A program made the translations under genes and the position numbers. From NCBI GenBank assembly GCA_017464805.1, contig JAFTYE010000010.1:1-64000 (forward strand): a DNA stretch of 64,000 bases. The letters are read 5' to 3'. The stretch comes from Clostridia bacterium (GTDB lineage: Bacteria; Bacillota; Clostridia; Oscillospirales; CAG-272). The notes beneath the pieces are model-generated. The model was not told the origin of the DNA and searched no databases. It was given only the letters and a program-made list of their open reading frames with translations. Positions 1 through 64,000 of the stretch are shown here, piece by piece; within the stretch, counting starts at the first letter, position 1, and each line of letters begins with the position of its first letter.

Positions 1-1531
1 CGGCTACACGGGAACGAATTTCAACCGCCCCGACTTCCAACGAATGCTTGCAGATATGGATATGGGATATATCTCAACCGTCATCGTCAAGGACTCATCG
101 CGCTTGGGCAGAAACTACCTCGAGGTCGGTCAGTACACGGATTATTATTTCCCCGAACACAACATACGCTTTATTGCTATCAACGATTGCATTGACAGTG
201 AAAACGGAGAGGACGAGTTAGCACCCTTCCGCAACGTAATGAACGAGATGATGGCAAGGGATATTTCAAGAAAGGTTCGTTCCTCACACCGACTTCGCGG
301 CAACGCGGGAGAGCCGTTAGCACCGCCGCCGTATGGCTATATGAAATCTCCCGAAAACAACAAGAGATGGATTGTTGATACGGAGGCGGCAGAGGTGGTC
401 AGACGAGTGTACCGCTTGTGCATCGAGGGTAAGGGCAATGAAACCATAGCGAGAACGCTGCAAGAGGACAAGGTGTTAGTGCCGATGGCATTTTGGCAGA
501 GTAAGGGACTTCCGCGAGGTGGAAAGAAAACGCAAGCCGATCCGTACAAGTGGTGTAAGACTACGATTGCCAAGATGCTTGCCCAACAGGAATACTGCGG
601 TGACATTATCAATTTTAAGAGCACATCAAAGTCCTTCCGCAACAAAACACGCGTTGAGAACCCCAAGGAGAATTGGGCGATCTTCAAGGACGTTCACGAG
701 CCAATCATTGACCGTGACACTTGAGAGCAGGTGCAAAAGCTTGTTGAAAAGACCAAGCGCAGACCGCCAAAGGACAAGAACTTAAAGAAAAGCATCTTCA
801 CGAGCTTTCTTTACTGCGGAGATTGCGGGCATAAGCTGTGGTTCAATTTCAATCAGAAGAACCCAAGCATCCGTTTCTTTAGTTGCTCGAACTACAAGGG
901 AATGAGAGGTACTTGCGAGAACACCCACTATATCCGCGAGGATGCCTTGGAGCAGATCGTGCTGATGGAGCTTCGTATGCTTGCGGACTTTCTTGAAAGA
1001 GCAGAGGACGAGTTCGCGGAGCTTTTGGAGCAGAAGACCAACAAAGATATGATACGCGAGAGAACGACTGCGGAAGGGGCACTCTCGACGGCAAGAGCGC
1101 GAAGCAAAAAGCTTCTCGGACTTTTCGGGAAGCTCTACGAGGACAACGTAGAGGGCAAGGTCACGGACGAGTGGTTTATGCAGCTATCCAACAAGTACGA
1201 AGCCGAGCAAGAGGAACTAAAGCGGCAGATGTTTGAGCTTCAAGAGAAGCTTGATAAGATCGACCAAATGCAGACAGCAAAGGATGATTTCCTCCGAGCC
1301 ATCCGCAAGTTTATGGAGATGCAGACCTTAACTCCGATACTCCTGCGAGAGCTTATTGAGAAGATCGAGGTCTTTCCCGTGGAAGGAAAGGGCAAGGACA
1401 GAACGCAGCGAGTCATCATCCACTACCGTTTTGTAGGTAGGCTCGATATCCCCGGCATCATTGAGCGCCCGCACTTTATTCTCGACTCCCCCCAAGGCGT
1501 GGCAATCGAATACCTACCTAACGCAATCTAA
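1..1531 (+). pseudogene. Large serine recombinase, interrupted by an in-frame TGA and cut by the window edge
   Basis: The reading frame starting at base 2 encodes the end of a resolvase catalytic domain (GYTGTNFNRPDF, then SSRLGRNYLEVG), a recombinase domain, a zinc ribbon (YCGDCG ... FFSCSN ... GTCENTHY) and a long C-terminal coiled coil. The 5' end with the catalytic serine lies outside the window. At 722-724 the frame reads TGA inside RDT*EQVQ; the intact homologue at 36.6-38.3 kb has RPTWEKVQ there, so TGG has become TGA (Trp to opal). Both halves are in one frame, so a single substitution explains the break. The family integrates and excises mobile elements. The gene converges on a tRNA-Pro whose 3' end lies about 100 bases beyond its stop. 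A restart after the stop would give only a zinc-ribbon/coiled-coil fragment without catalysis. Confidence 0.9.
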
Positions 1532-1532
1532 A

Positions 1533-1560
1533 AGAAAAAAGAGTAGCGAAATGCTACTCC
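1533..1560 (-). terminator. Intrinsic terminator hairpin, minus direction
   Basis: GAGTAGC (1541-1547) pairs with GCTACTC (1553-1559). On the minus strand the stem is followed by a T-rich run, so it works as a terminator for leftward transcription, a second stop behind the tRNA-Pro terminator. Confidence 0.55.
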
Positions 1561-1590
1561 AAACAACCCAATATAAATGCAGACATAAAA

Positions 1591-1634
1591 ATATCGAGTG
1601 TCCATAACTGAAATCTGTTATGAACACTCGATAT
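1591..1634 (-). terminator. tRNA-Pro terminator hairpin
   Basis: An 18-base inverted repeat with one mismatch (ATATCGAGTGTCCATAAC against GTTATGAACACTCGATAT) begins at the last base of the tRNA and is followed on the minus strand by TTTTT. A close relative of this tRNA-end-plus-hairpin sequence recurs at 44.83-44.88 kb. Confidence 0.8.
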
Positions 1635-1709
1635 GGTCTGAGTGACAAGACTTGAACTTGCGGCCTCTACCACCCCAAGGTAGCGCGCTACCAACTGCGC
1701 CACACCCAG
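1634..1709 (-). tRNA. tRNA-Pro(GGG)
   Basis: The minus strand folds as a 76-base cloverleaf: acceptor CTGGGTG/CACTCAG, anticodon stem CTACC/GGTAG with loop TTGGGGT (anticodon GGG), T-arm with TTCAAGT loop, discriminator A and encoded CCA. The AGAGGCCGC variable/T-arm stretch is typical of bacterial tRNA-Pro. Its own promoter lies just upstream on the minus strand. Confidence 0.93.
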
Positions 1710-1734
1710 ATTTGCCTTCCCCAGGCACTTGGGT

Positions 1735-1763
1735 ATTATAACATATTCATTTTGGGATGTCAA
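1735..1763 (-). promoter_or_regulatory. tRNA-Pro promoter
   Basis: On the minus strand TTGACA, a 17-base spacer and TATAAT: a consensus housekeeping promoter, about 26 bases before the tRNA. Confidence 0.85.
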
Positions 1764-1950
1764 GGGGATTTTGAAAAATTAAACAGAAAAAATCAAAAAA
1801 TCATTTTTCTTGCATTTTGGCAGCAAAGGGAAGCTCGAATGGACGATCTGCTAACAGGGCATCAGCTTGCGGAGAGAAGACGGTGGCGAACGCATGGAGT
1901 ATGCAGTGTGTAAGACGTGGCGGTGAAGGAAATGAAAGCTGACCGAGGAT
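1764..1950. other. Intergenic stretch without a recognisable gene
   Basis: An AT-rich start is followed by about 130 bases of GC-richer sequence with no credible reading frame or ribosome binding site. It could carry a small RNA read on the plus strand into the hairpin at 1951-1997, but I cannot match it to a known RNA family. Confidence 0.3.
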
Positions 1951-1997
1951 AAAAGGAAGCACGTAGGGGACAGGTGCCCCCGACGTGCTTCCTTTTA
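1951..1997. terminator. Bidirectional terminator
   Basis: AAAAGGAAGCACGT and ACGTGCTTCCTTTT form a 14-base-pair stem with an inner GGGG/CCCC pairing. It lies about 50 bases past the stop of the minus-strand radical SAM gene and has T/A runs on both sides. Confidence 0.75.
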
Positions 1998-2047
1998 TTG
2001 TGTTGCATCACACGATTTGATACGCTTTACAGTTTCGGCGAGTCCTT

Positions 2048-2659
2048 CTACGGCACGACATAATCGAAGATATCTACCGCCGTTATCCCCATGTCCCGCA
2101 ACTCGTCTACGGTGCGCGCCTGTGAGGCGGTGTCGGTATAATCCGGTATGGCGGGAACCCTTGCCAGGATGCGTTCCGCACCGACAAGCGTCACAAGCTG
2201 CTCGATATTTTCTTTGATAAGTCGCACATCCCCGCCCGTGTAAGCGTCGTAGGCGTGCGGGTCAAACGTTTTGACGTCCACGATAAACAGGGAAGAGCCC
2301 TTTGCTACTACCGCTGCGTTTGCAAATGGAACGGCAAGGGAGGTCTCGATGGCATAGCTCCATGTGCGTGGCGCGCTTTCCATAAATTCTCGAATAAAAT
2401 TTGCGTGCAAGAGCGGCTCGCCGCCGCCGAAGGTCACCCCGCCGCCCGTCGCTTGAAAGTAGACGCTATCTACCGATACGGCATCGATCAGCTCACTGAC
2501 CGAATAGGTTTTTGGCTCCTTTGTCCCGTCCCAGGTATAGGGGTTGAGGCAATAGCGGCAACGAAGCGGACATCCCGCAAAGCAAACAAGCGTCCGAACG
2601 CCCGTGCCGTCACGCGCGAAGCGGTGACGCCCGATCTCGGAAATATCAGCCGTCAGCAT
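2048..2659 (-). CDS. Radical SAM protein, glycyl-radical-enzyme activase-like
   Basis: 203 residues. CPLRCRYC near residue 31 is the CX3CX2C motif that holds the [4Fe-4S] cluster and S-adenosylmethionine in pyruvate formate-lyase activases and relatives; TFGGGEPLL is the following GGEP-type SAM-binding motif. It is shorter than typical PflA (about 240-250 residues) and lacks an extra ferredoxin-like domain. No glycyl radical enzyme is nearby. It follows the alpha-CTD-like gene by three bases, so the two are almost certainly cotranscribed from the promoter at 3243-3271. The substrate is unknown; modification of the partner or a shared target is possible but unproven. Confidence 0.85.
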   Translation of the reverse strand: MLTADISEIGRHRFARDGTGVRTLVCFAGCPLRCRYCLNPYTWDGTKEPKTYSVSELIDAVSVDSVYFQATGGGVTFGGGEPLLHANFIREFMESAPRTWSYAIETSLAVPFANAAVVAKGSSLFIVDVKTFDPHAYDAYTGGDVRLIKENIEQLVTLVGAERILARVPAIPDYTDTASQARTVDELRDMGITAVDIFDYVVP

Positions 2660-2662
2660 CGG

Positions 2663-3208
2663 TCAAAAATCCGTAAAGCCCCCGTCCGTATTGGAGGGCA
2701 GGATCACGCCCATCAGGTAATCTTCCCAATAGGAGGGCTTGTCAGAGGCGAGTTGCTTTAGGTGCAGACCGATTGAAGAGAGGTGTCGCTCGATGTCCGC
2801 GGCATTCTTGCTCTCTATCCCTTTCTTGGATGCCAGTTCGGAGCGGGTAAGGCTCAAAAGATCGCCCACCGTTTGAATGTTGGCGCGCGCCAGCAGCTTG
2901 TTGATCTTTCTCGAAAGTCCAAGCCCCTTGATCGAAAGAGCGAGCAGCTTTTTCTCGGCCTCGTGTGCTTTCTCGATCGCTTCCGAAAAGGACGGCTGGG
3001 AAAGCCCTACGACGTGAATTTGTTCACCGGCCTCCGCTTTCTTCCTCAACGCCTCGTCCAACATCTTTGCCTCCGCGTCGCACCTCTCGCAAAAGCCGGG
3101 GCATTCCCTCTCAAAATCGCATTCGTCGATGGGGAGCTCAATGCCGTTTTTGTCGGCGATTTCGCGGCGGATCTTTTTCAGTATCTCACACTTTTCTTTG
3201 CCTGTCAT
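2663..3208 (-). CDS. RNA polymerase alpha-CTD-like protein with a Cys cluster, radical SAM partner
   Basis: About 181 residues. The chosen start (MTGKEKCEIL) has GAGG seven bases upstream; longer in-frame ATGs at 3271 and 3244 fall in or before the promoter. The N-terminal part has a charged helix and four cysteines (C then CPGFCERC, a CX3CX2C spacing) suited to a metal or Fe-S site. The C-terminal half (GLGLSRKINKLLARANIQTV, then LLSLTRSELASKKGI) resembles the helix-hairpin-helix fold of the RNAP alpha-subunit C-terminal domain. Partnered with the radical SAM gene downstream. Function unknown; DNA or protein binding is an inference from the fold. Confidence 0.75.
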   Translation of the reverse strand: MTGKEKCEILKKIRREIADKNGIELPIDECDFERECPGFCERCDAEAKMLDEALRKKAEAGEQIHVVGLSQPSFSEAIEKAHEAEKKLLALSIKGLGLSRKINKLLARANIQTVGDLLSLTRSELASKKGIESKNAADIERHLSSIGLHLKQLASDKPSYWEDYLMGVILPSNTDGGFTDF

Positions 3209-3242
3209 GGTCATGCCTCGATTCCTGTCAAGCTTTGCTTTC

Positions 3243-3271
3243 ATTGTATCATGTTTCAGGTGGCTTGTCAA
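3243..3271 (-). promoter_or_regulatory. Promoter of the alpha-CTD-like/radical SAM operon
   Basis: Minus strand: TTGACA, 17 bases, TACAAT. It overlaps the first ATG of the longest frame, which is why an internal start is used for the downstream gene. Confidence 0.8.
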
Positions 3272-3610
3272 CAGAAACGAAAAAATTGCCGTTTAACCGA
3301 AAAATATACAGATATGACGAAAAAACTGCAAAAAATTATGCATTTTACAAATCGTAAAAATATCCTTGTTGAAACAAATGCAAATTCGTTTTTGACAAAA
3401 AATCCGACTTCTAAAACCAAAAAAATTCGTATAATTATGCAAAAATAAAGGATATATTTCAAAGGCGGCAGAAAACAGAGTATCAAACCTTGCTTTTTTG
3501 ATTTTTATGGTAAAAATTTCCATAAAAATCAAAAATGACCGTTTGAGTGGAAGAAAATGAAGAAGCCTTTTCGTGTATAATGGGTGTAGAAATAAGCAAG
3601 GGAGGCAAGT
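3272..3610. other. AT-rich intergenic region with a 16-base inverted repeat
   Basis: No gene is supported. TTTTTGATTTTTATGG (about 3495-3510) and CCATAAAAATCAAAAA (3520-3535) form a near-perfect hairpin, and a TATAAT at about 3576 may belong to the promoter of the next gene. Confidence 0.5.
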
Positions 3611-3913
3611 ATGGAAAAGGATATCATTCGCCCGGAAAAAGGGAAAAAAGCGGTGGGGTGTATACGGTGTGTGTTTCGCCCGCGCGGCACGGAGTATTGC
3701 CTTTTGCGAGAGGTAAACGAGGAAGGCACGGTCGTGTACACGGTCACTGTGCGCGGGGAAGACGGCGAAAGCTGCCGCCTGCCCGATGTGGCCCGCCGGC
3801 GCGAAAGTGCCGAGTACCTTTTTTCGCTGTTTGTCGGAAACGAGCTTTCTGCGAACAATGCCGCCGAGGTGGTTGAGGAGCTGCTTGCCCGTGAGCCTTC
3901 GCTTTTTGTATAA
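3611..3913 (+). CDS. Small uncharacterised protein (DUF6514-like)
   Basis: 100 residues; start preceded by GGGAGG. The pattern of a short beta-rich N-terminal half (YCLLREV, VVYTVTVRG) followed by a helix-rich C-terminal half (ESAEYLFSLFVGNELSANNA) resembles the DUF6514 family of small Clostridia proteins, but I assign this by general resemblance only. No catalytic motif or membrane segment. It is monocistronic, ending in a strong terminator just before the nrdR promoter. Confidence 0.6.
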   Translation: MEKDIIRPEKGKKAVGCIRCVFRPRGTEYCLLREVNEEGTVVYTVTVRGEDGESCRLPDVARRRESAEYLFSLFVGNELSANNAAEVVEELLAREPSLFV

Positions 3914-3934
3914 CCGAATTGCATAACGGATAAT

Positions 3935-3963
3935 GCCGCGTCGAAAAGCGCGGCGTTTTTTTG
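3935..3963 (+). terminator. Intrinsic terminator
   Basis: GCCGCG and CGCGGC around an A-rich loop, followed by a run of T. Confidence 0.8.
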
Positions 3964-4001
3964 AATTTACAGGAAAAAACAGGGAAATTTTGCGTTTTTT
4001 C

Positions 4002-4030
4002 TTTACAAGACTTGAAAAGTATGGTATAAT
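4002..4030 (+). promoter_or_regulatory. Promoter of the nrdR operon
   Basis: TTTACA, 17 bases, TATAAT, about 45 bases before nrdR. It is the only strong promoter I see before the 12-kb co-oriented gene run. Confidence 0.8.
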
Positions 4031-4082
4031 ATATCCTGTATATGTGTGCGCGCCCGCGTTCACGGAACTCGGAGGTTAGATT

Positions 4083-4565
4083 ATGAAATGCCCGATCTGC
4101 GCCGCGCCCGACAGCCGCGTGCTGGACAGTAGACCCGTCAGCGACGGGGTAAGCATCAAGCGTCGCAGGGAATGCCCCGCGTGCGGAAAACGATTCACGA
4201 CCTACGAGGTGGTGGATTCTGTGCCGATCACGGTCGTGAAAAAGGACGGCACACATGAGTTTTTTGACGAGCGAAAGCTACAGGGCGGCATTATGCGCGC
4301 TGCCGAGAAGCGTCCCGTGGATGCGGCGGCCATCGCGAGCGAAATCGTTTCGGAGCTGAACAACTCCCTCGTTTCTGAGATCACCACCAAGGAGATTGGT
4401 GAGCGGGTGATGGAAAAGCTTCGAAACTTGGATGAGGTCTCCTACGTTCGCTTCGCTTCCGTATATCGGGAGTTTAAGGACGTGGACACCTTCCTGGAGG
4501 AGCTGAACAGCATGATCCGCTCCCGACGCAAGCCGCCAAGGAAAGGAACGACAAAAGAATCATGA
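4083..4565 (+). CDS. nrdR: Transcriptional repressor NrdR
   Basis: 160 residues. The N-terminal zinc ribbon uses CPIC (residues 3-6) and CPACGKRFTTYE; an ATP-cone domain follows (VVKKDGTHEFFDERKL to YVRFASVYREF). NrdR senses ATP/dATP and represses ribonucleotide reductase genes by binding NrdR boxes. Length and motif order are those of the family. Its stop overlaps the start of yicC (ATGA), so translation is probably coupled. First gene of a long housekeeping operon. Confidence 0.97.
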   Translation: MKCPICAAPDSRVLDSRPVSDGVSIKRRRECPACGKRFTTYEVVDSVPITVVKKDGTHEFFDERKLQGGIMRAAEKRPVDAAAIASEIVSELNNSLVSEITTKEIGERVMEKLRNLDEVSYVRFASVYREFKDVDTFLEELNSMIRSRRKPPRKGTTKES

Positions 4566-5446
4566 TCAAAAGCATGACCGCCTTCGGCCGCGCCGTGGTC
4601 GAGGGAGAGGATAAGGACATCACCGTCGAGATCCGCTCGGTGAACAGTCGCTACTACGATTGCAATGTGCGCCTGCCGCGCACCTACTCCTTCATGGAAG
4701 AAAAGATCAAGGCGTACATCCAGCGCGCCGTATCCCGCGCCAAGGTGGATGTGTCGGTCTCCGTGGAGCATCACGGCACCGACCTCGGCACTGTGGATGT
4801 GGATCTAACGCTTGCGCGCGGCTACGTCGATGCCTTGCGCCGCTTACAGAGCGAGCTGGGTCTGGTGGATGATATCACGACCATGCAGGTAGCGGCCAAC
4901 CGCGACCTTTTCACCTATACTCATCCTGCCGCCGACACGGATGGCGAGTGGGCGCGCGTGGAAGCCGTTCTTGCTACGGCACTTGCCGACTATACGGCTA
5001 TGCGTGAGGCCGAAGGGCAGAAGACCGAGGCCGATATCCGCGAAAAGCTCGAGAAGGTTAAGGCATGCGCTGCGACCGTTGCCGAGATATCCCGAACCGA
5101 TATCACAGGCTACCGCGACCGATTGGAGACTCGCTTGCGCGGTATCCTCGGAGAGGGCGGTATCGTGGTGGATGAGGCACGGCTTTTGACCGAGTGTGCC
5201 GTGTTTGCCGACAAGATCGCCATCGACGAGGAGATCGCACGGCTTGGCAGCCACTTCTGCGCCTTTGACGAGATCTGCCGCGCAGGGGAGCCTTCCGGCA
5301 GAAAGCTCGACTTTCTCATGCAGGAGATGAACCGCGAGACCAATACCATCGGCTCGAAGGCGGGCAACGCCCGTATTGCGCGGCTTGTGGTGGAGATGAA
5401 GGCGGAGCTGGAAAAGATCCGCGAGCAGATCCAGAACATCGAGTGA
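4562..5446 (+). CDS. YicC/YloC family endoribonuclease
   Basis: 294 residues. The opening [10 protein letters not shown] and [12 protein letters not shown] are the family signature; the C-terminal DUF1732 part holds [20 protein letters not shown]. The family includes E. coli YicC, an endoribonuclease acting in RNA turnover. It sits directly before remA, the conserved Firmicutes arrangement. Confidence 0.95.
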
Positions 5447-5456
5447 GGCAAACGGT

Positions 5457-5735
5457 ATGAAATTTATCAATATTGGCTTTGGCAACCTCGTTGCGGCAAA
5501 TCGCGTGGTGGCACTTGCCAGCCCCGATTCCGCCCCCATTAAGCGATTGGTGCAGGAGGCAAAGGACAGCGGTCGCGCCATTGACGTGACCTGTGGCCGA
5601 CGCACCCGCGCCGTCATCATCACGGACAGCGAGCATGTGCTCCTGTCCGCCATTCAAACCGAAACTATTTCCAACCGTCTTGACGATTCGCTCTCGGATG
5701 TCGAGGATGAGATCGTGTCGGACGAGGAAGAATAA
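5457..5735 (+). CDS. remA: Extracellular matrix regulator RemA
   Basis: 92 residues. [20 protein letters not shown] is the near-invariant start of the RemA/DUF370 family, followed by SAPIKRL and [12 protein letters not shown]. In Bacillus RemA binds DNA and activates matrix and osmoprotection operons. The acidic C-terminal tail ([13 protein letters not shown]) is longer than in many relatives. In most Firmicutes gmk follows; here the omega subunit gene follows directly. Confidence 0.96.
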
Positions 5736-5760
5736 GTCGAGAACACAAGGAGAAGATATC

Positions 5761-6045
5761 ATGATCAAACCTACCATCGCAGAGCTGACGAAGGAAGAAA
5801 TGAACCGCTATGAGCTGGTGATCGCCATTGCGAAGAGCGCCCGCCGTGTGACCGACGAGTACGTCGAGCAGCGCGAGCGCGCCGATCGCATGATCGCCAA
5901 CCGCGAGACCGACAAGCCCCTGACTGCCCTGATCGGCAAGGAGTACCGCGACGAAAAGGCAGTCAAGACAGCCATTAACCGCTTCCACGACGGCCGCTAT
6001 GAGGTGATCCCCGCCGAGGAGTGCGAGGCAAAGGAAGAAGAATAA
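5761..6045 (+). CDS. rpoZ: RNA polymerase omega subunit
   Basis: 94 residues. YELVIAIAKSARRVTDEY matches the omega core helix that clamps the beta' C-terminus; KAVKTAINRFHDGRYEVI is the tail region. AAGGAGA lies eight bases before the ATG. The gene lies between remA and priA where gmk-rpoZ-coaBC is usual, so position supports the call. Confidence 0.92.
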   Translation: MIKPTIAELTKEEMNRYELVIAIAKSARRVTDEYVEQRERADRMIANRETDKPLTALIGKEYRDEKAVKTAINRFHDGRYEVIPAEECEAKEEE

Positions 6046-6072
6046 TTCCACAACAACTGCAAGGAGCCGGAC

Positions 6073-8520
6073 ATGACAGCCAGATACGTTGGTGTTTATC
6101 TGCTTGACGCTCCCTATCACATCGACCGTGAGTATGCATACTACCTGCCCGTTGCTTTGGCACAGGAAGTGAGGGTGGGCAGTATCGTCCTCGTTCCGTT
6201 CGGACAGGCGAACCGCCGTTCCTACGCGCTGGTCACCTCCTTTTCGGAAGAGAGTGACGTGGAAAAGGTCAAGCCCGTGCTTGCTGTATTGCCCGACCGT
6301 TTCTCCCTTGGTGAAGAAATGCTCGGGCTATGCTTTTTTCTGCGCGAGCACACGCTGTGCCCCTTGGGCGATGCCGTGCGCTGCCTGCTTCCGTCGGCGG
6401 CGTTCTCGTCCGTAACCGAATATTACCGTGCGTCCGGCGCGCCTCTTTTTGATCCCATCCATGCCGAGCTGGCCGCTTTGTTTGAGGACGGCAAACGTCG
6501 CTCACGCGAGGAGCTGCTTGCCATCGGCTCGCAAGCTGCCACGCTCTCCCGATTGGTCGAGGCAGGGGCACTTGTTCGTGAATACGAGCTGAAGGAAAAC
6601 AAAGGTAAGACCGAAAAGTATGTGTCACTGGCCAATTCCGCCGAAGAAGCCCTCTTTTTCCTGTCCGCCGAGGCAGGGAAACGCCGCATCCGCGGCGAGG
6701 CACAGGAAAAGATCCTGCGGACCCTTATCGCCGAGGGGGGCATGCGCCGCACCGATCTGTGCGAGCTGACGCACACCACCACGGCACAGGTGACGTCGCT
6801 TGTTTCGCGTGGCCTGTTGGCGGAGGAAGAGATTTCCGTCACTCGCGATCCCTACGCCCACCTGCATCGCGGCACCGATCGTACCCCGATCAACCTCAGC
6901 CGCGCGCAGACGGCCGCCTATGATATGCTTCTTTCCCTGTATGAGGAAAGAGAAGCGCGTGCTGCGCTTCTCTTCGGTGTGACGGGCAGCGGTAAGACCA
7001 AGGTGATGATGAAGCTCATCGACCGCGTGATCGCGGACGGACGGCAGGTCATTGTCATGGTGCCCGAGATCGCCTTGACCCCCCAGACCGTCGGCATATT
7101 CTGTGCCCGCTACGGTGACCGCGTGGCGGTCATCCATTCCTCACTTGGTGAAGGCGAACGCTTTGACGCCTGGCGGCGGATCGCCGATGGAGAGATCGAT
7201 CTCGTGATTGGCACGCGCTCGGCCGTATTTGCGCCCTTGTCCAATCTTGGCCTTATTGTCATGGACGAGGAGCACGAGCACACCTACAAATCCGAATCCG
7301 ATCCCAAATACCACACCCGCGACGTCGCCGCCTACCGCTGCGGCATAAGCAAATCGCTGTTAATCCTCGCCTCTGCTACCCCGTCTTTTGAGAGCTTTCA
7401 TAAGGCGGAGCAGGGAAAATATACCCTCGTCCCCCTGCGGGAGCGCTACGGCGGCGCGTCCCTGCCCGAAACTGAGGTGGTGGACATGCGCGCCGAGCTT
7501 CGCGCGGGAAACCGTTCGCCCATCAGTGCGCGCCTCTTGGATGCCTTGCAGGAAACGCTTTCCGAGGGTAAGCAGGCGATTCTGTTCTTAAACCGCCGCG
7601 GCTACAACACCACTGTCAGCTGTAAGGGCTGCGGTTCGCCCGTCACCTGCCCGAATTGCAGCGTGGCCCTGACCTATCACACCGATCGCACGGGCGGCAG
7701 TATGTTCTGCCACCTCTGCGGATACCGCACTGCCCCCGCGCGTGTCTGTCCCGAATGCGGAAGCGGGGAGCTTTCCTACGTGGGCTTCGGTACGCAAAAG
7801 GCAGAGGCGGAGCTGGCCGCATGCCTGCCCGAGGCACGCGTGCTGCGTATGGATGCCGATACCACCACGGGAAAGGCGTCCTACGACCGCCTGCTTGACC
7901 GCTTTCGTAAGGGCGAGGCGGATATCCTACTCGGCACGCAGATGGTCACCAAGGGACACGATTTCCCGAACGTGGCACTTGTTGGCGTGTTACTCGCAGA
8001 CACCTCCCTGTATATGAACGATTTTCGATCGACCGAGCGCACCTTTTCCCAGCTTACACAGGTGATTGGCCGCGCGGGTCGCGCCGATACCCCCGGCCGC
8101 GCCATCATCCAGACCTACGCCCCGCAGAACGAGGCGATCGGCATGGCCTGTCGACAGGACTACGACGGCTTTTATCGCTCGGAGATCGAGCTTCGCCGCA
8201 CCCTATCCTTTCCACCCTTTTGCGATATCGTCCAACTTACCGTTTCCTCGGCCCATGAGGACGAGCTGATGACCGCCTCACACCGCCTGCTTGCCGCGAT
8301 GACCTCACTTGCACGGCGGGAATATCCCGACCTGCCCCTTGCCCTGTTCGGCCCCTTTGAGGCGGGGGTGTATAAGGCGGCAGGGAAGTTTCGCCTTCGC
8401 ATGGTGGCCAAGTGCCGCCTTGGCAAAAAAAGCCGCGAATTTTTCGCCCGCGTGATGACGGACTTCGGAACGAACGTCGGGCGGCGCGTAACGCTGTCGC
8501 TCGATGAAAATCCCCTTTGA
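6073..8520 (+). CDS. priA: Primosomal replication-restart helicase PriA
   Basis: 815 residues. N-terminal DNA-binding domain (YHIDREYAYYLP), Walker A FGVTGSGKT near residue 302, DEEH Walker B, and eight paired cysteines (CKGCG, CPNCS, CHLCGYR, CPECGSG) forming the two zinc sites. The helicase core ends with IGRAGRAD. PriA reloads the replisome at stalled forks. Length is slightly above the usual 730-800 because of a longer linker around residues 150-260. Confidence 0.97.
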   Translation: MTARYVGVYLLDAPYHIDREYAYYLPVALAQEVRVGSIVLVPFGQANRRSYALVTSFSEESDVEKVKPVLAVLPDRFSLGEEMLGLCFFLREHTLCPLGDAVRCLLPSAAFSSVTEYYRASGAPLFDPIHAELAALFEDGKRRSREELLAIGSQAATLSRLVEAGALVREYELKENKGKTEKYVSLANSAEEALFFLSAEAGKRRIRGEAQEKILRTLIAEGGMRRTDLCELTHTTTAQVTSLVSRGLLAEEEISVTRDPYAHLHRGTDRTPINLSRAQTAAYDMLLSLYEEREARAALLFGVTGSGKTKVMMKLIDRVIADGRQVIVMVPEIALTPQTVGIFCARYGDRVAVIHSSLGEGERFDAWRRIADGEIDLVIGTRSAVFAPLSNLGLIVMDEEHEHTYKSESDPKYHTRDVAAYRCGISKSLLILASATPSFESFHKAEQGKYTLVPLRERYGGASLPETEVVDMRAELRAGNRSPISARLLDALQETLSEGKQAILFLNRRGYNTTVSCKGCGSPVTCPNCSVALTYHTDRTGGSMFCHLCGYRTAPARVCPECGSGELSYVGFGTQKAEAELAACLPEARVLRMDADTTTGKASYDRLLDRFRKGEADILLGTQMVTKGHDFPNVALVGVLLADTSLYMNDFRSTERTFSQLTQVIGRAGRADTPGRAIIQTYAPQNEAIGMACRQDYDGFYRSEIELRRTLSFPPFCDIVQLTVSSAHEDELMTASHRLLAAMTSLARREYPDLPLALFGPFEAGVYKAAGKFRLRMVAKCRLGKKSREFFARVMTDFGTNVGRRVTLSLDENPL

Positions 8521-8560
8521 TATTTTCTGTGAATTTTCCCAAGTATGAAAGGAACCCGAT

Positions 8561-9022
8561 ATGGCTATCTTAAAAATCGTTACCACCAAGGACGGCATGG
8601 ACACCTTGCGTAAGGTCAGCCGCCCCGTTACCGAGATCACCCCGCGCATTCACACGCTCCTTGACGATATGACTGAAACCATGCGCGTAGCAGAGGGCTG
8701 TGGCCTTGCCGCCGTGCAGGTAGGCGTGTTGCGCCGCGTGGTGGTCATTGAGGTCGAGGAGGGCGAGGTCTATGAAATGATCAATCCCGAGATCATCGAC
8801 CGCCATGGCAGGCAGGAGGAGCCGGAGGGCTGTCTTTCCCTGCCCGGCGAAAGCGGGATCACCCGCCGCCCCCGCACCGTCACCGTGCGTGCCCAGAACC
8901 GTAACGGCGAGTGGTACGAGTTAACCGGCTCTGACCTGCTGGCCCGCGCCATCTGCCACGAGCTTGATCACCTGGACGGCAAGCTCTATACCGACGTCGT
9001 CATTCGCGACGTGGAGGAATAA
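8561..9022 (+). CDS. def: Peptide deformylase
   Basis: 153 residues. The three family motifs are present: GLAAVQVG (usually GLAAPQIG), EGCLSLPG and HELDHLDG, supplying the metal-binding Cys and two His and the catalytic Glu/Asp region. It removes the formyl group from nascent proteins. The Pro-to-Val change in motif 1 and Asp in place of Glu in HEXXH-type motif 3 (HELDH, Asp at the fourth position) are those of a normal HExxH. Two bases separate it from fmt, its functional counterpart. Confidence 0.95.
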   Translation: MAILKIVTTKDGMDTLRKVSRPVTEITPRIHTLLDDMTETMRVAEGCGLAAVQVGVLRRVVVIEVEEGEVYEMINPEIIDRHGRQEEPEGCLSLPGESGITRRPRTVTVRAQNRNGEWYELTGSDLLARAICHELDHLDGKLYTDVVIRDVEE

Positions 9023-9024
9023 GC

Positions 9025-9960
9025 ATGAAGATCCTCTTTATGGGAACGCCCGATATCGCCGCCTCTTGTTTGTCTGCCCTTCTGGATGCGGGTGAGCAGG
9101 TCGTGGCCGCCGTGACCCAGGCAGATCGCCCGAAGGGAAGAGGGTATACCCTGACCCCGCCGCCCGTGAAGGTGCTTGCCGCCGAACGCGGCATTCCCGT
9201 CTACCAACCGGATACCCTGCGCAGTGAGGAATTTTCCGCGCTTCTTGCCGAGATCGACCCTGACCTCATCGCGGTGGTCGCCTACGGCAAAATTTTGCCA
9301 AAAAACGTGCTGAACTACCCGAGGTATGGGTGCATCAACGTCCATGCCTCGTTGCTCCCGAAATACCGCGGTGCCGCGCCCATTCAGCGTGCCATCATGG
9401 AAGGCGAGCGCGAAACGGGCGTGACCACCATGTTCATGGCCGAGGGGCTTGACACGGGTGACATGCTCCTGTCCGAGTCCTTTGCCATCGAAAAAAACGA
9501 TGATTTCGGCACCGTTCACGATCGCATGGCCGCACTCGGCGGCCGTCTGCTCTGTGAAACGGTGACCCTACTTCGCAAGGGCAAGGCAGTCCGCGTGCCG
9601 CAGGACGAAGCCCGTTCTACCTACGCGAAGAAGATCGAAAAGGCAGACTGCCATCTTGATCTGACCAAAAGTGCGGCGGTGCTTGATCCTTACATCCGTG
9701 GGCTTTCTCCTGTTCCGCTTTCCTTTGTGCGCCGCGAAAACGGCAAAATGCTGAAGATCGCACGCGCCGAGGTAAGAGAGGGAAGGGGCGTGCCCGGTAC
9801 CGTCCTTGCCGTCGATGACGGCAAAAAAGGCGGCATCCTCGTCGCCTGCGGCGAGGGGGCGTTGCTTTTCACGGAGATCGTTCCCGAGGGAAAGGGAAGA
9901 ATGCGTGCCGCCGACTATGTGCGCGGCAGACAAATTCAAGTGGGGGAGGTTCTCTCTTAA
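9025..9960 (+). CDS. fmt: Methionyl-tRNA formyltransferase
   Basis: 311 residues. MKILFMGTPDIAASCLSALL and the folate/catalytic stretch HASLLPKYRGAAPI identify it; the C-terminal OB-like domain follows. It formylates initiator Met-tRNA. It ends directly at the first base of the metallopeptidase start, so the junction is translationally tight. Confidence 0.97.
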   Translation: MKILFMGTPDIAASCLSALLDAGEQVVAAVTQADRPKGRGYTLTPPPVKVLAAERGIPVYQPDTLRSEEFSALLAEIDPDLIAVVAYGKILPKNVLNYPRYGCINVHASLLPKYRGAAPIQRAIMEGERETGVTTMFMAEGLDTGDMLLSESFAIEKNDDFGTVHDRMAALGGRLLCETVTLLRKGKAVRVPQDEARSTYAKKIEKADCHLDLTKSAAVLDPYIRGLSPVPLSFVRRENGKMLKIARAEVREGRGVPGTVLAVDDGKKGGILVACGEGALLFTEIVPEGKGRMRAADYVRGRQIQVGEVLS

Positions 9961-10659
9961 ATGCCATGGTTTTTCGTTGATTATTGGTATATCATTCTGG
10001 TTCTGCCCGCCGTTATCCTCGCCTTCTGGGCGCAAATGCGGGTCAATTCCACCTTCAATAAATACAGTCGCGTTGCCACTCGGGGCGGCATGACCGGCTA
10101 TGCCGCTGCACGGATGGTACTGGATCGCAATGGCCTGTCAAATGTGGCGATCGAGGAGGTCAAGGGACACCTGTCCGACCACTTTGACCCGCGCACCAAT
10201 GTCATCCGCCTGTCCTCGGCCGTTTATCACGGAAACAACGCTGCCGCCGTGGGCGTTGCCGCCCACGAGGCAGGGCATGCCGCACAGTACGCGCAAGCCT
10301 ATCTGCCTATGCGGCTGCGTGCTGCCATTATTCCCGTGACCAATATCGGCTCGCGCCTCGCCTTCCCTTTGCTTCTGCTCGGCATTTTATTTGCCTATCC
10401 GCCGCTTGCCTATGCAGGTGTGCTGGCCTTCGGCCTTTCTACCCTCTTTCAGCTTGTGACACTCCCTGTGGAGTTCAATGCCAGCCGTCGCGCCATGGCG
10501 GTCATCGGGGAAAGCGGTCGCTTCGGCGAGGAGGAGCAGCAGGGTGCGCGCCGCGTCCTGACGGCCGCCGCGCTGACCTACGTGGCCGCGCTCGCCGTTT
10601 CGCTTGCCAATCTCCTGCGTCTTTTGATGATCGCAGGCGGCTCCCGTCGCCGCCGTTAA
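9961..10659 (+). CDS. Zinc metallopeptidase, YugP family
   Basis: 232 residues with an N-terminal membrane segment (IILVLPAVILAFWAQM), the zinc motif HEAGHAAQYA, and two or three further hydrophobic segments around residues 120-225. The family is membrane-bound with unknown substrate. Its place between fmt and rsmB is conserved in many Clostridia. Confidence 0.92.
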   Translation: MPWFFVDYWYIILVLPAVILAFWAQMRVNSTFNKYSRVATRGGMTGYAAARMVLDRNGLSNVAIEEVKGHLSDHFDPRTNVIRLSSAVYHGNNAAAVGVAAHEAGHAAQYAQAYLPMRLRAAIIPVTNIGSRLAFPLLLLGILFAYPPLAYAGVLAFGLSTLFQLVTLPVEFNASRRAMAVIGESGRFGEEEQQGARRVLTAAALTYVAALAVSLANLLRLLMIAGGSRRRR

Positions 10660-10671
10660 TGGAGAAAAAGC

Positions 10672-11991
10672 ATGGCAGAACGAAATATCCGCCGCATCGC
10701 CCTGCGCTTGCTCCGCCGCTTTGAGGTCGAGGAGCAGTATATCAACCTGGTGTTGGAGGACGAGGTGGTCGCCACGCTTGCCGCTGAGGAGAGGCGGTTT
10801 CTGACCGCGCTCCTCTACGGCACGGTCGAGCGGCTCGTGACGTTGGATCACGTGATCTCTACCCTTGCCGCCCGTCCCGCCAAGGGGATGGCACCGCATA
10901 CAAAAAACGCCTTGCGGCTGGGGCTGTACCAGCTGCTGTACATGGACGGCGTGCCCGATTTTGCCGCCGTTAACGAAACCGTGGCCCTCGCGGGTAGTCG
11001 CGGCGAGCGCGGCTTTATCAACGCCGTTATGCGCGCTGCCATCCGCACCCCTGAGAAGTTTGCGCCGCCCGCGCGAGAAAAGGATCCCGTGCGCTATCTC
11101 TCGCTTACCTATGCCTTTTCCGAGGCACTTGTGCGGCATTTTCTTGCCGAGTACGGCGAGAAGGATACCGAAGCGATCCTTGCCGCCTTTAACGAAACCA
11201 AGCCTCTGACCCTGCGCGTCAACACCGAAAAAACCGACCGCGTGACCCTGCTTTCGCTCTTGCGTGAGGCAGGATACGAGGGGGAAGAGACGCCGTTTGC
11301 ACCCCACGGCATTCGCATGCGCGAAAGTGTATCTCCCGCTGATCTGCCCGGCTTTTTCGACGGACTTTTTTATGTACAGGACGAGGCCTCGCAGATCGCG
11401 GTGGCCGCCCTGGACGCCTCGGATGCCACGCTTGCCGTGGACACCTGCGCCTGCCCGGGCGGCAAATCCTTTGGGTTGGCCATGGATATGAAGGACGGCG
11501 GCACCGTACATGCCTTTGACCTGCACGAAAGCAAGCTTCCCCTCATTCGCGAGGGGGCAGACCGCCTTGGCCTGTCATCCATCCGCGCCGCCGTTCATGA
11601 CGGCTCTTCCCCTAAAGCCACGCTTTGCGGTAAGGCAGAACGCGTTTTGTGTGACGCCCCCTGCTCCGGCCTTGGTGTGCTTGGCAAAAAGGCCGACCTG
11701 CGCCATCGCGCCGTCCTTCGCACAAACGAGTTGCCCCCCTTGCAAAAAAACATCCTTGCCGCCGCCTCGACCTACGTGAAGGCGGGAGGAACACTGGTGT
11801 ATTCCACCTGCACGCTCAATCGCCGGGAAAACGAGCAGGTCTGCCTTACATTTTTGAGAGAAAATTCGCAATTTCGCGCCGTCCCCTTTGCGGTAGGGGA
11901 GCTGTCAGCTCCCGACGGCATGCTCACGCTTTTGCCGCACCTCCACCGTACCGACGGCTTCTTTATCGCCAAATTTGAACGGATAGGATAG
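10672..11991 (+). CDS. rsmB: 16S rRNA (cytosine-967-C5)-methyltransferase RsmB
   Basis: 439 residues. An N-terminal NusB-like RNA-binding domain (residues 1-130) precedes the SAM-binding fold with DTCACPGGKSF, and the catalytic cysteines lie in DAPCSGLG and YSTCTLNRREN. Length matches RsmB/Sun. Confidence 0.95.
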   Translation: MAERNIRRIALRLLRRFEVEEQYINLVLEDEVVATLAAEERRFLTALLYGTVERLVTLDHVISTLAARPAKGMAPHTKNALRLGLYQLLYMDGVPDFAAVNETVALAGSRGERGFINAVMRAAIRTPEKFAPPAREKDPVRYLSLTYAFSEALVRHFLAEYGEKDTEAILAAFNETKPLTLRVNTEKTDRVTLLSLLREAGYEGEETPFAPHGIRMRESVSPADLPGFFDGLFYVQDEASQIAVAALDASDATLAVDTCACPGGKSFGLAMDMKDGGTVHAFDLHESKLPLIREGADRLGLSSIRAAVHDGSSPKATLCGKAERVLCDAPCSGLGVLGKKADLRHRAVLRTNELPPLQKNILAAASTYVKAGGTLVYSTCTLNRRENEQVCLTFLRENSQFRAVPFAVGELSAPDGMLTLLPHLHRTDGFFIAKFERIG

Positions 11992-11994
11992 ATC

Positions 11995-13110
11995 ATGAAG
12001 GAAATGACCCTGCCGCCCCCGCCCCGCGTGGACGGAAAGACCGATGCGCTCTCCCTGCTCCCCGAGGAGCTTGCGGAGCTTCTTATGTCCCTTGGACAAC
12101 CAAAATACCGCGCGAAGCAGATATTTCCGCTGCTTTCTCGCGGCCTGCCCTTTTCGGAGATGTCCAATCTTCCGAAGGACCTGCGCCGCACACTGGAGAA
12201 AAGCTGTGCCGACACCCTGCCGCGCGTGGAAAAGAAGCTGGTCTCCGCCATTGACGGAACGGTCAAATATCTCTTCCGCTTGCATGACGGTGCCTGTATC
12301 GAAAGCGTTCTCATGCGCTATGAACACGGCAACTCGCTCTGCATTTCCAGCCAGGTCGGGTGCCGCATGGGCTGTCGCTTCTGTGCCTCCACCATCGGGG
12401 GCAAGGTGCGCGACCTCTACCCATCGGAGCTGCTTGGACAGGTCATCGCCGCCCGGCTGGATTGCGGGGAACGCGTCAGCAATATCGTGATGATGGGCAT
12501 TGGCGAGCCGCTCGATAACTTCGACAACGTCGTGCGTTTTTTACACCTCGTCAACCATGAGGATGGCGTCTGCATCGGTTACCGTCATATATCTCTCTCC
12601 ACCTGTGGGCTTGTGCCGCGCATCTACGACCTTGCGGGGCTCGACCTGCCCATCACCCTGTCCATCTCTCTGCACGCTCCTACGGACGAGCAGAGATCCT
12701 CGATCATGCCCATTAACCGCCGATATCCCCTCGCGGAGCTTTTTGCCGCTTGCCGCGACTATTACGCGACCACGGGACGGCGCATTTCCTTTGAATATAC
12801 GCTCATTTCTGGTAAAAACGACAGCGTTTCGGATGCCGCCGCGCTTGCCGATTGCCTGACCCGTGCCTTCCGCGGCACGGGTGCGCCCCTGCACGTCAAC
12901 CTTATTCGCGTGAACGAGGTGGATGGAAGCGGCTTTTCGCGCGGCGACCGTGAAAGCGTAAATGCCTTTGCCGAAGCTCTTGGAAAGCGCGGGATCGTGG
13001 CAACCGTTCGCCGCCGCCTTGGCGCGGACGTCAATGCCGCCTGCGGCCAGCTTCGCCGTGCCACGGCCGCCGAGCAGACGGGCAAGACAGAAAGCGAGGG
13101 CAAGGCATGA
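11995..13110 (+). CDS. rlmN: Dual-specificity rRNA/tRNA adenine-C2 methyltransferase RlmN
   Basis: 371 residues. SSQVGCRMGCRFCASTIGG carries the CX3CX2C radical SAM cluster; the C-terminal region with NAACGQLR supplies the second conserved cysteine. It methylates A2503 of 23S rRNA and A37 of some tRNAs. The stop overlaps the start of the phosphatase gene (ATGA). Confidence 0.96.
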   Translation: MKEMTLPPPPRVDGKTDALSLLPEELAELLMSLGQPKYRAKQIFPLLSRGLPFSEMSNLPKDLRRTLEKSCADTLPRVEKKLVSAIDGTVKYLFRLHDGACIESVLMRYEHGNSLCISSQVGCRMGCRFCASTIGGKVRDLYPSELLGQVIAARLDCGERVSNIVMMGIGEPLDNFDNVVRFLHLVNHEDGVCIGYRHISLSTCGLVPRIYDLAGLDLPITLSISLHAPTDEQRSSIMPINRRYPLAELFAACRDYYATTGRRISFEYTLISGKNDSVSDAAALADCLTRAFRGTGAPLHVNLIRVNEVDGSGFSRGDRESVNAFAEALGKRGIVATVRRRLGADVNAACGQLRRATAAEQTGKTESEGKA

Positions 13111-13847
13111 GAGCGTATGCCGACAGCCATATCGGGCTCGTTCGTGAGGAAAACCAGGACGTTTTCCGACTGATGGAGCTCGAAGGAGGAATCCTTGCCG
13201 CTGTTTTTGACGGCATGGGAGGCGTAGCGGGCGGCCGCATCGCCGCCGAGCTGGCCGCCGCCGAGTTTACTGCATCCTTCTCTACCCACTGTGCGGAGCT
13301 TGCCAAGGGCGGTGCACCCACGGATACCGATATCCATCGCCTGTACAGTCACGCTGTTTACCGTGCCAATGCCGCGGTGCTGGAGCGCGCGGTCCTGACC
13401 CCCGAATGGCAGGGAATGGGAACCACCGTTTGCGCCGCTTACCTACTTGGCGATGTGGCCTACATTGCCCATATCGGGGACAGCCGCGCCTATCTCCTGT
13501 ACGGTGATGAGGCCGCCCGCCTGACCCATGACGATTCGCTCGTTGCCGAGCTGATTGCGCGCGGCGAGATGACCGAGGAGGAGGCAAAAAACAGCCGCGA
13601 ACGGCATCTCCTAACCCGCGCGCTCGGTGTTGCACCGTATGCGGAATTTCATTTCACCACGCAAAGGCTGGAAACGGGTGACCGTCTGTTGCTTTCCACC
13701 GATGGCCTTCACGCCCTTCTCTCTGACAGGGAGATCGCATCTCTTTCGGCCGATACATCGATCTCGCTTTTGCCTAAACGGTGCATTGAGGAGGCATGTA
13801 AGCGTGGCGGTAGCGACAACGTGACCGTTGTAGCTGTTGAGATCTGA
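13107..13847 (+). CDS. PP2C-type Ser/Thr phosphatase (PrpC/Stp)
   Basis: 246 residues with the PP2C metal motifs NQD, FDGMGG, GDSRAYLL, and SDNVTVV. It dephosphorylates targets of the adjacent PrkC-type kinase; the pair is conserved in Firmicutes and acts in growth, cell-wall and germination control. Confidence 0.95.
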   Translation: MRAYADSHIGLVREENQDVFRLMELEGGILAAVFDGMGGVAGGRIAAELAAAEFTASFSTHCAELAKGGAPTDTDIHRLYSHAVYRANAAVLERAVLTPEWQGMGTTVCAAYLLGDVAYIAHIGDSRAYLLYGDEAARLTHDDSLVAELIARGEMTEEEAKNSRERHLLTRALGVAPYAEFHFTTQRLETGDRLLLSTDGLHALLSDREIASLSADTSISLLPKRCIEEACKRGGSDNVTVVAVEI

Positions 13848-13891
13848 ACGATAAACCAAAGTAGAACAAAAACGAAGAAGGGAGGGCTTGC

Positions 13892-15205
13892 ATGGAAGAG
13901 CGGCTTGAACGTCTTGTCGGGCAGGTGCTCGATAACCGCTATCAGCTTCATGCTGTGGTCGGTGTGGGCGGCTCTGCCGTTGTTTTTGACGCGCAGGATC
14001 TGCTTCTGCGCCGTCGCGTTGCCCTCAAAATGTTGCGCAGCACCGCCGCCCCCGCCGGGGAGGGAATGACGGTCAGTGAAGCGGAGCGCGAGGCGCGCAA
14101 TGAGGAAGCGCGCCGTATCAACCGCAGTGCCTTTCTGCGGGAGGCGGATACCGCTTCGGTGCTCTCTCACCCGAATATCGTAGGGGTCTTTGACGTGCTT
14201 CCCGAAACCGATAATCCCTACATCGTCATGGAATACGTGGAGGGGATGCCGCTTTCCGATCGCATTGCGCAAAAGGGCTGTCTTGCCGTGCGCGAGATCC
14301 TTCGGGTCACGCACGGTGTGCTGGAAGCACTTTGCGAGGCGCACGAACACGGCATCGTCCACCGCGATATCAAGGCGCAGAATATCCTTCTCACCCCCTC
14401 GGGCGGTGTCAAGGTTGCAGATTTCGGCATTGCCAAGACCCCGTGGAGGGATAAGCTGAATCTTCATGGCCGCGTGCTCGGCACGGTGGATACCATCAGC
14501 CCCGAGCAGGCAAGCGGCTCCCGCGTGGACGCACGCTCCGACCTCTATTCGCTTGGGGTGGTCATGTACCACATGGCAACAGGTGTGCTTCCGTTTCAGG
14601 GCGATGATGAAACCGTGGCCTTCATGCAGGTAAACGAAGCACCCAAGTACCCATCTACCCTCAACCCCGCCATCCCCGCAGGGTTGGAACAGATCATCCT
14701 TACCGCCATGGAGAAAAGCCCCGATAAACGTTTTCCTACAGCCGCCGACATGCTGGCGGCCGTCAGAGTGCTGGAAAAGAATCCGCACCACGTGTTTCGC
14801 CGCTTTCGCACGGTTCCCTTGCCCTCACCTGCGCGCTTCTTTGCGCGGCACGGGGTGGTCTTCTTCGTGGCACTCGGCGTGGCATTGGCGGCTCTTTGCG
14901 TGTATGCCGCGATCCTTTTTACCAATATCACCCCCCTGCCATCGGTGACGGTGGTGGAGCTGCCCACCTATACAGGCACTCTGTATACAGGAAATGCGCT
15001 CGACCTTGACCCGCGCATCACCCTTTCCGTGCGATACGAGTACCGCCCCGATCTGCCGGAGGGAACGGTGCTGGCCCAAAGCCCCGCCGCAGGTACGCGT
15101 CTGAAGCTCGATGGGGACACGGACATGGAACAGCTGACGTTGACCGTCAGCACGCAAGATCCAAACAAACAGACAGAAACGGATGAACAGTATGCAAGAC
15201 GTTAA
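13892..15205 (+). CDS. PASTA-type Ser/Thr protein kinase (PrkC-like, shortened)
   Basis: 437 residues. Kinase motifs: Gly-rich VGVGGSAVV, Lys in VALKML, HRDIKAQN and DFGIAK, with APE replaced by SPEQ. About 30 extra charged residues follow the Lys strand. One membrane segment (about residues 315-340) leads to a short outside part holding a single, degenerate PASTA-like unit (PEGTVLAQSPAAGT). Typical PrkC has three PASTA repeats and about 600-650 residues, so muropeptide sensing may be weaker. Its 3' end overlaps the rsgA start. Confidence 0.92.
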   Translation: MEERLERLVGQVLDNRYQLHAVVGVGGSAVVFDAQDLLLRRRVALKMLRSTAAPAGEGMTVSEAEREARNEEARRINRSAFLREADTASVLSHPNIVGVFDVLPETDNPYIVMEYVEGMPLSDRIAQKGCLAVREILRVTHGVLEALCEAHEHGIVHRDIKAQNILLTPSGGVKVADFGIAKTPWRDKLNLHGRVLGTVDTISPEQASGSRVDARSDLYSLGVVMYHMATGVLPFQGDDETVAFMQVNEAPKYPSTLNPAIPAGLEQIILTAMEKSPDKRFPTAADMLAAVRVLEKNPHHVFRRFRTVPLPSPARFFARHGVVFFVALGVALAALCVYAAILFTNITPLPSVTVVELPTYTGTLYTGNALDLDPRITLSVRYEYRPDLPEGTVLAQSPAAGTRLKLDGDTDMEQLTLTVSTQDPNKQTETDEQYARR

Positions 15206-16112
15206 AAAGGGAAGAGTTGTTGGCTCGGTCGGCGGTATCTTCGAGGTTCTTTGTGAGGGGGGCGAGCGCCTTTGTGTTCGCGCGCGCGGCAATCTGCGCC
15301 GCGGTGAGGGAAAGCTGCTGGTCGGTGACCTTGTGCGCGTGTCGGGCGAGGAAAGCGATGCCGTGATTGAGGCGATCAAGGAACGCCAAAACAGCCTCAT
15401 CCGCCCGCCGCTTGCCAACCTCGACCATCTGTTCGTCGCGCTCTCGGTTCGCGAGCCGAGCCCCATCCCGGAGACCACCGACAAGCTGCTCGCGATCGCA
15501 GAGCATAACGGCATCGACGTGACGGTCGTGGTGACCAAGGAGGATGCCTCGGCCGAGGCCGCCGAGGAGCTGGCCGCCCTGTACCGTACCGCAGGCTATC
15601 CCGTTTTCACGGTCAGCAGTTACGAGAATACAGGCATCGACGAGCTTGCCGCACACTTGCAGGACGTACTGACAGGCGGTAAGACTGCCGCCTTCGCGGG
15701 TGCCTCGGGTGTGGGGAAATCCTCGCTGATGAACCGCCTCTTTCCCGACCTCTGTCTCGAAACGGGCGAGATCAGCCAAAAGATCGGCCGAGGCAAAAAT
15801 ACCACCCGCACTACCGTTCTGTATCCCGTGTTTGGAGAGAATGGTGGTTTCCTCGCGGACACCCCCGGCTTCAGCATGCTGGATTTCATTCGCTTTGACT
15901 TTATGACCTGGCAGGATTTGCCGAATGCCTTCCGCGAGTTCGCGCCCTATCTCGGGCAGTGCCGCTATGCCAACTGCCGTCACGTCAAGGAGGAGGAGTG
16001 TGCTGTTCGCCGCGCTCTTGCCGACGGCAGGATCCCCGTATCCCGCTACGAAAGCTACGTATCCCTGTATACTGTGCTCAAGGATAAGAGCCCTTACGGT
16101 AACGAAAAATAA
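15183..16112 (+). CDS. rsgA: Ribosome small-subunit biogenesis GTPase RsgA
   Basis: 309 residues. OB-fold N-terminus (residues 5-75), circularly permuted GTPase with VVTKEDA (G4), GASGVGKSSL (G1) and DTPGFS (G3), then a zinc site with CRYANCRHVKEEEC. It helps mature the 30S subunit. The first ATG lies 23 bases inside prkC; an ATG nine bases later is an alternative. In Bacillus rpe and thiN follow; here the L10 operon follows. Confidence 0.96.
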   Translation: MNSMQDVKKGRVVGSVGGIFEVLCEGGERLCVRARGNLRRGEGKLLVGDLVRVSGEESDAVIEAIKERQNSLIRPPLANLDHLFVALSVREPSPIPETTDKLLAIAEHNGIDVTVVVTKEDASAEAAEELAALYRTAGYPVFTVSSYENTGIDELAAHLQDVLTGGKTAAFAGASGVGKSSLMNRLFPDLCLETGEISQKIGRGKNTTRTTVLYPVFGENGGFLADTPGFSMLDFIRFDFMTWQDLPNAFREFAPYLGQCRYANCRHVKEEECAVRRALADGRIPVSRYESYVSLYTVLKDKSPYGNEK

Positions 16113-16136
16113 TTTTTACTTTTTTTAGAAAAAGGC

Positions 16137-16164
16137 TTGACAAACAGACAAAAACGTGTATAAT
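16137..16164 (+). promoter_or_regulatory. Promoter of the rplJL operon
   Basis: TTGACA, 16 bases, TATAAT, placed just before the L10 leader. Confidence 0.85.
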
Positions 16165-16167
16165 AGT

Positions 16168-16317
16168 ATTGTTATCCTAAGACAGCAGGTTCCCGTAAAG
16201 GTGCATGGCACTCTCCTGCCGAGGTGAAGCGTTAATATTTTTGAATATTATCCTTTTCTCGGTCGTGCTATGTCATGCGGGAGAAGGATTTTTTATTTGA
16301 TACGGAGGTGAAAGAAA
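16168..16317 (+). promoter_or_regulatory. Ribosomal protein L10 leader
   Basis: CTAAGACAGCAGGT near 16177 pairs with CTCCTGCCGAGGTG near 16212 in the arrangement of the L10 leader family, the mRNA site to which L10(L12)4 binds for feedback control. It is followed by an intrinsic terminator, so control here is probably by attenuation. Confidence 0.85.
16250..16296 (+). terminator. Attenuator terminator in the L10 leader
   Basis: ATCCTTTTCTC (16250-16260) pairs with GAGAAGGAT (16281-16289) and is followed by a T run, 20 bases before the rplJ ribosome binding site. Confidence 0.8.
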
Positions 16318-16860
16318 ATGCCCAGCAGTAAAATTCTTGAACAAAAGCAGAGCATTGTCAAGGAACTGGCTGATAAGCTGCGTGCCGCACAGGCAGGCGT
16401 GCTTGTCAACTATCAGGGTATCACGGTTGAAGATGATACCAAGCTGCGTAGAGAGCTGCGTGCCGCAGGTGTTGAGTACATGGTTATGAAGAACACCCTG
16501 ACCGGCCGTGCATGCGACGAGGTAGGTCTTGGAGATATGAAACAGTATCTCGAGGGTATGACCGCTATCGCTATCTGCGGTGATGATCCCCTCGCACCTG
16601 CGAAGATCACCCGCGCTTACGCAGAAAAGATCGAGTCCTTTACCGTAAAGGCAGGTTTCCTTGACGGTGAGGTCATCGACGCAGCGAAGGTTGGCGAGCT
16701 CGCTACCATTCCGGCGAAAGAGGTTCTTATCGCCAGAATCCTTGGCAGCTTGACCGGCCCGATCCGCAGCCTGGCTTACGCTCTTCAGGGTGTGGTCGAC
16801 AAGAATGGGGAAGCAGCCCCCGCGGAGGAAGCAGCCGCAGAAGCCCCTGCAGAAGCTTAA
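16318..16860 (+). CDS. rplJ: 50S ribosomal protein L10
   Basis: 180 residues. VNYQGITVEDDTKLRRELRA and YMVMKNTLTGRA are typical L10 segments; the Ala-rich, acidic C-terminal tail anchors L7/L12 dimers. GGAGGTG precedes the ATG. Regulated by its own leader. Confidence 0.97.
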   Translation: MPSSKILEQKQSIVKELADKLRAAQAGVLVNYQGITVEDDTKLRRELRAAGVEYMVMKNTLTGRACDEVGLGDMKQYLEGMTAIAICGDDPLAPAKITRAYAEKIESFTVKAGFLDGEVIDAAKVGELATIPAKEVLIARILGSLTGPIRSLAYALQGVVDKNGEAAPAEEAAAEAPAEA

Positions 16861-16899
16861 GTCAAAAACAATAACGAAAATTTGTGGAGGTATATCACA

Positions 16900-17280
16900 A
16901 TGGCAAGCGAAAAGACTACTCAGATCCTCGACCTGATCAAAGGTCTGACGATCCTGGAACTCTCTGACCTGGTAAAGGCAATCGAAGAAGAATTTGGCGT
17001 TTCCGCTGCTCCTGTTGCAGTTGCAGTAGCCGGTGGCGCAGCTCCCGCAGCAGCAGCTGCCGAGGAGAAGACCGAGTTTGACGTCGTGCTGAAGGCAGCA
17101 GGCGCATCCAAGCTCAACGTTATCAAGGTTGTTCGTGAGATCACCGGCCTTGGCCTGAAGGAAGCAAAGGACCTTGTTGAGGCTGCTCCTAAGGCTGTTA
17201 AGGAAGGCGTGTCTAAGGACGAGGCTGCCGCTATCGAGGCAAAGCTGAAGGAAGCCGGCGCCGAAGTTGAAGTGAAGTAA
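16900..17280 (+). CDS. rplL: 50S ribosomal protein L7/L12
   Basis: 126 residues starting [11 protein letters not shown] after TGGAGG (an upstream in-frame ATG would lie before the binding site). N-terminal dimerisation domain, Ala-rich hinge ([11 protein letters not shown]) and C-terminal factor-binding domain with [19 protein letters not shown]. It recruits translational GTPases to the stalk. Confidence 0.98.
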
Positions 17281-17298
17281 TTTCACCCCGTAACAGAG

Positions 17299-17336
17299 AA
17301 GGGATGACGTGCACCTGTTCACGTCGTCCCTTTTTT
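17299..17336 (+). terminator. Terminator of rplJL
   Basis: AAGGGATGACGTG pairs with CACGTCGTCCCTT (one wobble), followed by a T run. Confidence 0.88.
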
Positions 17337-17367
17337 ATTTCTTTTGCAAAGAAAGGCGCAAATACCC

Positions 17368-17396
17368 TTGACTTTTTAGAGGAATTGGTGTACAAT
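17368..17396 (+). promoter_or_regulatory. Transketolase promoter
   Basis: TTGACT, 17 bases, TACAAT, about 40 bases before the gene. Confidence 0.8.
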
Positions 17397-17437
17397 GTAA
17401 ATGATATGCCACAAAATTCCTATCAACAGGAGGAGCT

Positions 17438-18268
17438 ATGGACGCAAAGAAACTCGAAAAGCTCGCTGACCTCGCGCGCAATATCCGCGTGGGCGTTATC
17501 GAGGGTACTTATCACGCAAAATCCGGTCACCCCGGCGGATCGCTTTCGATCGCCGACATCCTGACCTACCTCTATTTTGAGGAAATGAATGTTGACCCCA
17601 AAAACCCGAAGGATCCCGCACGTGACCGTTTCGTGCTGTCGAAGGGTCATACCGCCCCTGCGCTGTATGCCACCCTTGCCGAGCGCGGCTATTTCCCCAA
17701 GTCCGATCTCGCAACCCTGCGTAAGATCGACTCTCACCTGCAAGGTCACCCGGATATGAAGGGCACCCCCGGTGTCGATATGACCACCGGCTCGCTCGGT
17801 CTTGGTATCTCTGCCGCAGCAGGTATGGCTCTGTCCGCAAAATACAAGAACGCTGACTACCGCGTTTATGCCATCCTCGGTGACGGCGAAAGCGAGGAGG
17901 GTCAGGTTTGGGAGGCTGCTATGTTCGCCGCCCACTACAAGCTGGATAACCTTGTTGCCTTCCTCGACCTCAACGGCTTGCAGATCGACGGCAAGATCAC
18001 CGAGGTCATGAACCCCATGCCGCATGACGAGAAGTTCCTCGCCTTCGGCTGGCACGTCATCACCATTAACGCGCACAGCTTTGAGGAGATCGCCGCGGCT
18101 CTCGCCGAGGCGCGCACCGTAAAGGGCAAGCCTACCATGATCATTGCCAACTCCGTCAAGGGGAAAGGCGTTTCCTTCATGGAAAACCAGGTTGGTTGGC
18201 ACGGTAAGGCACCGAACGATGAAGAATACAAGCAGGCAATCGCCGAGCTGATGGGGGAGGGTAAATAA
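17438..18268 (+). CDS. Transketolase, N-terminal subunit
   Basis: 276 residues carrying the thiamine-diphosphate and metal-binding half: SGHPGGSLS, GHTAPALYA, GSLGLGISAAAGMA, and the ThDP motif GDGESEEGQVWEAAMFAAHYKL shortened to its key GDGE...N residues (Asn in LDLNGLQ). Together with the next gene it makes a split transketolase of the non-oxidative pentose phosphate pathway, the usual form in many Clostridia. AGGAGGAG lies before the ATG. Confidence 0.95.
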   Translation: MDAKKLEKLADLARNIRVGVIEGTYHAKSGHPGGSLSIADILTYLYFEEMNVDPKNPKDPARDRFVLSKGHTAPALYATLAERGYFPKSDLATLRKIDSHLQGHPDMKGTPGVDMTTGSLGLGISAAAGMALSAKYKNADYRVYAILGDGESEEGQVWEAAMFAAHYKLDNLVAFLDLNGLQIDGKITEVMNPMPHDEKFLAFGWHVITINAHSFEEIAAALAEARTVKGKPTMIIANSVKGKGVSFMENQVGWHGKAPNDEEYKQAIAELMGEGK

Positions 18269-19201
18269 ATGGCAGAAAAAATGGCAACCCGTGAAGCATA
18301 CGGCAACGCCCTTGCCGAGCTGGGTGATAAATATGATTTCGTGGTCATGGACGCGGACCTTGCGGCTGCTACCAAGACCGGTACCTTTAAGAAAAAGTTC
18401 CCGAACCGCTTCTTTGATTGCGGTATCGCAGAGGGCAACATGGTGTCCGCCGCCGCCGGTATTGCTACCACGGGCGTCGTTCCGTTCGTCAGCTCCTTTG
18501 CTATGTTCGCCGCAGGCCGCGCTTACGAGCAGGTTCGTAACTCGGTCGGCTACCCGCACCTCAACGTCAAGATCGGTGCTACCCACGCGGGCATCACCGT
18601 CGGTGAAGACGGCGCAACCCACCAGTGCAACGAAGACCTCGCCCTGATGCGTACCATCCCCGGCATGGTCATCATCAACCCCGCAGACGCACAGGAGACC
18701 CGCGCGGCTGTTGAGGCAGCCATCAACTACCAGGGCCCCGTGTACATCCGTCTTGGCCGCGCCGCCGTTCCCACCGTTACCGAGGAAGGCAGCTTCCAGA
18801 TCGGCAAAGGCCTCGTCCTTGGCGAGGGTAAGGACATCACCGTGGTCGCTACCGGCTACATGGTGCACCTGGCACTCGAAGCCCGTGAGATTCTCGCCGC
18901 CGAGGGCATCTCGGTCCGCGTGATCAACATCGCCACCATCAAGCCCCTGGATACCGAGCTGATCGTGGCCGCCGCTCGTGAGACCGGTGCCATCATCACC
19001 GCAGAGGAGCACAGCATCATCGGCGGTCTTGGCAGCGCTGTTGCCGAGGCAGTCTCGGAGACTTGCCCCGTTCCCGTATCCCGCATCGGCGTTCCGGACT
19101 GCTACGGCCGCTCCGGCACCGTTCCCGCTATGCTGGAATACATGCACCTCACCACCGCCGACATCGTCGCCCGCGTGCGCGAGGTCCTCGCAAAGAAATA
19201 A
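18269..19201 (+). CDS. Transketolase, C-terminal subunit
   Basis: 310 residues with the pyrimidine-binding domain (MDADLAAATKTGTFKKKFP, CGIAEGNMVSAAAGIA) and the C-terminal Rossmann-like domain (VINIATIKPLD, AEEHSIIGGLGSAVAE). It starts one base after the N-terminal subunit stop. Resembles 1-deoxyxylulose-5-phosphate synthase at fold level, but the split architecture and GIAEGN motif fit transketolase. Confidence 0.95.
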   Translation: MAEKMATREAYGNALAELGDKYDFVVMDADLAAATKTGTFKKKFPNRFFDCGIAEGNMVSAAAGIATTGVVPFVSSFAMFAAGRAYEQVRNSVGYPHLNVKIGATHAGITVGEDGATHQCNEDLALMRTIPGMVIINPADAQETRAAVEAAINYQGPVYIRLGRAAVPTVTEEGSFQIGKGLVLGEGKDITVVATGYMVHLALEAREILAAEGISVRVINIATIKPLDTELIVAAARETGAIITAEEHSIIGGLGSAVAEAVSETCPVPVSRIGVPDCYGRSGTVPAMLEYMHLTTADIVARVREVLAKK

Positions 19202-19216
19202 ACAAAACAAGCAAAT

Positions 19217-19248
19217 AAAAAAAGGCAGAGCATCCGCTCTGCCTTTTG
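19217..19248 (+). terminator. Transketolase terminator
   Basis: AAAGGCAGAG and CTCTGCCTTTT form a hairpin followed by T-rich sequence. Confidence 0.85.
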
Positions 19249-19361
19249 CTTTTGTCGAAACGGGACGTCGAGGACGTCGTCTCCCACCGCAGAAAGAACA
19301 CGCCCCAACCGTTCGTGGGGAAGGGGCTTGCCCCTCCTGTGCAGATCTTTTGTATCCAAAA

Positions 19362-19391
19362 AACAGGACACAGATCGCTCTGTGTCCTGTT
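19362..19391 (-). terminator. Terminator of the decarboxylase operon
   Basis: AACAGGACACAGA and TCTGTGTCCTGTT make a 13-base-pair stem with a four-base loop; T-rich on the minus-strand side. Confidence 0.8.
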
Positions 19392-19404
19392 CCTTTTTAT
19401 TCCT

Positions 19405-20799
19405 TTACACGGAATGCACGCCGAGGGCGGCGTCGCTTTCGCCGTCGATGTTATACTTGGCGGCCTTGCGCTTTTCGAAGAACTTCACGGCCACCTGCTC
19501 AAACAGGGCAAGGGACAGAAGATCCTCTTCCTGCTCGGCGTAGGGGGCTACGCGCTCACGCAGGCTGGCGATCTCGGGCTTGATATCGTCTGCGGGACGG
19601 TAGTCGATCGGCTTCTCGTCGCCGATGATCTGACGGCGGAATTCCTCGTCGATGGGGGCGGGGGTGCGGCCGTACTCGCCGCGGATCAGGCCCTTGAATT
19701 CCTTGGTCACCATCTTGTAACGCTCGCCCAGCAGCACGTTGTACACGGCCTGCGTACCCACGATCTGCGAGGTCGGGGTCACGAGTGAAGCGTAGCCCGC
19801 ATCCGCACGGACGCGCGGAACCTCGGCCAATACCTCGGGCAGCAGATCGGACTTGCCCGCCTGCTTCAGCTGGGAAACCAGGTTGGAGAGCATGCCGCCC
19901 GGCACCTGATAGCGCAGAGCGTTGACGTCTACCTTGAGCACCTTCGGATCGATCAGACCGCTTGTCAGGTACTTCTCGCGGATAGGAGCGAAGTGGTTTG
20001 CCACCTCGTTCAGCTTACCAAGGTCAAGGCCTGTGTCGTAGGGCGTGCCCTGCAGAGTCGCTACGATGGCCTCGGTGGGTGCCTGCGAGGTACCCATGGC
20101 GAAGGGAGAAATGGCGGTATCTACCACGTCCACACCGGCCTCAACGGCCTTCAGAATGGTCATGGAAGCCAGACCGGCGGTGTAGTGGGTGTGAAGCTGT
20201 ACGGGAACGGAAACGCTGGCCTTGAGTGCCTTCACGAGCTGATACGCATCGTAGGGCTTGAGCAGACCCGACATGTCCTTGATACAGATGGAGTCCGCGC
20301 CCATTTCCTCAAGCTGCTTTGCGTAGGCCGCAAATGCTTCGTTTGTGTGGAAGGGGCTGGTGGTGTAGCTGAAGGCCGCCTGCACGTGGCCGCCCTCGCT
20401 CTTGGTGGCTCGGATGGCTGTTTCCAGGTTGCGCGCGTCGTTCAGTGCGTCGAAGATGCGGATGATGTCGATACCGTTTGCCACCGACTTCTTGACGAAG
20501 TATTCTACCACGTCGTCGGCATAGTGACGGTAGCCGAGGATGTTTTGTCCGCGGAAGAGCATCTGGAGCTTGGTGTTTTTGACGTGCTCACGGATCGTGC
20601 GAAGACGCTGCCACGGATCCTCGTTGAGGAAGCGCAGGCAGGAGTCGAAGGTCGCACCGCCCCATGCTTCCAGGGAATGATAACCGACCTGGTCAAGCAG
20701 CTCAAGCGCGGGGATCATCTCCTCGGTGGTCATACGGGTAGCGGCCAGCGACTGATGCGAGTCGCGGAGCACGGTTTCGGTAATTTTTACTTTTGCCAT
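19405..20799 (-). CDS. oadA: Oxaloacetate decarboxylase/pyruvate carboxylase-type carboxyltransferase, alpha subunit
   Basis: 464 residues. RDSHQSLAATRM carries the metal-binding Asp at the start of the TIM barrel; HTHYTAGLASM supplies two metal-binding His. The PYC_OADA domain follows to about residue 450. No biotinyl domain is fused; the biotin carrier is encoded separately upstream. It transfers the carboxyl group between oxaloacetate/pyruvate and biotin. Last gene of the operon mmdA-like, oadG, carrier, oadB, oadA. Confidence 0.93.
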   Translation of the reverse strand: MAKVKITETVLRDSHQSLAATRMTTEEMIPALELLDQVGYHSLEAWGGATFDSCLRFLNEDPWQRLRTIREHVKNTKLQMLFRGQNILGYRHYADDVVEYFVKKSVANGIDIIRIFDALNDARNLETAIRATKSEGGHVQAAFSYTTSPFHTNEAFAAYAKQLEEMGADSICIKDMSGLLKPYDAYQLVKALKASVSVPVQLHTHYTAGLASMTILKAVEAGVDVVDTAISPFAMGTSQAPTEAIVATLQGTPYDTGLDLGKLNEVANHFAPIREKYLTSGLIDPKVLKVDVNALRYQVPGGMLSNLVSQLKQAGKSDLLPEVLAEVPRVRADAGYASLVTPTSQIVGTQAVYNVLLGERYKMVTKEFKGLIRGEYGRTPAPIDEEFRRQIIGDEKPIDYRPADDIKPEIASLRERVAPYAEQEEDLLSLALFEQVAVKFFEKRKAAKYNIDGESDAALGVHSV

Positions 20800-20842
20800 G
20801 ATATGATAGCCGTAATCCTTTCTTTGTTATGTAGAAGGGGAA

Positions 20843-22105
20843 TTAACCGAACATTTGCAGGAACACGCCCGCCGCAACGGCGGAGCCGATAACACCTGCC
20901 ACGTTCGGACCCATGGCGTGCATGAGAAGGAAGTTTGCGGGGTTCTCCTTGCGGCCGACGTCCTGCGCCACGCGCGCCGCCATCGGCACGGCGGAAACAC
21001 CTGCGGAGCCAATGAGCGGGTTGATCTGACCCTTGGTCAGGGCACACATGATCTTACCGCCAAGCAGACCGCCGATCGTCGAGATCGCAAAGGCAACCAG
21101 GCCGAGACCGATGATTTTGAGCGTATCCCAAGCCAGGAAGCTTGCGGCATTCGCGGTCGCACCGACCGAAACGCCCAAGAGGATTGTGATAATGTTGATA
21201 AGCTCGTTCTGTGCGGTCTTGGAAAGACGATCGGTCACGCCCGAAACGTTGAGCAGGTTACCCAGCATCAGGAAACCGACAAGCGAAGCGGCATCGGGAA
21301 CCAAGAGAATCACGATTGCCATTACGATGATGGGGAAGATCACCTTTTCTGCGGTCGACACGGGACGCAGGTTCTTCATCACAATCTGGCGCTCTTTTTT
21401 CGTGGTCATCAGCTTCATCAGCGGCGGCTGGATCATCGGGATCAGCGCCATATAGCTGTACGCGGCGATGGCAATCGCGCCGAGAAGGTGCGGTGCCAGC
21501 TCCTTGGTCACGTAAATGGCCGTCGGGCCATCCGCACCGCCGATAATGCCGATCGCGGCAGCGGCCGCCTCTGGGAAGCCGAGGAAGAGTGCACCCCAGA
21601 AGGCAACGAAGACACCAAGCTGTGCGGCTGCGCCCAAAAGCAGACTCTTGGGGTTGGCGATAAGGGCAGAGAAGTCGGTCATCGCACCGACACCCATGAA
21701 GATCAGTGAGGGATACACGCCCAGCTTGACACCTAAGTAAAGGATGTCCACCAAGCCGCCGTTGCTGACTGCATGGGCAACGATGTCACGCATGGATTCA
21801 GACAGCACGGGCGTTATGCCGTCTGCTTCGAAAATCTGCTTTCCCATCTCATCAAAGACAGGAACACCGTCGATAAACCACTCCATGTGGAAGAGCTCGG
21901 TGCCGGGGAGGTTGGCAAGCAGCATGCCGGTTGCGATCGGAACGAGAAGCAGGGGCTCGAACTTCTTGACAATGCCAAGATAGAAGAGCACGCCCACAAT
22001 CACGTACATAATAAGGGTCTTGATACCAAGCTCCGGATCTGCAATCAGCTCGCTGATGCCTGTACTGTTGTAAAAGTTAACAATAGCATCTACGATAGCG
22101 TTCAT
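20843..22105 (-). CDS. oadB: Na+-translocating decarboxylase beta subunit
   Basis: 420 residues with about ten membrane segments. GGADGPTAIYV holds the conserved Asp thought to bind Na+; ANAASFLAWDTL and the C-terminal AGVSAVPMAARVAQ are family signatures. It decarboxylates carboxybiotin and exports Na+. It can serve oxaloacetate, methylmalonyl-CoA or glutaconyl-CoA enzymes, which depend on the alpha subunit present; both alpha types occur in this operon. Confidence 0.95.
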   Translation of the reverse strand: MNAIVDAIVNFYNSTGISELIADPELGIKTLIMYVIVGVLFYLGIVKKFEPLLLVPIATGMLLANLPGTELFHMEWFIDGVPVFDEMGKQIFEADGITPVLSESMRDIVAHAVSNGGLVDILYLGVKLGVYPSLIFMGVGAMTDFSALIANPKSLLLGAAAQLGVFVAFWGALFLGFPEAAAAAIGIIGGADGPTAIYVTKELAPHLLGAIAIAAYSYMALIPMIQPPLMKLMTTKKERQIVMKNLRPVSTAEKVIFPIIVMAIVILLVPDAASLVGFLMLGNLLNVSGVTDRLSKTAQNELINIITILLGVSVGATANAASFLAWDTLKIIGLGLVAFAISTIGGLLGGKIMCALTKGQINPLIGSAGVSAVPMAARVAQDVGRKENPANFLLMHAMGPNVAGVIGSAVAAGVFLQMFG

Positions 22106-22130
22106 GATTGTACCAGCTTTCTTTGGTCAA

Positions 22131-22556
22131 TCAGCCAAGGGAAACCAGCAGGTCACCTGCGTTCACGGATGCACCCTTGGTCACGTTTACGGAGGAAACG
22201 GTGCCATCCTCGGGAGCGGGAATGGCGTTCTCCATCTTCATGGCCTCGAGAATACACAGGGTGTCACCCTTCTTTACAGTCTGGCCGACGGTAACCTCCA
22301 CCTTCAGGATGGTACCGGGCATGGGGGAGGTGACCTTCACCGCGCCAACGGTGCCGGCCGCGGCGGGAGCAGCAGGAGCGGGAGCAGCAGGAGCGGGAGC
22401 AGCAGCGGGTGCAGGTACGGAAGCAGCGGCAGGAGCCGGAGCAGGTGCTGCAGCGGGAGTTGCTACGGGGGCGTATGCGGGCGCGGGTACGGCACCTGCC
22501 TCTTCAACCAGAACCTCATAGGTAGTACCGTTTACAGTAACGTTGTATTTTTTCAT
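22131..22556 (-). CDS. Biotin carboxyl carrier protein
   Basis: 141 residues. The start MKKYNVTVNG follows AGGAGA by six bases. A long Ala/Pro linker (about residues 22-70) leads to a biotinyl domain with EAMKMEN, whose Lys carries biotin, preceded by SPMPGTI. It shuttles carboxyl groups between the cytoplasmic carboxyltransferase and the membrane pump. Confidence 0.95.
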   Translation of the reverse strand: MKKYNVTVNGTTYEVLVEEAGAVPAPAYAPVATPAAAPAPAPAAASVPAPAAAPAPAAPAPAAPAAAGTVGAVKVTSPMPGTILKVEVTVGQTVKKGDTLCILEAMKMENAIPAPEDGTVSSVNVTKGASVNAGDLLVSLG

Positions 22557-22568
22557 GATCATTCTCCT

Positions 22569-22916
22569 TTATTTATTTACTCTGTGGAAGGAAACGACGC
22601 GGAAGCCGCTATGGCCGCATTCCGCTTCAGCCGCGGCGATCGCGGCGGCGATCACGGCGATCAGCTCGCCGTTTGCGGAGGTGGGTACGGGTGCCGCTAC
22701 GGGCGCAGGAGCAGGGGCAACGGCGGGAGCGGGGGCGGGAGCCTTCTCACCCGATGACGTGATGCGCGCAAGCAGCAGACGGGTCAGATACAGGCAGAAC
22801 CAAATGATGCACAGCACGGCAAATACCGTACACATGCCGATCAAGAGAACCTTTCCGCCCTCAAAAAACTTTTCGGACAAGGAAAGTGGCTCTGCGTTCA
22901 ACATAAACGAATACAT
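22569..22916 (-). CDS. Decarboxylase gamma subunit (OadG-like)
   Basis: 115 residues: one N-terminal membrane helix (VLLIGMCTVFAVLCIIWFCL), an Ala/Pro linker and a small C-terminal region with GELIAVIAAAIAAAE. This architecture is that of OadG/MmdD subunits, which anchor and assemble the complex. Assignment rests on size, topology and operon position as much as on sequence. Confidence 0.85.
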   Translation of the reverse strand: MYSFMLNAEPLSLSEKFFEGGKVLLIGMCTVFAVLCIIWFCLYLTRLLLARITSSGEKAPAPAPAVAPAPAPVAAPVPTSANGELIAVIAAAIAAAEAECGHSGFRVVSFHRVNK

Positions 22917-22932
22917 GATACGCCCTCCTTTT

Positions 22933-24375
22933 TTACAGGGGAAGCACGCTGTGGCGACGGGTGGGCAGGCAACCCTTCACCGCCAGAAGCAAAAGGGCGG
23001 AGGCAATGCGCTGACGAAGCTCGGTCATGTCGACGATGTCGTCGATCTCTCCTGCGGAAGCAGCACAGACGGGAGAGGCGAGCTTTGCACGCCATTCCTC
23101 TTCCAGCTCCTCGCGGGTAAGCTCGGTGGTGATCTCGTTGTTCTTGGCGAATGCAACGGCAGAGGCGGCGTTCATCGCGCCGATCTCGGCCCCCTCCAGG
23201 GCGTAGGCAATGTCGGCACCGATACCCTTGGAGCCGAGGATGGCAAACGCACCGCCGATGCCGTGACGGAGCACGACCGTGATCTTGGCGTTGTCGGCCT
23301 TGGCATAAGCGGCGGCCAGCTTGGCAAGATCTGCCGCGAAGGGCGCACCCTCGCAGTCCGCACAAACAGCAAAGCCCTCGCTGTTTACCAGTGTTACAAG
23401 CGGCAGGGCAAAGGCGTCGCACAGCTTCACAAAGTGGGCTGCACGGCGGGCACCCATGGCGGTCAGTCTGCCCTTGTTCTCGGTATAATTGCAGGCCAGT
23501 ACGCCGCAACGGACACCGCCGATCTTGGTCAGCACCGTTACGATCTCGGGGGCAAGGCCCATACCGATCTCGCAAAAGTCGCCGCAGTCGGCGATCACGC
23601 GAATGATCTCGTGCACGTCACCGTCGGGATCCATTGCACCAAGCAGGCGGTTTAGGTCGTCTGCCGCATTCTCTACGATCGTGCCCTCACCGCTGTTCTG
23701 GGGCAGGAAGGAAAGGGCGTGGCGCACGTAGGCGGCTGCCGATTCCCGTCCGTCTGCCAAGCAGGCAGTCAGCACAGACTGCTCATCCGTTTCCGCACCC
23801 GTAAGGGAGGGGGAGGCAACGTAAAGATTGGAACCGTTCTCTGTGACGGCTATATCAAACATAGCGGCGATGGCAGCAAAGGTACCGATGCAGTTGCCGC
23901 TGATCCAGGCGATTTGGGGAATAGCACCCGATGCGGCGGACACCGCCTGCATCAGTCTGCCGTAGCCGGCGAGGGCGGCAGCCCCCTCGAAGATATCTGC
24001 GCCCGCGCAGTCGAAAATGCCGACCACGGGTGCACCGTTCTTGATTGCCAACTCGTAAAGATCGCAGATCTTCTTGGCATGGGTGGCATCAAACGCCCCC
24101 TTCATGCGCGCGCTGTCCTGAGCGAAGCCGAAGACAGGCTGGCCGGCTACCGCGCCGTAGCCGCAGATAACGCCCTCAAATTCCTCGCTTCCGTCTGTGT
24201 GGTACTCCGCAAAGCGACGCTTCGTGTAAGCTCCAAGCTCCACGAACGTATCCGCGTCAAAGAGGGACTTCAGGCGTGCCATCGCGTCACTTGCCCGTGC
24301 GGCGGCGAGCTTTTCCTTCAGCTCCTGCGCGGACGGGATCCCGATGGTCTTCTTTTCGGTGTTTTTATTATCCAA
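22933..24375 (-). CDS. Acyl-CoA carboxyltransferase (methylmalonyl-CoA decarboxylase alpha-like)
   Basis: About 480 residues from a proposed TTG (LDNKNTEKK). The protein has two crotonase-like carboxyltransferase halves: GYGAVAGQPVFGFAQD and GAFDATHAKKI, then VVLRHGIGGAFAILGSKGIG in shorter pieces. The family (MmdA, PccB, transcarboxylase 12S) moves CO2 between acyl-CoA and biotin. No ATG lies at the domain start; longer frames enter the promoter. A GGAAGGAGA site is followed by an 8-base-pair hairpin (GATTTGCC/GGCAAATC) and then the TTG, or an ATT just after the site could be used. First gene of the operon. Confidence 0.85.
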   Translation of the reverse strand: MDNKNTEKKTIGIPSAQELKEKLAAARASDAMARLKSLFDADTFVELGAYTKRRFAEYHTDGSEEFEGVICGYGAVAGQPVFGFAQDSARMKGAFDATHAKKICDLYELAIKNGAPVVGIFDCAGADIFEGAAALAGYGRLMQAVSAASGAIPQIAWISGNCIGTFAAIAAMFDIAVTENGSNLYVASPSLTGAETDEQSVLTACLADGRESAAAYVRHALSFLPQNSGEGTIVENAADDLNRLLGAMDPDGDVHEIIRVIADCGDFCEIGMGLAPEIVTVLTKIGGVRCGVLACNYTENKGRLTAMGARRAAHFVKLCDAFALPLVTLVNSEGFAVCADCEGAPFAADLAKLAAAYAKADNAKITVVLRHGIGGAFAILGSKGIGADIAYALEGAEIGAMNAASAVAFAKNNEITTELTREELEEEWRAKLASPVCAASAGEIDDIVDMTELRQRIASALLLLAVKGCLPTRRHSVLPL

Positions 24376-24474
24376 ACCGAATTCCCGATTTGCCTTGTGG
24401 CAAATCTCTCCTTCCTGTTGTTTTTTGGCTGATGTAAGGATATTTTTGTAAATAGCCCAATTTTCACCAACTAT

Positions 24475-24503
24475 ACTATACCACCAAACGCGGAAAAAAT
24501 CAA
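24475..24503 (-). promoter_or_regulatory. Decarboxylase operon promoter
   Basis: Minus strand: TTGATT, 17 bases, TATAGT, about 95 bases before the proposed first start. Confidence 0.75.
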
Positions 24504-24611
24504 GCATTTTCGGACGAATTTCGCTACCTTTTGAAAAAAATGTCAAAAGAAGTGAAAAAAGCAAGCACCCGCTCCTGTTTTTTACATAAAATGGAAGCGG
24601 GAGGATGAATT

Positions 24612-25325
24612 ATGGCACGTTTTTATGAGGCGAAAAGACGGGCGCGTCGTCGCGCGGACACTATGCGCCGCACCATCGTTTTTGCCGCTTGCGTTTCGCT
24701 CGCGTTTCTCTTGATCTTCAATTTTCAGCTTTATCCCGGCATAGCCGCCCTTGCCTATTCCGCCGCCACCAACCGCGCGCAGGAGATCATTGCCGCCGCC
24801 TTTTCCGAAGCGATCGCGGAAAACGAAGCTCTGTACGAGGAGTTGGTCACCATCGTCTACCGTACGGACGGGGCCGTTGCTTCGCTTTCCTGCCACATGC
24901 AACGGCTCAATGCCGCGCGAAACGAGCTGCTACTCTCTGTGCTTGCCGCCTTTCGGGAAAGCGACCACATTACCGTTGCCATCCCGCTCGGCAATCTGTT
25001 CGGCGGGGAGCTGTTCTCGGGCCGCGGTCCGCGCGTCTATATCCGTGTCCTTTTGGCGGAGGGTGCCTCCGCCCATATGGACAGCCAGTTCACCGCGCAG
25101 GGCATCAACCAGACCCTGCATCGTGTTCTTTTTTCGATCACGGTCAATCTCACCGTTCTAACTCCCACTCGCCCCGTGGAGGCGGTCGTGACCCAGTCCT
25201 ATGCCGTCAGTGAAACGGTCATCGTCGGCGAGGTGCCCGATGCCTATACCCAGATCAGCCGCCTGACCGACGACGTCACCGAGGAGGATATTGACGATGT
25301 CAACGATTTTGGGGCGCATTTGTAA
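24612..25325 (+). CDS. Sporulation protein YunB-like
   Basis: 237 residues: basic N-terminus, one membrane segment (IVFAACVSLAFLLIFNFQL), then an outside domain with IPLGNLFGGELFSGRGP and SQFTAQGINQTLHRV, the family's conserved segments. YunB is made in the mother cell in Bacillus and is needed for normal sporulation. It supports an endospore-forming host. Confidence 0.9.
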   Translation: MARFYEAKRRARRRADTMRRTIVFAACVSLAFLLIFNFQLYPGIAALAYSAATNRAQEIIAAAFSEAIAENEALYEELVTIVYRTDGAVASLSCHMQRLNAARNELLLSVLAAFRESDHITVAIPLGNLFGGELFSGRGPRVYIRVLLAEGASAHMDSQFTAQGINQTLHRVLFSITVNLTVLTPTRPVEAVVTQSYAVSETVIVGEVPDAYTQISRLTDDVTEEDIDDVNDFGAHL

Positions 25326-25343
25326 ATATTATTTACTTTTTTC

Positions 25344-25372
25344 TTGCATTGTGGGTAAGAGTATGGTATACT
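25344..25372 (+). promoter_or_regulatory. Promoter of the HTH-TPR regulator
   Basis: TTGCAT, 17 bases, TATACT, about 33 bases before the ATG. Confidence 0.75.
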
Positions 25373-25404
25373 ATGCACAAAAGTCCCAAAAAAGGAGAAA
25401 ACGG

Positions 25405-26253
25405 ATGGAGCTTGGTGAAAGAATACGTGCCCGTCGCCGCGAGCTGCATATGACGCAGGCGGAGTTGGCAGGCGATCAGATCACACGCAATATGCTCTCG
25501 CAGATCGAGAAGGGAAAGGCTACCCCCTCGCTTCCGACCGTCACCTACCTTGCCGAGCGTCTTGGTATGCCAGTCGGATATTTCTTCTGCGAGGAGGGCG
25601 AGGAATTCTTCTTTCGCAAGCAGTTATACTTTTCGCGTCTTTCTGCGCTCTATCGCGTGGGCTCTTATGCCGATTGTCTGTCCCTGTTTGAAAAGGAGCT
25701 TGGCGAATGTGACGACGAGCTGGGGTTGATGATGGCGCACGCCGCCTTTGAATGCGGAAAAACCGCCTTCCGGAACGGTGCGATGACCACCGCCACCGCC
25801 TATTTTTCGGGTGCCCTGGTCTACGCGGACGAAACCGTGTATCCCACCGACCATATCCGTGCGGGTGTGGCACTTCTTCTGCCCATTGCCAGCAATGTGC
25901 AGGCACCGCTGCTTGAATTTAACCATCCCGCTTACGTGGATCGGATGCGCCGTGCCGTCTGCCTTGACGAATATCACTACCTTACGGGCGAGGCCGAGGG
26001 CTACGTCTTTGAAAATCCCCACTACGCCACCCACCTGGCTGCTCGCGCCAAGATGAAGACCGACCATTTTCCCGAGGCTCTTTCCATGCTCACGGGCATC
26101 GAGGAGCAAAAGGGAGACGAGGCGATCACCGCCTTTCTTTTGTTCCGCGTGTACGGTGATATGGAGATATGTCACCGTGAAAATGGCAACTACGAGGAGG
26201 CCTACCGTTACTCGACCAAGCGCATGTCCATGCTTGCTGCCTTCCGTTCTTGA
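25405..26253 (+). CDS. XRE-family regulator with a TPR-like C-terminal region
   Basis: 282 residues from MELGERIRAR after AAAGGAG; the longer frame begins upstream of the promoter. Residues 1-60 are an XRE helix-turn-helix (MTQAELAGDQITRNMLSQIE). The rest is helical and TPR-like, as in Rgg/PlcR-type sensors, but no peptide gene is evident beside it. Target unknown. Confidence 0.85.
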   Translation: MELGERIRARRRELHMTQAELAGDQITRNMLSQIEKGKATPSLPTVTYLAERLGMPVGYFFCEEGEEFFFRKQLYFSRLSALYRVGSYADCLSLFEKELGECDDELGLMMAHAAFECGKTAFRNGAMTTATAYFSGALVYADETVYPTDHIRAGVALLLPIASNVQAPLLEFNHPAYVDRMRRAVCLDEYHYLTGEAEGYVFENPHYATHLAARAKMKTDHFPEALSMLTGIEEQKGDEAITAFLLFRVYGDMEICHRENGNYEEAYRYSTKRMSMLAAFRS

Positions 26254-26288
26254 AGGAAACCGCCGCCTGCAATCGCAGGCGGCGGTTC

Positions 26289-27353
26289 TTATTCTTCATC
26301 TTTGTCCTCTTCCGTCCGGCGCGATTTGTACTGCGGCTTGTCGATCTTTAAGGAGGAGAGGGGGTTGTGCGACATGGCCTTTTCCATGCTCGCCGAGCTG
26401 ACGTGGGTGTAGATCTGCGTGGTGTTGAGTTGCTCGTGGCCGAGAATATCCTTCAAGACGCGCACGTCCACCTGTCCGCTCTGGTACATCAGGGTCGCGG
26501 CCGTGTGGCGGAGCTTGTGTACTGAAAGGCCGCGGTTTTCAAGACCTGCCGCACGCAGGTATTTGTACACCATCCACTGGACCGTCTTCTGACTGATGCG
26601 TTGTCGGCGCTCGCTCAAAAACAGGGCGTTCGTTTTCGTCTGCCCCGCCACGTGATCCTCGGCGCGCCGCCCGATGTATTCCAAGAGGGCACGGCGACAG
26701 GCATCATTGAGGTAGATCATACGCATCTTGCTGCCTTTACCTGTTACGCGCAGGGAGCGAAGCTCGGGATCAATGTCGGTCAGATCGATGCCGCACAGCT
26801 CCGAAAGTCGCATGCCGCAGTTGAGAAAGAGCGTTACGATTGCAAAGTCGCGCACCGCGTGCTTCGATTCGGTATCCTCGCGGATCGCGCGGAGCAACCG
26901 CTCGCTTTCCTCAAGCGTCAAAAACTTCGGCAAGGCAGAGTGCTTTTTCGGTGCGTCGATGTTGACGGTCGGATTGTTTTCAAGAAGATGTTTTTTCGCA
27001 CACAGATAGCGGTAAAAGCCCTTGATGGCCGACAGCTTGCGGGAGCGTGCCGCCCATCCGTTTTGTCGCTCCCCCGAGGCGTAGAGCAGAAAATCATAGA
27101 TTTGTGTGGTTTCAATTGCGCCGATATAGGCAAGGTCGATGTGGCTGATGTCGATCTTTTCAAACTCCTCGGAGTGCGGGTCGATGCCAAGCCGCACCGA
27201 TTCCATATAACGGAAAAAGGTCCGCAGATCGAGCAGATATTCGCACACGGTCTTGGGGGAATTGCCCATAATGACCGATTTATATTTCGCAAAATCCTGT
27301 ACAAGCGGCGGAAATTCGCGTAGCGAATCTCCCCGCAGGGTCAGCTGTGCCAT
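26289..27353 (-). CDS. Tyrosine recombinase, XerC/XerD type
   Basis: 354 residues from MAQLTLRGDS after AAGGAGA. N-terminal SAM-like core-binding domain to about residue 145; catalytic residues in GMRLSELCGI (Arg), HKLRHTAATL (His/Arg) and LGHEQLNTTQIYTHV (His, Tyr). Xer proteins resolve chromosome dimers at dif. The length is 50 residues above the usual 300, mainly from an N-terminal insertion and a basic tail (KSRRTEEDKDEE). It lacks mobile-element neighbours, so a housekeeping role is likeliest. Confidence 0.9.
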   Translation of the reverse strand: MAQLTLRGDSLREFPPLVQDFAKYKSVIMGNSPKTVCEYLLDLRTFFRYMESVRLGIDPHSEEFEKIDISHIDLAYIGAIETTQIYDFLLYASGERQNGWAARSRKLSAIKGFYRYLCAKKHLLENNPTVNIDAPKKHSALPKFLTLEESERLLRAIREDTESKHAVRDFAIVTLFLNCGMRLSELCGIDLTDIDPELRSLRVTGKGSKMRMIYLNDACRRALLEYIGRRAEDHVAGQTKTNALFLSERRQRISQKTVQWMVYKYLRAAGLENRGLSVHKLRHTAATLMYQSGQVDVRVLKDILGHEQLNTTQIYTHVSSASMEKAMSHNPLSSLKIDKPQYKSRRTEEDKDEE

Positions 27354-27445
27354 GGCGATCTCCTTTTCGCACGGGTGCATATATCTTTATTATACAAAAT
27401 CCAAAAAACTTTTAGTGGATAAACTGTAAACATTTTTCTTTTCCC

Positions 27446-27474
27446 TTGCAAAAGGGAAGACTCTTGTGTACAAT
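27446..27474 (+). promoter_or_regulatory. Promoter of the membrane protein gene
   Basis: TTGCAA, 17 bases, TACAAT, about 34 bases before the ATG at 27508. Confidence 0.75.
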
Positions 27475-27507
27475 GAGAGTATCAAAATTTCCCAACCGAG
27501 GACTTTT

Positions 27508-28080
27508 ATGACGTGGTTAAAGAATAATTCATACGCCATTACCAGACTTGTGCTTTATCAGTTCGGTATCGCCGTTCTTGGCATTATCCTGATCACCGCA
27601 ACCTCTTCGCGCGGCAAGCTAGCCTGCATGGTCAGTGCCTATGCTGTCATTTTTTATCTCATCCTTCTGTACATGGTGACATGGGAGGATGGTGCAAAGG
27701 ATCGTATCCGTGCCGACTCGCACGGTGCCCGGGTGGATAACCTTATGGGGTTGAAGCTTTCCCTGTGTGCGAATGTCCCGAACTTCCTGCTTGTGCTTCT
27801 GATGCTCGTCGGCTACCTGTTCGGCAGTGTGTTCTGCGAGGCCGCCTGGGCGCAGACTCTTTTCGTGATCGCCCATACGATCGGCGTTTTGTGGGAAGCT
27901 ATGTACACAGGTATCGTCAACACGCTCATCGACCCCGCCGTATCCAGCCAATCCCCCCTCTATCTCATTGCCTATGCCGTTCTGCCCGTTTTTTCCCTTG
28001 GTGCGTGCACCCTTGGCTACTTCCTCGGCGCGCATGACAAGCGCATTTTCTTCTTTATCAAGGGGAAAAAGAAAAGCTGA
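27508..28080 (+). CDS. Uncharacterised membrane protein
   Basis: 190 residues from MTWLKNNSYAI; an upstream in-frame ATG overlaps the promoter. Four to five hydrophobic segments: LYQFGIAVLGIILI, VSAYAVIFYLILLYMV, FLLVLLMLVGYLFG, and two near the C-terminus. The tail is basic (IKGKKKS). I recognise no family. It lies between xer (opposite strand) and cwlD and ends in a strong terminator. Confidence 0.75.
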   Translation: MTWLKNNSYAITRLVLYQFGIAVLGIILITATSSRGKLACMVSAYAVIFYLILLYMVTWEDGAKDRIRADSHGARVDNLMGLKLSLCANVPNFLLVLLMLVGYLFGSVFCEAAWAQTLFVIAHTIGVLWEAMYTGIVNTLIDPAVSSQSPLYLIAYAVLPVFSLGACTLGYFLGAHDKRIFFFIKGKKKS

Positions 28081-28096
28081 CATATTTCGGAGAATC

Positions 28097-28127
28097 GACC
28101 CGTATACTTCGGTATACGGGTCTTTTT
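28097..28127 (+). terminator. Intrinsic terminator
   Basis: GACCCGTATAC, TTCG loop, GTATACGGGTC, then TTTTT: a perfect 11-base-pair stem. Confidence 0.93.
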
Positions 28128-28142
28128 GTTTGGGAGGGGTCT

Positions 28143-28874
28143 ATGAAAAAAGAAACGCGCCGCGCCTGTCGCTTTTTTGCCGCATTTTTTCTGTTCTCGC
28201 TGTCTTTTTTGCTCGTTGCCCGCCTGATGGAGGTACACGACACCCTGCCCACGCAGGGAGAGGGGGATCCCCCTGTCGTTACGGTCGTCTTGGATGCAGG
28301 GCATGGCGGCGTGGACGGCGGTGCCGTCGGTACGGATGGCAGCATCGAAAAGGATATCAATCTGGCATTTGTGCTTACCCTTGGAAAAATGCTTGAGGAG
28401 CGCGGCATCCGCGTGGTTTATACACGGCAGGACGATCGCCAGATCTGCACCGAAGAGGAGGCGGCAAGCGGGCACCGAAAGATGTACGACCTCAAAAACC
28501 GCCTCGCCATCGCCCAAACGATCGAGGGGGCGGTGTTGATCAGTATTCACCAGAATACCAACCCTTCCCCCTCCTGCACGGGTCTTCAGGTCTATTATTC
28601 TCCCGCTGCACCCGAGTCCCGTATCCTTGCGGATAAGATACAAGCGCGTGTGCGCGACGACCTGCAACCGAACAACCGTCGTGCTGTCAAGGTGGCGGGG
28701 GAGAGCATCTATCTGCTTCATCATGCCACCGTTCCCGCTGTGCTGATCGAATGCGGCTTCCTCTCCACACCCGCCGAATGTAAAAAACTTTCGGATCAGG
28801 ATTACCAAAGGGAGTTGTCTTTTTCGATGTTTTGTGCTATCATAGAGTATGTAGAACAAACTTCGTCATCGTAA
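28143..28874 (+). CDS. cwlD: N-acetylmuramoyl-L-alanine amidase, CwlD-like
   Basis: 243 residues: N-terminal membrane/signal segment, then an amidase_3 domain with zinc ligands in DAGHGGVDGG, the Glu in DLKNRLAIAQ region and SIHQN, and VLIECGFLSTP at the end. CwlD removes peptide side chains so that muramic lactam forms in the spore cortex. Size and single-domain layout match CwlD better than vegetative amidases, which carry extra binding domains. Confidence 0.88.
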   Translation: MKKETRRACRFFAAFFLFSLSFLLVARLMEVHDTLPTQGEGDPPVVTVVLDAGHGGVDGGAVGTDGSIEKDINLAFVLTLGKMLEERGIRVVYTRQDDRQICTEEEAASGHRKMYDLKNRLAIAQTIEGAVLISIHQNTNPSPSCTGLQVYYSPAAPESRILADKIQARVRDDLQPNNRRAVKVAGESIYLLHHATVPAVLIECGFLSTPAECKKLSDQDYQRELSFSMFCAIIEYVEQTSSS

Positions 28875-28884
28875 GGAGAACTCC

Positions 28885-30276
28885 ATGAAAGCACCGAAAA
28901 GCATCTTCGTTTGTGCCGAATGTGAATACGAAAGTGCCAAATGGCTCGGCAAATGCCCATCCTGCGGCGCGTGGAACAGCTTCGAGGAGCAGACCATGAC
29001 CCCCGAGGTGAAGAGTGCCGCCCGTGTGGCCCCGAAGGAGGGCGCGCGCGCCGTGCCGATCGGGGAGCTTGCCCTGCCCGCTTATATGCGCTCCGGCACG
29101 GGAATGGGGGAGCTTGACCGCGTTCTCGGCGGCGGACTCGTTCAAGGCTCGGTCGTCCTGCTTTCAGGCGAGCCGGGCATCGGCAAATCCACGCTCCTTT
29201 TGCAGATATCCGACACCATTGCCGCGAACAACCGCGTTTTGTACGTATCGGGTGAGGAATCCTGCGGCCAGCTCAAGCTCCGCGCCGAGCGGCTCGGGGT
29301 GGCAAGCGATTCGCTCTACCTGCTCACCGAAACTTCGGTGGACGGTATCCTCTCCGAGTGTGAGCGTCTTTCGCCCGACGTGATCGTGGTAGACTCCATC
29401 CAGACCGTATACAGCGACCGCCTGACCTCCGCCCCCGGCAGTATCTCCCAGGTGCGGGAGTCGGCCATGGCCTTTATCGCCCTTGCCAAGCGCACGGGCT
29501 GTGCCGTGATCCTGGTCGGGCATGTCAATAAGGAGGGCGGTATCTCGGGCCCAAAGATCCTGGAGCATATGGTGGACGCCGTTCTGTATTTTGAGGGCGA
29601 CCGCCGCCAGGCCTACCGCCTCATCCGCGCTATCAAGAATCGCTACGGCTCGACCAACGAGATCGGTGTGTTTGAGATGGGAGATCGCGGCCTTTCGGAG
29701 GTTCCCAACCCCTCTGAAATGATGCTGGATGGCCGACCGACCGATAGCCCCGGTAACTGTGCCGCCTGCGTGATGGAGGGCAGCCGTCCCCTGATCGCCG
29801 AGGTGCAGGCCCTTGTCAGCAAGACCGCCTTTCCCGCACCCCGCCGCACCTGCGACGGCTTTGATTACAACCGCATGTGCCTGCTTCTTGCCGTTCTTGA
29901 AAAGCGGTTGAACCTGCGCTTCTCGGAAAACGACGTGTATCTCAACGTTGCGGGTGGTATGCGCATCGACGAGCCCGCCGCCGACCTGGCGGTTGCGCTC
30001 TCGCTCCTTTCGGGTATCACCGACCGCCTCGTTCCCGAACGGCTGATCGCCTTCGGCGAGCTGGGACTTTCGGGCGAGGTGCGTGCCATCTCGCATATCG
30101 ACTACCGCGTAAAGGAAGCGGCTCGTCTTGGCTTTACCCAGATCCTGCTCCCCGCGCGTTGCGTCGGCAAGAACCTGCATATCCCCGATGGCGTGGAGGT
30201 CATCGGCGTGCGCAACCTCGTGGATGTGATCCGCGTCCTCTCCCGTAAAAGAGAGGATCCTCCCTTGATAGAATAA
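28885..30276 (+). CDS. radA: DNA repair protein RadA
   Basis: 463 residues. N-terminal zinc finger CAECEYESAKWLGKCPSC, Walker A GEPGIGKST, the RadA motif KNRYGSTNEIG and a C-terminal Lon-like domain. RadA promotes branch migration during recombination. Confidence 0.97.
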   Translation: MKAPKSIFVCAECEYESAKWLGKCPSCGAWNSFEEQTMTPEVKSAARVAPKEGARAVPIGELALPAYMRSGTGMGELDRVLGGGLVQGSVVLLSGEPGIGKSTLLLQISDTIAANNRVLYVSGEESCGQLKLRAERLGVASDSLYLLTETSVDGILSECERLSPDVIVVDSIQTVYSDRLTSAPGSISQVRESAMAFIALAKRTGCAVILVGHVNKEGGISGPKILEHMVDAVLYFEGDRRQAYRLIRAIKNRYGSTNEIGVFEMGDRGLSEVPNPSEMMLDGRPTDSPGNCAACVMEGSRPLIAEVQALVSKTAFPAPRRTCDGFDYNRMCLLLAVLEKRLNLRFSENDVYLNVAGGMRIDEPAADLAVALSLLSGITDRLVPERLIAFGELGLSGEVRAISHIDYRVKEAARLGFTQILLPARCVGKNLHIPDGVEVIGVRNLVDVIRVLSRKREDPPLIE

Positions 30277-30282
30277 AATTGA

Positions 30283-30313
30283 CCCCCTCGGTATAGCCGA
30301 GGGGGCTTTTTTC
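30283..30313 (+). terminator. radA terminator
   Basis: CCCCCTCGG, five-base loop, CCGAGGGGG, then a T run. Confidence 0.92.
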
Positions 30314-30398
30314 TGAAAAAGTCCGAGAATATAGGCAAAATGCACAAAAAATCGAGCCAAATTTCTACATCCTATGGGCAGAAACATCACGTTTTCTC

Positions 30399-30427
30399 TT
30401 GCAATTTGGGCTTTTTTTCTGTATAAT
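30399..30427 (+). promoter_or_regulatory. Promoter of the EF-G-like gene
   Basis: TTGCAA, 17 bases, TATAAT. Confidence 0.8.
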
Positions 30428-30495
30428 GAAATCAATAGATGTTTCTCGTACATCGGTGCATCTTGCATTCTATACCGTAAAGGAGAACCCCTATC

Positions 30496-32580
30496 ATGGA
30501 AAAAGTTTTGACCAAGAACATCCGAAACCTCTGCCTGCTGGGGCACAGCGGCGGCGGCAAGACCTCGCTCATGGAGGCTATGCTGTATATTGCAAATGAA
30601 ACCGACCGTCTTGGTAAGGTCAGCGAAGGAAACACCGTGGGTGACTACGATCCGGAGGAGATCCGCCGTGGTTTCTCGCTCTCTGCTTCTCTGGCTTCTC
30701 TTACCTGGCGTGATATTCGTTTTCATATTCTGGATGTTCCCGGTTACTTTGACTTCGAAGGGGAAATGCGTCAGTGTGTGCGTGTAGCCGATGCTGCCGT
30801 GATCGTCGTGGACGGCAAGGCGGGCGTTGAGGTCGGTACGGAGCTTGGTTGGCAGGCTGCTACCGAGGCCGGTATTCCCAAGGCCTTCTTCATCAACCGC
30901 TTTGACGACGGCGAATGCCGTTTCCATAAGGCCTTCGGTGCTCTGCGTGAGCATTTCGGTGTCAAGGTCTGCCCCGTGCAGATCCCCCTCATTGATGGCG
31001 ACAAGGTCATCGGCTTTGTCAACCTCGTCCGTATGAAGGTCTACACCTTTGAGTCCGAATCCGGCTCCTATACCGAATCCGATATTCCCGAGCAGTTCGC
31101 TGAGGTCTGCTCCGAATATCACAACATGCTTCTCGAGTCCATCGCCCAGACCAGCGAGGCTTTGATGGAGAAGTTCTTTGCCGAGGAAGAGATCTCCTAC
31201 GAGGAAGCCGTTGAGGCTATCCACGAGGGCATCATCCACGGTGACATCGTGCCCGTATTCTGCGGCGCAGCTACCAAGATGTGGGGTATCAAGACCCTCA
31301 TGGATACAGTGGCTGATTCCTTCCCGCGCCCGACTGCCCGTAAGATCGAGCACACTCTGAACGCTGATGGCACGGTCGGTGAGATTCCCGTCGATAAGGA
31401 AGCCGCCGATACCTCGCTCTTCGTCTTCAAGACGGTTGCCGACCCGTTTGTCGGAAAAATGTCCTTCTTCAAGGTCATGAGCGGCGAGGTCAAGGAGGGT
31501 ATGACCCTGAAAAATACCACAAGCGGTTCCCAGGAAAAGATCGGCCGCCTGTTCCTGCTTCGCGGTAAGAAGCAGATTGCGGTCGAGGAGATGGTCTGCG
31601 GTGATATCGGTATCACCACTAAGCTCGCAGGCACCAATACAAACGACACGCTGACCAGCCGTTCGGACGATATCTGTTACCTGCCCATCACCTACCCGAA
31701 GCCCTATGCTTGCCGCGCCGTTAAGCCCAGCAGCAAGGGCGACGAGGATAAGATCTCTCTCGGCATCTCCCGTCTGCTGGAAGAGGATCTGACCATCCGT
31801 TATGAGAACAATCCCGAGACCAAGCAATTGCTGCTCTACGGTCTGGGTGACACGCATCTGGATGTCATCGTTGCCAAGCTGAAAAACCGCTTCGGTACCT
31901 CGGTCGATCTGACCGAGCCCCGTGTGGCATACCGAGAGACCATTCGCCGCAAGATCGACGCGGAAGGTAAGCACAAGAAGCAGTCGGGCGGCTCGGGCCA
32001 GTACGGTCACGTCAAGATCCACTTCGCCCCCGGTGAAGAGGACGGCCTGACCTTTACCGAATCCGTGTTCGGCGGTGCCGTGCCCAAGAACTTCTTCCCG
32101 GCCGTTGAAAAGGGCCTCGCAGAGGCCATGGTCGAGGGCGGCGTGCTGGCCGGCTACCCGATGGTGCGTCTGGCCGCCGATTTGTACGACGGCTCCTACC
32201 ACGATGTGGACTCCAACGAGATCTCCTTTAAGCTGGCCGCCCGCCTCGCGTATAAGGAGCTGGTAAAGGCCGATCCCATTCTGCTTGAGCCCGTGGTTAC
32301 GCTTCGCGTTCTGATCCCTGATGCTTATGTAGGCGATGTGCTGGGCGATCTGCCTCACCGCCGCGGCCGTGTCAACGGCATCGAGGCCGACGAGGTCAAC
32401 CACAGCCTGCAAATCGTGACCGCCGACGTACCGCTTGCCGAAATGGGCGACTACGTCACCTCCCTGCGTGCCATCACTCAGGGGCGCGGCCGCTTTGACT
32501 ACGAATTTGCCCGCTACGAGGAGGTTCCCGCGAACATCGCGGAGAAGCTCATCGCCGAGGCAAAGGCCCGTCAGGCATAA
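30496..32580 (+). CDS. EF-G-like translational GTPase (FusA2-type paralogue)
   Basis: 694 residues in the five-domain EF-G order. G1 is GHSGGGKTSL, G3 DVPGYFDF; G4 reads NRFD instead of NKMD, and the switch I region EEIRRGFSLSAS lacks the RGITI of canonical EF-G. Domain IV contains KKQSGGSGQYGHVKI and domain V GDVLGDLPHRRGRV. These differences fit the EF-G2 group of uncertain role rather than the main translocase or TetM-type protection proteins. It stands alone rather than in a str operon. Confidence 0.88.
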   Translation: MEKVLTKNIRNLCLLGHSGGGKTSLMEAMLYIANETDRLGKVSEGNTVGDYDPEEIRRGFSLSASLASLTWRDIRFHILDVPGYFDFEGEMRQCVRVADAAVIVVDGKAGVEVGTELGWQAATEAGIPKAFFINRFDDGECRFHKAFGALREHFGVKVCPVQIPLIDGDKVIGFVNLVRMKVYTFESESGSYTESDIPEQFAEVCSEYHNMLLESIAQTSEALMEKFFAEEEISYEEAVEAIHEGIIHGDIVPVFCGAATKMWGIKTLMDTVADSFPRPTARKIEHTLNADGTVGEIPVDKEAADTSLFVFKTVADPFVGKMSFFKVMSGEVKEGMTLKNTTSGSQEKIGRLFLLRGKKQIAVEEMVCGDIGITTKLAGTNTNDTLTSRSDDICYLPITYPKPYACRAVKPSSKGDEDKISLGISRLLEEDLTIRYENNPETKQLLLYGLGDTHLDVIVAKLKNRFGTSVDLTEPRVAYRETIRRKIDAEGKHKKQSGGSGQYGHVKIHFAPGEEDGLTFTESVFGGAVPKNFFPAVEKGLAEAMVEGGVLAGYPMVRLAADLYDGSYHDVDSNEISFKLAARLAYKELVKADPILLEPVVTLRVLIPDAYVGDVLGDLPHRRGRVNGIEADEVNHSLQIVTADVPLAEMGDYVTSLRAITQGRGRFDYEFARYEEVPANIAEKLIAEAKARQA

Positions 32581-32589
32581 AAAATACAA

Positions 32590-32623
32590 AAGGCCCCGGC
32601 CTTCACAGGTCGGGGTCGTTTTT
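32590..32623 (+). terminator. Terminator of the EF-G-like gene
   Basis: GGCCCCGGCC pairs imperfectly with GGTCGGGGTC, followed by a T run. Confidence 0.8.
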
Positions 32624-32629
32624 GTTTTC

Positions 32630-34030
32630 TTATTCGCCCTTCGCCAGCTGTCTGCCCATCAGAACACCCATCACGGACGCCATCATCAGGCCGCGTGTCC
32701 AGCCGCTGGAGTCTCCGAGGCAGTGAAGCCCCGCAACGCTCGTGTTCAGATTTTCGTCCATTTTCACGCGGTTGCTGTAAAACTTCAGCTCGGGAGAGTA
32801 GAGCAGAGTCTCGTAAGAGGCGAAGCCGGGTACGACCTGGTCCACGTCCTGAATAAAGCGGATGATGTTGGTCATTGCGCGGTAGGGCATGGCGGCGGTG
32901 ATGTCGCCCGCCACGGCGTCCACCAGCGTCGGGCGCACGTTCGACTGCGCCAGCTCCTTCGGCCAGGTGCGCTTGCCGTCCAAAATGTCACCGAACCGTT
33001 GCACCAGGATATGCCCCGCGCCCAGCATGTTCGTCAGCTCGCCCACCTTTTGCGCGTAGGCGATCGGCTGATTGAATGGCTGGTTGAAGTTGTGGGAGCA
33101 AAGGATCGCCACGTTCGTGTTCTGCGACTTCGTTTCCTTGTAGGAATGGCCGTTAACCACCGCCAGATCGTTATCGTAGTTCTCCTGGCTCACAAAGCCG
33201 CCGGGATTCTGACAGAAGGTGCGAACCTTATTCTTGTAAGGCTCGGGATAGCCGATCAGCTTGGACTCGTACAGCACGCGGTTGACCGTCTCCATGACCT
33301 CGTTGCGGACCTCCACGCGCACGCCGATATCCACCGTGCCCGGCTGATGCGCGATGCTGTGCTCCGCACAAATGCGTTCCAGCCAATCCGCGCCACGTCG
33401 ACCTGTTGCTACCACGGTGTGGCGTGCCATCAGCTCCACCTCGGTCTCGCCATCGCGGATAATCACACCGCGGCATACGTCGTCCGCGATCAACAGGTTC
33501 ACGCATTCACAACCGAATCGGATCTCCACGCCGTTTGCAATGAGATGCTCCTCGATGGCCAAATACAGGTCGTGCGCCTTCTCGGTTCCGAGGTGACGGA
33601 TCGGGCAATCGACCAATTTCAGCCCCGCGCGAATGGCGCGGCGGCGAATGTCCTTGACCTCCTCGGTCTGATTGATGCCCTCGATCTTCTCGTCTGCACC
33701 GAAATCCAGATAAATGCTGTCGGTGTAGCGGATCAGATCCTCGGCCGCCGTCTCCCCGATCAGTGAGGGAAGATCACCCCCGACCTCGTAAGAAAGTGAA
33801 AGCTTGCCGTCCGAGAACGCACCCGCACCCGAAAATCCCGTGGTGATATGGCAGTAAGGCTTACAGTTCACGCAACGGCCTACCTGTGCCTTCGGGCAAT
33901 GGCGCTTCGCAACCGATGTACCCTTTTCCACAATCAGAATTTTCTGCTTCGCGCCGAGGCGCAGCATTTCCAGTGCCGTGAAGATACCTGCCGGGCCGGC
34001 ACCCACGATGATTACGTCATATTTTGGCAT
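32630..34030 (-). CDS. FAD-dependent oxidoreductase, uncharacterised
   Basis: 466 residues from MPKYDVIIVGAGPAGIF; the longer frame runs through the promoter. The Rossmann motif GAGPAGI binds FAD; GRCVNCKPYCHITTGFSGAGA and GLHCLGDSSGWTRGLMMAS are segments shared by a broad family of Clostridia FAD proteins related to HI0933/AnfO-type flavoproteins. Substrate unknown. Monocistronic. Confidence 0.85.
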   Translation of the reverse strand: MPKYDVIIVGAGPAGIFTALEMLRLGAKQKILIVEKGTSVAKRHCPKAQVGRCVNCKPYCHITTGFSGAGAFSDGKLSLSYEVGGDLPSLIGETAAEDLIRYTDSIYLDFGADEKIEGINQTEEVKDIRRRAIRAGLKLVDCPIRHLGTEKAHDLYLAIEEHLIANGVEIRFGCECVNLLIADDVCRGVIIRDGETEVELMARHTVVATGRRGADWLERICAEHSIAHQPGTVDIGVRVEVRNEVMETVNRVLYESKLIGYPEPYKNKVRTFCQNPGGFVSQENYDNDLAVVNGHSYKETKSQNTNVAILCSHNFNQPFNQPIAYAQKVGELTNMLGAGHILVQRFGDILDGKRTWPKELAQSNVRPTLVDAVAGDITAAMPYRAMTNIIRFIQDVDQVVPGFASYETLLYSPELKFYSNRVKMDENLNTSVAGLHCLGDSSGWTRGLMMASVMGVLMGRQLAKGE

Positions 34031-34088
34031 AAAAAAACACCTCGCTTCATTCCGCAACACCGCAGAATGAGAAAGGGTGTTGCAAATT

Positions 34089-34117
34089 ATTGTAGCACAT
34101 TTCGCTGCCTTTGTCAA
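34089..34117 (-). promoter_or_regulatory. Promoter of the flavoprotein gene
   Basis: Minus strand: TTGACA, 17 bases, TACAAT. Confidence 0.82.
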
Positions 34118-34130
34118 GAGAATAGTGAAA

Positions 34131-34162
34131 AAGCACCCGACCGCCGTCGGGTGCTTTCTTTT
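34131..34162 (-). terminator. Terminator of the MFS gene
   Basis: GCACCCGAC, four-base loop, GTCGGGTGC; T run on the minus-strand side. It abuts the stop codon of the transporter gene. Confidence 0.85.
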
Positions 34163-35401
34163 TTAACAGACAACTTCTTCTGCCGCAACAGGAGTTTTCT
34201 GCTTTGTCAGCATACGGTAAAGAATATAACAGCAGATCACCTCGGCTATACCCAAAACGGACAGAATGGCGATCTCTGCCAAAAGCGGGAAGGAAAGGAG
34301 CAGGAAGGAGAAGCCAAGGCTCGTCAGCGCGATGGAGAGCTTAGTGGCAAATTGCAGGAGCGTTATCACCATCTGGTGTTGTTCCTTCGACGTGGTCTTG
34401 AAGGCGATGTCCTGCACCGAAATGTTGTAGGGGTCGCGCACGAACAGAATGATGAGGTAGGCCGTGCTCATCACTGCGATCTTGACGATCACGTTCGGAA
34501 TGAAAGAGCCGAAAAGCGTCATCAGTAATGAAAGGGCCAGGCATCCCGGTAGAATGTAGCTCATTCGCGTGCCCGTTTTTTTATAAACAGCAGGGAAAAC
34601 CAGATTGGCAATCACGCGAACGATGCGGGACACCACCAGCATAAAGCTGATGATCAAGGTGGTGTTTTCCTCATTGAAATCCAGCAGCAGATTGTTCTGG
34701 AAAAACAGCTTTCCGTCCACCTGTCCGCCAACCACCAGTGCGTAAAAAACACCGTATGTGATGAGAAGGAGTAATAAGGAAGGCGCAATGTGCACTTTTT
34801 CCTTTGCCTGCACGTTACTTCGGCGAATCTTGTTGTACGGAGAGCTATCGGCCATGAAAAATGTTAGAATGAAGCCGATCGCCGCCGCCCCGATGCAACA
34901 GTACATGGGCAGGTGATTGTCGAAGTTGAACATAAAGCCCGCCATGAAGGCGATTGCCATGGTGATCACAGAGTAAACGGTATTGCCCGCCGAGCGAATG
35001 CGGACGAAATCCTTTTCCCGTCCTGCCAGCTCCAAGATGTTTTCCAGCGCCACAGCGGATGTGGTGGAAAAGATCACGGCGATCTCATGGAATACCTTGC
35101 CAATTGCCACCGTTATGTAGCTTTGACCGAAGGTGATCAAAATGGCGGAGAGAAGCATGGAAAACGCACCGAAGCGTATCGTACCCGTGTTACCGATGCG
35201 GCGGATCAGCCACAAAAGAGGGAATTGTAAAATCAGAAAGGAAAAGGTCGCTACGGTGGTCAGCGAAACGATCTCGGCTGCCGAAAAACCCTTGGTAAGA
35301 GACAGAAAAAGCGTGTCGATTGCCACGTAAAAAAGAAGATCCGCTTCAAGGCCTCTGTATAACGGATAAAGCTTGATAAAACGCATCGCTTGCTTGTTCA
35401 T
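34163..35401 (-). CDS. MFS transporter
   Basis: 412 residues with about 12 membrane segments. The start MNKQAMRF follows AGGAGG; ATGs further upstream lie at or before the expected transcription start. Between the halves there is a basic loop (SPYNKIRRSNVQAKEK). Relatives are annotated only as MFS permeases; substrate unknown. Own promoter and terminator. Confidence 0.85.
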   Translation of the reverse strand: MNKQAMRFIKLYPLYRGLEADLLFYVAIDTLFLSLTKGFSAAEIVSLTTVATFSFLILQFPLLWLIRRIGNTGTIRFGAFSMLLSAILITFGQSYITVAIGKVFHEIAVIFSTTSAVALENILELAGREKDFVRIRSAGNTVYSVITMAIAFMAGFMFNFDNHLPMYCCIGAAAIGFILTFFMADSSPYNKIRRSNVQAKEKVHIAPSLLLLLITYGVFYALVVGGQVDGKLFFQNNLLLDFNEENTTLIISFMLVVSRIVRVIANLVFPAVYKKTGTRMSYILPGCLALSLLMTLFGSFIPNVIVKIAVMSTAYLIILFVRDPYNISVQDIAFKTTSKEQHQMVITLLQFATKLSIALTSLGFSFLLLSFPLLAEIAILSVLGIAEVICCYILYRMLTKQKTPVAAEEVVC

Positions 35402-35429
35402 CATGCGCCTCCTGTTCTTTGTCCACTGC

Positions 35430-35458
35430 ATTATAGCACCTTTTTTCTGCGTTTGCAA
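35430..35458 (-). promoter_or_regulatory. Promoter of the MFS gene
   Basis: Minus strand: TTGCAA, 17 bases, TATAAT. Confidence 0.8.
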
Positions 35459-35530
35459 GTCAAAAGCAAAAAAAAGATAAGGAAAGTGCAAAAAAAGCAT
35501 CAAAAAATAGAAGAGGCTTGGGAATCTTCC

Positions 35531-36365
35531 TTAAAATGCAAAATACGTGTGGTAGACCTGTAACAGGTATGTGGCCTGCAAACGCTTGATCTCCATCGGG
35601 ATGCCCGAATTGCTAAGCTCGTAAGAGAACAGACCACCGTAGTTCGCTTCACAAAGTCCACGGCGCAACCGATCCCACTTGATGCTGCCGCCGTCAAAGG
35701 GCATGATGTGCCAATCATCGCAATACTTACTCTCGGCGTTGATGATCTCGCCGTGGTTGTCGTGTATGTGAACCGCTTTCAGATAGGTATCTGCCTGCAT
35801 GATAAAATCGTACGGATCGCCCTCCGCAATGTGCAGGTGCCCCGTATCCAGGCAAATGCCGATGTTGTCCTGATTATCCACCGCGCGGCAAAGCAAAAGC
35901 AGATGCCTCGCATCGTGGTCGTGAACGCGCGAAAGGTTCTCCACACAGATCGAGAGATCGGTGCCCTTTACGTAATCGCACAGCTCGTTTAGCGCCGCAC
36001 CCCGTTGATCAAATCACTTTTCGATCGGGTCAAGGTCGGTGCCGTGGCTGGAATAATGGATCACCGCCGCGCGCACGCCCAATTCCAAAAACACATCTAG
36101 ATTTCGTTTCAGATTGCCGACCGTCACGGAATTGTCCATCGAGGTGATGTCCCCCCTCGGCCCAAAGATCAAGTGTCCCTGCGGGATGGAGAAGCCAAGG
36201 TCGTCTATGTACCGTTTGTAGGCGACAGCGTCCCCTCCGGTTTCAAGGAAATAGTCCGTGTGTCGCGTGCCGATCTCGGTCTGCCGATATCCAAGTTCGC
36301 AGTACATTTTCGCCATTTCGTAGGGGTCAAGTTTTAAGATAATCCGAAGAAATGGAGGGATTCAA
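35531..36365 (-). pseudogene. Sugar phosphate isomerase/epimerase-like protein, two lesions
   Basis: The parts form a xylose-isomerase-like TIM barrel (YCELGYRQTEIG, GHLIFGPRGD, then CLDTGHLHIA, AVHIHDNHGE with metal ligands). Reading from a TTG at 36365 (AAGGAG nine bases upstream) gives MNPSISSDYLK and then runs into TGA; removing one A from an AAAA run (about 36330) joins it to LDPYEMAKMYC in the next frame. A second break is a TGA at 36014-36016 after DPIEK where translation continues in frame with FDQRGAALNEL, probably a former TGG. The gene lies just before tRNA-Leu and the mobile element. It is most likely decayed; sequencing error for both sites is less likely but possible. Confidence 0.85.
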
Positions 36366-36431
36366 CGTTCGTTGCTCCTTGTGAATGTGTTTCTCATTGT
36401 AGCATAGAAATGCTTTTTTGGCAATATCTTC

Positions 36432-36460
36432 TTGACAATAGGGAAGAGGTGTGATAGAAT
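36432..36460 (+). promoter_or_regulatory. tRNA-Leu promoter
   Basis: TTGACA, 17 bases, TAGAAT, ten bases before the tRNA. Confidence 0.85.
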
Positions 36461-36469
36461 AGAGCATGC

Positions 36470-36551
36470 GCGGGTGTGGCGGAATGGCAGACGCGCCAGA
36501 CTTAGGATCTGGTGTCCATACGTGCAGGTTCAAGTCCTGTCACCCGCACCA
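36470..36551 (+). tRNA. tRNA-Leu(TAG)
   Basis: 82 bases: acceptor GCGGGTG/CACCCGC, anticodon stem CCAGA/TCTGG with loop CTTAGGA (anticodon TAG), a long variable arm (TGTCCATACGT) as expected for a class II tRNA, T-arm with TTCAAGT, and encoded CCA. Confidence 0.95.
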
Positions 36552-36606
36552 TGCGGAGTATCCTTATAGGATTTGAGAATCCTGTAATGGATACTCCGCA
36601 TTTTTA
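36551..36606 (+). terminator. tRNA-Leu terminator
   Basis: ATGCGGAGTATCC and GGATACTCCGCAT form a 13-base-pair outer stem with an inner AGGATT/AATCCT stem, followed by TTTTT. It fills the gap between the tRNA and the recombinase stop. Confidence 0.88.
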
Positions 36607-36619
36607 TTTTCTGCAAAGT

Positions 36620-38326
36620 TCATACTGCGATTTGTGCCGGGGCGTAGCTGACAGCTACGCCTTTTCTCGTTTCCATGATGATGTCGGCCTCCGGGATCAT
36701 TTTGCGGTCTGGCACATCGAAAGCGCCGATGCAGTTGTAATAGATAACCACCCGCTGATTGGTAACACCATCCTGCTTTTCAGCATGGTATACATCGATG
36801 TGGTCGATCAGCTCAGCCACCATACGCTGAGTGATGGTGGTTGCGTTAGTGTAGCGGCGTACAGTTTCCAAAAACTCCTCCACATCCATGCGCTGCCCCT
36901 CCGTCTTTTTCAGTTCAAGCCGTAGGGTCTTGACCTTTGCGCCGATCTCGCCCTGTTCCTGCTCGTACCGCTTGGACATTCGTGCAAACCGGGCATCGTC
37001 GATCTTGCCCGCTACATTGTCCTCATACAGCCTTTCAAAGAGCATATCCAGTTCCTTATCACGGGCCAGCAGAGCGTTTAGCTCCCGCTGTTTTCTTGCC
37101 CGGTCATTATCTGCGACCTTGGCTGAGCGACCCAGCATAGCTTTTACAAAATCCTGCTCATATTCGTTGGCAAAGGCAGTTAGGCGATTGACCTCGTACA
37201 GCACCACTTGTTCCAGAAAATCCAACCGAATATAGTGCGTGGCAGAACACTTCCGCAAACCGGAATTATGGTTCTTGCAACTGAAAAACTTAATGTCATG
37301 GTTTTTCTGATTAAAGTGGAAGTTGAGGTTGCCGCCGCACTCCGGGCATTTTAGCCGCCCGGAGAAGATACTTGGCTCCTGTGTAACCGTCGGCTTTTTG
37401 CGCCGTGTGCCTTTCTGCAAGGTTTGTACCTTTTCCCATGTGGGTCGGTCAATGATCGGCTCATGGACATTGAGGAAGATTGCCCGGTTTTCTTCCGGGG
37501 TTTCAATACGGCGTTTCATTTTATAGGACTTGGAATAACTCTTGAAGTTGATAACATCGCCGCAGTATTCCTGCAAGGTGAGAATTTTCTTGATAGTGGT
37601 ATGTCCCCACTTGGTTGGCTCCAAGGTGCTTTTGGAGCCGCTGCGGTTGATACCCTTGCTCCGCCAGTAGTAGGTAGGATTGACGATGCCATCCGCACCC
37701 AAGGCGGCAGCAATCTCCGCCAGACCATATCCCATTAAAGCCATATCGTAGATACGCCGTACCACATCCGCAGCCTCGGGATCAATCACCCAATACCGGG
37801 GATCTTCCGGATTCTTTGTATAACCATAGGGCGGCTTCGACAGCGGAATACCCGCATTGCCTTTTATCTTGTTGACAATTTTCCGTTTCTTCGAGATGTC
37901 CTTGGCATACCACTCGTTCATGATATTGCGGAACGGGGTAAACTCATTGTCGCCCTCGTCACTGTCCACACCATCGGAAATAGCAATCAAGCGCACATCA
38001 CGCTGCGGAAAAAATTCTTCTGTAAGCTTACCGACTTCTATGTAGTTTCGGCCCAGCCGGGAGAGGTCTTTGACAAATACGGCAGAGATATACCCGGCCT
38101 CGATAGCGGTTATCATTTTTTGAAAGCCGGAACGCTTCATGGTAGTTCCTGTGATGCCATCATCCACAAAGAAAATGGTATCGGTATAGCCTTTCTCTTT
38201 TGCTACCTTTTGCAATAGCTTTTTCTGATTTTGGATGCTGTTGGACTCTGTATCCATATTGTCATCACGGCTCAAGCGACAGTAAAGGGCGGCAGTGCCA
38301 AAATTGCGATTATCCGATCTTTTCAA
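36620..38326 (-). CDS. Large serine recombinase
   Basis: 568 residues. The proposed TTG start (LKRSDNRNFG) has AGGAGG five bases upstream. Resolvase domain with catalytic Ser19 in YCRLSRDD and DLSRLGRNYIEVG; recombinase domain (PPYGYTKNPEDPRYWVID); zinc ribbon CPECGG ... FFSCKN ... LRKC; long coiled coil, then a C-terminal domain. It resembles TnpX/Tn4451- and Tn5397-type enzymes. It converges on tRNA-Leu with 68 bases between. All parts are intact, unlike the paralogue at the window start, to which it aligns over the full shared length. Confidence 0.93.
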   Translation of the reverse strand: MKRSDNRNFGTAALYCRLSRDDNMDTESNSIQNQKKLLQKVAKEKGYTDTIFFVDDGITGTTMKRSGFQKMITAIEAGYISAVFVKDLSRLGRNYIEVGKLTEEFFPQRDVRLIAISDGVDSDEGDNEFTPFRNIMNEWYAKDISKKRKIVNKIKGNAGIPLSKPPYGYTKNPEDPRYWVIDPEAADVVRRIYDMALMGYGLAEIAAALGADGIVNPTYYWRSKGINRSGSKSTLEPTKWGHTTIKKILTLQEYCGDVINFKSYSKSYKMKRRIETPEENRAIFLNVHEPIIDRPTWEKVQTLQKGTRRKKPTVTQEPSIFSGRLKCPECGGNLNFHFNQKNHDIKFFSCKNHNSGLRKCSATHYIRLDFLEQVVLYEVNRLTAFANEYEQDFVKAMLGRSAKVADNDRARKQRELNALLARDKELDMLFERLYEDNVAGKIDDARFARMSKRYEQEQGEIGAKVKTLRLELKKTEGQRMDVEEFLETVRRYTNATTITQRMVAELIDHIDVYHAEKQDGVTNQRVVIYYNCIGAFDVPDRKMIPEADIIMETRKGVAVSYAPAQIAV

Positions 38327-38540
38327 AATATCCTCCTTCCTCGGGGATCGGACAATCAATATTTCCATCTATATTATACCTCAGCCTGCCCCCATTGTTA
38401 AGTCTGTCGCCGCTTTCCATATCCGCCAGCATGAGCTTTAGGAGAATGTCCTCCATCGTTTCACCCGACCTTTTGTCCTTATAGACCGGAGTGACGATGA
38501 AATTGATTTTTCCAACTTGATAGGTATACTGTTCCGGCAT
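38310..38540 (-). CDS. TnpW-like transposon-encoded small protein
   Basis: 76 residues from MPEQYTYQVGK after AAGGAGG. YTYQVGKINFIVTPVYKD and a GETMEDILLKLML helix resemble the TnpW-type proteins encoded before TnpX-like recombinases. It overlaps the recombinase start by 17 bases, so the pair is translationally coupled. Its role in transposition is unknown. Confidence 0.75.
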   Translation of the reverse strand: MPEQYTYQVGKINFIVTPVYKDKRSGETMEDILLKLMLADMESGDRLNNGGRLRYNIDGNIDCPIPEEGGYFEKIG

Positions 38541-38573
38541 TGCGCCTCCTTCCTTGGTTGTAGTGCTGTCTAT

Positions 38574-38604
38574 GAAACTTCGGGACAACTTGTCCCAAAG
38601 TTTC
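38574..38604. repeat. Palindrome GGGACAA-N-TTGTCCC, copy 1
   Basis: 31-base inverted repeat with one mismatch (GAAACTTCGGGACAA / TTGTCCCAAAGTTTC around a single base), between the TnpW-like and response-regulator genes. Copies 2 and 3 are at 42.87 and 43.46 kb. Confidence 0.85.
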
Positions 38605-38698
38605 TCTCTCATATACCAAGGACAGAAAACAGGCAAAAACGGATGATGCGCCCAGCATTTTCTCCCTATGGGCGCAAAAATAACCGGACAACAAGCGG

Positions 38699-39412
38699 TT
38701 ACTCGTTGCCCGGTTCGTGATGAAATCGGTAGCCTACGCCCCACACATTTTTGATGTACTCTTTTTCGGTAATAGATAGTTTCTTTCGCAAGGCACGAAT
38801 CTGTGACTTCACCACATCATCCACATTGTATGCGGAGTGTTCGTCCCATACTTGGTTGTAAAGCTGTTCCCGGCTGAATACCTGTCCGGGGTTACTTGCA
38901 AGGCAGAACAGTAGATCAAACTCCTTACGGGTGAATTGCAAATTCTCGCCGTTTAACTGTACTTGCCTTGTAAGCGGGTCAATAATCAGGTTTTTGCCAA
39001 AGGCCAGCGTATAACAGACTTCCTTTTGGGGTTTGAGGTCGCAATAGAGCTGCATAAGCGCCTGTGCTTGGGCAAGACATTCCTCCAGCGAATAGGGATG
39101 GCCGATGTATGCGTGGGCTCCGGCCTGCAGAACTTTCAGCCGCTCCACATGGCAGGACTGCGAGGATAGGATCAGAATGGGTGTTGTCCGGGCTTTTCGC
39201 ATGGCTTTCAGTAGCTTGTGGTCATCCTCTGCGGAGATACAGGCATCCAGCATCACCAAGCAAAATTCCCTGTCCATAAACGACAGCAGTGCCTCGTGCA
39301 TGGAGGACACGCAAAGAATATTGGTGCTGGGGCAAGCAAGGTTGTCCTTCACGATCTGGGCAGCCTCACGATCCGCATTGATAATCATTATGTTTTTCTT
39401 CACGATTTCCAT
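38699..39412 (-). CDS. Response regulator, OmpR/PhoB-type winged helix, atypical receiver
   Basis: 237 residues. The receiver has a phosphoacceptor candidate Asp56 (VMLDACIS), but the N-terminal acidic pair is replaced (INADRE) and the conserved Lys before Pro is His105 (YIGHPY). The C-terminal winged helix (LQFTRKEFDLLFCLASNPGQ, then VWGVGYRF) is typical. No kinase is encoded nearby, so it may work without phosphorylation. It is cargo or a regulator of the mobile element. Confidence 0.87.
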   Translation of the reverse strand: MEIVKKNIMIINADREAAQIVKDNLACPSTNILCVSSMHEALLSFMDREFCLVMLDACISAEDDHKLLKAMRKARTTPILILSSQSCHVERLKVLQAGAHAYIGHPYSLEECLAQAQALMQLYCDLKPQKEVCYTLAFGKNLIIDPLTRQVQLNGENLQFTRKEFDLLFCLASNPGQVFSREQLYNQVWDEHSAYNVDDVVKSQIRALRKKLSITEKEYIKNVWGVGYRFHHEPGNE

Positions 39413-39491
39413 CTTTCACACAAGTGGCTTTGAACAATACTTCCTACCGACTGTTTGCAACATCGGACTTTGATGTGCAACGGACATACTG

Positions 39492-40022
39492 TCAACATTT
39501 GTTTTCTCTGCGCTTCTTTTTCCATTGACCGATTTTGTCAAAGACGCCCAAACAGTGCAAGGCATACAGCACTATTGCTACAAAAGCAAGCCCACAAGTA
39601 AATTCCATAATGTTGTTGCAAACGGCCTCGGGAACAATGCCATAGAAGCGTCCCTTATATTCGCTTCCGAACAGCACTTGACAGACGAATGCCAAAATTA
39701 TAGAACCTGTCAACAAAGTGTGGAGCCTGCCTTGGCGTTTTTTACTTTCTTCTGCGGCATATTCTGCCACTTTTTTCAGAGTATCCTTAGTTTCGTTGTC
39801 CATAATCTCGCTTTTCCTTTCGCCATCAATGATTTCCCGAATATCAACATCATAGAAGTCGGCAAGTTCAATGAGCATATCCACATCTGGCATATTGCTA
39901 CCCGTTTCCCATCGTGATACGGTTCGGGATGAAACATAGAAATGCTCTGCCAGTTGTTCTTGTGTCAATCCTTTGTCCTTGCGAAGGTGTTTTAGAAATT
40001 CACCTATTTTTTGTTGGTTCAT
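39492..40022 (-). CDS. XRE regulator fused to membrane segments
   Basis: 176 residues after AAGGAGGAG. Residues 1-65 are an XRE DNA-binding domain (GLTQEQLAEHFYVSSRTVSR). A charged helix follows, then two membrane segments (LLTGSIILAFVCQVLFG and FTCGLAFVAIVLYALHCL) and a basic end. The DNA-binding part is thus tied to the membrane. Second protein of this design at 41986-42459. Confidence 0.87.
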   Translation of the reverse strand: MNQQKIGEFLKHLRKDKGLTQEQLAEHFYVSSRTVSRWETGSNMPDVDMLIELADFYDVDIREIIDGERKSEIMDNETKDTLKKVAEYAAEESKKRQGRLHTLLTGSIILAFVCQVLFGSEYKGRFYGIVPEAVCNNIMEFTCGLAFVAIVLYALHCLGVFDKIGQWKKKRRENKC

Positions 40023-40153
40023 TCACACTCCTCCTTTCGTGGAAAAGCATATCAGAATCTCAATAAGAACACCACGACACAAAGCGAGAAATGCCGTGGT
40101 GTAGAAGTAGACGTCTCGTGTCTGGTATTTTTTGTCATCTTTTTTGCTCTATT

Positions 40154-40912
40154 TTAGATAAAAACTGTCCAAATCAATTTACTTACAATATGGAAAAGCA
40201 CATGAGCAATCATTGAATATCCTATTCCGTATTTGCGGTAAAGCCAACCAAAGACAAGACCGAAGCCGCCATTGAAAAGAAAGCAACGGAGCAAGATCAT
40301 CGGTGTCAGTTCACCAAAAGTGACGAGCGTAGCAGGCAGGTGTCCTGCCGCAAAGAGGATTGCTGCTACGACATTTGCAATCACAAAAACGCTTGTCGGA
40401 ATGTTCTCTTTATCGTATTTCTTAAAGAGCAACTTCCATACAACAAGTGCAATCAGCGACATAAAGAACAATCGAAGCATTACTTCTTCGATGATACCGC
40501 CGTACAAAACAGAAGCAATTACGCTGTTTGTCGTAAGACCTACTTTGGTTGCTTCTTGAATACCGTCAATAATATTACCGAAAGTCCAATAATCCAAGCT
40601 GAATGCTATACCGCCAATCAGAGAGATTGCAAGTGTAATAGCAAGGTTCTTTTTCTCAAATTTGATAGGTTTCCATAGTCCGATTTTGCCTGCAAGGATA
40701 TATCCAAAAAAGCCGCAGAACAGAGCGTATCCAACCGTTTGAACTGCACCAATCACAACCAAAAGGTCGGTACTGCCAAGCTGTGCTACCACCTCGGCAA
40801 TAATTTCATCGGAATAGCTATCAAGTTGATAAAGTCCAACGAAAATGCCTGCAACGATAGCAATGGGCAAAAGACAGAGTGCGAACAATAAGGGTTTCTT
40901 GAATTTAGTCAT
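40154..40912 (-). CDS. CPBP-family intramembrane metalloprotease
   Basis: 252 residues from MTKFKKPLLF. Eight or so membrane segments; motif 1 EEVMLRLFF (EExxxR), FAAGH and MIAHVLFHI supply the usual CPBP/Abi catalytic residues. The family includes CAAX-type proteases and bacteriocin-immunity proteins. Its start overlaps the end of the MerR gene by eight bases, indicating coupled translation and a shared function. Confidence 0.9.
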   Translation of the reverse strand: MTKFKKPLLFALCLLPIAIVAGIFVGLYQLDSYSDEIIAEVVAQLGSTDLLVVIGAVQTVGYALFCGFFGYILAGKIGLWKPIKFEKKNLAITLAISLIGGIAFSLDYWTFGNIIDGIQEATKVGLTTNSVIASVLYGGIIEEVMLRLFFMSLIALVVWKLLFKKYDKENIPTSVFVIANVVAAILFAAGHLPATLVTFGELTPMILLRCFLFNGGFGLVFGWLYRKYGIGYSMIAHVLFHIVSKLIWTVFI

Positions 40913-41642
40913 TATTCGCACCGTCCTTTTCTGCATACACCTCAACACAGAGTCCTTTGCGACCGCACTTCGGGCAGCTCAGACGGCGCATTTTCGGCGT
41001 GTGGTATGTCCAAAATGCCTCCTTTAATTTTAGTTTGAATACCTCGTGACATTCGGGGCAGATATAGGCAACGTGCTTAAAATAATAGTTCGATATGCAG
41101 ATTCCCCACGGAATTACCACGAACGCCCATATTGCAAACAGCCACCAAAGCCCATTTGTGATCCACAGAACGATTGATGTCCATTGCAGTGCGGTCACAG
41201 GAATTCCCGTAAGAACAATCAACCTACGCAAATTGTTCAACTTGTTTTTTTGTTTCATAGCGTGTGCTATATCACCAATAGATTCAACGGTGAAAGATTC
41301 AAGCTCCTTTAGCTCACGTTTAATACCCTCAATCAAATCAAGCTTTGCTTGACGCTCGGAGAGTTCTTCACGGAGAACCTGCTCTTGTTGTTCAAGCAAA
41401 ATTGAAATGATACTTTCTGGCTTTTCTTCCGCAAACAATGCGGAAATGCTGTTGATGGAAAGTCCGGCTTCACGCAGAAAACAGATTATGCGCATCCGCT
41501 TCAAATCATCCTCCGTGTAGAGCCTGCGTCCGCCCTCACTCAGCTCGCTCGGTATGAGAATGCCTCGGTCATCGTAGTATTGAACCGTTCTCACCGATAC
41601 GCCCCAGAGCTTTGCAATTTCTCCCGTCGTGTATTTTGACAT
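40905..41642 (-). CDS. MerR-family regulator with membrane segments and a zinc ribbon
   Basis: 245 residues after AAGGAGGTG. MerR helix-turn-helix (TTGEIAKLWGVSVRTVQYYD), coiled coil (about residues 75-130), two membrane segments (IPVTALQWTSIVLWI and LWWLFAIWAFVVIPWGI), then a zinc ribbon (CPECHEVF ... CPKCGRKG). The membrane and zinc parts are unusual for MerR proteins. Coupled to the CPBP protease gene. Confidence 0.87.
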   Translation of the reverse strand: MSKYTTGEIAKLWGVSVRTVQYYDDRGILIPSELSEGGRRLYTEDDLKRMRIICFLREAGLSINSISALFAEEKPESIISILLEQQEQVLREELSERQAKLDLIEGIKRELKELESFTVESIGDIAHAMKQKNKLNNLRRLIVLTGIPVTALQWTSIVLWITNGLWWLFAIWAFVVIPWGICISNYYFKHVAYICPECHEVFKLKLKEAFWTYHTPKMRRLSCPKCGRKGLCVEVYAEKDGANND

Positions 41643-41797
41643 AGCTTTTCACCTCCTTGCCCCCATCGTACAACATCACGCAGCGTCACGAGCAATACCT
41701 CACGCAAGGGGATTTTTCAAAAGAAACTCGATTTTCAGTCGAGTTTTTCTTTTTCATATATAGCAGAAATAAATTCTATTTTTATCAAATGAAATAT

Positions 41798-41974
41798 TCA
41801 TTTTTTCTTTCGGTTCGATATGCAGTAAAGAAGAAAGGCAACAGAATTGCACATTAAACCCAACCACAGTAATACTTGATTATCTCCCTGGTTAAAAAGG
41901 CAAAGAGCAATACTAACAAGGCCTATTATTGCAACAACAATTCCAATAATGGATAAAATACTTCTTTGACTCAT
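41798..41974 (-). CDS. Small two-helix membrane protein
   Basis: 58 residues from MSQRSILSI, GAGG nine bases upstream. Two hydrophobic helices (IIGIVVAIIGLVSIALCLF and LLWLGLMCNSVAFLLYCI) and a basic tail. It follows the XRE-membrane gene by 11 bases. Unknown function; could be a partner of that regulator. Confidence 0.65.
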   Translation of the reverse strand: MSQRSILSIIGIVVAIIGLVSIALCLFNQGDNQVLLWLGLMCNSVAFLLYCISNRKKK

Positions 41975-41985
41975 ATACAAATACC

Positions 41986-42459
41986 TCAATTCTTTCTGTT
42001 CTTATATGCTAAAGAGCGACCGAGAAGAAAAACGCCTAACAACATTTCGGGGATAGATATTCCTAACATCAAGCCTGAAAGGAAATCTTGAATATTTGTT
42101 CCGCCAAAGAATTGTGAAAGCGCCAACATAAGGCCACCCATAATTATTAGAACAAATCCAATAATCATGGTTTTGGCGTTTTTTAAGTCCTGCATTTCTT
42201 TAATCATTGCAACGATCTGCTCATTGTCGTAAGTATGAATACTTTTTTCATCTTCTTCGCCATTCATAAGCTCTGCAAGTGTGGTGTTCAGTTCTTTACA
42301 TAACAATTCTACTATGGAATAATCGGGCATACATTTTCCTGTTTCCCATTTTGAAATCGTTTTATTTGAAACGCCCAAGCGTTCAGCAAGTTGTTCTTGC
42401 GTAAAATTTTGTTCTTTTCGTTTTTTGGTGATGAATTTACCTATTGCAATTTGATCCAT
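41986..42459 (-). CDS. XRE regulator fused to membrane segments
   Basis: 157 residues from MDQIAIGKFI after AAGGAGG; the longer frame is not needed. XRE domain (FTQEQLAERLGVSNKTISKW), acidic linker, then two membrane helices (AKTMIIGFVLIIMGGLML and GLMLGISIPEMLLGVFLL). Same plan as the regulator at 39492-40022, though the sequences differ. Confidence 0.85.
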   Translation of the reverse strand: MDQIAIGKFITKKRKEQNFTQEQLAERLGVSNKTISKWETGKCMPDYSIVELLCKELNTTLAELMNGEEDEKSIHTYDNEQIVAMIKEMQDLKNAKTMIIGFVLIIMGGLMLALSQFFGGTNIQDFLSGLMLGISIPEMLLGVFLLGRSLAYKNRKN

Positions 42460-42701
42460 TTTAGGATACCTCCTTTGTTTCTTCGTAATAAGAATAGCTT
42501 TTTCACTTACGAAATTACACCCCCTATAGGGCGAATATGGGTGGAATTGCATTTGAACCGCAAGTTTCTCATCGTAAGTTGACATTTTTATAGATATATA
42601 AGGTGTTTCATTTCTCATTTTTATTCTAACATGACCGTCAACGATTTCATACTAAAATGAAATAAAATACTACTTTGCAATGAAATGTCATTTTGTTCAA
42701 A

Positions 42702-42958
42702 TAGTTAGCACTATCCTCCGTTTGCGAGGGGTTTTGGGGACGCACGTTTTGGCAAGCAATTCAAGTGTGGCCACACTTGATATTTTCGCAACCTGCCGGA
42801 CCTGCGAAAATGCTTGTTGGGGAACCTCCCCAAACCCAGTTAGCAGCGGCCCGGTGGGCCTTAACTTTGGGACAAAATGTCCCAAAGCAGAAACGCCGGG
42901 GAACAGCGCAAAACTGTTCCCCGGCAGATTGAAAATGTGGAAAGTAGTTAGCAATATC
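42702..42958. repeat. Array of six inverted repeats bracketed by 14-base direct repeats (candidate oriT/cis site)
   Basis: Direct repeats TAGTTAGCACTATC (42702-42715) and TAGTTAGCAATATC (42945-42958), with AGTTAGCA again at 42838. Between them: perfect palindrome TCAAGTGTGGCCACACTTGA (42761-42780); ATTTTCGCA/TGCGAAAAT (42782-42811); TTGGGG/CCCCAA (42817-42833); GGCCC/GGGCC (42848-42860); CTTTGGGACA/TGTCCCAAAG (42865-42887); GCCGGGGAACAG/CTGTTCCCCGGC (42895-42925). No protein frame here is credible. The arrangement suits a relaxase-binding or other DNA-structure site; no relaxase gene lies in the window. Confidence 0.7.
42865..42887. repeat. Palindrome GGGACA-TGTCCC, copy 2
   Basis: CTTTGGGACA, AAA, TGTCCCAAAG. 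Related to copies at 38.57 and 43.46 kb. Confidence 0.85.
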
Positions 42959-43042
42959 GGCGTAGGGCATATAAACATATTACCCCTTCACCAAACGAGG
43001 CTGAAACCCCTTGCAAACAGGGCACTTTTTTCGTCTAAATGT

Positions 43043-43216
43043 TCACACCTCCGACCTGCTCTTGAAATGCTCCCGATAGCAGAAAACACACATAATTTCC
43101 CGCCAATAAGGACACCCCGCACAAGGCGTTCCTTCCGGTGCCTTCTGCGGGGCAGGTGTTTCAATATGCGGGATCTCTTTCATCATGCGCTCATAGGGAC
43201 TGTTCGTAAAGTTCAT
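43043..43216 (-). CDS. Small Cys-rich mobile-element protein
   Basis: 57 residues from MNFTNSPYERM after GGAGG. CAGCPYWREIMCVFCYRE has four cysteines in two pairs, suggesting a small zinc or Fe-S site. Short proteins of this look are common in integrated elements of gut Firmicutes; function unknown. Confidence 0.65.
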   Translation of the reverse strand: MNFTNSPYERMMKEIPHIETPAPQKAPEGTPCAGCPYWREIMCVFCYREHFKSRSEV

Positions 43217-43498
43217 AAGTAAACCTCCGTTCATATTTCAACCCAATCCCCCCCGCCCTTTCCCAATCATGGGAAAGGGGCGGCTCTGGAGGATATACCC
43301 CCGCCGCGCCGCCGGGAAATAGAACAGCCGGGGCCGCCAGTCAAGGGCAAACCGCCGATAAACGGCAGTGCTGATGCACCCTTGACAGACAGCTCCCGGC
43401 TGTTCTGAACGATATGCGGCGACGGAGGATATACCACCGAGAGCCATGTTTAGGTGAAACGCTTTGGGACAATTTGTCCCAAAATCTAGAAAATCCTA
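43217..43498. other. GC-rich non-coding stretch with cruciforms
   Basis: AGAACAGCCGGG (43321-43332) pairs with CCCGGCTGTTCT (43395-43406), enclosing TCAAGGG/CCCTTGA (43341-43347, 43379-43385). CGCCCTTTCCC/GGGAAAGGGGCG lies at about 43255-43282, and GGAGGATATACC is repeated at about 43289 and 43425. A 69-codon open frame here has no ribosome binding site and is read as chance. Confidence 0.5.
43463..43483. repeat. Palindrome GGGACAA-T-TTGTCCC, copy 3
   Basis: TTTGGGACAA, T, TTGTCCCAAA: perfect 10-base arms about a single base, 16 bases before the -35 of the DUF5343-like operon. Confidence 0.88.
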
Positions 43499-43542
43499 TT
43501 GAAAAATTCCAAATCATGAGTTATAATATAATTAAATCATGA
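43499..43542 (+). promoter_or_regulatory. Promoter with flanking operator-like repeats, DUF5343-HEPN module
   Basis: TTGAAA (43499), 17 bases, TATAAT (43522-43527). AAATCATGA occurs as a direct repeat at 43511-43519 and 43534-43542, on both sides of the -10 box, and contains the palindrome TCATGA. A bound regulator there would block transcription. Confidence 0.7.
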
Positions 43543-43558
43543 TTAAGGAGTGAAAAAT

Positions 43559-44254
43559 GTGGCTGAAAAGCAATTTTATCCTGCAATTTCCGAAAAAAGC
43601 TGGTGGCAACTTCGCAGTCAGTTTAAGAAAACAATCCCATCTGTTGTCAATGTGAGTTATTTGAAATCGTTGCTTAGTTTAAATTCAGATCAATCAGCGC
43701 GAAACATTTTAGCTCCTCTCAAACAAATGGGGATAATTGATACGGACGGAAAACCGCAACCACGGGCAACTGATTGGAGAAGTGACGTCAAATATCCAGA
43801 TGTTTGTTCCGCTATTATTTCCGAAATCTATCCTCAGGAGTTACTGGATCTTTTCCCTGACGCACAAGTTGATAATGCAACGGCAAAGTCTTGGTTTATG
43901 GACACCTGTTCCTTAGGTGATAATGCCGCTGGCAAGATTACCTCGACGTTTTCTATGCTGAAAAGTGGCCAGATTAAATCGGACGCTGATGTTACAAAGG
44001 CCTCAGCATCGCCTAAAAAAGCCAAGTCAAATAAACCCCAGAAAAGTATTCCAGCTGACAATGCTAACAAACCTGTTTCTGCATCCCCTATGCCAGCTGT
44101 TGATGTAAATACCCCCACCATACCTGCCTCCGCTGCTTCTCCTACTCCATCGGTACATATTGATTTGCAAATTCATATTTCACCCGATGCGTCTCCGGAG
44201 CAGATCGATAGTATTTTTGCCAGCATGGCTAAACATCTTTACGGTAGATCTTAA
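43559..44254 (+). CDS. DUF5343-like DNA-binding/adaptor protein of a two-gene module
   Basis: 231 residues from a GTG (MAEKQFYPAIS) eight bases after AAGGAG. Residues 1-125 resemble the winged-helix-like DUF5343 domain (ISEKSWWQLRSQFKKTIP, NILAPLKQMGIIDTDGKP). A low-complexity Ala/Pro/Ser/Lys linker (about 130-195) leads to a conserved-looking end HIDLQIHISPDASPEQIDSI. Its stop shares a base with the next ATG, so the two are coupled. It may sense or restrain the HEPN-like partner; this is inference. Confidence 0.75.
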   Translation: MAEKQFYPAISEKSWWQLRSQFKKTIPSVVNVSYLKSLLSLNSDQSARNILAPLKQMGIIDTDGKPQPRATDWRSDVKYPDVCSAIISEIYPQELLDLFPDAQVDNATAKSWFMDTCSLGDNAAGKITSTFSMLKSGQIKSDADVTKASASPKKAKSNKPQKSIPADNANKPVSASPMPAVDVNTPTIPASAASPTPSVHIDLQIHISPDASPEQIDSIFASMAKHLYGRS

Positions 44255-44757
44255 TGGACAATGCTATTTTTTTGAAAGCTCAAATGCTTCAAGAGGACAT
44301 TGATGCTTGTTCTGGGGTTCTACCGCGAAAAGATGCAGGAAGCCGACCCTCAGTTGATTTTTTTGATCAACTGATAACAGATAAGGCACTCCGAAAAACA
44401 GTAGAAAAACTATACCGAGATGGCCACCATGCTCGCGCTGTTGAGGAAGCGTACAAGTTCATAGATAACTTGGTCAAAAGGACAGCAAAGCAAAGCGAAA
44501 CCAATCTAACTGGTTCTAAGCTGATGACGGCGGTCTTTAGTGGGAATGCCCCCATATTAAAGATTAACGCCGGAGAAAGTACCTCAGAGCGAGATGAACA
44601 AATTGGATATATGCAAATCTTTTCCGGATGCATGACAGGTATAAGAAATCCTCGTGCCCATGAGTGTGATTGGGAAGATAGTGAACAACGCGCCTTACAA
44701 CTTCTTGTTTGGGCAAACCATTTAGTCGAGAGGATACATCTATCCGAGAAGGCTTAA
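44254..44757 (+). CDS. HEPN-like (TIGR02391/Ymh-type) putative ribonuclease
   Basis: 167 residues, all-helical. DGHHARAVEEAYKFIDNLVK and GYMQIFSGCMTGIRNPRAHE match the TIGR02391 (Ymh) family pattern. R131-NPRA-H136 is an R-X4-H motif as in HEPN ribonucleases that cleave RNA in toxin-antitoxin and abortive-infection systems. Coupled to the DUF5343-like gene, at the end of the mobile region, followed by a tRNA 3'-end scar and terminator. Confidence 0.78.
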   Translation: MDNAIFLKAQMLQEDIDACSGVLPRKDAGSRPSVDFFDQLITDKALRKTVEKLYRDGHHARAVEEAYKFIDNLVKRTAKQSETNLTGSKLMTAVFSGNAPILKINAGESTSERDEQIGYMQIFSGCMTGIRNPRAHECDWEDSEQRALQLLVWANHLVERIHLSEKA

Positions 44758-44825
44758 GAGAAATACTGATTGCCGACTACCCGATAACCATTTTTGTACT
44801 TTCGATATCGTAGAATCCTATAATT

Positions 44826-44837
44826 GCACTCCGACCA
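44826..44837 (+). other. Displaced tRNA-Pro-like 3' end, candidate attachment-site scar
   Basis: GCACTCCGACCA followed by TATCGAGTGTTC. The intact tRNA-Pro of this window ends CACTCAGACCA and continues TATCGAGTGTTC, with 26 of 28 bases equal over the tRNA end plus hairpin arm. Upstream the match to a tRNA T-arm stops (GAATCCTATAATTG), so only an acceptor end remains. Confidence 0.7.
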
Positions 44838-44882
44838 TATCGAGTGTTCTTAACGAAAGTGATGAACACTCGATACTTTTTT
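44838..44882 (+). terminator. Terminator homologous to the tRNA-Pro terminator
   Basis: TATCGAGTGTTC and GAACACTCGATA form a 12-base-pair stem followed by CTTTTTT. It now closes the DUF5343-HEPN operon. Confidence 0.85.
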
Positions 44883-44947
44883 GCCTGCACTTGCGTCGGT
44901 TAGCCCTTTGGCTTTGTGGGATGCAGTATCTCCTCACCGAAAAACAG

Positions 44948-44955
44948 CATACAAT
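44948..44955 (+). promoter_or_regulatory. Possible sporulation-sigma -10 element
   Basis: CATACAAT 40 bases before the collagen-like gene matches the mother-cell sigma E/K -10 pattern. A weak TAT lies about 18 bases upstream. No vegetative promoter is evident. Confidence 0.4.
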
Positions 44956-44994
44956 GTAATGGTGTTTCACCAAATCTACAAAGGAGTTAACTTT

Positions 44995-46848
44995 ATGAGC
45001 AGACAAAATTCGTTTATACGAAGTACCAATAATCGTTGTTGTAACTGTAGTCCAAGTAGCTGTAAACAGAAGACTTGCCGCGATGACGATAAAGATAAAA
45101 ATCCGTGTACGGTCTGCCCACCCGGTCCGCAGGGTCCTGCGGGCCCTCAAGGCCCTGTCGGCCCTCAAGGTCCTGCAGGTGATGTAGGCCCTCAAGGCCC
45201 GCAGGGGCTCACGGGCGCAGTAGGGCCTACCGGACCCCAAGGTCCTATCGGTCCACAAGGTCCGGTTGGCGAAGCTGGTCCTGCCGGTCCACAGGGCCCT
45301 GCCGGTGCTGTTGGTTCGATCGGCCCTCAAGGCCCTATAGGTCCTCAGGGTCCTGCGGGTGACGTTGGCCCTGTCGGTCCACAGGGACCCGCTGGTGCTA
45401 CGGGTCCTGCCGGTCCACAGGGCCCTGCCGGTGCTATTGGTCCCACCGGTCCTCAAGGTCCTGTCGGTGATACGGGTCCGATAGGTCCCCAAGGCCCTAT
45501 GGGGGAGACCGGACCTATCGGTCCTCAGGGCCCTGCGGGTCCGCAAGGACTTACCGGTCCTCAAGGTCCTGCGGGTGACGTTGGCCCTGTCGGTCCACAA
45601 GGTCCTGTAGGCAATACCGGTCCTGCAGGCCCGCAGGGGCCCGCAGGCGAAGCCGGTCCTGTCGGTCCACAGGGACCCGCCGGCGCTACGGGTCCTGTCG
45701 GTCCTCAAGGCCCCATAGGCCCACAGGGCCCTGCCGGTGATATCGGTCCTGCCGGTCCACAGGGCCCTGTCGGTGCAGTTGGCCCTGCCGGCCCTCAAGG
45801 CCCCACGGGTCCGCAAGGTCCTGCCGGTGAAGTCGGTCCTGCCGGTCCTCAAGGTCCTGCGGGTGAGACCGGTCCTGTCGGCCCTCAAGGCCCCACGGGT
45901 GCTATCGGTCCTGCCGGTCCTCAGGGTCCTGTCGGCGATACGGGTCCTATGGGTCCCCAAGGCCCTATGGGAGAGATCGGGCCCATCGGTCCGCAAGGTC
46001 CCGCGGGTCCGCAAGGACTTACAGGTCCGCAAGGCCCTGCGGGTGATGTTGGTCCCGCAGGTCCGCAAGGTCCTGCCGGAGATACCGGTCCTGCCGGTCC
46101 GCAGGGACCCGCAGGAGATGTTGGTCCTGCCGGTCCTCAGGGGCCCGCTGGCAGTATTGGTCCCGCAGGTCCGCAAGGTCCTACCGGTCCGCAAGGTCCT
46201 GCCGGTGACGTCGGTCCTGTCGGCCCTCAAGGTCCTGCGGGTGATACAGGTCCTGTCGGTCCGCAAGGTCCCGCAGGTCCGCAAGGCCCTGTCGGTGATA
46301 CGGGCCCCGCGGGTCCGCAAGGCCCCGCAGGTTCTACAGGCCCCGTCGGTCCGCAAGGCCCCGTCGGTCCCCAAGGCCCCGCCGGAGAGACGGGTGCACA
46401 GGGTCCGCAGGGACTTCCGGGAGGAGTATTGAGCTATGCTGATTTTTATGCCTTGATGCCTCCCGACAACTCGGCAACGGTTGCTCCCGGAACGGATGTC
46501 AGCTTCCCCCAGAATGGTCCGATAGCCAACACGAATATCGGACGACTCGGTCCGTCATCGTTCAATCTTGGAGCGATCGGAACCTATCAGATACTGTTCC
46601 AGGTCAGCGTTACCGAGGCGGGACAGCTGATCCTAACCCTGAATGGTCAAGACTTGGCATATACCGTCGCAGGTCGCGCCACAGGCACATCGCAGATCGT
46701 GGGTATGGCGGTCGTGACTACCACGGCGGTCAACTCGGTTTTGACGGTTCGCAATCCGGCAGGGAATGCCGCCGCGCTTACCATCACTCCTCTTGCCGGA
46801 GGAACTCGTCCCGTGTCCGCACATCTTGTGATCACGCAGATTGGATAA
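44995..46848 (+). CDS. Collagen-like protein with BclA-type C-terminal domain
   Basis: 617 residues from [10 protein letters not shown] after AAAGGAG. A Cys-rich N-terminus ([17 protein letters not shown]) is followed by an uninterrupted run of Gly-X-Y triplets, mostly GPQGPxG, to about residue 478. The last 139 residues ([15 protein letters not shown], then ITQIG) resemble the jelly-roll C-terminal domain of BclA exosporium glycoproteins, which trimerises. It is probably a spore-surface filament. Thr-containing triplets could be glycosylated. The near-repetitive DNA should vary in length between strains. Confidence 0.88.
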
Positions 46849-46889
46849 CTTTTTAATACGCGATTGCTGATGTTGTGTCGTTGAATAAT

Positions 46890-46937
46890 AAAACACCTAT
46901 GGCACTCTGCCTTTGCGGAGTGCCATAGGTGTTTTTT
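46890..46937. terminator. Bidirectional terminator
   Basis: AAACACCTATGGCACTC and GAGTGCCATAGGTGTTT form a 17-base-pair perfect stem with T runs; it serves the collagen-like gene and ung from the other side. Confidence 0.93.
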
Positions 46938-46984
46938 CCTTTTTGCGGGCTTTATGATAGGGGATTAGACAGTGGAAAAGGCGA

Positions 46985-47665
46985 TCAATCTTCCTCTTCC
47001 GGCACGCGCCAATCAATCGGCGATATGCCGTTTTTTTCGAGAAACGCATTGACGCGCGAGAACGGGCGGCTTCCGAAAAAGCCGTTGTAGGCCGAGAGGG
47101 GGCTCGGGTGTGCCGACTCGAAGATACCGTGGATAGGATTGGTCAGCAGCTTTTTCTTCTGTCGGGCATTGCTCCCCCATAAAATGAATGCGATCGGGTG
47201 GGTGGCCTCGTTGAGCAGGCGAATGACCTCGTCCGTGAAGATCTCCCACCCCTGTCCGCGGTGGCTATTCGCCTGCGCGCGGCGAACTGTTAGGGTTGTG
47301 TTGAGAAGCAAAATGCCCTGCTTCGCCCATGCCGTCAGACAGCCGTGGGTGGGCGGCTCGATGTCAAGGTCGCTCTTCAGCTCCTTGAATATGTTTTGGA
47401 GGGAGGGCGGCTGCGGTACGCCGCGCATCACCGAAAAGCAAAGGCCGTGCGCCTGGTTCGGCTCGTGATAGGGATCCTGTCCCAAGATCACCGCCTTCAC
47501 GGCAGCATGGGGAACGGCCTTCAGTGCTGTGAAAATATGATACATGTCGGGGTACACGTCATAGCGGCTGTATTCCGCCTTCAAAAAGGCGCGAAGCCTT
47601 TTGTAATAGTCCTTTTCAAATTCAGGGGCCAACAATTCGTCCCAGTCGTTTCCAAGCTGTACCAT
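46985..47665 (-). CDS. ung: Uracil-DNA glycosylase
   Basis: 226 residues. GQDPYHEPNQAHGLCFSV carries the catalytic Asp; HPSPLSAYNGFFGSRPFS the active-site His and minor-groove loop. It removes uracil from DNA. Own promoter. Confidence 0.97.
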   Translation of the reverse strand: MVQLGNDWDELLAPEFEKDYYKRLRAFLKAEYSRYDVYPDMYHIFTALKAVPHAAVKAVILGQDPYHEPNQAHGLCFSVMRGVPQPPSLQNIFKELKSDLDIEPPTHGCLTAWAKQGILLLNTTLTVRRAQANSHRGQGWEIFTDEVIRLLNEATHPIAFILWGSNARQKKKLLTNPIHGIFESAHPSPLSAYNGFFGSRPFSRVNAFLEKNGISPIDWRVPEEED

Positions 47666-47694
47666 GACGCTCTCCTTGTTTTTGTATGATACCC

Positions 47695-47723
47695 ATTATA
47701 CCACGTTTTTTCAAAAAAGGCAA
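47695..47723 (-). promoter_or_regulatory. ung promoter
   Basis: Minus strand: TTGCCT, 17 bases, TATAAT. Confidence 0.7.
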
Positions 47724-47792
47724 ATTTTCTGTATAAAATCGCAAAAACGGGGCAACCATCTCCTCACAAGCTCAAAAACAGGAGAAAATATC

Positions 47793-48389
47793 ATGAAAAG
47801 TCTGGTTACTTACGCCCTATCCCTCATCCTTTGCGTGGCGGTGTTGTCGGTTATGCCCATCCACGGGGAGGAGCAGATCTACGACAACGTCGTGCGCCTG
47901 CACATCCTTGCCGCCTCGGATAGCGAAGAGGATCAGGCAGACAAGCTCGCCGTGCGGGACGCCCTGCTTGCCACCTACGGCGCGGAGCTCGATTACAAGA
48001 ACGAGGCGGATGCCGCCGCGCGCATCGAGGCTCTTCTTCCTGCCATCAAGACCCTTGCCGAAGAAACCCTTGCCGCGCGAGGCTCGAACGCCCCCGTCAC
48101 CGTGACCTTCACTGATGAAAACTACCCCGAACGCACCTACGGTGATCTGCACTTTCCCGCCGGCACCTACCACTCCCTGCGTATCCTCATCGGTGAAGGA
48201 GAAGGGAAGAACTGGTGGTGCGTCTTGTTCCCACCCCTGTGCGTGGGGGCGGCAACCGAGGAAACTGTGCTTCCCGAGGTGGATGAAGAGCCACCCGCAG
48301 GCTTCACTGACAGCCAGTGGAAGCTTGTGAGCCAAGATGGACGATACGAAATCCGCTTCCGTTTCCTGGAATTATTGTACGGCAGATAA
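47793..48389 (+). CDS. spoIIR: Stage II sporulation protein R
   Basis: 198 residues from MKSLVTYALS after AGGAGA. A signal peptide is followed by IYDNVVRLHILAASDSEEDQ, the SpoIIR signature, and NWWCVLFPPLC. SpoIIR is secreted from the forespore and triggers SpoIIGA to activate sigma E. Strong evidence for sporulation. Confidence 0.95.
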   Translation: MKSLVTYALSLILCVAVLSVMPIHGEEQIYDNVVRLHILAASDSEEDQADKLAVRDALLATYGAELDYKNEADAAARIEALLPAIKTLAEETLAARGSNAPVTVTFTDENYPERTYGDLHFPAGTYHSLRILIGEGEGKNWWCVLFPPLCVGAATEETVLPEVDEEPPAGFTDSQWKLVSQDGRYEIRFRFLELLYGR

Positions 48390-48406
48390 AAAACGACGTG
48401 CAACCC

Positions 48407-48435
48407 TTGCTTTTTCTTTCGTTTTGTGCTATCAT
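48407..48435 (+). promoter_or_regulatory. Promoter of the GNAT gene
   Basis: TTGCTT, 17 bases, TATCAT. Confidence 0.65.
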
Positions 48436-48461
48436 AAAAGCATCAAACCCAAGGAGCTATT

Positions 48462-48995
48462 ATGCAGCTTGTTATTGCCAAAACCAAAGAGCAACTCGCT
48501 TCTGTTGAAGCACTATATCTTGTGGCCTTCCCACCCTCGGAGCGCAAGCCCTTTTCTCTTATACAAAAGAAAGTGGGGGAGGGAAGCATGGAGATCCTCT
48601 CCATGGAAGAGAACGGCCGTTTCCTTGGACTTGCCATCATGATTCTGCACGGGGATATCGCCCTGCTCGACTACCTCGCCGTAGCCCCCGAATGCCGCGG
48701 CGGCGGCATCGGCACGAAAACGCTCGCCGCGCTCCGCGCACGCTACCCCGACCGTCATCTCTTACTCGAGATCGAGGACCCCGACGAGCCGTCGGATAAC
48801 AGGGCCGAGCGTCTGCGCCGCCGCGAATTTTACACTCGCAACGGCATGACCCCCATGCCCTATAAAATTTGGCTCTTCGGAATCAAAATGCTCGTCCTCA
48901 CGGACGGCGCCGCCATCCCCTTTGACCGCTATCACGCCATCTTCGGCGACGTCTTCTCCGAAAAGGCCGCGCAGAACGTCCGCCTCGCCGAGTAA
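48462..48995 (+). CDS. GNAT-family N-acetyltransferase
   Basis: 177 residues. The acetyl-CoA motif is RGGGIGTKTLAAL near residue 78, after LLDYLAVAPE; REFYTRNGM is the C-terminal strand-helix. Substrate unknown. Monocistronic. Confidence 0.88.
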   Translation: MQLVIAKTKEQLASVEALYLVAFPPSERKPFSLIQKKVGEGSMEILSMEENGRFLGLAIMILHGDIALLDYLAVAPECRGGGIGTKTLAALRARYPDRHLLLEIEDPDEPSDNRAERLRRREFYTRNGMTPMPYKIWLFGIKMLVLTDGAAIPFDRYHAIFGDVFSEKAAQNVRLAE

Positions 48996-49002
48996 AGCGA
49001 AT

Positions 49003-49026
49003 AAAAAGCCCCGTAGGGGCTTTTTA
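49003..49026 (+). terminator. GNAT terminator
   Basis: AAAAAGCCCC, GTA, GGGGCTTTTT. Confidence 0.88.
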
Positions 49027-49036
49027 ATTTTTCCTC

Positions 49037-49065
49037 TTTACAAATCCTTCCTATTGTGCTATAAT
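49037..49065 (+). promoter_or_regulatory. Promoter of the large lipoprotein gene
   Basis: TTTACA, 17 bases, TATAAT; transcription should begin near 49072, at the edge of the inverted repeat. Confidence 0.8.
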
Positions 49066-49070
49066 AGCCC

Positions 49071-49171
49071 TGCGACACAATCACATAGACCACGATAAGT
49101 GTGTATTTTTATTTTTGTAAAAATGCATGCTCTTTTCTGCATACTTATCGTGGTGTCGGAATTGTGTCGCA
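49071..49171 (+). promoter_or_regulatory. Long inverted repeat in the lipoprotein leader
   Basis: TGCGACACAAT (49071-49081) pairs with ATTGTGTCGCA (49161-49171), and inside it CCACGATAAGT (49090-49100) with ACTTATCGTGG (49143-49153). In the mRNA this is a two-part stem about 100 bases long at the 5' end. Confidence 0.75.
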
Positions 49172-49192
49172 ACAATCGGAGCCTGCATTTTT

Positions 49193-49223
49193 AAGTGCGT
49201 AGCTTCGGCTGCGCACTTTTTTG
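49193..49223 (+). terminator. Leader terminator before the lipoprotein gene
   Basis: AAGTGCGTAGC, TTCG, GCTGCGCACTT (one G-U pair), then a T run, ending 14 bases before the ATG. It lies after the promoter, so it can act as an attenuator. Confidence 0.8.
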
Positions 49224-49236
49224 TTGGAGGAAAGAC

Positions 49237-52200
49237 ATGAAAAAGAAAAGCCTGTTGCCCTTGATTTTGATTGCCATGCTATGTCTTTTGGCCTTTTCGG
49301 CGTGTACGCCGGAAGCAGAGCCGCCGCACACGCATTCCTACGCGTCCGAATGGACGCAGAACGAAACGCACCATTGGCACGAGGCAAAATGCGAACATAA
49401 CGTAAAGTCCGCCTATGCCGAGCATGAATGGACAGATTCCGTTCTGCAAGAACCAACCTGTACAGAGGCAGGTATTCAAAAATCCACCTGCGCCACCTGT
49501 GGCTATACGGTGTGGCGGCAGCTGGATCCCGTCGGCCATGACCTGACCCATGTCTCCGGTAAGGATGCTACCTGCACCGAAAAGGGTCTCTCTGGCTACA
49601 ACGCCTGCTCTCGCTGTGATTACAGGGAAGAGCAGACCGAGCTGCCCGCCCTCGGCCACGACCTCGTACAGCACGAGACAAAGACCCCCACGCAGACCGA
49701 AAACGGTTGGGAAGCCTATGAAACCTGCTCTCGCTGTGACTATTCCACCTACGTGGAGATCCCTGCCCTGGAGCATGACCTCGTCTTCTACGAGGGCCAA
49801 GCACCCACCTGCTATTACGGCGGACACAACGGTTATTACAGATGTAGGGATTGCAATTATACCACGTGGAAGGAGCTCCCTGCCCTCGGTCACGACTACG
49901 TGGACGGCATCTGTACCCGTTGCGGCGATATCGAGCGACTCATTCCCGAGATCCTTGATATCAAATTCCCGACGGCAAGCGATGTAAGAGCTGACGCCCT
50001 GTTCTTCGAAAACCATGCGGAATGGGTGAAGTATTGCACCGAGCACGGCGTGGATGCCGAGGTGCAAAATGCCCTTGATGCGGCGTTCTTCGAGGAGCGC
50101 GTGCTGGTCGTGGTGCGTCTGACGCATTTTTACGGAGGCGATCGCTATAACACCACCTACGAGCTGACCGATGGCTCCTACGTTATCCGTATGGTCTCCA
50201 TCCCTCTGCCCCCCGGAATGGTATCTACGCAGGCAATGTGGAACTCTTCTACCCCCGTGGCGATCCCGCGCACACAGCTGGAAGGAAGAAGCCTGCTGGA
50301 GGTCTACAAAAATAACGACCTGATCGCCGAATTCTCCCTCGAGAATCTGCACGTCACGCATACCTATGACGAGGGCGCGGTGATTCGTGAGGCCACCTGC
50401 TCCACCCCCGGTCTGATCCGCTACACCTGTACCGTCTGCGGTCATATCAAGGAAGAGAGCATCCCAAAAACCGACCACACCTTCGGTGAATGGCACGACA
50501 TCGCCGCCGACGGCTGTGCCGGCTCTCCCTACTCGCTCCGTATCTGCCTCGTCTGCCGTTACGTCCAGTACGACCTCAACGGCGAAGGCGTGATCCACCC
50601 CCACGACTTCGAGGAGTCCTACGTTGCTCCCACCTGTACCGAGTCGGGCAGGATCACCCTGACCTGTACCCGTTGCGGCATCGTCGGTGCCGACGAGCCT
50701 CTCGCCGCCCTCGGCCATAGCCTGCTTTGGGAAAGCACCGCCGACGGCCACCGCGCCGTCTGCCAGCGCGAGGGATGTGACTATGAAGGCGCGTTCACTC
50801 CCCACGTCGGGGGCAATACCTCCCCCTGCCTCGATACGGTCTGCACCGTCTGCGGCTATCTGATGCAGAAGGGCCTCGGCCACGACCTCTCCGGCGAATG
50901 GACAACGAACGACGTCGGCCACTGGCATGCCTGCACTCGCACGGGCTGCACCGTGATCGTAGACTACGCCCTCCACCGCAACGGTGAGGCAAAATGTACC
51001 GACAGCTACGCCATCTGCACCGTCTGCCGCGTTGCCTATCGGCCGAACGGTAGCCACCACTATGGCGAATGGAACCAGGTAAAAGCCCCCACCTGCACCG
51101 AGCAGGGTGAATGGGAATGTGCGTGCACCTACTGCGGCAAGACCCTTACACGCTATACCGATGCCCTCGGTCACCGCTTCGGCGCATGGGAAACAACCCT
51201 CGCGCCCACCGAAACCGCGAAGGGCAAAGAACGCCGCACCTGCGCCGTCTGCGGCCACGTCGAGGAACGAAGCATCCCCGCCACGGGCCACAACTACGGC
51301 TTCTGGTACACCGTCACCGATCCCACCTGCACGGAATCGGGACAGCTGCGCCGCGACTGTAAGGAATGCGACGAATACCAGCTCCTCACCGTCGCCGCCC
51401 TCGGCCACCGCGTTACCTTCTGGTACACGGACGCCGCCCCCACCTGCACCGAATCCGGTGCACAGCACGGCTACTGTGCCCGTTGCGGCGTAGAGGTCAC
51501 GCGGACCCCCGCCGCCCTCGGCCACACTTGGGGTAGTTATCAGCGCACAAGCACCACCCATTACCGTGAATGCGTGCGCTGTGACGCCAAGACCGCTCCT
51601 GCCCTGCATAGCGGCGGACGTGCCACCTGCACGGGCAAGCCGGTCTGTGCCGTTTGCGGTACCTCTTACGGCAACGCCCTCGGCCATAGCTGGGCGACCG
51701 AATACTCCGCCAACGCCGCCAGCCATTACCACGCCTGCCTCAACGGCTGCGGCGGGAAGCGGGACGTGGAAGCGCACCACCTCACCACCAGGTCCGAAAG
51801 CATGGAGCATAAGGATGACGGTGCCCAAAAGCTCTATATCCACCGTGTATATCAGTACTGCGATACCTGCGCCTACGAGAATGTGATCTCCGAATCGCTC
51901 TCCATCCACTACGGTATCGAGATCCTGTATCCCGTGGAGCCCACCTGTACCACCCCGGGTAAAACGCTCGGCTGGAAGTGCGCCGTTCGCGGTTGCACAG
52001 GCTGTGACACCGTCACCCGTGCACAAGAGACCATCCCCGCCCTCGGCCATAACTACGTAAACGGCATCTGTACCCGTTGCGGCCACAGCACCTCGACCGA
52101 GTGTAAGCATACAAACACCGTTATCCTCGGCGGCTACCCCGCCACCTGTACCCAGGACGGCCTCACAAACGGCAGACAGTGCGCCACCTGCCACACCATT

Positions 52201-54189
52201 CTGACGGTTCAGCAGACCATCCCCGCGCTCGGTCATGCCTACGCTACGGCATGGAGCTATAACGCCACCGAGCACTATCACCCCTGTACCCGCACGGCCT
52301 GCACCGCCAAAGCGGACACCGCCGCGCACATCTACGACGGCGAGCTGGATGAAAGCTGTAATATCTGCGGTGCCACCCGCGCCGTCTCCTGCTCGCACCC
52401 CTCGACCGTCCCCGTCCCCGGCCACCCCGCAACCTGTACCGCCCCCGGCTTGACCGACGGTAGCAAATGCGGCGCGTGTCAAACGGTGCTCGTTGAACAG
52501 GAAACCATCCCCGTGCTGGGGCATGACGAACAGCCTCACGCCGGAAAATCCCCGACCTGTACCGAGATTGGTTGGGATGCTTATGTGACCTGTAAACGAG
52601 AGGACTGTGATTATTCTACTTACGTAGAGCTCCCCGCCGCGCATGCCTACGCCACGGCATGGAGCTATAACGACACCGAGCACTATCACCCCTGTACCCG
52701 CACAGACTGTGCCGCCAAAGCAGACACCGCCGCGCATACCCCGAATGCAAACGGTCTTTGTACCGCCTGCGGTCATCAGGGGGATATTCCCGAAACCGAT
52801 CCCTCGCAGTTTAACTTCAATAAAGTCACCGGTGGTTATGAAATTTCCAAGTATAACGGCAGTGCCGCTGTGGTAAAAATCCCCGCTATGTATAATGGGA
52901 AGCCTGTGGTCGGCATATGCACGTGGTCGTTCTTGGGATGCACAAGTTTGACGAGCATCACGATTCCCGACAGCGTAACGAGCATCGACTCTGCTGCGTT
53001 CAGGGGTTGCACAAGCCTTGCGAATGTGACCTTTGGCGAGAACAGCCAATTGACGAGCATCGGTAAAGAGGCGTTCTATTATTGCGAAAGTCTAACAAGT
53101 ATCACCATTCCCGACAGCGTGGCAAGCATCGGTAATTATGCGTTCTCCGATTGCACGAGTCTGACGAGCATCAAGATCCCCGACAGCGTGACGAGCATCG
53201 GCGACGCTGCGTTCTCCGGCTGCACGAGTTTGACGAGCATCGAGATCCCGAGCAGCGTGACGAGCATCGGCTTTTCTGTGTTCAAGGGTTGTACAAATAT
53301 TGAAAAAGCAACCCTTCCGACAATCGCTATTTTACAGATGCCGAAAAACAACCTGAAGACCGTTGTTATCATAAGCGGAATAAGCATCGACGAGGAGGCG
53401 TTCTATGATTGCAGAAGTCTTGAAAGCGTCACCATTCCAGATAGCGTGAAGACTATCGATTCTAAGGCATTCTACGGTTGTACGGGCTTGATGAGTATCA
53501 ATATCCCCGACAGTGTAACGTGTATAGAGGCGGATTCATTTTATGCTTGTACGAGTGTCATTCAAATAGAAAATGGTGTTTCCTACGTTGACAAATGGGT
53601 TGTCGGATGCGATGCATCTGTAATAAGAGTTGCTTTACGCCCAAATACGGTTGGTATTGTTTCTTGGGCGTTTTCCGAGTGTAAAAAACTTGAAGCTGTT
53701 GAAATTCCTGAAGGTGTGACGAATATCGGCAATGGTGCATTCGCGGATTGCGAGAGTTTGATAAGCATTGAAATTCCTGAAGGTGTGACGAATATCAGCA
53801 GTAGTACATTCGATGGTTGCAAGAGTTTGATAAGCATTAAAATTCCCGCAACTGTAGTGAGCATCGATTACCGTGCGTTTGGAGGTTGCGAAAAATTATC
53901 GAGTGTGACTTTTGAGGCAAATAGTCAGTTGACGAGCATAGGCAATGAGGTATTTAGTTATTGTACGAGCCTAAAGAGTATTACGATTCCTGCAAAGGTA
54001 AATAGTATAGAGACCCATGCATTCTACACCGCGGGAGTGACCAGCGTGATTTTCGAAAATCCAAACGGTTGGTATGTTACGAGAGATTACGGTGCTACCT
54101 CTGGTATACAATTGAATTTGACGGATGCCGTGAAAAATGTTACCTATTTGAAATCAACCTATTATTATTATCTGTGGTATCGGCGATAA
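49237..54189 (+). CDS. Very large surface lipoprotein: Cys/His repeats plus BspA-type leucine-rich repeats
   Basis: 1650 residues from MKKKSLLPLI after TGGAGG. Signal peptide with lipobox-like AFSAC at residue 20. Residues about 25-1180 hold many units of the form PTCTExG...CxxCGY...LGH, with paired cysteines and His, interrupted near 245-370 by a non-repeat domain (HAEWVKYCTEHGVDAEVQNA). From about residue 1190 there are BspA-like leucine-rich repeats (SLTSITIPDSVTSIGDAAF). BspA repeats mediate adhesion in other bacteria. The metal- or disulfide-binding role of the CxxC units is inference. Codon use shifts toward AT in the last 600 bases. Confidence 0.9.
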   Translation: MKKKSLLPLILIAMLCLLAFSACTPEAEPPHTHSYASEWTQNETHHWHEAKCEHNVKSAYAEHEWTDSVLQEPTCTEAGIQKSTCATCGYTVWRQLDPVGHDLTHVSGKDATCTEKGLSGYNACSRCDYREEQTELPALGHDLVQHETKTPTQTENGWEAYETCSRCDYSTYVEIPALEHDLVFYEGQAPTCYYGGHNGYYRCRDCNYTTWKELPALGHDYVDGICTRCGDIERLIPEILDIKFPTASDVRADALFFENHAEWVKYCTEHGVDAEVQNALDAAFFEERVLVVVRLTHFYGGDRYNTTYELTDGSYVIRMVSIPLPPGMVSTQAMWNSSTPVAIPRTQLEGRSLLEVYKNNDLIAEFSLENLHVTHTYDEGAVIREATCSTPGLIRYTCTVCGHIKEESIPKTDHTFGEWHDIAADGCAGSPYSLRICLVCRYVQYDLNGEGVIHPHDFEESYVAPTCTESGRITLTCTRCGIVGADEPLAALGHSLLWESTADGHRAVCQREGCDYEGAFTPHVGGNTSPCLDTVCTVCGYLMQKGLGHDLSGEWTTNDVGHWHACTRTGCTVIVDYALHRNGEAKCTDSYAICTVCRVAYRPNGSHHYGEWNQVKAPTCTEQGEWECACTYCGKTLTRYTDALGHRFGAWETTLAPTETAKGKERRTCAVCGHVEERSIPATGHNYGFWYTVTDPTCTESGQLRRDCKECDEYQLLTVAALGHRVTFWYTDAAPTCTESGAQHGYCARCGVEVTRTPAALGHTWGSYQRTSTTHYRECVRCDAKTAPALHSGGRATCTGKPVCAVCGTSYGNALGHSWATEYSANAASHYHACLNGCGGKRDVEAHHLTTRSESMEHKDDGAQKLYIHRVYQYCDTCAYENVISESLSIHYGIEILYPVEPTCTTPGKTLGWKCAVRGCTGCDTVTRAQETIPALGHNYVNGICTRCGHSTSTECKHTNTVILGGYPATCTQDGLTNGRQCATCHTILTVQQTIPALGHAYATAWSYNATEHYHPCTRTACTAKADTAAHIYDGELDESCNICGATRAVSCSHPSTVPVPGHPATCTAPGLTDGSKCGACQTVLVEQETIPVLGHDEQPHAGKSPTCTEIGWDAYVTCKREDCDYSTYVELPAAHAYATAWSYNDTEHYHPCTRTDCAAKADTAAHTPNANGLCTACGHQGDIPETDPSQFNFNKVTGGYEISKYNGSAAVVKIPAMYNGKPVVGICTWSFLGCTSLTSITIPDSVTSIDSAAFRGCTSLANVTFGENSQLTSIGKEAFYYCESLTSITIPDSVASIGNYAFSDCTSLTSIKIPDSVTSIGDAAFSGCTSLTSIEIPSSVTSIGFSVFKGCTNIEKATLPTIAILQMPKNNLKTVVIISGISIDEEAFYDCRSLESVTIPDSVKTIDSKAFYGCTGLMSINIPDSVTCIEADSFYACTSVIQIENGVSYVDKWVVGCDASVIRVALRPNTVGIVSWAFSECKKLEAVEIPEGVTNIGNGAFADCESLISIEIPEGVTNISSSTFDGCKSLISIKIPATVVSIDYRAFGGCEKLSSVTFEANSQLTSIGNEVFSYCTSLKSITIPAKVNSIETHAFYTAGVTSVIFENPNGWYVTRDYGATSGIQLNLTDAVKNVTYLKSTYYYYLWYRR

Positions 54190-54196
54190 TTAATCA

Positions 54197-54226
54197 GATC
54201 CCCCGCGTTCGCGGGGGGGGATCTTT
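54197..54226 (+). terminator. Lipoprotein gene terminator
   Basis: GATCCCCCGC, GTTC, GCGGGGG...GATC, then T-rich sequence. Confidence 0.8.
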
Positions 54227-54230
54227 ATAG

Positions 54231-54388
54231 GCTTCCCCTTGAGGGGAAGCTGTCACCGATAGGTGACTGATGAGGTGTAGCCGTCCACAGACGGCGTTAT
54301 CCATGAAACATAATATTTGAAGAACGGATGCTCCGCATCTTACACCTCATCCGCCGGCTTTGCCGCCACCTTCTCCTCGAGGGGAAGG
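54231..54388. repeat. Interspersed palindromic repeat unit (MITE-like)
   Basis: GCTTCCCCTTGAGGGGAAGC begins and CTTCTCCTCGAGGGGAAGG ends the unit; inside, GATGAGGTGTA faces TACACCTCATC. The self-complementary ends and the lack of coding frames fit a short interspersed element of a type common in gut Clostridia intergenic regions. Confidence 0.65.
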
Positions 54389-54421
54389 ATAAATAAGACG
54401 TCCGATGTGCCCGGACGCCGA

Positions 54422-54540
54422 AGGTGTCATCCTCGAGCCGCCTGTGAGATCCTTCGCTCCGCTTAAGGATGACAGCACAGGCGGCGAAGGATCTCGGGTC
54501 GGTCGCGGACCGTCGAGGACGCCGGTCCCTACGGTGGAAT
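54422..54540. repeat. Second interspersed repeat
   Basis: GTGTCATCCTCGAG and GAGATCCTTCGCTCCGCTTA/AGGATGACA with GCCGCCTGTG/CACAGGCGGC make nested palindromes; a recurrent-looking intergenic repeat, different from the one before. Confidence 0.55.
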
Positions 54541-54550
54541 TGAAGGCAAA

Positions 54551-54582
54551 GAAAAAAGGACGGCTTCGCCGTCCTTCTTTCT
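54551..54582. terminator. Bidirectional terminator
   Basis: AAGGACGGC, TTC, GCCGTCCTT with A/T runs on both sides, 12 bases past the minus-strand dehydrogenase stop. Confidence 0.85.
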
Positions 54583-54593
54583 TATATTTGTGT

Positions 54594-55547
54594 TCATAAC
54601 AGATCGACCCTGTTCTGCACTTTTTCTTCAAAAAACGCCTTTATGTTGGAGCAGATCACATTTAAGCATCTGACACGCGATTCGTATGCACCCCAGGACA
54701 TGTGCGGGGTAAAGGAGACGCGGGGGGCGTCCTTGATGGCATAGAAGGGGTGATCTTCGCGGAAGGGCTCGACACTGTACACGTCCACACCGAGGCCGCC
54801 GAGCTTACCGCTTTTCAGCGCCTCGGCCACCGCGGCTTCGTCGGTAACCGCGCCTCGTGCAACGTTCACAAGGATCACGCCGTCACGCATCATCGAAAGG
54901 CGGCGCGCGTCGATCATGCCGCGCGTCCCCTCGGTCAGGGGCGTGTGCAGGGAAATCACGTCCGACTCGCGGCAAAGCGTGTCGATATCCACCTCGTTCG
55001 GCTCTCCCTTGGGGTGCTCGCGGCAGACCAGAACGCGGCATCCGAGTGCCTCTGCCACACGGGCCACCTGCGAGCCGATCGCGCCGTAGCCGACCACGCC
55101 CCAGGTCTTGCCCGCCAGCTCGCGGTAGACGGGCACAAGGTAGTTGGCGGCATCCCCCTTGGAGTACGTGCCGCTCGAAACGTGGCGGTTAAAGTCGGGC
55201 AGATGGGTCGCAAGCGACAAAACCATCGCCACCGTGACCTGCGCCACCGAGGGTGCGGAATAGCCCGGCACGTTGCAGACGGCGATGCCGCGCTCCCGCG
55301 CGGCGGCGAGGTCGATGTTGTCGTAGCCCGTGGCCGCCTCGCAGATAAGGCGCAATTTTTTTGCGTGGGAAAGCACCTCGCGGGTGATCTTCACCTTGTT
55401 CTGGAGCAGCACGTCGCAGTCGGCCACGCGTGCGGCGATCTCCTCGGGCAGGGTCCCACGGTAGACCGTCACATCTCCGAACTCGGAAAGCGGGGCAAGG
55501 GAAAGGTCGTCCCCGAGCGAGCCGGCATCCAGTACCGTGATCTTCAT
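54594..55547 (-). CDS. D-2-hydroxyacid dehydrogenase
   Basis: 317 residues. NAD-binding GYGAIGSQVA, catalytic Arg in NVARGAVTDE, Glu in YSVEPF and His in TPHMSWGAYE. Closest in pattern to glycerate/hydroxypyruvate reductases; the exact substrate cannot be read. It lies nine bases after the aminopeptidase gene, so both are probably cotranscribed. Confidence 0.92.
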   Translation of the reverse strand: MKITVLDAGSLGDDLSLAPLSEFGDVTVYRGTLPEEIAARVADCDVLLQNKVKITREVLSHAKKLRLICEAATGYDNIDLAAARERGIAVCNVPGYSAPSVAQVTVAMVLSLATHLPDFNRHVSSGTYSKGDAANYLVPVYRELAGKTWGVVGYGAIGSQVARVAEALGCRVLVCREHPKGEPNEVDIDTLCRESDVISLHTPLTEGTRGMIDARRLSMMRDGVILVNVARGAVTDEAAVAEALKSGKLGGLGVDVYSVEPFREDHPFYAIKDAPRVSFTPHMSWGAYESRVRCLNVICSNIKAFFEEKVQNRVDLL

Positions 55548-55556
55548 ACAGTCACC

Positions 55557-56792
55557 TCAAAAAACAAAATTTCCGTCGATGAAAACGGGAATTTCCCGTC
55601 CGTCCTCGGTCATGCCCGTGATGGTCAGGTCGGGCGTGCCGATCATAAAGTCCACGTGCGTGACCGAATCGTTCAGGCCACGCTTTTTCAGCTCGTCCTT
55701 GGTCATCTCCGCGCCCCCCTCGATGCAGGGATATGCCTCGCCAAAGGCAAGATGGCAGGACGCATTTTCGTCAAACAGGGTGTTAAAATACAGGATCTTC
55801 TGGTTCGAGATGGGGCTATCGTAGGGAACGAGCGCCACCTCGCCGAAGTAGGAAGCCCCCTCGTCCACCGAAATGGCGGCGCGGAGCACGTCCTCGCCCT
55901 CGGCGGCCGTTGCCTCTACGATCTTGCCCCCCTTCACGGTGAAGCGGATGTCGCGGATCACGTTGCCGTTGTGCACCAGCGGCATCGAGGCGCAGATGAC
56001 GCCCTCGGCACTCTCGCGGTCGGGCGCGGTGAAGATCTCCTCGGTCGGGATGTTCGCAATGAACGGCACGCCCGCTTTGCATTTTTCCGCGCCGCTTTGC
56101 CAAATATGCCCCTTGGCCAGACCTATGGTGAAGTCCGTGCCGAGCGAATTTTTGTAGTGTAGGGAAGCGAGACGGTAGCCGTTCAGCACCTCGGTACGGC
56201 GGTCAAGGGCAGATAAATGCTCCTGCCATTTTTCCACCGCCCTGCCGTCCCCCGTGATGCGTACCGACGCAAAGATTGCGTCCCACAGGGCGTCGACCGC
56301 CTCGTCCTCTGTTTTGTCGGGGAACACCTTCCTCGCCCAGGACGGGATCGGCATCGCGCCGATGCACCACGGGAAGCCGTTTGCCATCTGTGCGGCGTAA
56401 AAGCCTTGGAGGGCCTTGCCCGAGGCGATCTCGGCGCGGCGCATGCGGTCGGCGTCCACGCCAAGCAGATTCATCGGGTCGGTTGCGGAGATGGCCAGAT
56501 AAGCCGCTCCCTTTTCGGCGTAGCCGTTCATCATGTCGGCGTACCACGGGGCCACCGTGTCAAACACGTCGTTCTCCGCGTGCAGGTATTTCAGGCGGGA
56601 CATCACGTCGTCGCGCCAGTTCATCACCACCTCACGGCAACCCGCCTCGTAGGCAACTGTCGCACATTTTCTTGCGAAAAATGCACATTCCACGGGGCAG
56701 GCGAGCACCAGCGTCTGTCCCTTTTGTATATTCACGCCCACGCGCACCAGCAGCGCGGCGTATTCGTCCAGTCGTTTGTCGTTTTGGTTCAT
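55557..56792 (-). CDS. M29-family aminopeptidase
   Basis: 411 residues from MNQNDKRLDEY; GAGGTG precedes the ATG and the longer frame passes the promoter. Metal ligands are in IPTEEIFTAPD (Glu), HLAFGEAY (His, Glu) and THVDFMIG (His, Asp), in the order of the M29 peptidases. It cleaves N-terminal residues from peptides in the cytoplasm. Confidence 0.93.
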   Translation of the reverse strand: MNQNDKRLDEYAALLVRVGVNIQKGQTLVLACPVECAFFARKCATVAYEAGCREVVMNWRDDVMSRLKYLHAENDVFDTVAPWYADMMNGYAEKGAAYLAISATDPMNLLGVDADRMRRAEIASGKALQGFYAAQMANGFPWCIGAMPIPSWARKVFPDKTEDEAVDALWDAIFASVRITGDGRAVEKWQEHLSALDRRTEVLNGYRLASLHYKNSLGTDFTIGLAKGHIWQSGAEKCKAGVPFIANIPTEEIFTAPDRESAEGVICASMPLVHNGNVIRDIRFTVKGGKIVEATAAEGEDVLRAAISVDEGASYFGEVALVPYDSPISNQKILYFNTLFDENASCHLAFGEAYPCIEGGAEMTKDELKKRGLNDSVTHVDFMIGTPDLTITGMTEDGREIPVFIDGNFVF

Positions 56793-56821
56793 AAAACACC
56801 TCTTCGGTAAAATTCGATAAA

Positions 56822-56850
56822 AGTATAGCACAAATTGCCCGTTTTTGCAA
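56822..56850 (-). promoter_or_regulatory. Aminopeptidase promoter
   Basis: Minus strand: TTGCAA, 17 bases, TATACT. Confidence 0.78.
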
Positions 56851-56919
56851 GGCTTGCGCGGCTCCACGACGGAATTTTTGCCCCCGCGCAAGAATTTTAC
56901 GCAAAAGTGCAAAAAATCA

Positions 56920-56948
56920 TTGAAAAAAGATGGAATCTGTGCTATAAT
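56920..56948 (+). promoter_or_regulatory. asnS promoter
   Basis: TTGAAA, 17 bases, TATAAT, about 48 bases before asnS. Confidence 0.8.
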
Positions 56949-56995
56949 ATGCAATTGATCGTTATTATACCGCTTATGCGGACGGAGAGTAAAGT

Positions 56996-58390
56996 ATGAA
57001 AAGGACGCTTGTAAGAGAAATTTATGCAGACAGCGCAGCCCTCGCGGAACGGGAGATTACCGTCGGCGGTTGGGCGCGCAGCATTCGTGACAGCCGCGCC
57101 TTCGGCTTTATCGACTTAAACGACGGCAGCTCCTTCAAGGGCGTGCAGATCGTCTTTGAGCGTGAAAAAATTGAAAACTACGATGAGATCGCGCATCTCA
57201 ACGTCGGCTCTGCCGTGGTGGTCACGGGCATTCTCGTGCTCACCCCTGAGGCAAAGCAGCCCTTCGAGATCAAGGCGGTAAGGATCGAGGTCGAGGGGAC
57301 TTCCACCCCCGATTATCCGCTCCAGAAGAAGCGTCATACGCTGGAGTTTTTGCGGGATATCGCTTACCTGCGTCCCCGCACCAACCTGTTTTCCGCCGTT
57401 TTCCGCGTTCGCTCGGAGATCGCGTATGCCATCCATGAATTTTTCCATAACCGTGGCTTCGTGTATGTGCACACGCCGCTGATCACCGCCTCCGACTGTG
57501 AGGGCGCGGGCGAGATGTTTCGTGTGACCACGCTGGATATGGAAAATCCCCCCCGCACCGAGGACGGCAAGATTGACTTCTCCAAGGACTTCTTCGGCAA
57601 GAGCACCAACCTGACCGTTTCGGGTCAGCTGGAGGGCGAGACCTTTGCCATGGCGTTCGGCAATATCTACACCTTCGGTCCCACCTTCCGTGCCGAAAAC
57701 TCCAACACCGCGCGCCACGCCGCCGAGTTCTGGATGATCGAGCCGGAGATCGCTTTTGCGGATCTGGACGACAACATGCAGCTCGCCTGGGATATGATCC
57801 AGCACATCCTCCGTCACGTGATGAAGACCTGCGCGGCAGAGCTGGAATTCTTCAATAGCTTTGTGGATAAGGGTCTGCTGGAACGCTTGAACACGCTGGC
57901 CAGCAGCAATTATAAAAAGGTCACCTACACCGAGGCCGTGGAGCTGCTCCAAAACAGCGGCCACGAGTTCCAGTATCCTGTATACTGGGGCTGTGACCTG
58001 CAGACTGAGCATGAGCGTTATCTCACCGAAACCGTCTTCGGCTGCCCCATCTTCGTCGTGGATTATCCGAAGGAGATCAAGGCCTTCTACATGCGCCTCA
58101 ATGAGGACGGCAAGACGGTTGCCGCCATGGATCTGCTCGTTCCGGGAGTTGGCGAGATCATCGGTGGCTCCCAGCGTGAGGAGCGTCTGGACGTCCTGCT
58201 TTCCCGCATGGCAGAGTGCGACCTTAAAGAAGAGGATTACTGGTGGTACGTCAATCTGCGCCGCTTCGGCGGTACCAAGCATGCGGGCTTCGGCCTCGGC
58301 TTTGAGCGTATCATTATGTACATCACGGGTGTTTCGAACATCCGCGACGTACTGCCTTATCCACGTACGGTCGGCACGGCCGAATATTGA
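56996..58390 (+). CDS. asnS: Asparaginyl-tRNA synthetase
   Basis: 464 residues. OB-fold anticodon-binding N-terminus ([19 protein letters not shown]), class II motif 2 [15 protein letters not shown] and motif 3 [27 protein letters not shown] is typical of AsnRS rather than AspRS. No T-box is evident in the short leader. Confidence 0.97.
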
Positions 58391-58415
58391 TCGGTTGTCG
58401 TATTTCGGCATAAAC

Positions 58416-58447
58416 AAAAAAGAGAGGGCGAGGGTTCTCTCTTTTTT
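58416..58447 (+). terminator. asnS terminator
   Basis: AAAAAAGAGAG and CTCTCTTTTTT. Confidence 0.85.
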
Positions 58448-58469
58448 GACACATTATTTTAAAAAGCCA

Positions 58470-58498
58470 TTGACAAAAGTGAAATAGAATGTTATAAT
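58470..58498 (+). promoter_or_regulatory. Promoter of the glycerol-3-phosphate dehydrogenase operon
   Basis: TTGACA, 17 bases, TATAAT, a near-perfect promoter about 105 bases upstream of the first gene. Confidence 0.88.
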
Positions 58499-58502
58499 AT
58501 AG

Positions 58503-58602
58503 CCGATACAGAGAATTGGAGACGTATCAAAACGGAAAGCCCTAGGCTTTCCGTTTTGGTGCGTCCTTTTTTTCGCAAAAACCGAAAGAGAAGGGAAACA
58601 AC
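58503..58602 (+). promoter_or_regulatory. Terminator-bearing leader, probable GlpP antitermination site
   Basis: AAAACGGAAAGCC (58529-58541), CTA, GGCTTTCCGTTTT (58545-58557), with outer GGA..CG/CGTCC pairing, then TTTTTTT: a strong terminator between promoter and gene. A glpP homologue lies at the end of the same gene run. In Bacillus GlpP with glycerol-3-phosphate prevents termination in such leaders. The binding motif itself is not assigned. Confidence 0.75.
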
Positions 58603-60045
58603 ATGTTTGATGTGGCCATTATCGGTGGTGGTGTTGTGGGCGGAATGATCGCAAGAACCTTGTCTGCCTACAACCTACATATCTGCATCCTGGAAAAGGA
58701 ACGTGACGTTGCCATGGGGGCAACCAAGGCAAACTCTGCGATCGTACACGCGGGCTTTGACGCAAAGGAAGGGAGTCTGAAGGCTCGCCTAAATGTTCGC
58801 GGCTCCGAAATGATGGAGCAGGTGACGCGCGAGCTTGGTGTCAAGTATCGTCGCAACGGCTCACTGGTTATTGGATTTAACGGCGAGGATAAAAAGCATC
58901 TTGAGGAGCTTCTTGTCCGTGGAAACGAAAACGGTGTTAAGGGGCTTCGTCTGCTTGACCGTGACGAGGTACAGGCTCTGGAGCCGAACATCTCGGAAAG
59001 CGTCACCTGCGCCCTGCACGCACCCACGGGTGCCATCGTCTGCCCCTATGAGCTTTGCATCGCCGCCATCGGCAACGCCATGGATAACGGTGCCGCACTT
59101 TACCGCGACTTTGCCGTCAGTTCCATCAAGCGCACGGAGAATGGCTACGAGATCTCACGCTATAACGGAGAGACCGTTTTTGCCCGTTATATCGTCAACG
59201 CGGCAGGCGTCTTTGCGGACGAGATTGCCCGCATGGCGGGGGATTTTTCCTTCTCCATTCACCCTCGCCGCGGCGAGTATGTTCTGCTCGACAAGGAGTG
59301 CGGCGGCACGGTGTCCCACACAATTTTTCGCACACCGAGCAAAATGGGAAAGGGCATCCTCGTGTCCCCCACCGTGGATAATAACCTTCTTCTCGGCCCG
59401 ACCTCTGTGGACATGGAGGACAAGGAAGAGAAAGAAACGACCGCCGAGGGACTTGCCCTCGTGATGCGTGAGGCCTCCGAGAATCTGAAAATTCCTGTTC
59501 CGTTTGGCAAATCCATCACCTCCTTCTGCGGTCTGCGTGCCGTGGGCAACACGGGTGACTTTATCATCAACGTGCACGACGGTCGCTTCGTCAATGTCGC
59601 GGGCATCGAATCTCCCGGCCTGTCTGCCTCGCCTGCTATCGCCGAGTATGTGCTGGGACTTTTGACCAAGCACGGTCTTTGCCTCGAAAAGAAGGCAGAC
59701 TACAACCCCATCCGCGAGCCGAAGCACGCCTTCCGCGAGGCAAGCATCGAGGAAAAGAATGCCATCATTGAAAAGGATCCCACCTATGGCCGTATCATTT
59801 GCCGCTGCGAGCAGGTGACGGAGGGAGAGATCCTCGACGCCATTCGCTCCAACCCCACCGCACTCGACATCGACGGCGTCAAGCGGCGCACGCGCTCGGG
59901 TATGGGACGTTGCCAGGGCGGCTTCTGCGGCCCGTACGTCATGGAGCTGCTTGCAAGAGAATATGGTACATCCATGGAGTGCGTTACCAAAATGGGTGGC
60001 GGTTCGGTTATGGTGGTCGGCAAAACGAAGGGGGACTTATCATGA
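58603..60045 (+). CDS. Anaerobic glycerol-3-phosphate dehydrogenase, GlpA-like, with BFD-type [2Fe-2S] domain
   Basis: 480 residues. FAD-binding AIIGGGVVGGMIAR, DAO-type core, then a BFD-like domain with Cys400/Cys402 (CRC) and Cys437/Cys442 (CQGGFC). It oxidises glycerol-3-phosphate to dihydroxyacetone phosphate and passes electrons to the next protein. Overlaps the next gene by four bases (ATGA). Confidence 0.9.
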   Translation: MFDVAIIGGGVVGGMIARTLSAYNLHICILEKERDVAMGATKANSAIVHAGFDAKEGSLKARLNVRGSEMMEQVTRELGVKYRRNGSLVIGFNGEDKKHLEELLVRGNENGVKGLRLLDRDEVQALEPNISESVTCALHAPTGAIVCPYELCIAAIGNAMDNGAALYRDFAVSSIKRTENGYEISRYNGETVFARYIVNAAGVFADEIARMAGDFSFSIHPRRGEYVLLDKECGGTVSHTIFRTPSKMGKGILVSPTVDNNLLLGPTSVDMEDKEEKETTAEGLALVMREASENLKIPVPFGKSITSFCGLRAVGNTGDFIINVHDGRFVNVAGIESPGLSASPAIAEYVLGLLTKHGLCLEKKADYNPIREPKHAFREASIEEKNAIIEKDPTYGRIICRCEQVTEGEILDAIRSNPTALDIDGVKRRTRSGMGRCQGGFCGPYVMELLAREYGTSMECVTKMGGGSVMVVGKTKGDLS

Positions 60046-61280
60046 AGAAGGATCTTGTGATCATCGGCGGCGGCCCCGCCGGCATGAGCGCGGCCATCGC
60101 GGCCTACGAGGCGGGTGTGCGCGATATGCTGATTCTGGAGCGCGACGGTGCGCTCGGCGGAATCCTGCAACAGTGCATCCACAACGGCTTCGGCCTGCAT
60201 AAATTCGGAGAAGAACTCACCGGCCCCGAGTACGCTTGGCGTTACGAAAAGCAGGTGAAGGAGCTTGGCATCCCCTATAAGCTCTGCACCATGGTTCTTT
60301 CGGTTTCGGAGGATAAGGTCATCACCGCCACCAATCCGCAGGACGGCGTTTTCGAGATCGAGGCCAAGGCCATCATTCTCGCCATGGGCTGCCGCGAGCG
60401 GCCAAAGGGTGCGCTCAACATTGCGGGCGAACGCCCTGCAGGTATTTACAGCGCGGGCATGGCGCAAAAGCTGGTCAACATGATGGGCTACATGCCCGGC
60501 AAGGATGTCGTGATCCTCGGCTCGGGCGATATCGGCTTGATCATGGCACGCCGCATGACCCTGGAGGGGGCAAAGGTGCATGCCGTTTGCGAGTTGATGC
60601 CCTATTCGGGCGGCCTTGCCAGAAATATCGAGCAGTGCCTGAACGACTTCGGCATCCCGCTTAAGCTCAGCCATACTGTTGTGAAGATCCACGGTAAGGA
60701 ACGCCTGTCGGGTGTTACCATTGCCAAGGTGGATGAACGCCGCCGTCCTATCGAGGGAACGGAGGAGTACATCCCTTGCGATACGTTGCTTCTGTCGGTC
60801 GGTTTGATCCCCGAAAACGAGCTTTCCAAGACCGCGGGCGTGTCGCTTGACCGCATGACAAACGGTGCCGTGGTCGATCAGGATCGCGAGACCGAGATTC
60901 CCGGCATTTTCTCCTGCGGCAACGTTCTGCACGTCCATGACCTCGTGGACTACGTGTCCGAGGAAGCGGAGATCGCAGGTCTCGGTGCCGCCGCCTACAT
61001 CGCGGGTGAAGAAAAGAAGGAGATTTCCGTTTTTCTTCGCACCGACGGTAAGATCCGCTACACCGTACCCCAACGCATCACGGCAGAAAAGGATGTGCGT
61101 GTTTACTTCCGCGTAGCGGACGTATACCGCGACGTGACCGTGAAGGTCAGCTGTGACGGGGGGACCGTTCTGTCGAAGAAAAAGCAAAAGCTCGCCCCGG
61201 GCGAGATGGAGTGCGTGACCGTGCCCGCCTCTGCCTTGGAGGACGGCCGTGAACTGTATTTTGAAGTGGAGGGTGCCTGA
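60042..61280 (+). CDS. FAD/NAD(P)-binding oxidoreductase, partner of the GlpA-like protein
   Basis: 412 residues from MKKDLVIIGGGPAGMSA. GGPAGM binds FAD; ILGSGDIGLIMARR is the NAD(P)-binding motif; GIFSCGNVLHVHDLVD is the C-terminal FAD segment. It has the disulfide-reductase fold and in Clostridia sits between GlpA-like and DUF1667 proteins, probably as electron acceptor to NAD or another carrier. Confidence 0.88.
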   Translation: MKKDLVIIGGGPAGMSAAIAAYEAGVRDMLILERDGALGGILQQCIHNGFGLHKFGEELTGPEYAWRYEKQVKELGIPYKLCTMVLSVSEDKVITATNPQDGVFEIEAKAIILAMGCRERPKGALNIAGERPAGIYSAGMAQKLVNMMGYMPGKDVVILGSGDIGLIMARRMTLEGAKVHAVCELMPYSGGLARNIEQCLNDFGIPLKLSHTVVKIHGKERLSGVTIAKVDERRRPIEGTEEYIPCDTLLLSVGLIPENELSKTAGVSLDRMTNGAVVDQDRETEIPGIFSCGNVLHVHDLVDYVSEEAEIAGLGAAAYIAGEEKKEISVFLRTDGKIRYTVPQRITAEKDVRVYFRVADVYRDVTVKVSCDGGTVLSKKKQKLAPGEMECVTVPASALEDGRELYFEVEGA

Positions 61281-61281
61281 T

Positions 61282-61629
61282 ATGGAAAGGGAACTCACTT
61301 GTATCATCTGCCCTCGCGGCTGCCGGATGAAGGTCGCCTTGGAGGGGAAGGAGGTCGTGTCGGTCGAGGGCAACGCCTGTCCGCGCGGCAAGACCTATGC
61401 CGTGACCGAGTGCACCAACCCCCATAGGACGGTGACCAGCACTGTGCGCTGTGAGGATGGCTCTGTGCTCCCCGTCAAGACCGAAACCACGATCGCCAAG
61501 GCGGATATGGAGAAATGCATGCGCGAAATCAATGCCGCCGTTGCCAAGCTGCCCGTTTCGATAGGGGACGTGATCCTGTCGGACGTTTGCGGCACACGTG
61601 TGATCGCCACGGCTAACAAAAACGCTTAA
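61282..61629 (+). CDS. DUF1667 Cys-motif protein of the glp operon
   Basis: 115 residues from MERELTCIICPRGC, two bases after the preceding stop. Four cysteines (CIICPRGC and NACPRG) look suited to a metal or Fe-S site. The family always accompanies the GlpA-like/oxidoreductase pair; its role as electron carrier or assembly factor is not proven. Confidence 0.88.
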   Translation: MERELTCIICPRGCRMKVALEGKEVVSVEGNACPRGKTYAVTECTNPHRTVTSTVRCEDGSVLPVKTETTIAKADMEKCMREINAAVAKLPVSIGDVILSDVCGTRVIATANKNA

Positions 61630-61633
61630 TCTC

Positions 61634-61662
61634 TTGTTTTCTTCGTCGCGTTGGTGTATAAT
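61634..61662 (+). promoter_or_regulatory. glpP promoter
   Basis: TTGTTT, 17 bases, TATAAT. It lets glpP be made independently of the terminator-controlled operon. Confidence 0.75.
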
Positions 61663-61689
61663 AAGGGAAAGACGCTTGGAGGGAAATCC

Positions 61690-62250
61690 ATGGTAAGGAG
61701 CTTGAATATCTCTGATATCGGTCGGGTCATCGCCGCCGTGCGTACGGAGGTGGAGTTTGAGGCCGCACTTTCCTCGCACGCCTCGCTCATCTTTGACCTC
61801 AGCCCCGATTTGATGAAGCTGCCCGCCCGCATCAAACGCGCAAAGGCGGCGCAGAAAAAACTGTTTCTGCACATCGACCTGGCCAAGGGCATCGGCCGCG
61901 ACGAAAGCGGTATTGCCTTTTTGCGCGGGCTCGGCATCGAAGGCATCGTCAGCACCAAGGTCAGCATGATCAAGCTGGCGAGGGAAAAGGGGCTATTCAC
62001 CGTCCAACGCTTTTTTATCGTGGACTCGCAGTCCGTGCACACGACTGTGGAGGCCGTCAAAGCCTCCTCCCCCGACGTCATCGAGGTCATGCCTGGCATC
62101 GCCTGTAAGGTGATCGCCCGACTGCATGAGAGCCTCGACATTCCGCTGATCGCAGGTGGCCTGATTGAAAACGAGGAAGAGCTAGAGGCCGCTATGGCAA
62201 GCGGCGCGTCCGCCGTTTCTACGGGCCGTGCCGAGCTTTGGGATAAATGA
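61690..62250 (+). CDS. glpP: Glycerol-3-phosphate-responsive antiterminator GlpP
   Basis: 186 residues from MVRSLNISDIG after GGAGGG. TIM-barrel-like protein with HIDLAKGIGRDE, GIVSTKVSMIKLAR, VEVMPGI-type (IEVMPGIACKV) and IAGGLIENEEEL, the GlpP signature segments. With glycerol-3-phosphate it binds leader mRNA and prevents termination. The terminator-bearing leader at 58.5 kb is its likely target. Confidence 0.93.
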   Translation: MVRSLNISDIGRVIAAVRTEVEFEAALSSHASLIFDLSPDLMKLPARIKRAKAAQKKLFLHIDLAKGIGRDESGIAFLRGLGIEGIVSTKVSMIKLAREKGLFTVQRFFIVDSQSVHTTVEAVKASSPDVIEVMPGIACKVIARLHESLDIPLIAGGLIENEEELEAAMASGASAVSTGRAELWDK

Positions 62251-62290
62251 AATTAAAACGACCTTGCATTTGCAAGGTCGTTTTAATTTT
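62251..62290. terminator. Bidirectional terminator
   Basis: An 18-base-pair perfect stem (AATTAAAACGACCTTGCA, TT loop) between glpP and the minus-strand small gene. Confidence 0.93.
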
Positions 62291-62480
62291 GCTTCGCCAC
62301 CGACTTGTATTCGTCATAGTAGCGGTAGTACGGGCAGGTTGCCGTCTGCCCCTGTGTGTAGCGGTAGTATTCGTCCTCGTCAAGCGACACCGTGCAAAAG
62401 TATTCGCCATCCTCGTCCTGATCGTAGTACAGGCAATCATCGCACCGTGAGGCCATCGGCTTTTTCAGCTTTTTTTCCAT
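62283..62480 (-). CDS. Small Cys/acidic protein, DUF6472-like
   Basis: 65 residues from MEKKLKKPMA after AGAGAGG. CDDCLYYDQDEDGEYFC, LDEDEYYRY and CPYYRYYDEY match the pattern of the DUF6472 family: four cysteines, many Asp/Glu/Tyr. Probably a small metal-binding protein; function unknown. Confidence 0.78.
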   Translation of the reverse strand: MEKKLKKPMASRCDDCLYYDQDEDGEYFCTVSLDEDEYYRYTQGQTATCPYYRYYDEYKSVAKQN

Positions 62481-62612
62481 GTTTGCCTCTCTTTCTTTCG
62501 ATAGAATATCATATTTTTGGAGAATTTGCAAGAGCCTGTCGGTTACTTTCGGCATGCCATGATAAAAAATGTACAAAAACGCAAAAAAGAGCAGAAATAT
62601 TCGCTTTTTCGG

Positions 62613-62641
62613 TTGACTTTTTTTCGGTTTCGTGGTATGAT
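62613..62641 (+). promoter_or_regulatory. guaB promoter
   Basis: TTGACT, 17 bases, TATGAT, about 55 bases before the gene. Confidence 0.8.
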
Positions 62642-62680
62642 AATCAGTAAAATACAAATATAATCAGTAAAGTACAGATA
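62640..62680 (+). repeat. Tandem 20-base repeat in the guaB leader
   Basis: ATAATCAGTAAAATACAAAT is followed directly by ATAATCAGTAAAGTACAGAT, 18 of 20 bases equal, between the -10 box and the ribosome binding site. Confidence 0.85.
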
Positions 62681-62695
62681 ACAAGGAGAGATTGT

Positions 62696-64000
62696 ATGGC
62701 ACACTATTGTGATGAACCCTCACGCACCTTTAACGAGTATCTTCTGATCCCCGGCTACACCTCCCCCGAATGTATTCCGTCCAATGTCAGCCTGCGCACC
62801 CCTCTGGTACGCTTCAACCGCGGAGAAGAGCCGGCAATCTCTTTGAATATTCCGATGGTCTCCGCCATCATGCAGTCGGTATCCAACGATACCATGGCGA
62901 TCGCTCTTGCCAAGGAGGGCGGCCTGTCCTTTATCTACGGCTCCCAGTCGGTAGAGGACGAGGCGGCTATGGTCGCCCGTGTCAAGGGATATAAAGCAGG
63001 ATTTGTGGTTAGCGACTCCAACCTTCGTCCCGACGATACGCTCGCGGAGGTTCTGGCTTTGAAGGAGCAGAACGGTCACTCCACCATGGCCGTGACCGAT
63101 GACGGCACGCCGAACGGCAAGCTGCTCGGCATCGTGACGGGCAGAGATTATCGCGTCAGCCGCATGGAGACCACCCTCCCCGTATCGGAGTTCATGACAC
63201 CCCTCGACAAGCTCATCACGGCAGGGAAGAATACCTCCCTCAAGGAAGCCAACGACATCATCTGGGATCATAAGCTTAACTCACTCCCCATCCTGGACGA
63301 TGAAGGGCATCTCATGTACTTCGTATTCCGTAAGGACTACTCTCAGCATAAGGAAAACCCAATGGAGATTCTCGACGCGGACAAGCGTTACATGGTCGGC
63401 GCGGGCATCAACACCCTGGACTATGAAAAGCGCGTTCCCGCTCTCATCAAGGCAGGTGCCGATGTTCTGTGCATCGACTCCTCCGAGGGCTATACCTGCT
63501 GGCAGAAGAAGACCATCGACTTCATCCGTGAAAAGTACGGCAACACCGTCAAGGTGGGCGCCGGTAACGTGGTAGACCGCGACGGCTTTATGTTCCTTGC
63601 CGAAGCAGGCGCAGACTTTATCAAGGTCGGTATCGGCGGTGGCTCCATCTGCATCACCCGCGAAACCAAGGGTATCGGCCGCGGACAGGCTACCGCTCTC
63701 ATCGAGGTGGCCGCCGCGCGCGACGAGTATTATGCCAAGACGGGTGTCTACGTTCCGATCTGCTCGGACGGCGGCATCGTCCACGATCACCATATGACCC
63801 TGGCCCTTGCCATGGGCGCGGACTTCATCATGCTGGGCCGCTACTTTGCCCGCTTCGATGAAAGCCCCACTCCCAAGCTGATGGTCAACGGTCAGTATGT
63901 CAAGGAATATTGGGGCGAGGGCTCCAACCGCGCCCGCAACTGGCAGCGGTACGACCTCGGCGGCAAGAGCAAGCTGTCCTTCGAGGAGGGCGTTGACTCC
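62696..64000 (+). CDS. guaB: IMP dehydrogenase (3' end outside the window)
   Basis: 435 codons are visible. TIM barrel with [13 protein letters not shown], two CBS domains (about residues 95-210), and the active-site loop [12 protein letters not shown] with catalytic Cys319; [11 protein letters not shown] and [12 protein letters not shown] bind the phosphate. It converts IMP to XMP, the first step to GMP. AAGGAGA precedes the ATG. Confidence 0.96.

Follow-up and report, generated by a model that had tools for sequence, protein, structure and literature searches.

Two coupled genes lie on the forward strand of the window, the whole 64,000-nucleotide stretch of the Clostridia contig JAFTYE010000010.1 analysed here. 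Gene A (43559..44254) encodes a 231-aa protein with a DUF5343 head, a linker and a C-terminal tail, and gene B (44254..44757) encodes a predicted 167-aa Ymh-family HEPN protein. Both open reading frames are present and share base 44254, common to the gene A TAA and the gene B ATG, a one-base overlap that bears out the coupling claimed in a preliminary description of this DNA. The listed frame of gene A begins at GTG 43550, which overlaps the AAGGAG ribosome-binding site (43545..43550, forward strand). GTG 43559 lies 8 nt behind AAGGAG and is the likelier start judged from sequence, in agreement with the relatives L014 and L015. Genes A and B are real genes under strong purifying selection, with dN/dS of 0.093 and 0.085 for the two genes against the 87%-identical copy in L007.

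The pair has the layout of a type II toxin-antitoxin system, two small overlapping genes behind one promoter-like site, and its co-transcription is predicted. The promoter-like sequence TTGAAA-17-TATAAT (43499..43527, forward strand) has 11 of 12 consensus bases; the promoter scan overall found 2 sites, against 3.7 expected in shuffles. A repeat-pair search found two AAATCATGA repeats around the -10 (43511..43542, forward strand), a candidate autoregulatory operator that occurs once in the window and never in 100 shuffles. Promoter and repeats on both sides of the -10 are present as first described. By eye, L007 keeps the repeat pair, the remnant L015 retains the first copy alone, and L014 and L008 lack both. 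The repeats suggest autorepression, with full conservation limited to the closest relative, L007.

Gene A is a DUF5343 protein of three parts. Its domain (PF17278, 43628..43966, forward strand) scores 30.6 bits against a curated Pfam cut-off of 27 (E 4.8e-7), confirming the DUF5343-like assignment made earlier, and the L008 counterpart scores 38.2 bits. DUF5343 is the sole Pfam match at E up to 1; at the same limit no NCBIfam model matches, nor does any Pfam nucleotidyltransferase, the partner expected of MNT-HEPN toxin-antitoxin systems. The linker (43976..44146, forward strand), set apart by composition and dN/dS, is of low complexity as the preliminary description had it, with A/P/S/T/K/N making up 79% of residues versus 41% elsewhere in gene A. 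The C-terminal tail (44147..44251, forward strand), VHIDLQIHISPDASPEQIDSIFASMAKHLYG, is common to the HEPN-paired DUF5343 proteins that we found. Within gene A, dN/dS against L007 is 0.027 in the head (residues 1-139), 0.32 in the linker and 0.021 in the tail, so that head and tail look like working parts and the faster-evolving linker like a spacer. From its sequence pattern the DUF5343 head is probably a winged-helix, nucleic-acid-binding domain; the best E value of gene A in a PDB profile search was 0.1.

Gene B belongs to the Ymh family. It scores 96.4 bits against Hypoth_Ymh PF09509 (Pfam cut-off 25, E 1.3e-27) and 58.7 bits against TIGR02391 (NCBIfam cut-off 39.45, E 5.7e-16), and it carries RNPRAH at residues 131-136 (44644..44661, forward strand), in line with the TIGR02391/Ymh-like second protein with RNPRAH noted at the outset. 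RNPRAH is the predicted HEPN R-x4-H catalytic motif and has the conserved R-x4-6-H form of HEPN RNases; it is invariant in the window, L007, L008 and L014 and is also found in L062. We rejected R-x4-H alone as proof of HEPN, since it arises by chance in 2,820 of 10,000 shuffles of gene B (28%); RN-x3-H arises in 136 of 10,000. The motif draws its weight from Ymh family membership and from invariance in all four aligned Ymh partners. PDB profile searches brought up nothing convincing for either gene, the best E for gene B being 0.0082, to a designed-looking chain, and the predicted HEPN fold is read from family names and motif.

The same adjacent pair recurs in other genomes, as the preliminary description had anticipated. 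Ymh-type pairs occur in L007, from another Oscillospiraceae MAG (88% and 87% identity for A and B), in L014, from another class of the same phylum (50% and 55%), and in L008, an Acidimicrobiia MAG (40% and 41%). We counted partners in three surveys: PF17278 found 3 of 291 genomes above cut-off, alignment A3 found 7 of 398 (E limit 0.001) in a genome set overlapping the first, and PF17278 found 6 of 396 above cut-off in the third. Of the 15 distinct loci in these surveys, 11 have gene A followed by a HEPN-type gene, drawn from three families; the ratio is 9 of 13 once the window and G675, both known from the start, are set aside. The partner is Ymh in the window, G347 and G675; Swt1-like in G220, G235, G467, G588 and G840; and a third type with RNECAH, labelled type 3 in this analysis, in G459, G821 and G900. 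A DUF5343 head alone does not imply the system, since intact A-like proteins in G324 (taken in without a Pfam scan of its own) and G912 had no HEPN-type gene nearby in loci of 3.1-3.4 kb (open reading frames of at least 100 aa, by eye). The G597 and G1020 loci are broken or at a contig edge. PF17278 matches under cut-off in frames of 850 and 1690 aa (L005, L006) were left out before counting, and a DUF5343 and HEPN pair in G338, missed by the A3 survey and found by a tail search in the same group, stands outside the 15.

Pairs are compact and their partners seem rarely exchanged. In 16 listed pairs A and B overlap by up to 26 nt or are separated by up to 16 nt. Swt1 identity comes from Pfam for L002, L003 and L022 and from alignment for L016 and L018. 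No third-type partner passes a Pfam cut-off; L024 reaches DUF4145 at 21.2 versus 23.1 bits, and a type-3 PDB profile search gave a best E of 0.053, to a chain named Dandelion-hepn. Type-3 proteins of L054, L017 and L053 weakly match PADLOC PD-T7-3 (E 2.9e-6, 1.4e-4 and 4.1e-4), and those of L023 and L024 match no PADLOC model; a table entry lists PD-T7-3 with a HEPN domain (PMC10952713). The R-x4-H is invariant in five of five aligned Swt1-like and five of five type-3 partners too. By hhalign, A proteins from Ymh pairs can be matched to those from both other kinds of pair across most of the sequence and through the tail (E 5e-9 and 4e-15). No such match joins the partner profiles (E 0.06 to 0.3, the best covering the R-x4-H stretch alone), which is weak evidence of unrelatedness as these profiles hold just 3 to 5 sequences. 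A tree of 14 heads accommodates the partner labels with 3 changes, the minimum, against a shuffled mean of 7.5 and a value as low in 0 of 200 shuffles. Ymh pairs have their heads in a single clade (100/98) and type 3 needs two changes, with long branches making deeper joins unsure. Pairs thus seem to be kept together once formed, as expected of physically matched proteins.

The C-terminal tail recurs beside nuclease-type genes even where the head changes. Judged from the pattern of 12 aligned HEPN-paired A proteins, it is a short strand-like segment with a helix-like one after it; by eye it is absent from the unpaired G324 and G912 proteins, neither of which is among the tail-search matches. 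With E up to 0.01 as limit, a tail-only profile gave 10 matches in 398 own-phylum genomes (7 of these with E no higher than 7.8e-11) and 7 in 396 genomes of the L008 phylum (6 with E no higher than 5.1e-7). Four weaker matches were taken as chance and left out: three with E between 0.005 and 0.008, and one in a 39-aa frame with E 2.6e-4. As 9 of the 13 strong matches were already in the profile, the new evidence is four loci, and in all four a nuclease-type gene lies directly downstream: type-3 HEPN in G338 and G557, Ymh HEPN in G938, and in G879 the predicted nuclease PF18165 pP_pnuc_1 (E 1.3e-12), which lacks R-x4-H. The G557 protein matches PDC-M34A over the tail alone, and its significant BLAST alignment with L017 A is confined to the tail region. 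Pfam gives no match to the G879 head at E up to 1. Thus neither this head nor that of G557 carries a detectable DUF5343, though either could be a strongly diverged one. The G938 head is broken; in L062, which is from the L008 phylum and has the tail and a Ymh partner carrying RNPRAH, the front part of the first gene does not keep to a single frame, and Pfam matches nothing in the remainder. The role proposed earlier for the HISPDASPEQIDSI end is strengthened, HISPDASPEQIDSI sitting in this tail. The locus L063:754-2194, where a PF18165 predicted nuclease is coupled to a tail protein whose head fits no Pfam family, is possibly a separate system.

The pair lies where a mobile region ends. A single stretch of about 42.75-44.84 kb is common to the window and L007; beyond it they diverge, homology stopping at base 44837 on the tRNA-Pro 3'-end-like CACTCCGACCA (44827..44837, forward strand), the right limit of the shared cassette. 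In the window CACTCCGACCA is followed by a hairpin resembling that behind the window's own tRNA-Pro at 1634-1709 (81%), and in L007 by a different one. This is the trace expected from integration at tRNA 3' ends and supports the placement given in the preliminary description. By eye, more tRNA 3'-end-like fragments with hairpins follow the cassette in L007:3800-4180, as though a single attachment site had taken up several elements in turn. Upstream of the pair lie regulators, a CPBP-type protease gene and then a large serine recombinase (36620..38368, reverse strand) beside tRNA-Leu (36470-36551), a possible mobility gene that may have moved the whole 36.6-44.8 kb region. No direct repeat marks both region ends among the listed 20 of 43 direct families and 25 of 31 inverted pairs. 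One 20-nt inverted pair (36554-36573 / 44814-44833, 80% complementary) joins sequence behind tRNA-Leu to the right end of the cassette. The palindrome TTTGGGACA-NNN-TGTCCCAAA (43461..43483) is one of three near-identical GGGACA-N3-TGTCCC copies (38582, 42869, 43466), all in the mobile region and the only ones in the window; L007 has two. Three congener regions compared as candidate empty sites share just parts of a few window genes, in another order, and Rfam gave one match over 41-46 kb, below its gathering score. Directly 3' of the cassette's tRNA-like end, 44998-46845 (forward strand) encodes a collagen-like Gly-X-Y protein with a BclA C-terminal match of 28.8 bits against a cut-off of 38.

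Relatives of the pair lie inside or beside defence operons. We scanned the neighbours of seven relatives with family libraries, chosen by eye and so not an unbiased sample, and five of the seven adjoin a restriction, BREX or candidate-defence match. L044:35-13246 is a BREX operon in the order BrxC-PglXI-pair-BrxHI-PglZ-BrxA, with a DUF5343 and type-3 HEPN pair between methylase and helicase. The L045 pair adjoins genes matching nicking-endonuclease and cytosine-methylase models, L039 adjoins Mrr, L018 a PDC-S28 match and L002 a PDC-M36A match in a gene without a Pfam match; L003 neighbours a Fic gene and the neighbours of L054 gave no match. Genes beside L008 read as HsdS and HsdM from sequence. 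The defence reading offered at first sight finds support in restriction and BREX genes beside several relatives but not in the window itself, where the seven scanned neighbours (regulators, CPBP-type protease, recombinase, collagen-like protein) include no recognised defence gene in Pfam.

The two genes differ in how widely they are found. A gene A match occurs in 1 of 78 genomes of its own family, the window's own genome. In plasmids, tblastn with A of the window, L008, L002 and L017 found nothing, as did L017 A in phages. Scans of viral contigs, which start from short peptide patterns, found no relative of A, whether queried with the window protein alone or with the aligned proteins of the Ymh, Swt1 and type-3 lineages, nor any of aligned Ymh B. 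Gene B retrieved 80 plasmid and 2 phage records, and L008 B 100 plasmid records. Ymh proteins on four plasmid records measure 236 to 575 aa; DUF5343 is not named among their neighbours in a gene table that is incomplete, and PF17278 finds nothing in the three of these records searched with it. Ymh proteins therefore occur also without a DUF5343 partner. On one Paenibacillus plasmid (L009:4254-8299) a 575-aa TIGR02391 protein lies near an annotated adenylate/guanylate cyclase and a Pycsar effector.

The window pair is a Ymh-HEPN variant of a catalogued candidate. PDC-M34 is a phage-defence candidate in PADLOC-DB v2.0.0, consisting of PDC-M34A and PDC-M34B; the source preprint of the PDCs is reportedly Payne et al. 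2024. Its first gene has a DUF5343 head and the same C-terminal tail, with a HEPN gene directly downstream, but that second gene is a Swt1-like HEPN. Gene A matches PDC-M34A (E 1.2e-12, profile 27-207 of 208; the model has no given curated cut-off), as a diverged member at 46.7 bits versus 275.9 for L002. Gene B matches none of the PDC-M34B models at E up to 1, although the L002, L003 and L022 partners do, and we rejected the identification with PDC-M34 on this second-gene result. The preliminary label "undescribed" therefore holds for the Ymh-HEPN version, which PDC-M34 second-gene models miss, but not for DUF5343 with Swt1-HEPN, already a PADLOC candidate. The missed Ymh-HEPN version suggests that PDC-M34 is under-counted. 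PDCs are described as identified through guilt-by-embedding and as mostly unvalidated in passages of two papers (PMC12988326, PMC10855318).

Three other known systems resemble the pair in part. The Aga_HEPN class II model of PADLOC, a label we take to mean Argonaute-associated, matches gene B (E 3.8e-6) and L008 B (2.4e-16) with its C-terminal part, but none of the seven scanned window neighbours matches a PIWI family. The PD-lambda-3 B model covers the gene B Ymh domain with its C-terminal part only (profile 159-260 of 270, E 4.4e-11), and gene A matches no PD-lambda-3 model; with one subunit lacking we rejected this identification too. A table entry lists a PD-(D/E)XK nuclease in PD-lambda-3 (PMC10952713), and a passage elsewhere presents it as an experimentally used abortive-infection system (PMC13190303). 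Panacea (PanA/PanT) likewise combines one conserved partner with unrelated effectors and has separate neutralising elements attached in line (PMC10440598), but gene A matches DUF5343 alone in Pfam (E up to 1) and partners here are of nuclease type only.

Earlier literature places Ymh among HEPN families linked to conflict. Passages of a 2013 HEPN survey list Ymh with a conserved Rx4-6H and occurrence with R-M genes, and describe it as solo, fused to pMORC, AbiJ-NTD1 or AbiTii, or in operon with R-M; these passages do not mention a DUF5343 partner (PMC3710099). A 2026 BREX survey mentions standalone HEPN modules in one passage, and DUF5343, Ymh, Swt1 and PF17278 are absent from its main text (PMC12839542). 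Our literature search, which did not cover bioRxiv as such, returned no mention of DUF5343, PDC-M34 or TIGR02391, leaving DUF5343 a family without a described function that could be found.

We favour, at somewhat better than even confidence, a two-protein toxin-antitoxin-like abortive-infection module in which A is sensor and keeper and B a HEPN endoribonuclease. Gene B would act through R131 and H136, probably as a dimer. The DUF5343 head of gene A would recognise a cue of invasion, and by way of the AAATCATGA repeats it may repress the operon as well. The linker, being flexible, would provide reach, and the strand-helix tail would bind the nuclease and keep it inactive. On infection the contact between A and B would change, B would cut RNA and the cell would stop supporting the phage. 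We infer the RNase activity, the dimer, the winged-helix head, the tail as contact, the cue and the abortive outcome; the direction of control between A and B would follow by analogy. A sensor-keeper A with its tail as contact is the most economical reading, by analogy with modular antitoxins, where passages on Panacea describe an in-line neutralising element on a presumed sensor (PMC10440598).

The strongest competitor, which we consider unlikely, is a plain type II addiction module that keeps the mobile element, with A as antitoxin and autorepressor, B as RNase toxin and no dedicated phage sensing. Gene order, overlap, small size, an own promoter with operator-like repeats, the position at a cassette end and the patchy distribution (the single match among own-family genomes) would all suit it. 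Several relatives inside or beside restriction and BREX genes fit defence better, however, the very conserved head suggests more than repression, and A of three lineages has no match in the plasmid collection, mostly from cultivated bacteria, where addiction modules are usual. Less probable still is that A recruits: its head would locate a transcription complex, or DNA that is foreign or unmodified, and its tail would bring the HEPN RNase to phage RNA, with B alone non-toxic and cells surviving. Head conservation, embedding in R-M and BREX operons, and a tail common to different heads and nuclease-type partners speak for recruitment; against it, survey passages describe HEPN domains in R-M and Abi settings as largely suicidal or dormancy-inducing RNases (PMC3710099). 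A regulatory or housekeeping RNA-processing unit without a role in conflict is very improbable: B toxicity is a prediction and the scanned window neighbours are of the kinds listed above, but the mobile setting, patchy occurrence, restriction and BREX neighbours of relatives and the Ymh match in PD-lambda-3 oppose it.

Beyond the abortive-infection reading of this one pair, the tail may be a transferable docking module. In this broader proposal, to which we give slightly less than even weight, the tail would plug different heads (DUF5343 and at least two without detectable DUF5343) into different downstream nucleases (Ymh-HEPN, Swt1-HEPN, the third HEPN-like family and the PF18165 predicted nuclease), the tail controlling the nuclease and the head setting the trigger. 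The window pair would then exemplify a combinatorial class of two-gene defence systems that has gone unrecognised, and what may be new in kind is the tail as a plug common to them. The shared tail offers a testable rule for how sensor proteins could be connected to interchangeable nucleases, and it can serve as a short probe for further such systems with any head or effector.
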